The notes beneath the pieces are model-generated. The model was not told where the DNA came from, did no database searches, and saw only the letters and a program-made list of their open reading frames with translations. A program made the position numbers and the translations under genes. Positions 1-28,380 of a stretch of 28,380 nucleotides of DNA are shown piece after piece. Numbering within the stretch: the first letter of the stretch is position 1; the number at the start of each line of letters is the position of its first letter. The DNA is from a virus, in the IMG/VR virus record IMGVR_UViG_3300030117_006111, positions 1-28,380 of that record. One strand, given 5' to 3'.

Positions 1-2705
1 CTTGCCGCAGTTGGATCAATGCCTGCAGCACTAAGAACAGAGTCAACGCCTGCCCTCATTGAAGTGGGAATCTGCTTATAGATGTCCTCTCCCCTGTCCG
101 CAGCAAGCCTGACTTGTTGCTCTACAAGGTGGTTGAGAACCTGGTACATGTCTCCCTTGGCCGCTCTTGGCACTGCATCCAAAGCGTCATCTACACTTTG
201 ACCTGCCTTCACAAGAGGAATGACATAATCTAAAACCCCTTGTTCGCTGATTCCAATCGAACGATAAGCTTCTGGATCTGCAACCTTGCCAGCCTGAAGG
301 TCTTCAAGACCTTGGAGGGTTTTGTTTCCTCCAAGAGCCTCTCGAACATTGATGACGCCACGGTTTACATTCAAATCTACGTTGTTTTTGAATTGGTAAA
401 AACCAGGAGAAATCGCCGCAATAATCGCTTTGCTTCTGTATGGAGTGCCTTTGAACTGTCTTGCTGCAGCAGCGCCCCTCAACCCTCCGCGCACAGGCAT
501 TCCTACCCCAGCGAAAATAGGTCGTTCCCAGGCAACAAGAGTATCTGCAAGGACACCCGTCGTAGCCCACAACCGATAGGTTGATGATTGCCGGTCAACC
601 CCCCTCGCCAACATTTCATCAGTAATGTGCCTGGTAAGACCAACCTCACCAGTAGCCACGTTGCCTAAAACTCTAGCGAGGTACCCAGTGTCAGGATCTC
701 GGATGCCAAGGCCGTACCTGAAGTCTCGAGACGCAGGCGTCAACGGCAAATCAAACGGCAGCCGCATTTCGTTGTATAGCTCAGGAATAGCAGACGCTAC
801 ACGGAACAACTTGCCAGGAGTGTTTTCAACGTATCGAATCTGACCGTTAGAATCGACCTCTTGCTTCAGCATAAGCTCCGCAAAGCCGGTAGCAATATCT
901 TCGGTTGTGTCCCCTCCTGTAGCCCTCATTGCTTCTACGGTTTCGCCAGCACCAATAATCACTCCATCAATGAAAGAATCAATGCTTGGAATCGCACCAT
1001 TTTGATCATTGCTTGCAATAATCTCAGGTACGTTTTGAAGAATCTGACCAATAGGTAAAGACTCTAACAAAGACTGCAGGTTTTTTTCGTTGAGGGTTTG
1101 TTGTTGTCCAGGTTGTGCATAAAAAAATGCATCTGGAGAAGGATTAAATGCTCTGTCGTTTGCTTGAGCAATGAAGTACTCAAAGGTAAACCGAGGACTG
1201 CTGGAGTCTCCTTTTTCTGGGTTTTCTTTGGCATACTGTAGAGCAGTCTCAAGATCCAAATGATCTCTGTATTTGGCAGAAGAAGGCAAATCATTCCACG
1301 AAACGTTCCTTACCATTTGTAGAATGTCAGGTCGCAGTCTTTCTCTAAGCTCCTCTTCTGTAGCCCCTGCTCGTTTTTCAGCCTTATACGCTGTCACGAT
1401 TTGAGACCAAGATTCAGATGGTCTAGACGCGGCCAACATGTCTCTCATTCGTTCTGCGTCTTCCTCATTGTTTGCAAGAGCAGGCACCCAAACAGAATCA
1501 GAAAGCCCCATAAGAGTCTGTGTTCTGCTCGAAAGGTTTACCAGTCCTGCGGGCACAGCGAAAAAGTAACCGTCATCACCAGCGTCTTGTTTAAACAAAG
1601 GCGTTGGCCTAAAAAACTCGGAGGCATCTACTTTGCCCCACAACTTTCCAGCGCCATATCCAATTGCCCCACCAATAAAAGCACCAACGGTCATACCAAC
1701 AGGATTAAAGCCACCGGCTCTTACGCCGACCCTTGCTCCTGCGACGGCTGATCTTAACCCACCAGCGGTTCGCCCCAGTGTTCCAGCGCGTGGCAACAAG
1801 TATCCAAGGTTTTTGGTAGCAACAGCCGTTCCACCCACCGCTCCAGCAGTAGTAAAAAACGCAAGCTCCTTTGCAGTGGCTTGATCATCAAACGTCATTC
1901 CAGCGCGAGTCGCTTCTTCCACAGACATTGGTCTGCCGTAGTTCCAAACCGCAGACGTAGCAGATGGAAACCCTTCATTGTCAAGGACGTCTTGGATTTC
2001 TTTCTGTACGTCGCGCCTCATCTGGAAGCGTTGTTCATACCCAGGGGTGTCCGCGCCCACAGGAACATCAATTACTCTTCTGCGAAAAGCTCTTCCGACA
2101 CCATCTACAATCCCAGCACCCATGGTCATCTCATCAGGCCACTGAGACGGATTGGTTTTTTCTAAAAGCTCTTGAAGCTCTTCGTCGCTTTTACCTTCAT
2201 CAATAGCATTGTAGATATCAATGACTGGATTCTCTGAATGCAGCCCAAACCTAAGTTGTTGTGGGGCTTGTTCATAGAATCGTTTGACTGTGTCTAATGC
2301 TGGTCTTTCTGGAAACTCTGGAGCGAGATGACTTGGCGTGAATTGCTTTTGATAGATGAACCGATCCGCATCGTCCTGATACCATTGATCATCATGTCCA
2401 GGTCGCGACAACCTCATTTCATCGATTCGAGCGCTTCTTAGCTCAGACTCAAGGACTGCAAATTCGTCTGCGGAAACCGCTTCCGTCGCTGGAGAATAGT
2501 ATTGTTCTGCTTCTTCAACAGCCGCTACATCTGCCTCTGGGTCACTGACAAACTGACCACCAGGCACAACAAAGCCGGGTTCAGGATCATCATAAATCCC
2601 CTCTATTACTTCATAATCAGGAGCCTGAAAGTAATCATACGCCCTTTCTCGAGGCACAGTTTCAAACCCTTCGATGAGGTCAATGTCGTCCTGTTCTTCA
2701 GCCAA
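1..2705 (-). CDS. Large uncharacterised virion/ejection-type protein (C-terminus beyond window)
   Basis: An open frame runs from a TTG codon at 2705 to the left edge (900 full codons, no stop). An in-frame TAA lies two codons upstream of the TTG (2709-2711), and an AGG-type ribosome site (GGCAGG) sits 6 bases before it, so TTG is the earliest possible start. The N-terminus (MAEEQDDIDLIEG) is acidic. Residues about 282-357 form a long glycine/alanine-rich, mildly hydrophobic stretch (GAVGGTAVATKN ... GAFIGGAIGYGAGKLWG) that could insert in or cross a membrane. The rest looks helical and polar. No enzyme motif was recognised. It follows two other giant proteins in the last part of the late operon, 14 bases after the previous stop, where podoviruses encode internal virion proteins. 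That role is inferred from position, size and composition only. Confidence 0.85.
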   Translation of the reverse strand, partial: MAEEQDDIDLIEGFETVPRERAYDYFQAPDYEVIEGIYDDPEPGFVVPGGQFVSDPEADVAAVEEAEQYYSPATEAVSADEFAVLESELRSARIDEMRLSRPGHDDQWYQDDADRFIYQKQFTPSHLAPEFPERPALDTVKRFYEQAPQQLRFGLHSENPVIDIYNAIDEGKSDEELQELLEKTNPSQWPDEMTMGAGIVDGVGRAFRRRVIDVPVGADTPGYEQRFQMRRDVQKEIQDVLDNEGFPSATSAVWNYGRPMSVEEATRAGMTFDDQATAKELAFFTTAGAVGGTAVATKNLGYLLPRAGTLGRTAGGLRSAVAGARVGVRAGGFNPVGMTVGAFIGGAIGYGAGKLWGKVDASEFFRPTPLFKQDAGDDGYFFAVPAGLVNLSSRTQTLMGLSDSVWVPALANNEEDAERMRDMLAASRPSESWSQIVTAYKAEKRAGATEEELRERLRPDILQMVRNVSWNDLPSSAKYRDHLDLETALQYAKENPEKGDSSSPRFTFEYFIAQANDRAFNPSPDAFFYAQPGQQQTLNEKNLQSLLESLPIGQILQNVPEIIASNDQNGAIPSIDSFIDGVIIGAGETVEAMRATGGDTTEDIATGFAELMLKQEVDSNGQIRYVENTPGKLFRVASAIPELYNEMRLPFDLPLTPASRDFRYGLGIRDPDTGYLARVLGNVATGEVGLTRHITDEMLARGVDRQSSTYRLWATTGVLADTLVAWERPIFAGVGMPVRGGLRGAAAARQFKGTPYRSKAIIAAISPGFYQFKNNVDLNVNRGVINVREALGGNKTLQGLEDLQAGKVADPEAYRSIGISEQGVLDYVIPLVKAGQSVDDALDAVPRAAKGDMYQVLNHLVEQQVRLAADRGEDIYKQIPTSMRAGVDSVLSAAGIDPTAA

Positions 2706-2719
2706 AGCTTACCTGCCGT

Positions 2720-4780
2720 TTAGTATTCAAGGGCTACTGAGCCAGCGTATGTATATTCAGAGTTAATAATATCAGTGAAGTGTTGAATCGTGTAGGAGTC
2801 CCAAAGCAGTGCGTTTGTGGTTGCCAACCCTGCCCTTTCTTGAAAAGGAGTTTTATTTTGGCTTGAACCGCGAACCTGAACGGCTGTTTGTCTACCGGCT
2901 TCCATAATGTTGGACAAATGAATGGTTAGATCCTTAAGCTCTGAAACAGAAAGGCTGTTTGTTATTGAGACAACTTCTTTTTTGAAAGGATTAAACCATG
3001 ACTCGGCCAAATACGTTGGACCCGAACCAAGCTGATCTAAATTTATTTCTCCCTGTCTGTCCGGTGACCGTAGAGGTTTAGCTTTATCAAATCGGTAAAA
3101 TGCAACAAATCTTTCATGTACAGGCAAGCGCTGGTGATAGCTTTGTTCGTCGCCAACTCGAAGAGAAAGCGCGTAATCAACCCGTGAAGCATCATTAAAC
3201 TCTGGTTGAGACCTTAGAAGCAATGTGCTCATTTTTTCAAGAGCTTCTTTTACCTTGCCGTCAGACCTGTTTGCTGCACTGTCAAAAGAAAGCCTATAAA
3301 CATCTCGACTACCACCAGAATAACTTTCTGGTTGGCCTACATTTTCTCTCTGAGCAGGAAAACCAATGTATGATCGAGTCACACTTTGGGGTGCTCCTTG
3401 AAGACCAAACCTTACGCCAAGACCTTGCGTGTTGCCTTGTGCATGAGCAAAGCTGCCATCATGAGAGTGAATATCTCTAATTTGTCGGTAGGTTTTTCTG
3501 TAAGGCCAACTCTGTAAAGAATTAGGACGAGCACCCGCCTGACCTACATCTCGCAAATAAGGACGGTCTGGATCCATTCGGTCTAAAGCAGCAACGTGAA
3601 GAAGCGGAGAAAAACCAAACCCAGCTATTGTTGCAATGTCGAATGAATTGATCGCCCTATGAAGTTTAGGCGTGCCTCTCGAACGGCCAGCAAGAGCACG
3701 TTTTTTATTTCCAGGTTGATTTCCAGGTAAAAATTGTTCGGCTATGGATGACGGATCAAACAGAAGATCCATCGCCTCTGCGAACCTTTCGTAAGATACT
3801 AAATACCGTGAAGTATTAATAAAATTACTCTTTACTCGCTCTCGTTCACTCGGTTCAACAGCTTGGTTAATTCCAACGCTACTTAAAGCGTTTGTTAATG
3901 CATTTGAACTGTTTTTTTGAGCCTCTCTAGAGTTCACAAACTGGTAAAAAGCGTAATTGTATATTGAGGCAAGATCTTCTCTTGGGCTTTCCGACTGTGA
4001 AATACGGTCTTTTGCCGCGTCATATATGTCTAATTGCATTTGATAAAGACGTTCTTGTCCAAAAAGATTTTGATCTTCACCTACAAATTCGGTTGGCCCT
4101 CCTCTAAGGCCAAGAGTTAGCCCTTCCATAAGAACATTTTCAAGGCGTCTTGCCGCGCCATACGGGTGTCTAGGAAGAGGCATTGGATTACCTGGTCCAC
4201 CATATTGTTCATCTGTAAATTCATCAGATGTCGTGTACCCGTAAGATTCCCAAACCGGGACTGCTCTTTCCAACCAAATTCTATGTCCAGGTACAGTATT
4301 GTCTAAATCTTGGCTGTAATCTGTGTCGCTGTTTGGATTTAGATTTGTTGTTGGGTTGAAAGCTTCTTTGCTTTCTTGGTCCTGTTGATAGGAGCTAAGA
4401 GCATTTTGTATTGCATCATCTAAAGCCTGCAATCCGTCGTTTGTAGCAAATGGAGATTTCATCTTGGCCAAGCCATCATCAGCGTATTGACTTGATATAA
4501 AATCTGCCTCATTATCAGGCGCTACAAGAACAGGCTCAGGCTCAGGCGGAGTCTCAGGCGCTACAAGAACAGGCGCAGGCGCAGGCGTTTCGACAACAGG
4601 CGGGGTCTCAGGCGTAGGCGGAGGCTCAGGCGTAGGCGCAGGCGGAGGCTCAGGCGTAGGCGCAGGCGTAGGCGCAGGCGCAGGCGCACGTCGTCTTGGC
4701 GGAGGAGGTGGCTCAGGCAAAACCAGCGCCTCCATCATAGCTTTCAAGTTTGGATATGTTTCTGTGTTTTCTTCTGCCAT
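2720..4780 (-). CDS. Large virion-associated protein with proline-rich N-terminal linker
   Basis: This 686-residue protein is not recognised as a known family. I start it at ATG 4780 (MAEENTETYP), one base after the previous stop (TAA-A-ATG). The longer frame to 4852 would overlap the preceding gene by 71 bases and has no reason to be used. No strong ribosome site is seen, so translation is probably coupled. Residues about 25-90 are an almost pure X-Pro repeat (APTPAP, EPPPAP, ETPPEP) with the pentapeptide VLVAP twice, followed by acidic and then mixed helical sequence. The proline arm is rigid and extended and may reach through or along the tail or head wall. The remainder carries no visible catalytic motif. 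The context of ejection-type genes suggests a virion protein; this is inference. Confidence 0.85.
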   Translation of the reverse strand: MAEENTETYPNLKAMMEALVLPEPPPPPRRRAPAPAPTPAPTPEPPPAPTPEPPPTPETPPVVETPAPAPVLVAPETPPEPEPVLVAPDNEADFISSQYADDGLAKMKSPFATNDGLQALDDAIQNALSSYQQDQESKEAFNPTTNLNPNSDTDYSQDLDNTVPGHRIWLERAVPVWESYGYTTSDEFTDEQYGGPGNPMPLPRHPYGAARRLENVLMEGLTLGLRGGPTEFVGEDQNLFGQERLYQMQLDIYDAAKDRISQSESPREDLASIYNYAFYQFVNSREAQKNSSNALTNALSSVGINQAVEPSERERVKSNFINTSRYLVSYERFAEAMDLLFDPSSIAEQFLPGNQPGNKKRALAGRSRGTPKLHRAINSFDIATIAGFGFSPLLHVAALDRMDPDRPYLRDVGQAGARPNSLQSWPYRKTYRQIRDIHSHDGSFAHAQGNTQGLGVRFGLQGAPQSVTRSYIGFPAQRENVGQPESYSGGSRDVYRLSFDSAANRSDGKVKEALEKMSTLLLRSQPEFNDASRVDYALSLRVGDEQSYHQRLPVHERFVAFYRFDKAKPLRSPDRQGEINLDQLGSGPTYLAESWFNPFKKEVVSITNSLSVSELKDLTIHLSNIMEAGRQTAVQVRGSSQNKTPFQERAGLATTNALLWDSYTIQHFTDIINSEYTYAGSVALEY
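4515..4690. repeat. GC-rich hexamer and direct repeats encoding the X-Pro arm
   Basis: On the plus strand this is a string of aggcgc, aggcgt and aggctc hexamers (codons NCG-CCT or GAG-CCT on the coding strand). A 21-base direct repeat lies at 4515-4535 and 4554-4574, and a longer imperfect duplication around the motif ggcggaggctcaggcgtagg lies near 4615-4660. All units stay in frame, so copy-number changes would lengthen or shorten the Pro arm of the protein without breaking it. Confidence 0.8.
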
Positions 4781-4781
4781 T

Positions 4782-6680
4782 TTAAGAACCAAGCCCTGCC
4801 ATTTGTCTTTCCGACTCGACAATCCAGTTTTGAATGGAATCATTGAGTTCAACTAAACGTGAGTTGAGAGTATCAAAGTTGTCAGTATCTAAGGCAAGAT
4901 CAACTTGATTGACAATGGTTCTTCCCGCATCACCTGCAAGCTTTGGATCCATTAGGTCAATATCGTTCCTCAACGAAACAGCCTGTTGCTTGTATGCCTC
5001 TCTGTCGCCAGATGTGTACACACTGGAAAGGTTGTTGATTTGATCATCGTATTCATACGGTAGCCAAGAAAGCTCAGACAACGTCTCTTGATTGCCAGCA
5101 TCATCGAGCATGTCTGCAAAATTATTCGCAAACTCAGCAAAGGTTTCAGCATCATCTGGCTCATCGAATGTAAGCTCTCTAAGAGAGAGGCTAAAAATCT
5201 CACCCACAGTGTAGCCTGTCGCGTGTTGAACTTGATCCAATTGAGTTCTTACAAAAGAATTGTCTGCACTGTCTGAGAGGCTCAAAATCCTGTCTCTAAG
5301 GTTTACCAAGTCCTCGGCTGTTTCCGCCCTTTTAGAATCCAAAGCGACAGACCGAAGTTCGTTTTTAAAAAAGTCGAGAACATTACCGCCAAGACGGTTG
5401 GCTTCTTGCTCTCCAAGGCCCCTTCGCCTTGCGGCCACAGCTTCTTGTCTCCACCCATCAAACACCACGCTCTCAACTGCACCAGGCTCTAACTGGCCAG
5501 TAAACGCCTCATCTAAGATTCTACGACCTGCAGCAGGGCTTTGTTGATAGACCTTGGCAATCTCATCAATCAACCTAAGCTCAGATGTTGGTTCTTCTAA
5601 AGAGGAAATGTAAGGGTCGAATGCTTGCCCTGACAAAATAGCAGAACGTGCTGCAGACTCTTGCCTTGAGGCAATCTGCGATCTTCTTAAAGACTTTCGC
5701 AGGCTGTCGATTCTGGTGTCGTAAACACTCACGTCCACCGGCTTGTCCAAACCAGCGCTCAAAAGCATAGCGTCCAAATCAATCGACTGGGCTGCACCAA
5801 CTCCTCCTCGAGTTGCTCGCCTCTGTCGTCGCTCGATGTCTGCGTCAGTCACCGGCCCATAGTTCTGTCGATACTCTGTCATCAGGTTTAGGCGAAGAAT
5901 AGGCTTTGCGCCCACTGCATTTTCAGCAGTAAGGTCTCCAGCAGTAACAAAGCTTCCGTCTCTTAGTTGGAAAACAGGGTTTCTAAAGTCAGGCCGACCA
6001 GTGGCTTGTGCCGCAATCATGTTTGCGCCGACAATATCCCCTCTTTCAATCGCAGCTTGCTGAAGCTGTGCCGCAAGAGCCTCTCTTCTTTGAGCGTCTC
6101 CTCGACCTGTTGTTTTCGAAAGATCCTCAAAAACCGAAACGTACTCTCTGCTTTGATCGGTCCACATGCTTTGAGCACCGGCTGGGTCGTTCAAGTACTT
6201 TTGGGTCCAACCATCAAGAGTAAGCTCAGGGCGAAATTCACTACCAGTTCTTACTTTTTCAATAATCGCATTGGACTGAGGGTCTCGACGCATCGCGGCC
6301 TGATTGGCCCGCTGAATCTTCATAGATTCTGTTTCGATTCCGCCTCTTGCTCGTATTCGAGCCTGTGCAATATCTGCCTGATTATTCTGTAAGTTCCTTG
6401 CGTTTTGACCAAGCTGGCTGAGGTAGTCTTTTACAATCTCTGCCCGATCTGATCGGTCCTGTTCAATCAAGGATGCACGGTTTGCCAAAGCCTCAGTCAA
6501 AGACTCTTGCAGCGTCTTGTGCATGATTGCGCGTGTCCTTGGATCCAGCGCCTGCAGTGCTGCTTTTCTCTTAAACCTGTACTCTTCCTGAGCGTTTGCC
6601 CAGAAAGAAGCGATGAAGCGCTCGGCCAAGCTGACATCAGGAAAAGCAATAGGACTAAAATATGGTGGGACTACGGCCAT
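4782..6680 (-). CDS. Large helical virion/ejection-type protein
   Basis: This is a 632-residue protein starting at ATG 6680, with an AGGT ribosome site 4 bases before it (CGAGGTACATATG). It is rich in Ala, Arg, Asp, Glu and Gln. Long amphipathic helices are likely at residues about 20-130 and 290-480, and the C-terminal third is acidic (runs such as EPDDAETFAEF). No signal peptide, membrane segment or enzyme motif was seen, and no lytic transglycosylase Glu motif was found. It lies between the fibre-like gene and the proline-arm gene and shares an almost direct stop-start junction with the latter. Size, composition and position fit the internal virion proteins of short-tailed phages, but there is no family match I can name. 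Confidence 0.87.
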   Translation of the reverse strand: MAVVPPYFSPIAFPDVSLAERFIASFWANAQEEYRFKRKAALQALDPRTRAIMHKTLQESLTEALANRASLIEQDRSDRAEIVKDYLSQLGQNARNLQNNQADIAQARIRARGGIETESMKIQRANQAAMRRDPQSNAIIEKVRTGSEFRPELTLDGWTQKYLNDPAGAQSMWTDQSREYVSVFEDLSKTTGRGDAQRREALAAQLQQAAIERGDIVGANMIAAQATGRPDFRNPVFQLRDGSFVTAGDLTAENAVGAKPILRLNLMTEYRQNYGPVTDADIERRQRRATRGGVGAAQSIDLDAMLLSAGLDKPVDVSVYDTRIDSLRKSLRRSQIASRQESAARSAILSGQAFDPYISSLEEPTSELRLIDEIAKVYQQSPAAGRRILDEAFTGQLEPGAVESVVFDGWRQEAVAARRRGLGEQEANRLGGNVLDFFKNELRSVALDSKRAETAEDLVNLRDRILSLSDSADNSFVRTQLDQVQHATGYTVGEIFSLSLRELTFDEPDDAETFAEFANNFADMLDDAGNQETLSELSWLPYEYDDQINNLSSVYTSGDREAYKQQAVSLRNDIDLMDPKLAGDAGRTIVNQVDLALDTDNFDTLNSRLVELNDSIQNWIVESERQMAGLGS

Positions 6681-6730
6681 ATGTACCTCGGTTTAGTCTG
6701 ATTCTATAAGACGAGATGGCAAATGTCTCA

Positions 6731-7501
6731 TCAAGATCCTGATATGATGTTCCAGTTGCTACCATTAGATATGATGATCACCGCATCGTATTGAGATGAG
6801 TATGTCTTTGTCGTGGCCCCGTTAATGGTCTGAGTAGCAGCCCCGTCAATCACCATGTCGTTTGCAGCTAAGGTTTTATGAAACCCCAGCATGAGACCCT
6901 GACATGTTGTAGCACTGGGAAGGGTGATGGTGACATTCCCTCCGCCAGTAGAAACATTGTAGAACGTAGCTTGAGTAGATGTGATGGCTGTGTCCGTAGC
7001 AATGACGGTGAAACCAAACTCAACAGTCCGTACCTTCAACGAGTGTAAAAATGCACGCATACCAGGTTGAAGGGAACTGGAAGCCAGTGAAGCAGCGCGT
7101 TCGATTCGAGCAGCAAGCGCCCCTTCAATATCGTCTATCTGTTGTTGAAACCTAAACGAAGCGGCACCGATGGCTCGCTCGGCAAGCTGCCTTGCAGACT
7201 CAATCTTTTTCTCGAGGCTATTGACCTCTTTATTAATTCTAAAAGACAAGCTTCCTGCTGCAAGTTCAGCCAACTGTCTTGCCGAATCGATGTTGTTTTT
7301 TAATGACGCAGAGAGATTGCTTTCTGTAATTGGTTTTTTAGACGCATTGCTTCTAAGCTGCAATGTGTTGAAAGCACCCTGTTGGATGTGTTGCGCCTCA
7401 ATAGAATCTGGAGTCAAAACTCTGGCTTTTACTTGATCGGCCAAGTCATCTAAAGACAGGTCTGAAACTCGTCGGTCTCTTGTGCTTCCAGGCTTTGGCA
7501 C
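6731..7501 (-). CDS. Trimeric coiled-coil tail fibre / needle-like protein
   Basis: This is a 256-residue protein with a GTG start at 7501; the preceding stop is 2 bases away (TGATAGTG). Residues 1-60 are polar, with a 'D..I....I..GAFNTLQLRS' segment that often attaches fibre proteins. Residues 71-99 and 100-128 are a 29-residue tandem repeat (IDSARQLAE / IESARQLAE ... FR) with heptad character, a likely three-stranded coiled coil. From about 160 the chain becomes beta-rich and ends in a pattern common at phage fibre tips: VTITLPSA, then a TQTINGAT-like turn, then SSQYDAVIIISNGSNWNII. This C-terminal domain normally drives trimerisation or closes the fibre. It could be a tail needle, since P22 gp26 is also a trimeric coiled coil, or a short side fibre. 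It is encoded among the ejection proteins. Confidence 0.85.
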   Translation of the reverse strand: MPKPGSTRDRRVSDLSLDDLADQVKARVLTPDSIEAQHIQQGAFNTLQLRSNASKKPITESNLSASLKNNIDSARQLAELAAGSLSFRINKEVNSLEKKIESARQLAERAIGAASFRFQQQIDDIEGALAARIERAASLASSSLQPGMRAFLHSLKVRTVEFGFTVIATDTAITSTQATFYNVSTGGGNVTITLPSATTCQGLMLGFHKTLAANDMVIDGAATQTINGATTKTYSSQYDAVIIISNGSNWNIISGS

Positions 7502-7503
7502 TA

Positions 7504-9930
7504 TCAGCGCCTTTGTGCTTGGTTCATGTATTGAATCGCCTGGTCGAGCGCTTGCTGTTTAAGGGCTGATTGTTCTGGTTTTGAGTAAAGGTTCATAATG
7601 CCAGTCAAAGCAAGACCCATAACCCTGTTGAACTCATTGATGTTTTCATTGGAAAGGCCGCCTCTCAAATAAAGCGAGTAAGCCTCCATAGAGTTTTGAT
7701 AAGACAAAGGATTACCCATATTGTCAAACGCCTTGCCGATATCCTCCATAGGAGGTGCATTCTCCAATGAGCCAAGAGGTCTTGGTGCAGGAGCCGCCTG
7801 AGGAGCAGGAGCAGGCGTAGGAGCAGGCGCTGGTGCCGCAGCCGGTTGAGAAGGCCGTCCTCTATTGAACTCTGCCTGAGCAGCAGCCTGTTGTTCTGCT
7901 GTAGCGTTTGGTAAGATGCCAGCCGCAATAATGTCAGGGTTGATTGGGGCTTCTCCACCTGTAGCCTCAATGCCTGCAGCAACTTGTTGTTCAGTTGCCC
8001 CTGGAAGCATGGCCGCAACCACCGTATCCACCACACTGTTGTCATCAGCAGGAGCAGCAGGAGCAGCAGGAGCAGCAGCGAGGACGTTTTGACCGGGGGT
8101 GAGGCCAATATCCAACCCTTGTTGCGCTGGCGCTTCAGGCTGGCGTAAAGCCGGATCTTGATCCATAGGGGGTAGGGGTGGGCCACCAGTGCGAGTGGGC
8201 CTCATAGCGTCTCGCTGCTCGTCAGTCATTCTTGTCATTGTCGGACGGGCTGGAGGTTGCGCCTGCTGTTGAGAAAGCTGTTGAAACTTAGTAAGCGCTT
8301 GCTGTCGGATCGAAGGATCCAGTTGCTGCGCACTATAAGATCGAATGCCGGGAGAAAAGTCTTCTTGAGGATTTCCAACATGAAAGCGGTTGGTCTCTAT
8401 ATTGTAGTACACAACTTGATCACCTAATACCACCTTTTGAAACTCTCCTCGAGGCCCAACAAAAGACCCATCTTTTGCGCTTGAGTAGTGGTCTGGTTGA
8501 CGGGCTGCTAACTCTTGCCCCGTAGCCGCCCCAAGAAACCCGGGTTGAGTCGCGGGCACCACAGGAACCTGACCTTGTGCTCGTTCTAATTGCCGTTCTC
8601 TTCTCAAAGCGTCAGCCTGCTCTGCGTTGAGGCCCCGGTCAATAATTTCTTGCTCAGTAGCGTCATCACCACGAGCTACTTCTCGTTTTTCTACTACAGC
8701 TTGAGGTGTGAACTCGCCTTCGGGAGGTCCGTCAGGGGTAGCGTCACCTTGAGCTTGACGGACTGAGTCAATAACGGCTTGCCCCTCTGCGCTAGCTGCT
8801 TGTCCCTGATCCGTTTGAGGCGCTTGATACGCACCAATCTCATTTGTAATGGCCTGACCAACACTGTTGGTTGCGGCATAGCTTTTACCAATTGTGTCCT
8901 GCTCGTCGGCAGGAGCACCAATAATTGTGACTGTTCCATCAGGGTCTTGACGATATCGGTATCCTCCAGCGCCATCAACTTCTCGAGGCTGTGGAGCAGC
9001 AGGCGCAGCAGGGGTCACAGCAGCAGGAGCAGCAGCACCCTCAGCAGCAGGCGCAGCAGCACCCTCAGCAGGCGCAGCAGGAGCAGCAGGAGCAGCAGCA
9101 CCTTCAGCGGGACGATCAGCACGAGCACCAAAGGCAGACTGCAATTCGTTAATCAGCTTGTTTCGTTCTTCATCGGAAACTCCGCCAAATCGATCAAGTA
9201 GACTTGATACCTCCGCGTCAGACAAATCAGGAAAAGCGTTCTTGAGTTCCTGAGCAATCTTAGGGAGGTCCTTTGTTCCTTCATATGCTTTTGCAGCGCC
9301 AAGAAAAGAAGCAAGGCCAGCGCCAGCCTTAGCAAGACTTCCAATAAGTTTTTCTTTAGATTGTGCGAAGAACTGTGTAATCGAATCGTACTTTTTAAGG
9401 TCTTCAGCAACCTTTCGTCGTCGGGCTTCTTCTGCAAGCCCCAAAGCTTTAACTTCTGCTTCTCTCCCGGCTTGTTCTGCAGCACTTTGAATAGCTTTTG
9501 TTTGTTTGAGATTCCCTCCACCTTTGGCCGCCAAAGCTCCCAAGCCAGCCCGAGATGCCGCCGTTTCTGCACCGCCAATGACCCCTTTGGATCGCCGGAG
9601 TGTTTCTTTGAATTCTTCCGCCCCTAATGTTCCTGAGCGTTGTTGCGCTTTGATTCGCGCCCTTTCACTGGCCGCTTCTTTTCTCGTGTCAGACAGAGCG
9701 TATGCTCCACCTTTGATGAGAAGATCGATGCCGCCCAAAATAGCAGCTTTTTTAGCAACGTCTTTTTTCTTTTCAGCCGCCTGTTGCTTCATTAGAGCGG
9801 CAACGTTTGGATCTCTCGAGGCAAGGATCTGGCTTGTTAAAGAGTCGGTTTCAAGGTAGTCGGTGTCATACTCGTCACCAAGCGAAAACTCATCGTCACT
9901 ATTAATACCTGTTCTACGTCTACGAGACAT
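7504..9930 (-). CDS. Large virion/ejection-type protein with Ala/Pro linkers
   Basis: This is an 808-residue protein from ATG 9930, preceded by AGGATGA; it starts 3 bases after the previous stop. It opens with a basic patch (MSRRRRTG) and an acidic stretch. Two small hydrophobic Gly/Ala helices follow (about 60-80, AILGGIDLLIKGGAY; about 195-220, LAKAGAGLASFLGAAKA), with long charged helices between them. From about residue 272 it is modular: an Ala/Pro linker (272-312), a small domain with YRYRQDPDGTVTIIG, Gln/Ala-rich helices, and two more Ala/Pro linkers near 615-628 and 693-713. The last 80 residues look folded and helical. The linker-bead plan and hydrophobic helices suit a protein that must pass a narrow channel during DNA ejection. 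No family name can be given. Confidence 0.87.
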   Translation of the reverse strand: MSRRRRTGINSDDEFSLGDEYDTDYLETDSLTSQILASRDPNVAALMKQQAAEKKKDVAKKAAILGGIDLLIKGGAYALSDTRKEAASERARIKAQQRSGTLGAEEFKETLRRSKGVIGGAETAASRAGLGALAAKGGGNLKQTKAIQSAAEQAGREAEVKALGLAEEARRRKVAEDLKKYDSITQFFAQSKEKLIGSLAKAGAGLASFLGAAKAYEGTKDLPKIAQELKNAFPDLSDAEVSSLLDRFGGVSDEERNKLINELQSAFGARADRPAEGAAAPAAPAAPAEGAAAPAAEGAAAPAAVTPAAPAAPQPREVDGAGGYRYRQDPDGTVTIIGAPADEQDTIGKSYAATNSVGQAITNEIGAYQAPQTDQGQAASAEGQAVIDSVRQAQGDATPDGPPEGEFTPQAVVEKREVARGDDATEQEIIDRGLNAEQADALRRERQLERAQGQVPVVPATQPGFLGAATGQELAARQPDHYSSAKDGSFVGPRGEFQKVVLGDQVVYYNIETNRFHVGNPQEDFSPGIRSYSAQQLDPSIRQQALTKFQQLSQQQAQPPARPTMTRMTDEQRDAMRPTRTGGPPLPPMDQDPALRQPEAPAQQGLDIGLTPGQNVLAAAPAAPAAPADDNSVVDTVVAAMLPGATEQQVAAGIEATGGEAPINPDIIAAGILPNATAEQQAAAQAEFNRGRPSQPAAAPAPAPTPAPAPQAAPAPRPLGSLENAPPMEDIGKAFDNMGNPLSYQNSMEAYSLYLRGGLSNENINEFNRVMGLALTGIMNLYSKPEQSALKQQALDQAIQYMNQAQRR
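8995..9115. repeat. Ala/Pro-coding triplet repeat tract
   Basis: The plus strand shows repeated gcagcagga, gcagcacc and cagcaggcg units, which are Ala, Ala-Pro and Glu-Gly-Ala codons of the minus-strand gene. The product is a repetitive linker built from AEGAAAPAA-type units. Similar, shorter tracts occur at about 8045-8085 and 7790-7850 in the same gene. They are coding low-complexity repeats, not an array with spacers. Confidence 0.75.
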
Positions 9931-9933
9931 GAC

Positions 9934-10311
9934 TCATCCTACACCAAAAGTTTCTGCTTGAAATTTATCGAATTGAGTTCCAGTGTTCGCCTGAGTAGTA
10001 GCACCACCCATACTGGCCGCAAGAAGAGCATCATCTTTCTTAGATTGTTGCGAAAGCGCGGTTCTTTGTTTAGCTCTTTTCTGAGCCTGCTTGTCTGCCT
10101 TCATAGCTTCTTTGTTGGCTTTTGCTAAATCTTTGGCTTGTTGTTCTTGAAAGCTTTGAACCCCGCCGGTTGCTGCCGCTGTAAGAGCAAAACCAACACC
10201 AAGCAAAGGATTGACAGCACCAAGAGTCATGGCTGTTGTTAGGGTGCTTGAAGAAAGGCCGGTTTCTAATGCACCAACAGCCGCCGCCTTTTGTTGTTTT
10301 TCTGTAGCCAT
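9934..10311 (-). CDS. Small ejection-type virion protein with hydrophobic helix
   Basis: This is a 125-residue protein from ATG 10311 with a GAGGTAGAT ribosome site just upstream. Residues about 10-50 form an Ala/Gly/Leu-rich hydrophobic stretch (LTTAMTLGAVNPLLGVGFALTAAATGG). A Lys/Gln/Ala-rich coiled-coil-like helix (about 52-95) and a polar tail follow. The layout of small size, N-terminal hydrophobic helix, basic helix, and a place between the tail genes and the giant ejection proteins matches the T7 gp14 type of internal protein, which goes into the outer membrane during infection. That similarity is in architecture only; I do not see sequence identity. Confidence 0.85.
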   Translation of the reverse strand: MATEKQQKAAAVGALETGLSSSTLTTAMTLGAVNPLLGVGFALTAAATGGVQSFQEQQAKDLAKANKEAMKADKQAQKRAKQRTALSQQSKKDDALLAASMGGATTQANTGTQFDKFQAETFGVG

Positions 10312-10323
10312 ATCTACCTCTTA

Positions 10324-11178
10324 CTAAAGCGCATGGACATCAATTACCATACTGCGGCCACCGACCATAATGTGTTTCCAACCAGGGCAGTTATATGTGG
10401 GGGTTTGTGAATTACCTCCCTCGGTCATAGCAAAGCCCTCATTTGAGTTCACCTCTCGTGTACCTGATTTTCCGTTTCCTCTCGGAGAGTCAGCTAGTGA
10501 ACGGACCAAGCACATCACAACCACATGGTTTATTCCGGCTGATAAGGTTGGGTGACAGATGAAAGAAAACTGTTTGCGAGAGTGCATGTGGTTGAACGAG
10601 GTAGAAGCGTACAAGTATCGCGCAGTTGTTGGCTCTATTTCTCCATTCACAAACAATGCAAACTCAGCGCACCAAGCTTCTTCTAACTTTCCCGGTGTAT
10701 TTCCATCATCATCTTCAACACCGGACCCCCATGGAGAAAGAGAGCCCCCCATTTCATAAGCGTAAAAACTACACAGAACAGTGCTCCTAGTGCTGTTTTC
10801 TTGAACGTTAAACGTTGCTCCCATGTTTCGAACAGGAACCCAGCCTGATGTTTGATTTCTTTCGGTTGCAAAATCCGATGTTTTAGATCCTGCATGTGGG
10901 TGATGAAAAGACAGGTTTTCAACACCAAAAGGAGTATTTCTATAATAAACCTCAGAGCTTACAAACTCAGTTCTGTTTGACCCAGAAGCATAGAAGTCAG
11001 GCTTGTATATGTGCCGGGTCTTAACAACCGGCTCATTTCCTTTTGATGAAGTTACAAAGTCGCTATTAGTGCGAATCCCGCTGTTTAGATAAACCTCGTT
11101 TTCATCATACAAATCTTCAAAGAAGCTAATAACTACTTCATCGCCATCACTTGGTTTTGTAGGTGGATTGATAGGCAC
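10324..11178 (-). CDS. Beta-rich virion protein, third of three tandem paralogues
   Basis: This is a 284-residue protein with a GTG start at 11178 (GAGGTGAAAAGTG; the ribosome site overlaps the previous stop). It is mostly short beta-strands with many Gly, Asn, Ser and aromatic residues. Two strands line up with those of the first gene of the trio: STVLCSFYAYEMGG (132-145) with SLLIVEFSAHFEWMG, and WCAEFALFVNGEI (169-181) with ACIKFRVLCNGDV. The spacing is similar, so a shared jelly-roll-like fold is likely. It sits right after the tail nozzle gene set and may be a tail-side or head-surface appendage. The exact role is unknown. The C-terminal half contains a GNGKSGT sequence, but the context does not look like a P-loop ATPase. 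Confidence 0.85.
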   Translation of the reverse strand: MPINPPTKPSDGDEVVISFFEDLYDENEVYLNSGIRTNSDFVTSSKGNEPVVKTRHIYKPDFYASGSNRTEFVSSEVYYRNTPFGVENLSFHHPHAGSKTSDFATERNQTSGWVPVRNMGATFNVQENSTRSTVLCSFYAYEMGGSLSPWGSGVEDDDGNTPGKLEEAWCAEFALFVNGEIEPTTARYLYASTSFNHMHSRKQFSFICHPTLSAGINHVVVMCLVRSLADSPRGNGKSGTREVNSNEGFAMTEGGNSQTPTYNCPGWKHIMVGGRSMVIDVHAL

Positions 11179-11181
11179 TTT

Positions 11182-12093
11182 TCACCTCACAAAATTACGA
11201 GCGGACAACAGGAAATTACCGATGGTAACCTTGCCATCCGTGGGCTTATCATCCCAGTAATCAATCTTAAGTTGAAGTCCAAAATACAACTGAGTGGTAA
11301 ACTGTGTTGTATAGGAGTAACCAGTAGTTCCAACATCTCTTTTACTAGCGAAGAGATGAGAAGCACAGATGTTCTGCCTCAACCTTGCATAGCCAGCAAA
11401 GATATTGGACAAAGCTGTGTAGTCGGAGGTTCTTTCACCCCAGAAACGATTTTTGCTTTTTTTAACGCTTCTACTACCGTTGATATTGAATCCTAAGCTT
11501 TGAGATATTGGCGCGTGGAAACCAAAAGCTCCCATCTGCACTCTACGGGTTGTTGCATGCATAGGAATCCATGCAGAAGAAGCTGTAGGCGTAGATGCAG
11601 ACAAAATATAAGCAAGCCTTGTGCTTACCCTTGTTTTTTTACCCCAGTTGTTTGAGCCATTTCCACCAGCAGGAAACAAACCGCTAGTAGGTGCAGCAAA
11701 AACATCCAAGTGGTATCTGACCAGCATCATGTGATGATCGTATTCTCCGCTTGTAATATCAGGGCTGTAAGTAAATGGGCCGATAATTTGGTCTTGAGTG
11801 CTGCTTGAAAGCAAGTGCCAAGAGCCATTGTGTGGGCTGTTGGTTGTTTTTACAAAGCCGTATGGTGAAGAAGATTTACTAGACCCTCGATGGGCCGTGC
11901 TGGTTATGTCTCCTTTAGTAAACATTCGACGATCAAGGCCCTCGTCTCGAATGTTGTCAGAATCAACACCTTGTCTGTTTGCGGTGTTGCCTGTCGGGCT
12001 TGTTGCCGTGCTCCAAGAGTCAACGGTGTCGTTCACATCTGCGACATCCAAGGTCTCGCCAGGAGTGATGCCTTTTATAATAACTCTGGACAT
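11182..12093 (-). CDS. Beta-rich virion protein, second of three tandem paralogues
   Basis: This is a 303-residue protein from ATG 12093, directly abutting the previous stop (TGA-ATG). The N-terminus has GVDSDNIRDEGLDRR (42-56), the kind of 'D.DNI...G...R' segment often found at the base of phage fibre-like and structural proteins. A similar DRDNFREQDF lies in the gene before it. The middle contains a strand HHMMLVRYHLDVFA that corresponds in place and pattern to the paired strand of the two neighbours. The rest is Ser/Thr/Gly/aromatic-rich beta sequence. It is taken as a structural protein of the tail or capsid surface from context and composition. Confidence 0.85.
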   Translation of the reverse strand: MSRVIIKGITPGETLDVADVNDTVDSWSTATSPTGNTANRQGVDSDNIRDEGLDRRMFTKGDITSTAHRGSSKSSSPYGFVKTTNSPHNGSWHLLSSSTQDQIIGPFTYSPDITSGEYDHHMMLVRYHLDVFAAPTSGLFPAGGNGSNNWGKKTRVSTRLAYILSASTPTASSAWIPMHATTRRVQMGAFGFHAPISQSLGFNINGSRSVKKSKNRFWGERTSDYTALSNIFAGYARLRQNICASHLFASKRDVGTTGYSYTTQFTTQLYFGLQLKIDYWDDKPTDGKVTIGNFLLSARNFVR

Positions 12094-12963
12094 TCAACGC
12101 TTCCTTTGGTGAACAATAAGCTCTCGCTCAAACATTGTACACGGTTGCTGAACTCCCGTTTTCTCAATGTCTTCGCCAGGAACACGATTGTCTACATAAG
12201 CCATTTTGTATTGAACCTGAACGTCTGTTTCTCCAGCTAGCACAGGAATAGCCCCTACAAGGTAAACGGAGTTTCTTCTTACATGATTCGCAAACCATCC
12301 AGATTCACACACAACATCACCGTTGCACAACACTCGAAACTTGATGCAAGCAAACATTCTTCGAGGTCCAATATTGTCGTCAGCAATGCCATCATCGGGA
12401 ACATACACATCCCAAAGGTGCGCTTCTCCGCCAGATTTATCAGACCAAGATGGTTCGTAAATACCTTCCCATTCACCAGACCCGGTCGAAACTTTTTTCT
12501 CTGTACCAAGGTTGTTGCATAGGTCCAGGCCCATCCACTCAAAGTGAGCAGAAAACTCAACAATCAACAGACTGTCGTCTGTAAGATTCAAATTAAGTGC
12601 TGGAGTTGTGTTGAAACTTGAATAGGCTGATGGCCTTCCAGTGCCTTTGGTTGACCATCCGATGCTTTCCATGTCTCCACCCAAATCTAAAAGCATGATT
12701 TTTCCGTAACCATTGCCGTTGTGAGTGGTTGCTACGTCAGCGAATACTGCATTGAATGCATTGTGCTCAACAAGAGGAAGAGAGCTAAACCCACCAGCGG
12801 TCGGGCTGTTGTACACTCCATTTGAAAAGTCTTGTTCTCGAAAGTTGTCTCGGTCTAAGTAGCCATTGTACTCCGACACAAACTCTTTTTGATTCTCTAA
12901 AAAGTCTTCAGGGATAAGAGCATCGCCTGACTCGTGGTATTCCTGTCTATACTTCCAAGCCAT
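12094..12963 (-). CDS. Beta-rich virion protein, first of three tandem paralogues
   Basis: This is a 289-residue protein. I place the start at ATG 12963 (MAWKYRQEYH), which has AGGAGG 8 bases upstream and lies one base after the nozzle stop (TGA-T-ATG). The frame is open further to 13002, but that would overlap the nozzle gene. The N-terminus has EYNGYLDRDNFREQDF (31-46), resembling the segment in the next gene. Strands SLLIVEFSAHFEWMG (131-145) and ACIKFRVLCNGDV (206-218) match strands in the third gene of the trio. The end is a long beta region (YLVGAIPVLAG ... VQVQYKMAYV). It is probably a virion surface or tail-attached protein; there is no named family. Confidence 0.85.
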   Translation of the reverse strand: MAWKYRQEYHESGDALIPEDFLENQKEFVSEYNGYLDRDNFREQDFSNGVYNSPTAGGFSSLPLVEHNAFNAVFADVATTHNGNGYGKIMLLDLGGDMESIGWSTKGTGRPSAYSSFNTTPALNLNLTDDSLLIVEFSAHFEWMGLDLCNNLGTEKKVSTGSGEWEGIYEPSWSDKSGGEAHLWDVYVPDDGIADDNIGPRRMFACIKFRVLCNGDVVCESGWFANHVRRNSVYLVGAIPVLAGETDVQVQYKMAYVDNRVPGEDIEKTGVQQPCTMFERELIVHQRKR

Positions 12964-12964
12964 A

Positions 12965-15394
12965 TCAAGTCCCTCCTCTTGGAGATTTTGCAGAAATACC
13001 AAGGGCTTCGTTAAGCGGCTTGATATTCCTTTGCTCCCCGAGCTTTACTTCAATGTCATAACCAACGATTTGAATCTGTCTGCTTGCAGGAGAAAAAGTA
13101 AACTGCATTTCTCGAGCAGGACCAACAGAGGCAGTGCTTATATCAAACCGGACAGGCACGGGTCGAGCGTTAGCCCAAACGCCAGCATCAGGGTGAGTTG
13201 GACCCCAAACAGCAGGAATAGAAGGAGGAAACGTATACTTCCTTTCTACATCATTCATTGGACCGTAAATAAACTGCCTGTCATTTGGATCTTGTTGATC
13301 GGCGCTTTGCGCTGTTGAGCGAACCTGTCTGGTTGATCGATTGATTCTGTAGTTCAACTCTAAGTCATTGTTGCCATATGCCACTGCATAAACGATGACA
13401 TGTGCGGGCTGAACGGATTGATAAACACTACCGAAATCAATCGACGACGTTTCGTAAAGAGGCTCAACCTTCCGAATACTGGAGTTAGAGTAGCCGCCTG
13501 ACCGCTGACCGTACCAGTGTCCCTTAATCTTTGCGCCTCTACTGTAGACGTAGATTCCTTGTGCCGTGGTTCCTAAGTTTGTTTCACTTTCATTACCAGA
13601 AGCATTGCTTCCGTAAAACAAGTAGTTCCTATGATCTTTAGTTTCGACCATGCAGCCTATTGGGTAGTTTTCTCTGAAACTCCAAGCACCAATCTCATAG
13701 TGGTAGCAAAGAACTAAATCATTCTTATCAGACCCAATCGTTGGAACCGCCAACCAGTATTCTCTATCTGTGTGATAAATCTCACCAAAAGCATTCAACA
13801 ACGCTGCTGGATTGATTTTTTTCATAAGGTCTGGGATTGGTGTTGAAATGTTCACAATCCCTGTGATGGTGCCAGTGTTTTCCAAAGCACCTTTGAGCAA
13901 GTACACTCCGTCTTGAGAAAGAAAGGCCAAGCCCAAGCCAGGAATCTCTTTGATTGAGTTGGGCGAAGAACAACCAGTATCTAAAGTCAAAGTGACTGAA
14001 GCAAACCCATTAGCGGGATCGCCTTTGATTAGGTAGATGCCTTTCTGTTTAAAAACAACCAATGCGTTCCTGGTTGCGTACATTCCAGTAATCGGCCCTT
14101 CATTCGCATCTCCAATAAAGAACACATTGTCTGGTGGGAAGACCTCTGGAAAAAGCGGAGCACTATAAGCCACTTCACTTCCAGAATGACCAGCAACGAA
14201 CATAGTGTTTTTGAATGATGCTAAATACTTCACGCCAGACGGAACAGGACCAAAATCCTCATCATAAAGACGATTACCAAGAAAAGCGTCTGGCCGCCCA
14301 TCCTCAAACACAGTTGTGAAGTTGTCTTGGATTTCCTCTAAAAAATAAAAATTGTCCCCTCTTGAAACGCTAGCGAGTTCATTGGAACTATTGACTAAAT
14401 TTTGAGTCCTATAGACTCTGCGAGCAACTGTTCCTTTCGGGCCTGTTGGAATTGAAACCCTAATAAAGGTTCTGCCATCCTCATTAGACAATGAATAATC
14501 ATCGTTCGAGCCTTCTTCATAAGAATAAAGGTTGTTGCCGTTATCAAACGTACACAGCCCGCTTGAAATAGATGGCTTTGATTCTTGTCCTCTTTCATTT
14601 ACAAACGTGACTTTGTATCGATACCCATTCTTTCTTTTTCCCGAATCTAAACCCTGTGTTTCCGCATTTTTTATACCAAATGTCGTATTTGCGACTGTGT
14701 CTGGGTCTGAGTTTTGACTGCCAACGCCACAACTCACAAGGTCATGAAAGACTTTTGATACGTTGTATTTTCCATTTGCAAAAAACATAGACGCATGCAG
14801 CCCGTCACTGCCCATACCAACAATGCCTGATGCAGTAGGTGGAGCAGGTGAGGTCCCAAACCCAGCGTTTTCTACTCGAGTTCCATTGAAAACAATCACC
14901 CTGTCGTAGCCGTTGGCAAAATAAATATTGCCACCCCAAGTCTGAGACTGGGTTCTTTGGTGCGGTGTAGTAATAATTTGTCGTCCAGTAACAACGCTTC
15001 CGTCAAGATCTACCAAAGGCGTCCAAGGATCAGCCGAAGAAGACCGCTCTACTTTAGAGCCATTGAAGAAGTTTATCGTCCCGTTTTCGTCTTCAAACAA
15101 CAACCACTGACGCGCACCGTTATGCTGACAGAACCAGTGAATACTGTAGATTTCACCCTGACCTTCCCAGGGGTTGCTTCGGGCACCTCGAGCAGACGCA
15201 TTGTAGTAGTTTTCTTCACGGTTACGACTATCGGGTTTTTGCAGCGTAGCTATCTCAATGGACCCGCCAGCATCTTTCCAACCGTCGTGGTAGTCCCAAG
15301 TCATGTCTCGAATCCTGGCTGCAGTACCTGCTCCAGGGGACCACCTTTCCTCTATGCCTCTTAGTTTGTTGACCTGTAGAGTTGTGGTTTTCAT
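12965..15394 (-). CDS. Tail nozzle / tail tubular B-like protein
   Basis: This is an 809-residue protein from ATG 15394, 2 bases after the adaptor stop (TGATAATG). It has the pattern of short-tail nozzle proteins (T7 gp12 / P22 gp10 type). The N-terminus is KLRGIEERWSP, followed by blade-like repeats such as NGTINFFNGSKV, GNIYFANGYDRVIVFNGT, LAFLSQDGVYLLKG and NALVVFKQKGIYLIKG, consistent with a beta-propeller. An FN3-like insertion spans residues about 256-375 (YRYKVTFVNERGQESKPS ... RRVYRT). The C-terminus carries a beta domain ending in IQIVGYDIEVKLG, typical for this group. It would bind the adaptor ring and form the distal tail channel. Gene order adaptor-nozzle supports the call. Confidence 0.88.
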   Translation of the reverse strand: MKTTTLQVNKLRGIEERWSPGAGTAARIRDMTWDYHDGWKDAGGSIEIATLQKPDSRNREENYYNASARGARSNPWEGQGEIYSIHWFCQHNGARQWLLFEDENGTINFFNGSKVERSSSADPWTPLVDLDGSVVTGRQIITTPHQRTQSQTWGGNIYFANGYDRVIVFNGTRVENAGFGTSPAPPTASGIVGMGSDGLHASMFFANGKYNVSKVFHDLVSCGVGSQNSDPDTVANTTFGIKNAETQGLDSGKRKNGYRYKVTFVNERGQESKPSISSGLCTFDNGNNLYSYEEGSNDDYSLSNEDGRTFIRVSIPTGPKGTVARRVYRTQNLVNSSNELASVSRGDNFYFLEEIQDNFTTVFEDGRPDAFLGNRLYDEDFGPVPSGVKYLASFKNTMFVAGHSGSEVAYSAPLFPEVFPPDNVFFIGDANEGPITGMYATRNALVVFKQKGIYLIKGDPANGFASVTLTLDTGCSSPNSIKEIPGLGLAFLSQDGVYLLKGALENTGTITGIVNISTPIPDLMKKINPAALLNAFGEIYHTDREYWLAVPTIGSDKNDLVLCYHYEIGAWSFRENYPIGCMVETKDHRNYLFYGSNASGNESETNLGTTAQGIYVYSRGAKIKGHWYGQRSGGYSNSSIRKVEPLYETSSIDFGSVYQSVQPAHVIVYAVAYGNNDLELNYRINRSTRQVRSTAQSADQQDPNDRQFIYGPMNDVERKYTFPPSIPAVWGPTHPDAGVWANARPVPVRFDISTASVGPAREMQFTFSPASRQIQIVGYDIEVKLGEQRNIKPLNEALGISAKSPRGGT

Positions 15395-15396
15395 TA

Positions 15397-16704
15397 TCAG
15401 ACCTTCGTTGGGATTCCGTATCTCTCGACCTGCATAAGATCCTTATCGAACCCTCTGCGTCTAAACATTCTATTCGAACGACTCAAATACTTCTGCTTCA
15501 TTCTTTTTAGAAGTTCTTCGGCCCTTCTTCCGTACAACTGTCCCTGAGTTGTCATTCCATGCTGAAGGCAAATGTCTTCGAGGGGCTTGTACACTAAATA
15601 GTGATGGTACTGAACCGGCCAAGCAGGAACGTCGTAGTCAGCAGATAGTCGCCTTGGGCGCTGCGCATATCGTATCTCAAGCTCAAGGTCCGATTGTGCT
15701 GTCCACCAAAGCCGAACAAACTGTCGGGGGCCAGCATCAAACAGGTTGGTCACCTGGTCATAATCATATGTATTGGTCCCTGATGTTGCAGCATTCGGCA
15801 GGATTGTCTCATCATCATACAACGTTGTAGCTGCATCTAAGACGGCAATCAGAATCCATCTGGTTCCGTTGGTCTTGTCTCTTCGGTACACATACTTTCG
15901 TTTACCAGAGTCATTGAACGTGACGCCGTCGCTTGACCACCTAAGGTCTTCTATTTCTTCCAACCGAATAGATCTGTCTGTGCCAGACGTGGTTGCTTCA
16001 GAAACAAGAGACGGGGCACTTTCAATACCTTCAGATACAATCGTATAGCAATACTGGTAAGTAGTGTTTCTCTTCAAAGAGTTTGTAGGACCCGATCTGA
16101 CCGTCAGCTTAATAGTTTGATCTGGTGGCCTTTGAAACTCATTTGATTCCTCTTCAATCATTACGATTGGATCACCAGTCTGGTCGATGTCTAAGAACTG
16201 CTCCTCCTCTTTTCGCATGTTGACAAACATCAACCTGCCACGATCATCTGTTCTGGACATGACGCCCAGGACTTCTACGCAATCCTTAGGCAGAGCGTAT
16301 CGGTCGAACCTGACTGACCAGTTCGCACTACCAGCAGCAGAAGTTACGGCAGAAGCTAAATAAAGGGTTGTTGTGGTGGCTACACGAACGATTGGAACCT
16401 CTGTGCCGTCTGGAGCAACAAACGTCTGGCCTTCCATCTCAGGGACAAAGACTCCTGTTCCAGCAGAAAGCGTTACCAGTCTAAGATTGCCCGCCGCAAT
16501 AGTAACTTGTGACGTAGCTGAACCGCTGACGGTGGCCTTAATGTTGAAGTCTCGCTTCTCCTGCATGAAAAGCCATTGATACTGACTGCTGCATTGCAGG
16601 TAGTGTCGATTGACTACCCGCTCCACCTGAGACTTGTAGGCTGCAAGACTTGGATTGTAATCGAGAGCAGAGTTGATTTCCTCTCGCAGTTCTTTCAGAT
16701 TCAT
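15397..16704 (-). CDS. Head-tail adaptor / tail tubular A-like protein
   Basis: This is a 435-residue protein from ATG 16704, with a GTGAGG ribosome site that directly follows the T-run of the upstream terminator. The N-terminal helices (LKELREEINSALDY ... VNRHYLQCSSQYQWLF) and the C-terminal helical part (PVQYHHYLVYKPLEDICLQHG, LKRMKQKYLSRSNRM) fit the adaptor ring that docks under the portal (T7 gp11 / P22 gp4 type). Two beta insertions lie between them. Residues about 50-135 are a strand-rich Ala/Thr region. Residues about 198-304 are FN3-like (TTYQYCYTIVSEGIESAPS, then KRKYVYRRDKT). The family core is recognisable from layout and the next gene (nozzle) agrees. The FN3-like insertion makes it longer than a minimal adaptor. 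Confidence 0.83.
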   Translation of the reverse strand: MNLKELREEINSALDYNPSLAAYKSQVERVVNRHYLQCSSQYQWLFMQEKRDFNIKATVSGSATSQVTIAAGNLRLVTLSAGTGVFVPEMEGQTFVAPDGTEVPIVRVATTTTLYLASAVTSAAGSANWSVRFDRYALPKDCVEVLGVMSRTDDRGRLMFVNMRKEEEQFLDIDQTGDPIVMIEEESNEFQRPPDQTIKLTVRSGPTNSLKRNTTYQYCYTIVSEGIESAPSLVSEATTSGTDRSIRLEEIEDLRWSSDGVTFNDSGKRKYVYRRDKTNGTRWILIAVLDAATTLYDDETILPNAATSGTNTYDYDQVTNLFDAGPRQFVRLWWTAQSDLELEIRYAQRPRRLSADYDVPAWPVQYHHYLVYKPLEDICLQHGMTTQGQLYGRRAEELLKRMKQKYLSRSNRMFRRRGFDKDLMQVERYGIPTKV

Positions 16705-16714
16705 ATGGCCTCAC

Positions 16715-16758
16715 AAAAACAAAACCGGCGACTGGGAGTTGGGAGCCCCAGTCGCCGG
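16715..16758 (-). terminator. Intrinsic (Rho-independent) terminator after the cement gene
   Basis: A perfect 12-bp stem is formed by 16747-16758 and 16725-16736 (CCGGCGACTGGG with its complement) around a 10-base loop. On the minus strand it is followed directly by TTTTGTTTTTG (16724-16714). It lies about 40 bases after the cement stop and ends only about 10 bases before the adaptor start codon, so read-through must supply the tail genes unless another promoter exists. Confidence 0.88.
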
Positions 16759-16799
16759 AAGGGTGGGGCTAAGGGAAACCCCGGAGTGGGAATGTAGGC

Positions 16800-17246
16800 T
16801 TAGAAGTAACCCTGGTTGATAATCATGACATCCGCTTGACCAGCGGTATCATCCTCAAGGGCGATTCCGCAAATGGGGGCCAGGTCACCAGCGACATAGA
16901 TTTGCCCACGACCAGCAGCGGGGGTTCCAGCAGCAGACACCACAATGCTTGAGCCAGCGGCCATGGTTACATCAACTGCAGCATTTTCAAACTTTCCAGC
17001 AATTTGGATTTGAATATTACCGGCAGCGGTAGTCGTTTCAGCAGCAACGCCGAAAACAAGCTGTTCTCCGTTGGCTGTAGCGGCTGCCGTTACAACAGAG
17101 CCACCGAGACCATTGGTCGTGTCAGTAACGTCAAACATCACCCAGTTTCCTTGGGTGATTGCTGCTGTGCCGTACAAGGTCACGAACTTTTTGGGAAAAT
17201 GATTGTTTTCGCCACCAGGGCCGCCATCAATCTTATGAACAGACAT
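16800..17246 (-). CDS. Capsid cement / decoration protein (DUF2190-like)
   Basis: This is a 148-residue protein from ATG 17246 with a strong ribosome site (GAGGAGG, 8 bases upstream). It is nearly all beta, rich in Gly, Ala, Thr and Val. Segments such as AAITQGNWVMFDVT, EQLVFGVAAETTTAAGNIQIQIAGKF and CGIALEDDTAGQADVMI follow the plan of small capsid-stabilising proteins of the DUF2190 type ('G.VVG.ALED..AG..V.V'). The gene directly follows the major capsid gene, the usual place for such proteins. It should bind the outer face of the expanded shell. The gene is bracketed by two strong hairpins, which suggests separate control of its dose. Confidence 0.78.
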   Translation of the reverse strand: MSVHKIDGGPGGENNHFPKKFVTLYGTAAITQGNWVMFDVTDTTNGLGGSVVTAAATANGEQLVFGVAAETTTAAGNIQIQIAGKFENAAVDVTMAAGSSIVVSAAGTPAAGRGQIYVAGDLAPICGIALEDDTAGQADVMIINQGYF

Positions 17247-17287
17247 CTCTTAATCCTCCTCTCTTTTGACCGAGAGATTGTGTGAAA

Positions 17288-17312
17288 GAGGGGGGTCAGG
17301 ACGACCCCCCTC
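17288..17312 (-). terminator. Perfect GC-rich hairpin after the major capsid gene
   Basis: Arms 17288-17297 and 17303-17312 (GAGGGGGGTC / GACCCCCCTC) are fully complementary with a 5-base loop. The hairpin starts 12 bases after the capsid stop codon. On the minus strand it is followed by TTTCACAC, a poor T-run, so it is either a leaky terminator or an mRNA 3'-end stabiliser for the abundant capsid message. Confidence 0.7.
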
Positions 17313-17324
17313 GAAAAACTAATA

Positions 17325-18377
17325 CTAGAACGTTTCCAAGTCGAATGCCAGACCGCTGGAACCGAGGTGCTTGGCAACAAGCTGACCACGAACACGCATC
17401 TTAGCTGCACGAACGTCGTACTCACCAGAAACAGTCTCAAAGTCAGACAGGTCGAAGTAACCCTTCGGATCCCACAGACAGTGAATGTCGTTCAAGTTGA
17501 GGAAGTAGAAGCTGATTGGATCGGCTGTGGTTGTAACACCAGCGTTGGGCATGTTGTACTCAACATCAATCTGGATGCCGTCGAAGGTCTGAACCATACG
17601 ACCGCCATCAAGCTTGGCCTGGTCAACGTAGCGCTCCTGTGCAGACAGGGCACGCTTGAGGTTCTTGAATCCAGCGCGGGAAGCAAGAATCACATTGGGT
17701 GCGCCAGATGGGCTAACCGAGTTGATCTCGACCATAAGGTCATACAGACCAGCCAAACCATTAGCGTTGAAAGAACCAGCGCCATCGAACATTTGGTTCT
17801 GCCAACCAGTCTTATCTGAGTAGGTCGCCTTGTTGACACCACCGACCGTGTTTCCTTGGTTGGTAACAGTGTCTTCCTCAAGGTAGCCTGCCTGTCCGAT
17901 TGTGGCTGCGTCAACACCGTTGAGCGTGCCCCAGTCTTCCCAGCCAACCTGGCTTCCTGCAACGATTTGCCTGACGAACTCACGCTTCAGAGCGTTAGCA
18001 GTCATCTTCACGCGAGACTCGAGAATGCTGAGAATAGCGGAGTCACCCTGGTTAATGAACTCTTCTTCAGAAGAGATAGCAACAGGACGCACAACGTGAG
18101 CAAACTGATAGACAGCAGGCACGAAGACATCGCTCACGGAGAGGTTGATGCGCTCGAAACCAGTCTGAAGACGAGTAGTCGTTGAATGCTCACCCATTGC
18201 AAGGGGAACAACAATACGAGTTCCACCCGCTTGTACGGGGTTGCCAGCGCCATGCACGCGCTCTTGAGCATCAAGAAACGCTACGCTTTCGTGAACGTTA
18301 TCGCGAAATTCCTTCATCAAGACATGCATGGTCGTCGAAAGAAGTTCGTTACCAATAGTAAGTTGGGTAGTGGCCAT
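17325..18377 (-). CDS. Major capsid protein (HK97-fold)
   Basis: This is a 350-residue protein from ATG 18377, with GGAG 7 bases upstream (GGAGTGCCTAAATG). It has the typical length and layout: an N-terminal arm (TQLTIGNELLSTTMHVLMKE); a loop region with GGTRIVVPLAMGEHSTTT; a long spine-type helix region (SAILSILESRVKMTANALKR); a Gly-rich A-domain stretch with the NVILASRAGFKNLKR element; and a C-terminal strand region (SFYFLNLNDIHCLWDPKGYF) ending in RGQLVAKHLGSSGLAFDLETF-like sequence, often seen in marine phage coats. It follows the scaffold and precedes the cement gene. It assembles the icosahedral shell. I cannot place it in a finer subfamily without a search. Confidence 0.9.
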   Translation of the reverse strand: MATTQLTIGNELLSTTMHVLMKEFRDNVHESVAFLDAQERVHGAGNPVQAGGTRIVVPLAMGEHSTTTRLQTGFERINLSVSDVFVPAVYQFAHVVRPVAISSEEEFINQGDSAILSILESRVKMTANALKREFVRQIVAGSQVGWEDWGTLNGVDAATIGQAGYLEEDTVTNQGNTVGGVNKATYSDKTGWQNQMFDGAGSFNANGLAGLYDLMVEINSVSPSGAPNVILASRAGFKNLKRALSAQERYVDQAKLDGGRMVQTFDGIQIDVEYNMPNAGVTTTADPISFYFLNLNDIHCLWDPKGYFDLSDFETVSGEYDVRAAKMRVRGQLVAKHLGSSGLAFDLETF

Positions 18378-18407
18378 TTAGGCACTCCATTTTTTTACGG
18401 GGGATTG

Positions 18408-19355
18408 TTAGAGAGTTGAGCGAATTTTCTTCGCAGCTTCGGGATTAGATTGCAGCCATTGAGCGATAGCATTCGCTCCTCGTTTCATAACGTCTTTTGG
18501 AATACTGTCTGAGCCTGGTTTGCCTCCAACAGTATTTGTTCCAACCCTTCGAGCAGCCTGAGCACGCGCTGCGGTTTCTCGCTGCGCTCTTGCTTGCTTT
18601 TCATGAAGGATTCGACGTGCTTTCACGAGTTGATAAGCGTCCTGTGTTTTGATGGGGTCTCCGACTTCCTTCCGGGTACGAACCATTCTCGCCACTTCGG
18701 ATTTGAAATCGGCCTGTTTCATCTCAGGATGCTTCTCGAGAAAATCGAGATACGCTGCTTCACTTGCCTTTGCTCTTGCTGACTGCTGCATTGGCTCAAG
18801 GATATTGCGGATACCCTGAGCAATGCCTCTCTGAATCCGGGCGTCAATCCCTTCCTCAGTAAAAATATCTGGGAGTTGATCCTCAGACTTGTCGAGAATC
18901 TCCTTGAGCTTTGGATCTTCTGCTACAGCAGCAAACTCTGCCTGCCGCCGTGCAAACTCACGCTCCATATTTGCCAAACGAGATTCGCGCTCTTCAACAC
19001 CAGCCTGCATTTCTTGCATGGCCGTTCTGTGTTTTTGTTCTTGAAGTTTTTTATCTACACGAAAGTTATGAAGGATTCGTCGAGCGGTAGTCGGCAAATC
19101 CTTGATGTGGCGCTCATCAATGTCCTTATAAAAGCCATCGTGCTTAAGCTCTTCAATATGCCCAAGCTCCGCATCGAGAGCATTGAAACCAGGGGTTTCT
19201 ACTTCTTGTGGCTCTGCTGCTTGAGTTTCTGCAGCCTGAACTGGCTCTGTTTCTGCCTGCGGCGAAACATCCACCAGATCTGCAAGACTCGATGAATCAT
19301 TCGCCACAGCATCAGCGACTGGCGCTTCTACTGTCCCAACGTTGGCGTCTTCCAT
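18408..19355 (-). CDS. Capsid scaffolding protein
   Basis: This is a 315-residue protein from ATG 19355 with TGGAG 8 bases upstream. Residues 1-55 are acidic and disordered (many Glu, Ala, Gln, Val). Residues about 92-145 form a long charged coiled coil (LQEQKHRTAMQEMQ ... REFARRQAEF). Later helices (IARGIAQ-type, EAAYLDFLEKHPEM) lead into a basic C-terminal tail rich in Arg, Lys and Ala that would bind the coat protein. This acidic head, coiled coil and basic tail immediately upstream of the coat gene is the standard scaffold pattern. It helps coat assembly and leaves or is removed before DNA packaging. No protease motif was seen. Confidence 0.87.
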   Translation of the reverse strand: MEDANVGTVEAPVADAVANDSSSLADLVDVSPQAETEPVQAAETQAAEPQEVETPGFNALDAELGHIEELKHDGFYKDIDERHIKDLPTTARRILHNFRVDKKLQEQKHRTAMQEMQAGVEERESRLANMEREFARRQAEFAAVAEDPKLKEILDKSEDQLPDIFTEEGIDARIQRGIAQGIRNILEPMQQSARAKASEAAYLDFLEKHPEMKQADFKSEVARMVRTRKEVGDPIKTQDAYQLVKARRILHEKQARAQRETAARAQAARRVGTNTVGGKPGSDSIPKDVMKRGANAIAQWLQSNPEAAKKIRSTL

Positions 19356-19425
19356 GTGTAAATCTCCAAAATAAAAAGAACTATCGGTGTGACTCTAACA
19401 CTTAATTTTATTTCTGAGCAACAAT
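19356..19425. other. Short AT-rich gap before the scaffold gene
   Basis: This is the largest gap inside the head module, 70 bases. On the minus strand it is AT-rich (AAATAAAATTAAG) and ends in the scaffold ribosome site. A weak TAAAAT could be a -10 box, but no good -35 box is placed 16-18 bases upstream. No convincing promoter or hairpin can be claimed. Confidence 0.4.
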
Positions 19426-20031
19426 CTACATTTCTGCAGCAAGAGTTGCATCGTCGCCTTCCATGCCACCGGGCGCTGGAGGCATGTCATTACGGGGGGC
19501 TTCCTCTTCTGGCGCTCCGCCAACAGGGGCCTGCATCATTTCTGCAAGCTTCTTGTCTTTCGCCATCCTTTTAAGCTGACCAGCAGCCTTTCGGAGAGCA
19601 GCGTCGTTCACTAGTTCTTCAGGATCAAAGCCGTATTTGTCGAAAGTCGAGCCATCATCAATCATCTTGAGGGCTTCAAGAAGAGCAACAAGCGGAACAA
19701 AGATAGATGGAGGAAGCGGCGCATCCAGTCGCTTCTCACCAGCGGGTGGCTCAAACGTTACGTCAGGCAAATCTTCGCCGCCAAGAGCATCGATGGTTTT
19801 ATTGAACTCATCAATCAGGCTCTTGATTGCTTGAAAGCTAAAAGGAGACTTGGGAGCAGGAGCAGCAGAAGCAATGGCTTCAGCACGAGCAGCCGCATCA
19901 TCAGCCATCATCTGATCCATTTGTTCTACATTACCAGCAGGTGCGCCTCCAGCAGGTGGTGCGCCAGCGGGGGGGCCACCGGGCTCTCCTGGGTACGGAA
20001 GGCGTTCTCCAGTTACGGGATCAGTAGGCAT
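19426..20031 (-). CDS. Acidic Pro/Ala-rich head-module protein
   Basis: This is a 201-residue protein from ATG 20031 with a strong ribosome site (AAGGAG, 6 bases). The N-terminal 55 residues are Gly/Pro/Ala-rich (PGEPGGPPAGAPPAGG). A short folded core follows (FSFQAIKSLIDEFNKTIDALGG ... FVPLVALLEALKMIDDG), then a Lys-rich helix (LRKAAGQLKRMAKDKKL) and a Met/Pro-rich acidic tail. It lies between the zinc-ribbon gene and the scaffold. It may help head assembly or act with the scaffold, but it belongs to no family I can name. The disordered ends and mid-core resemble small accessory head proteins. Confidence 0.83.
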   Translation of the reverse strand: MPTDPVTGERLPYPGEPGGPPAGAPPAGGAPAGNVEQMDQMMADDAAARAEAIASAAPAPKSPFSFQAIKSLIDEFNKTIDALGGEDLPDVTFEPPAGEKRLDAPLPPSIFVPLVALLEALKMIDDGSTFDKYGFDPEELVNDAALRKAAGQLKRMAKDKKLAEMMQAPVGGAPEEEAPRNDMPPAPGGMEGDDATLAAEM

Positions 20032-20041
20032 GTAATACTCC

Positions 20042-20623
20042 TTAAATAAGACCTAAGTCTCTTTTCTTTCTAAAGGTTTTGAATCCTGGGTGGTTATCAA
20101 GTCTATCGCAGTAGTCTTCATACTCTGCTGTTTCTTTTTCAACACGACTATCCCACTTTGAATACTCTGATTCAATATCCCAGTCGCCGTCAACAGGAGT
20201 CAAACCCCTTTCTTTACATATGTCTTTTCGGTGCTGCTTGTTTTTCAGCATCACACCGAGGCCACGGTCATAGTATGGGAACTGTTCACTCCAGCGGTCA
20301 ATCTTACAAGAGGGCTGGTGTTTTGCGTGAGCGCCGCAGTTTACGCAGGATCTTCCTTCCTGAGGGGGCGCGTCGATGTCTCTTTCTACAACTTCGTCCC
20401 AAGTAGTGTTGCAATCATCACAATAAAACTTGTGAATCGTCAGTCTTGGAACCTTAATCTTTAGAGGTTCTTTTTTCTTAAGCTTCTTTTTGGGGGGCAA
20501 AAAGCAAAACTTGGCGACAGCAGAGCAAGACTCACACTGTACAGTGTCCGGCTTACTATGCATAAAGGCAACAACCTCAGTTACCTCCGAACACTCAGTG
20601 CATCTGTAGTCATACAGGGGCAT
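20042..20623 (-). CDS. Double zinc-ribbon protein (FmdB-type N-terminus)
   Basis: This is a 193-residue protein. I start it at ATG 20623 (MPLYDYRC), with GGAGG 5 bases upstream, overlapping the portal end by 14 bases. The longer frame from the TTG at 20635 would place the ribosome site inside the coding region. Residues 1-40 match the FmdB-type zinc ribbon (MPLYDYRCTEC) with Cys8, Cys11, Cys30 and Cys33. A Lys-rich hinge (45-57) leads to a second ribbon with Cys68, Cys71, Cys93 and Cys96 (YCDDCNTTWDEV ... SCVNCGAHA). The C-terminal part is charged and helical. Such proteins are small zinc-binding regulators or nucleic-acid or protein adaptors. Placement between portal and scaffold hints at a role in head assembly or late gene control, but that is inference. 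Confidence 0.88.
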   Translation of the reverse strand: MPLYDYRCTECSEVTEVVAFMHSKPDTVQCESCSAVAKFCFLPPKKKLKKKEPLKIKVPRLTIHKFYCDDCNTTWDEVVERDIDAPPQEGRSCVNCGAHAKHQPSCKIDRWSEQFPYYDRGLGVMLKNKQHRKDICKERGLTPVDGDWDIESEYSKWDSRVEKETAEYEDYCDRLDNHPGFKTFRKKRDLGLI

Positions 20624-22802
20624 TCGCTCCTCCAAGCATTTGGGCTATAGCCTGTTGTTGTTGTTCTGGCGGCAATTGTTCAAGTTCTGAGATTGCTTGA
20701 AGAACAGCAGGATCGTCTTGGAACAGGGCTTTCAAGGCCTCAATCTGTTCTGGAGGGGGCATTTGTTGGATCTGTTGAAGAATCTGACCCATGCTCTGTT
20801 GAGAGTCGCCAGGTGCTGCAGGGGGCGGGCCTGGGGGCTGTTGCATTTCTTCTTGAAGCATTTGATCCGCAGGTTGAGCCTGGGCTTCGCCCTCAGGCTT
20901 GTCTTCCTCAACAGCGGTTTGTAGCTCGTCTGGATGAAGATCCTTGGGCAAGTCAAACCTTTCAGCCAGTACCTGCATGTAGCTACGAGCCAGAGTTCCC
21001 ATGGGGCCGCCTTTCTGAACAGCACCCCAAAGCTCCGTGTATGTAGGCAATAGGTTGACCAGGTTCTGCTGCATAGCAGTGTCAGTCAGTGGCGTTCTGC
21101 CGCCCTCAACAAATGAAATCTCAAAGTCTGCATCAAGATCTTCGATGGTAACTTTGACAGTTTCATTCCGATCACGAAGCGTAAGATCTTGAATCTTTAG
21201 TTCAGTGCTTCGGCCTTCGCCTTGTTGTCTGCCAATCTCTGGGAAAGCGTCTTCATCAACGTAAGGAGCAACCGTTCCTCCATCTTCAGATAGATCTGAT
21301 TCTTCAAGTTGCTTTTCTTCTTCTGCAGCGCCCGCATCCTGCTCTTCAGGAATGGCACCAACTTCAGCAATCTCAACATCTTGTCCCTCATAGGCTCCAG
21401 CAGAGTCGCCTCGATCATGCATCGAAGCAATGATTGCTCGCAGAACCAGGCGGAGAATGCTGCCAAGCCACTCATCTTTGATTGCTGCGTGCATACCAAA
21501 GTCAGACTCTGTGTACTGCTGGACAGTCTGAACCTCAAACGCGGTGGCCTTGGTTACGATTCCTCGTGCTTGTGGCGATGCTCCAATCCCTCGCTCGAGG
21601 TCGTTTTCAACCGTAGCAAGGTAGTTTGCAATGTTCCCACTAATAGGAGCGTTGGCAATCGGCCTAATGGAGTCATCAAGAGGGCCCTCATAGTCACTGG
21701 AAATTTCTAAGACTAATCCGTCGTGACCCTCGGTAAGGTTGGTCAACTCATCAGAGTTAAAGGTTCCTTTCCTGGTCACAAACTGACGAGTATCTTTCCT
21801 TGTCGCCATAGCCATGAATGAACGGTAGGAGTTCAACTCTACAATCTGTGGCAAGATTCGAGCAGAGTGTGAGATGCCGCGCAACGGAAACTCAGGTTCA
21901 TGGTTGAAAATCAAAGGAACAATGTGCGGTAAGGGCTGACCATCAGTAGATGCAAAAGGCATCGGGCCAACAAATACTGGCTCTTCATAGTCTTTGCCCT
22001 GCCCCAAGATGTAAATCTCAAGACGCCCCTGATAAACAATGTCAGGATCCTCACTGTCTTTGACAGTGTCCTTCATATTGCAGACCTCAAGAACACGAAC
22101 AAAGGCACCCTCATCACTCTGAGCGCCGTGTTTGTTTCGGCCCTTCTTGCCCTCAGCGTATGTGTCCCCAGAGTTGTCTACAGCCAAAAAGTCAGTTCTG
22201 GATGTTCCCGACAGGTTTTCCAGACCGTACTCTTTCTCAACTTCATCTTTGGGTCGATAGTAAACATGGGCTCTAAAGCGCTCGTCCTCAGCATCACCAA
22301 CATCGGCATCGAGAACCGTCTCCCACCATGGAATGATTCTGAGCCAAACCCGGTCAAGCGGATTCCCGTGTCCTGGGTAAAATCCAATCTTAGCAGCACA
22401 GCCTGGATACAGAAGTGACTGACGTAACCCAGACATCACCCGGTGGTGGATCTTGCTAGAAGACAGCCACCTGTTGGCAGCAAGCTCCGCCTTAGCGGGG
22501 TCTCCAACACCGGCAGGGTCTGGGCCAATAACAGAACGATTAGCGCGTGGGTACAAAGCCCCAAGGTAGGAAGTCAGAACACCCCAGAGCCGGTTGACCT
22601 CGACGTTTACATCTGTCAGCTTGCCGGTATCAGTAGCGACTTTAGCGCCCTGAACGTACTTCCAATAGCTAGTTGTGTAGCAAGCCTTGGCAAGAGAAAA
22701 GCGCTCCCGCCCGTCTTTCATCCTCTTGTCATGGGACTTGAGGTGGTCTCGAATCATCGAGGGGCTCAGTGAATCTGAGCTATGTTCTTGATCATATTCC
22801 AT
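20610..22802 (-). CDS. Portal protein
   Basis: This is a 730-residue protein from ATG 22802, 3 bases after the TerL stop; the ribosome site is weak, so translation is probably coupled. The N-terminal half shows features of large podovirus portals: YTTSYWKYVQGAK, VEVNRLWGVLTSYLGALYPRA, HHRVMSGLRQSLLYPG and WLRIIPWWETVLDADVGD. The middle contains a stem-helix-like region (RGISHSARILPQIVELNSYRSF) and ATAFEVQTVQQYTESDFGMH. The last 120 residues are Gln/Pro-rich (QQPPGPPPAAPG, LPPEQQQQAIAQM) and probably flexible or crown-like. It forms the dodecameric DNA entry ring. TerL upstream and scaffold and coat downstream agree with this. Confidence 0.9.
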   Translation of the reverse strand: MEYDQEHSSDSLSPSMIRDHLKSHDKRMKDGRERFSLAKACYTTSYWKYVQGAKVATDTGKLTDVNVEVNRLWGVLTSYLGALYPRANRSVIGPDPAGVGDPAKAELAANRWLSSSKIHHRVMSGLRQSLLYPGCAAKIGFYPGHGNPLDRVWLRIIPWWETVLDADVGDAEDERFRAHVYYRPKDEVEKEYGLENLSGTSRTDFLAVDNSGDTYAEGKKGRNKHGAQSDEGAFVRVLEVCNMKDTVKDSEDPDIVYQGRLEIYILGQGKDYEEPVFVGPMPFASTDGQPLPHIVPLIFNHEPEFPLRGISHSARILPQIVELNSYRSFMAMATRKDTRQFVTRKGTFNSDELTNLTEGHDGLVLEISSDYEGPLDDSIRPIANAPISGNIANYLATVENDLERGIGASPQARGIVTKATAFEVQTVQQYTESDFGMHAAIKDEWLGSILRLVLRAIIASMHDRGDSAGAYEGQDVEIAEVGAIPEEQDAGAAEEEKQLEESDLSEDGGTVAPYVDEDAFPEIGRQQGEGRSTELKIQDLTLRDRNETVKVTIEDLDADFEISFVEGGRTPLTDTAMQQNLVNLLPTYTELWGAVQKGGPMGTLARSYMQVLAERFDLPKDLHPDELQTAVEEDKPEGEAQAQPADQMLQEEMQQPPGPPPAAPGDSQQSMGQILQQIQQMPPPEQIEALKALFQDDPAVLQAISELEQLPPEQQQQAIAQMLGGANAPV

Positions 22803-22805
22803 GAT

Positions 22806-24374
22806 TTACCGATTTTGGTTTTGAATAGCTGCGAAAGGATTTCGGTGAGCTTTGTAGCGACGTTTGGGCAAGAACTCCGCAGGGAGCTTTGCTGTAGGTA
22901 ACGTTCTTCTATTCCACTCAGCCAGCATTAACGCATCAGCATGATCGTCATGATAACCATCTTGCCCCTCAATCTTGCCAGATTGCTCACGGATGTGCAT
23001 CAACTCTTGGACTGTAGCCTCGTCGTTAAGCGTTAGCGCATCGCCATTCACAACCTGTCGAAGGTGCGCGTATCCTTGTTCCTTGCTTCCGCGAGTCGTT
23101 GTCCAGTAGTCGTGGTTTCTTTTTCTTTTTTTGCCAGGAGGTGCCGGTTGCTTCCATAAGGGCAAACCCCACTTGTTGAACTCTCGAATAATCACAGGAC
23201 CAGCACCACCAGGGTTAGACTCAATCAGGGTTCTTGCCTTGTTGTAATGATTCGCCAACTCAGCAGCTTTGGTTGCAAACAGCATCTCCCCACCCTTGTT
23301 GGTTGAGAAGGTAGCCACCTGCCTGCCGTCTTCAGAAATCACTTGAGCAACAGCATAGTCACCACCGTTGCACCAAGACGGGTCGATACCAATCGAATAC
23401 GACATCCCTGGATACGGTCGCTCATAAACCCTTAGCTCGCCTGTAGCAGGCTTTAGGCTGGCGAGAACTTCGTTTAGATAGTCTGGGTCAAACCAAGCTC
23501 CATCAAAGACTGCAAAGCCATCCTCAAGCGTAAGAGGGTACTCACGGCGGAACTGGTTGACTCCAATACCGTTGACACCATGAACCTTGTCGTGACGCCA
23601 ATACAACTGGGGCAGGGTTAGCCCGTGCAATTGCGCCAACTCGTATTCTTCCTGGTCGGGCTCCCACCCACGAGGCGGCTGCTTTTGGTAAGCCCTATGG
23701 TCAGACCACTTGAAGAACGTAAACCGCACGCTCTTGTCGCCTGCCCGAACTGCCTCTTGGGCAGACAGAACCTTTTGGTGGAACAAGTTTCCTGGCCCGT
23801 TTGCCGTGGAAAGGATGATTGTCTTGCGGTGGGGGCCATCGTGCATCGTAGATGTAATCGATGCCCACATCTCAGCAGCGTTTGGCCAGTAGGCAAGCTC
23901 ATCTGCATGAAGGCGCTGATAAGTCCATGCACGACCACCACTCTTACCACCTGCAGTCATGCATCGGAAACCCGCGTGGGTGTCTCCAAAGATTAGCTCT
24001 TTGCGAGAAGACCGCAGCGTTTCCCTTTGCAAAGCACTTGGCAGCGTCCTGTGAAAATACTGAAGCTTGTCAAAGATAGAGTCTGTAGCGTCGTAAGTAT
24101 GCGCAACTACTAGAGTTCTTACTGGGTCTTTGGTCCAGTACGAGTAGTCAAAGTTGTAGGCACAAGAGACTGTGGTATCGCCAATCTGCCGTGGCTTGTA
24201 ATGAACAATTGTCGTTGCATCAGACATGAAGTCCATCAACGCCAGCTTCTGCTCGGCAAAGGGAGAATCGAATCTTCGGTCGATTCCTTTCTCGTCAACA
24301 AGCCGGAGTCGAGAAATAAACTCTCTCGGATCCCCAGCTACGTTTCTGAGTTTCTCTTCGAAGTCTGCAGACAC
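22806..24374 (-). CDS. Terminase large subunit (TerL)
   Basis: This is a 522-residue protein with a GTG start at 24374 overlapping the preceding stop by one base (TAGTG). The ATPase part has a Walker A region at 60-68 (KPRQIGDTT), where Lys precedes the loop and the usual C-terminal Gly-Lys is Gly-Asp. Walker B is at 155-162 (LHADELAYW, Asp158-Glu159) and the coupling motif is TIILSTANG (185-193). The nuclease part has the RNase H-like acidic triad: GIDPSW (Asp331), LIESNPGG (Glu385) and HDDHADAL (Asp477 or Asp480). A basic loop APPGKKRKRNHD lies between the last two. It drives DNA packaging and cuts concatemers. Length and motif order are normal for the family. Confidence 0.96.
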   Translation of the reverse strand: MSADFEEKLRNVAGDPREFISRLRLVDEKGIDRRFDSPFAEQKLALMDFMSDATTIVHYKPRQIGDTTVSCAYNFDYSYWTKDPVRTLVVAHTYDATDSIFDKLQYFHRTLPSALQRETLRSSRKELIFGDTHAGFRCMTAGGKSGGRAWTYQRLHADELAYWPNAAEMWASITSTMHDGPHRKTIILSTANGPGNLFHQKVLSAQEAVRAGDKSVRFTFFKWSDHRAYQKQPPRGWEPDQEEYELAQLHGLTLPQLYWRHDKVHGVNGIGVNQFRREYPLTLEDGFAVFDGAWFDPDYLNEVLASLKPATGELRVYERPYPGMSYSIGIDPSWCNGGDYAVAQVISEDGRQVATFSTNKGGEMLFATKAAELANHYNKARTLIESNPGGAGPVIIREFNKWGLPLWKQPAPPGKKRKRNHDYWTTTRGSKEQGYAHLRQVVNGDALTLNDEATVQELMHIREQSGKIEGQDGYHDDHADALMLAEWNRRTLPTAKLPAEFLPKRRYKAHRNPFAAIQNQNR

Positions 24375-24883
24375 TATGCCTCAGCAGAAGGCAAACGCCA
24401 GTTGTTGCCAGACGACTCGCCACCAAGGTATTCGCGCAGTTCTCGAAGCTCTTCGGAGCTTTGTGCCTGCTCGGTCTTCTGAAACCGAACTTTAGCGTAT
24501 CGGTCATAGGCCCAAGACTCACCCTCTTGCATGCCTTTGTGTACGCCTTCCCACCAAACACTGTCCAAAAGACAAAGTTCCTGCTCAGAAACTGGTTCAA
24601 CTTCTGGAAAGTCTTCGAAGAACCAACCAAGAAACTTGCTGTTCTTACACCATCGCTTGAACTCAGAGGGCGTAACAGCATGATCCTTTAGGTGGACTGA
24701 TTCGCTTTTTCCAGAAGCACGATACCAATCTTTCTTGAAAACCTGACCACCATCAGCCAATCGACGAGCCAACCGCCGAAAAGCCGTTTGACGCTCCGTG
24801 GCTTTGTATTCAAGCAACTCAGGATTGATCCATTGAACCAACTCACCGTTGTTATTGTCTGAACCATCATTGCTATTTGGCAT
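24374..24883 (-). CDS. Candidate small terminase subunit
   Basis: This is a 169-residue protein starting at ATG 24883 (MPNSNDGSDNNN), with GGAG 5 bases upstream; longer forms to 24931 lack a ribosome site. It is translationally coupled to TerL. After an Asn-rich polar tail there is an Arg-rich helix (ERQTAFRRLARRLADGG), a possible helix-turn-helix-like segment (TPSEFKRWCKNSKFLGWF) and a C-terminal helical region (WWEGVHKGMQEGESWAYDRYAKVR) that could form the oligomer core. A DNA-binding N-terminus and helical C-terminus directly before TerL is the normal situation for TerS, which recognises phage DNA. No direct sequence match is claimed, so the role rests on position and layout. Confidence 0.6.
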   Translation of the reverse strand: MPNSNDGSDNNNGELVQWINPELLEYKATERQTAFRRLARRLADGGQVFKKDWYRASGKSESVHLKDHAVTPSEFKRWCKNSKFLGWFFEDFPEVEPVSEQELCLLDSVWWEGVHKGMQEGESWAYDRYAKVRFQKTEQAQSSEELRELREYLGGESSGNNWRLPSAEA

Positions 24884-24904
24884 TTTGTCTCCACTTGCTA
24901 TCAT
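24877..24904 (+). promoter_or_regulatory. Sigma70-like promoter for the plus-strand gene
   Basis: A -35 box TTGGCA (24877-24882) is separated by 16 bases from the -10 box TATCAT (24899-24904). The -10 box has an extended TGC directly in front. Both boxes match consensus at 5 of 6 positions. The predicted start site falls at about 24911-24912, the A of the ATG, so the message would be leaderless. The -35 box overlaps the start codon of the opposing gene. Confidence 0.5.
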
Positions 24905-24911
24905 ACTAAGC

Positions 24912-25103
24912 ATGGAAAAAGATAAGAACAAGTCCGAAGAAGAACAGCCTTGGATTCATGAGAGCGAAATTGTAAAGAGAATCCGAGAGCTTGGTCTTGA
25001 ATCTGATTTTGTAAAAACAGAAGACAGAACAGAAAGAATGGTAGCGCTGACGGAAGTTTTCTCTAAGCATTACAAGCACTTACATGATCGAGGAAAAAAC
25101 TAA
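24912..25103 (+). CDS. Small plus-strand protein, probably leaderless
   Basis: This is a 63-residue protein and the only plausible plus-strand gene in the window. It starts at ATG 24912 and fills almost exactly the gap between two minus-strand genes. Its stop overlaps the stop of the 25100 gene tail to tail (CTAA), and its start lies 28 bases from the opposing start at 24883. It is hydrophilic and helical: an acidic/Lys-rich N-terminus (MEKDKNKSEEEQPW), then ESEIVKRIRELGLESDF and MVALTEVFSKHYKHLH. No ribosome site is seen, but a good promoter just upstream would place the transcript start at the ATG. The function is unknown. It could be a regulator or an antisense-type control of the late operon. 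Confidence 0.68.
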   Translation: MEKDKNKSEEEQPWIHESEIVKRIRELGLESDFVKTEDRTERMVALTEVFSKHYKHLHDRGKN

Positions 25104-25327
25104 AGGTCCTCTGCAAGTTTCTTTGTAATCTTAGATTGCCCTGCGTGAAGCTTAGAAGCATTGGCCAATTGCTTACTGACCTTTTTTAGCTTTTGCTTTG
25201 GGCCTTTTTTTTTATCCTCAAGCATCTGCATGGCGACAGCGACAGCTTGCTTTTGCCCCATCCCCTCTTCTTTGAGCTTCTTTATCTTCTTAGCGATAAA
25301 CTCGCGGTCTTTTGGGGTTTGAGCCAT
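25100..25327 (-). CDS. Small basic protein, uncharacterised
   Basis: This is a 75-residue protein from ATG 25327, overlapping the previous stop by one base (TAATG). It is very Lys-rich. The first half is EFIAKKIKKLKEEGMGQKQAVAVAMQML, a pattern (KI..L..EG..Q.QAVA.A) seen in small proteins of many phages and integrated elements. The rest is Lys/Leu/Gln helices (KQKLKKVSKQLANASKLH). It could bind DNA or another virion protein. No function is known to me for the pattern. Confidence 0.8.
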   Translation of the reverse strand: MAQTPKDREFIAKKIKKLKEEGMGQKQAVAVAMQMLEDKKKGPKQKLKKVSKQLANASKLHAGQSKITKKLAEDL

Positions 25328-25911
25328 TACCGTGCCCGCCTGCTGCGAATACTCTGCATTTCCCGGTCCATCTCATCTAAACGGCGCTGTAGTTCGTTCG
25401 CAGCAGATACAGTCTCATCTGTTTGACGACCGCGTTGAAGAATTTCAAGATCTTGGGCTCTGATGGTTTCACGCATCATGTCCATGTTTCTTTTGTATTC
25501 AGCCTCCAACTGACGCAAGCGGGTAGCGTCATTAGCGCGATTTGGAGGAGTGCCCTTAATTTGCATTGGCTCCATTCGCTGTGCTGGCGCTCTTACTGTC
25601 CTTGGCAAGGGTGCCGTAAAATCTGATGGGTTCCTATCATACTCAAAACGACCCAAGTCACTAAGCGGAGCGGGATCGCCAGGACGGAAAGGAATGCTGC
25701 CCGATGGCATAGCGCCAGTAGACAAGGCTTCTCCAACACTCTCAAGCGACTCTGCTGGGGGAAACTCACCCTCAGGCATACCACGACGCTCCATTCTCTC
25801 TGCGAGAGCACGCTCTCGAGCGTCATCAAAGTCCTGCATCATAAGACGGTCATCGTCAGAAGGGCTATTCACAACCTCTTGGTTGCGCATAAACTTTTCG
25901 CCTTTAGCCAT
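25327..25911 (-). CDS. Uncharacterised protein with C-terminal coiled coil
   Basis: This is a 194-residue protein from ATG 25911, overlapping the preceding stop by one base (TAATG). Residues 1-60 are charged and helical (DDARERALAERMERR), 60-125 are Pro/Gly-rich and extended, and 125-194 form a heptad-like coiled coil (LRQLEAEYKRNMDMM ... LQRRLDEMDREMQSI) ending in a basic RSRRAR tail. It is probably part of the same virion-protein cluster as the two genes before it. No domain was recognised. Confidence 0.82.
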   Translation of the reverse strand: MAKGEKFMRNQEVVNSPSDDDRLMMQDFDDARERALAERMERRGMPEGEFPPAESLESVGEALSTGAMPSGSIPFRPGDPAPLSDLGRFEYDRNPSDFTAPLPRTVRAPAQRMEPMQIKGTPPNRANDATRLRQLEAEYKRNMDMMRETIRAQDLEILQRGRQTDETVSAANELQRRLDEMDREMQSIRSRRAR

Positions 25912-26783
25912 TATTCTTCTCCATTATCAAAAGTATCCATAAGTCCTAGTATTTCAGAAAGTTGACGCATTGATTGTGACGCTTGAGATGCTCGAGCAAC
26001 CACGCCATCTTGTTCAAAGTCATCTGCAGTGCCTTCACCAGACTCAAAAAGCTCCACTTCGCCGTCTTCATATCGACCCTCAATCTTACTGGGGTCGTCC
26101 GTAGAGTACATTTCGTACATAGTGCCGTCTTGAAGCTTTCTTGTTCCTAAAAATGTGCCGGGAGGAAACTTATCTAAATCAATCTCGTCTCCTCGAGCAA
26201 ACTCATCGAAGTCTTCTTCGCTGTAATCAAAAGATTCTTGAGGAACAAGCATATCAGACATCATCCCGAAACCAGCAGCGCCCCCAGCAAGACCAGCCGA
26301 AATCCTCCTGCCAATCTCTGCGGCACGCTCCAAAGCCTCACGTTTTTCACGGGTTTCACCAAAGCCTCGACCACCAGACTGAGGACCAGTGCCAAACGTC
26401 ACAGGAGCACCGCGTCGAGCTAAGAACTCAACCTCAACACCACCCCTTGGGCTAGGTCGAATCTCGCTTACCTTGTATTCCTCATACCCAGGAAAAGAGT
26501 CCCCAACTTCAAGCCTGTAGGTCTCACCGCCTACATCCTCAAAGATTGCACCCGCATCAAACACGGTGCCGTCATCGTCTTGAAGCAACATGCCGCCCTT
26601 GAACTGCAGCTTCTTTCGCATGTCGCGCTCAATTTGATCGGCCATCCCTGAAGATAACTCTTCGTCGATATCGAAGAACTCTTTTGCCTCGCGATCCAAA
26701 AACTCTTTGTTTTCCTCGCTGATTGGACTCTCGTCCGCTCTGCCTGGAATCGACTGGCCCGGTAAGGGATAAGAATCTGCCAT
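25911..26783 (-). CDS. Uncharacterised acidic protein with Gly-rich hydrophobic helix
   Basis: This is a 290-residue protein from ATG 26783, one base after the previous stop. It has two small beta-rich parts: about 55-130 (GGMLLQDDDGTVFDAG ... YRLEVGDSFPGYEEYKV), and about 205-245, which has a similar strand pattern (FLGTRKLQDGTMYEMYSTDD). A Gly/Ala-rich hydrophobic helix lies between them (ISAGLAGGAAGFGMMSDML, about 160-180). The sequence is strongly acidic overall. The build resembles other ejection-type proteins in the window, and a similar virion role is inferred. No catalytic residues were seen. Confidence 0.83.
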   Translation of the reverse strand: MADSYPLPGQSIPGRADESPISEENKEFLDREAKEFFDIDEELSSGMADQIERDMRKKLQFKGGMLLQDDDGTVFDAGAIFEDVGGETYRLEVGDSFPGYEEYKVSEIRPSPRGGVEVEFLARRGAPVTFGTGPQSGGRGFGETREKREALERAAEIGRRISAGLAGGAAGFGMMSDMLVPQESFDYSEEDFDEFARGDEIDLDKFPPGTFLGTRKLQDGTMYEMYSTDDPSKIEGRYEDGEVELFESGEGTADDFEQDGVVARASQASQSMRQLSEILGLMDTFDNGEE

Positions 26784-26784
26784 T

Positions 26785-28380
26785 TCAGTCTCCAGAGGGA
26801 TTGACGGCCATTTGTTCCTTCAGAACACTATCATCTTCGTCTTCAACAGGTTCAAATACCGCTTGAGTTCTTCGTGGTTTTCCCATTTCAGCAATCGTCA
26901 AACCAAGCTCACGATCAAGCTGACGAGAAAGCTCTGAGTCTTCTAAGCCCTCAGCATTGGGATCAAGCCCCAAACCACGGACAGGCTCTCGTTCTCCACG
27001 CAAAGCGCGAACGCCTCTTTGTAAAGCACGGCCTCCAGCGCCCAAGACTTCAGCGGTTTTTCGAGTAACGGGGTCAAGGTAGGGGTTGTTCTCCGCAAGA
27101 TTTTCGGGGACCTGAGCCATTCCTCCAAAGCCTTCCGCTACTCCTAAGGCGTATCGTCCAGACCCTTCTATAGGGCCATGCCGCCCAACCTCGCCTAAAA
27201 AACTACCAAACTCATAGGCAGTCCCAGCAGCACCAGCGGACCTCCCAAGTGCCTTGGCAGCAATGCCAAGGGCTCGACCAACTCTTACCCCGCGAGAGGG
27301 GGTGCTCGATAAAGAATCTGCCTTTGTGTAAAAACGTCCATCTTCAATGTGACCAACAATAAAATCAGAAGGAAGAACGCCTGTAAATCTTCTTGCGGCT
27401 TGATTGACTCGTCGTCTTCCGCCTGTGCCTCCTCCAGGGATGCCCCCTATCGCAGGAGGATCGAGTGGCTTTCCTCCGGCACGAAGAGAACGAGCATCAC
27501 CTGCAGTGTCATACAGTGGATGATCTGGAGTAATAAGTGTCCCCACTTCATCAACATGAGTCACGCTGTCAGGAAGCTCGATGATAAAAGTGCGAGTAGA
27601 AGGAGGTGCATTCTTTGTGTACTCACTACCTTGCCCGGTAACCATGCCCCCCCTGGTATTCCCCAACATGGGATCCTCTGAAAGAGGTCCCAAAAGAAAG
27701 GGCCGTACCCGCGCATCTAAGCCGGTTCTATTTCCGTAATGACGGTAAAAAAGACCATGCTCGTTGATGCTGTCTACAATGCTTGACATCCGTTCAGGGG
27801 TAGCTGTTCTTATCGTGTGCAGGTAGTAAGAATGTCCAGGCCTAATTACTCCAGGCAAATCTCTTTGTAGCTGCCTGCGATCCAACTGGCGCATAACGCG
27901 CTTTACAGGATTGATTGTCGGCGCTCTAACTCTGTACTGCTCATCAATCGCAAAGGTAACCTTGTCTAAGACTCGCTGTTGCCTGTTTAGTTCTGCACGA
28001 GAAAGAGTTCCTCTTTCTGATACCGCTGGCTGTTCAGGCACATATGGCGGAGGCTCTGACCTGTCTATGACCATCGCAGGGCCTCTCGGCCTCCCAGAAG
28101 ACTCTACGATCATTTGAGGTCGAGGTATCTGAGTTGAGATGATTTGCCCCTGAGCTTGCTTGTTTTTCAAATAATCAGTCGGGACAAAAAAGTTGGATGA
28201 GTAGCCGATGCCACCATACCCGCTGCGATTGTAGCGAGGGGTCATGGCCTCTCCCGCATAGAACTTTCTATACTCTTCTTCAGGAACTCTTATGGTGTGG
28301 ATAGACCCAGACTCTCCAGCATAGTTACGAGCAATGTCAATTTGGTCAGTAAAGAATTGACCGCCAGATGAGCGTTTTCT
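26785..28380 (-). CDS. Uncharacterised protein with ART-like segments (N-terminus beyond window)
   Basis: The frame is open to the right edge, 45 codons beyond the first ATG (28245); the other two frames there hit stops, so the gene very likely starts outside the window. An internal start at 28245 with GGAG 5 bases upstream cannot be excluded. The extra N-terminal part reads SSGGQFFTDQIDIARNYAG, then IHTIRVPEEEYRKF, then FFVPTDYL. This is a strand-helix-strand order like the second half of ADP-ribosyltransferase-like folds. A similar order recurs downstream (residues 137-310 from the ATG): YYLHTIRTATPER, NEHGLFYRHYG, TRTFIIELPD, VLPSDFIVG. Residues about 322-352 are a Gly/Ala-rich hydrophobic segment. 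The end is acidic. Enzyme activity is not shown. Confidence 0.8.
   Translation of the reverse strand, partial: RKRSSGGQFFTDQIDIARNYAGESGSIHTIRVPEEEYRKFYAGEAMTPRYNRSGYGGIGYSSNFFVPTDYLKNKQAQGQIISTQIPRPQMIVESSGRPRGPAMVIDRSEPPPYVPEQPAVSERGTLSRAELNRQQRVLDKVTFAIDEQYRVRAPTINPVKRVMRQLDRRQLQRDLPGVIRPGHSYYLHTIRTATPERMSSIVDSINEHGLFYRHYGNRTGLDARVRPFLLGPLSEDPMLGNTRGGMVTGQGSEYTKNAPPSTRTFIIELPDSVTHVDEVGTLITPDHPLYDTAGDARSLRAGGKPLDPPAIGGIPGGGTGGRRRVNQAARRFTGVLPSDFIVGHIEDGRFYTKADSLSSTPSRGVRVGRALGIAAKALGRSAGAAGTAYEFGSFLGEVGRHGPIEGSGRYALGVAEGFGGMAQVPENLAENNPYLDPVTRKTAEVLGAGGRALQRGVRALRGEREPVRGLGLDPNAEGLEDSELSRQLDRELGLTIAEMGKPRRTQAVFEPVEDEDDSVLKEQMAVNPSGD

Follow-up and report, generated by a model that had tools for sequence, protein, structure and literature searches.

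Conserved leaderless genes are, to our knowledge, few among phages, and they have mostly been found singly. Phage λ CI is a helix-turn-helix (HTH) repressor of about 237 aa. Its messenger RNA (mRNA), when made from PRM, begins at the AUG and is divergent from a key operon, and the same can be said of PY54 cI/cro (PMC3017554, PMC4488713). The leaderless acuR operon of Rhodobacter sphaeroides has no Shine–Dalgarno sequence, and its 5′ end has been mapped exactly at the AUG (PMC3017554). By these examples (λ cI, PY54 cI/cro, and acuR), leaderless mRNAs would often encode regulators. In a second type of system, the bidirectional promoters of Escherichia coli described by Warman, Grainger, and co-workers, a symmetric −10 element serves two divergent transcripts, 18 bp being the commonest distance between their starts, and the two orientations of the polymerase are mutually exclusive; −10 elements are by nature symmetric (PMC12825309).

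Here, we describe a phage locus that resembles both types. It lies in record IMGVR_UViG_3300030117_006111, of which a stretch of 28,380 nt was analysed (hereafter, the window); its minus strand carries late genes of a tailed phage. As in the E. coli promoters, a pseudo-symmetric −10 element is probably shared and the predicted starts have the same 18-bp spacing; the differences are that the phage is uncultured, that one product would be leaderless, and that the promoter is a prediction from the sequence. As in λ and PY54, a phage mRNA is predicted to begin at its AUG and to diverge from a key operon, but the protein is small (63 aa), has no detected DNA-binding domain, and is partnered with the late terminase operon. 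The lack of a Shine–Dalgarno sequence recalls acuR, though the start is here predicted rather than mapped, and AcuR is a TetR-family regulator of a bacterium, encoded at the head of its own operon. The genes and sites concerned are as follows:

24912–25103, plus strand: 63-aa small-protein gene, opposite the late operon; a conserved new family, 56–79 aa in relatives
25100–25103, both strands: CTAA, the overlapping stops of the convergent genes (4-nt overlap, seen in the sequence)
25100–25327, minus strand: convergent 75-aa gene, in place of the gene for single-strand binding protein (SSB) of relatives; weak match to phrog_2423
24888–24893, minus strand: TGGAGA, Shine–Dalgarno sequence of the divergent gene (seen in the sequence)
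24374–24883, minus strand: putative small terminase subunit, 169 aa; it immediately precedes TerL in almost all of the relatives examined
22806–24374, minus strand: large terminase subunit (TerL); phrog_2 (E 2e-32), PF17289
17325–18377, minus strand: major head protein, among the late genes of the window

The small gene is genuine, and we think it fairly probable that the pseudo-symmetric −10 beside it is a bidirectional sigma70-type promoter, giving a leaderless mRNA one way and the terminase operon the other. The heptamer TATCATA (24899–24905), between the divergent genes, would act in both directions. Leftward, read as TATGAT, it would drive the putative small-terminase/TerL operon, whose transcript would have a short leader bearing the Shine–Dalgarno sequence; rightward, as part of TTGGCA-16-TGC-TATCAT, it would start a leaderless mRNA at the small-gene ATG or directly beside it. 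With starts 18 bp apart, there would be room for only one polymerase at a time. The small protein might then tune late or packaging expression, and this is the step of which we are least sure.

The earlier note on this DNA had singled out a lone plus-strand gene, and this holds: every other credible gene of the window is on the minus strand, and the frame at 24912–25103 runs from an ATG at 24912 through 63 codons to a TAA that ends at 25103, with the product MEKDKNKSEEEQPWIHESEIVKRIRELGLESDFVKTEDRTERMVALTEVFSKHYKHLHDRGKN. The ATG of the divergent gene, at 24883, is 28 nt away. One should keep in mind that the length of a frame is no proof of a gene, because the window holds 20 plus-strand ATG frames of at least 63 aa. 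Two other candidates in this region were rejected: a 57-aa frame on the minus strand of this gap, which has a GTG start and for which the opposite-strand frames of the 56-aa relatives carry 2 to 4.6 stops each, and an upstream TTG start at 24849, which lies inside the neighbouring gene, the homology starting at the ATG.

Relatives were collected by TerL scans of IMG/VR (53 loci), and an alignment-based scan added more distant ones; loci carry the prefix L here. Profile/HMM searches found the small gene at 35 loci including the window, that is, at 34 others of approximately 53 terminase relatives. The homologues always lie on the strand opposite TerL, just upstream of and divergent from the putative small-terminase gene, and the gene is single-copy in each of the 11 matching records (20 records were searched whole). 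Scanning with the sequence of the family itself returned only contigs already known through TerL. Bacterial and archaeal genome contigs gave no match to the family, and isolate phages, searched at the DNA and protein level, yielded no homologue of the small gene or of the putative TerS; the TerL matches among isolate phages are all below 60% identity. The median omega of the small gene is 0.12, a sign of purifying selection, and pooled pN/pS is lowest in its frame of all six; the alignment of all members is too divergent for a pattern scan. Judged by this comparison, the frame is a real, conserved gene.

Relatives with a broken frame beside intact neighbours had been named beforehand as evidence against the gene. 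None of the 35 members has a broken frame, but in a further clade, where an HNH gene in the orientation of the operon occupies that place, the small gene is missing (from G004 and G005, the two whole contigs searched). Because the small- and large-terminase genes are intact there, the small gene is dispensable in that clade and can be lost.

We infer that the divergent neighbour is a small terminase subunit (TerS) from its position and its helical model, which weakly matches the phage protein 2ao9 (Z 4.9). In the Shine–Dalgarno clade described below and in L013, L031, L034, and L045, the convergent neighbour is, where it could be identified, SSB (SSB calls were tested with PF00436 in L013 and L040 and otherwise judged by sequence). 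The 4-nt overlap of stops recurs in most relatives, though the convergent gene there is usually SSB. In L103–L108, the SSB gene itself takes the divergent slot beside the putative TerS. With these arrangements in view, one might regard the small protein as an accessory packaging, head, or host-takeover protein with an incidental orientation; it is always beside the terminase genes, it is missing where an HNH gene stands at that place, and SSB can fill its slot, as in L103–L108. Such a role leaves unexplained why the opposite orientation and the tight promoter spacing were kept over deep divergence, and we give it an appreciable chance that falls short of even.

Another proposal of the earlier note was an antisense insulator between two halves of the operon. 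On this view, what counts is the transcript and not the protein: it would work against read-through arriving from upstream genes and so keep the halves of the late region apart. Around the small gene, neither strand of the window has a recognizable intrinsic terminator, which is compatible with antisense read-through, and the 4-nt overlap would make any read-through antisense to the convergent gene. However, it is the protein sequence that is under purifying selection, and the small gene persists while the convergent gene changes (SSB, 75 aa, or 1068 aa). We consider an insulator very unlikely.

Several other observations were made in these genomes. In most relatives, an SSB gene adjoins that of the putative small terminase (L013:3738–4154, L040:3834–4229, L105:2934–3350); the branch of the window has the 75-aa gene in its stead. 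HNH_3 endonuclease genes were found upstream of the putative small terminase at L002:4624–4920 and L007:3305–4162, and in L007 the HNH domain and the small gene coexist. Upstream of the terminase, L002:3–4658 is a frame of more than 1,550 aa with a zinc-protease-like HEILHH motif, and it may encode an injected polyvalent protein. L060, the closest relative, has after its tail genes a single ORF of 3,491 aa with a LysM domain (6107–16582), which is 3,434 aa in another relative; the truncated 901-aa frame at the left edge of the window is at the corresponding place. The idea that this giant ORF encodes an N4-type virion RNA polymerase was rejected, its match to phrog_2206 being weak. ARAGORN reported a tRNA-Lys (ctt) at 26364–26461, which is probably a false hit, lying within a 290-aa frame (25911–26783) on the same strand.

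How translation starts can be assessed from the energy of the Shine–Dalgarno duplex. The median for genes of the window is −6.0 kcal/mol, with 95% of them reaching −3 or better; the small gene is at +2.2 kcal/mol, in agreement with the earlier statement that it has no ribosome site. Values are +0.6 to +1.2 in L004, L007, L006, L013, L046, and L047, which together with the window make up the seven members without a Shine–Dalgarno sequence. Across all members, the energies are bimodal, with two main classes. Most of one 20-row clade, which is a single clade on the TerL tree (100/100), has a clear Shine–Dalgarno sequence, while L031, L034, and L045 have weak, intermediate ones, and L034 and L045 fit neither class. 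The seven members without the sequence occupy three places on the TerL tree; because they are related, no more than three of them can be counted as independent, and all may descend from one leaderless ancestor.

The promoter elements between the divergent ATGs are as follows:

24877–24882, plus strand: −35-like TTGGCA, overlapping the start of the divergent gene
24896–24904, plus strand: extended −10, TGC (24896–24898) and TATCAT (24899–24904); TGnTAYNAT is kept in the window, L004, and L007
24905–24911, plus strand: ACTAAGC between the −10 and the ATG, invariant in the window, L004, and L007
24900–24905, minus strand: TATGAT, −10-like towards the putative terminase operon; it uses the base pairs of the plus-strand −10 with an offset of one

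The boxes that had been reported before (TTGGCA, TGC, TATCAT, and the ATG) are all in place, with a 16-nt spacer between TTGGCA and TATCAT, and transcription of the plus strand would be predicted to start at about 24911–24912. With E. coli matrices, from which the sigma factor of the host may differ, this is the top sigma70-like site on both strands of the 28 kb (13.1; next, 11.0), and it exceeds local shuffles at p 0.003; a plain consensus scan of 2 kb, with 3 sites found and 1.8 expected, is not significant by itself. In seven of the seven members without a Shine–Dalgarno sequence, the −10 ends 6–7 nt before the ATG and belongs to the best sigma70-like site of each member. As background, a best site at 6–7 nt that scores at least 6.6 precedes 0.4% of random ATGs and, among ATGs that come first in long ORFs, 1.6%.

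The window, L004, and L007 share TGnTAYNATACTAAGC-ATG; of the 16 nt that precede the ATG, 13 are identical (binomial 1e-13 against random columns). The earlier note had looked to conservation of the ATG and the two boxes: with the starts as chosen, every one of the 35 members begins with ATG, and the −10 is kept in the window, L004, and L007, but the −35 is poorly conserved (TGGGCA in L004 and AGGACA in L007). With poor −35 elements, the sites of L004, L007, and L006 reach only p about 0.2 each. L013, L046, and L047 have TTGAC(T/C)-17-TACCAT-6-ATG with variable spacer sequence. When the upstream regions from 14 dissimilar members were searched for motifs without supervision, the result was a TAYCAY-like motif (log-likelihood 41, compared with at most 24 in shuffles), to which the matching element of L007 is TACTAT. 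The same motif ends 18–19 nt before the ATG in the Shine–Dalgarno clade, where the small-gene promoter does not beat shuffles. The claim that the promoter is placed for an RNA start at the ATG therefore gains from a layout common to seven members, with the motif further off in relatives that have a Shine–Dalgarno sequence, and a leaderless mRNA in the branch of the window is well supported by comparison. A search with PF00940 (T7-type RNA polymerase) gave no match, but the controls were likewise without a match.

One point absent from the earlier note is that TATCATA (24899–24905) is pseudo-symmetric and reads TATGAT on the opposite strand. In the terminase direction, the shared base pairs read TATGAT in the window, TATGGT in L004, and TATAGT in L007, and the predicted starts at 24911 (plus) and 24893 (minus) would go with −10 elements that overlap on both strands. 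The clade without the small gene also keeps extended −10 elements of the TGnTATGAT type in the terminase direction at the same place, for example, TGCTATGAT (L005) and TGATATTAT (L008), 17–20 nt before the same terminase-side ATG. Because the element is kept there too, the −10 is probably common to both directions, and part of the motif's conservation may therefore stem from the terminase-direction promoter alone. What speaks against use in both directions is that, in several members, promoters of the terminase direction are also near chance.

Taken further, the conserved −10 could belong to the terminase operon only, with the small gene transcribed by chance symmetry, or from inside the neighbour, and translated from a longer RNA without a Shine–Dalgarno sequence. 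The gene-less relatives just described and the natural symmetry of −10 elements (PMC12825309) are what one would expect in that case, whereas several features belong to the small-gene direction separately. The plus-direction TG is present in the window, L004, L007, and L006 and, in our reading, is not seen in this direction in the gene-less clade; in the L013 clade, a −35 oriented towards the small gene is conserved, and the motif is 6 nt from the small-gene ATG as compared with 36 nt from the terminase-side ATG. The site of the window is, in addition, the strongest of the 28 kb. A −10 serving only the terminase operon is thus unlikely in our estimation, and we return to the bidirectional promoter.

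As for the protein, searches of Pfam, PHROG, and PDB gave no relative (PHROG and Pfam matches were at chance level), and fold searches with the model gave nothing above background. The AlphaFold2 model has two helices at low confidence (mean pLDDT 73), and the protein is probably helical. By analogy with λ cI, a regulatory role is plausible. A specific form of this role would be a cI-like repressor that binds the shared promoter and holds the terminase operon back until late. Leaderless mRNAs for λ cI and PY54 cI/cro (PMC3017554, PMC4488713), the divergent overlapping promoters, and the strict linkage to the terminase operon would suit such a repressor, but the searches detected neither an HTH nor a ribbon-helix-helix domain nor any further DNA-binding family or fold that is known, the model shows two helices only, the charge ranges from −7.5 to +12.6 among members, which is odd for a DNA binder, and no operator was identified. 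We consider this repressor improbable. It is doubtful, too, that the protein is a late-expression regulator of a new class, in which the orientation of a −10 shared with the terminase operon and weak translation of a leaderless mRNA would set the timing of the packaging genes, one clade having later gained a leader and a ribosome site.

Under the bidirectional reading, the locus is a small, self-contained candidate for a promoter that works both ways where a packaging operon begins. A single phage lineage would hold two forms of the same gene, one leaderless, its promoter directly adjoining the ATG, and the other leadered with a Shine–Dalgarno sequence and the same −10-like motif approximately 12 nt further away. 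This two-form series would offer a natural test of how leaderless and led translation interchange.
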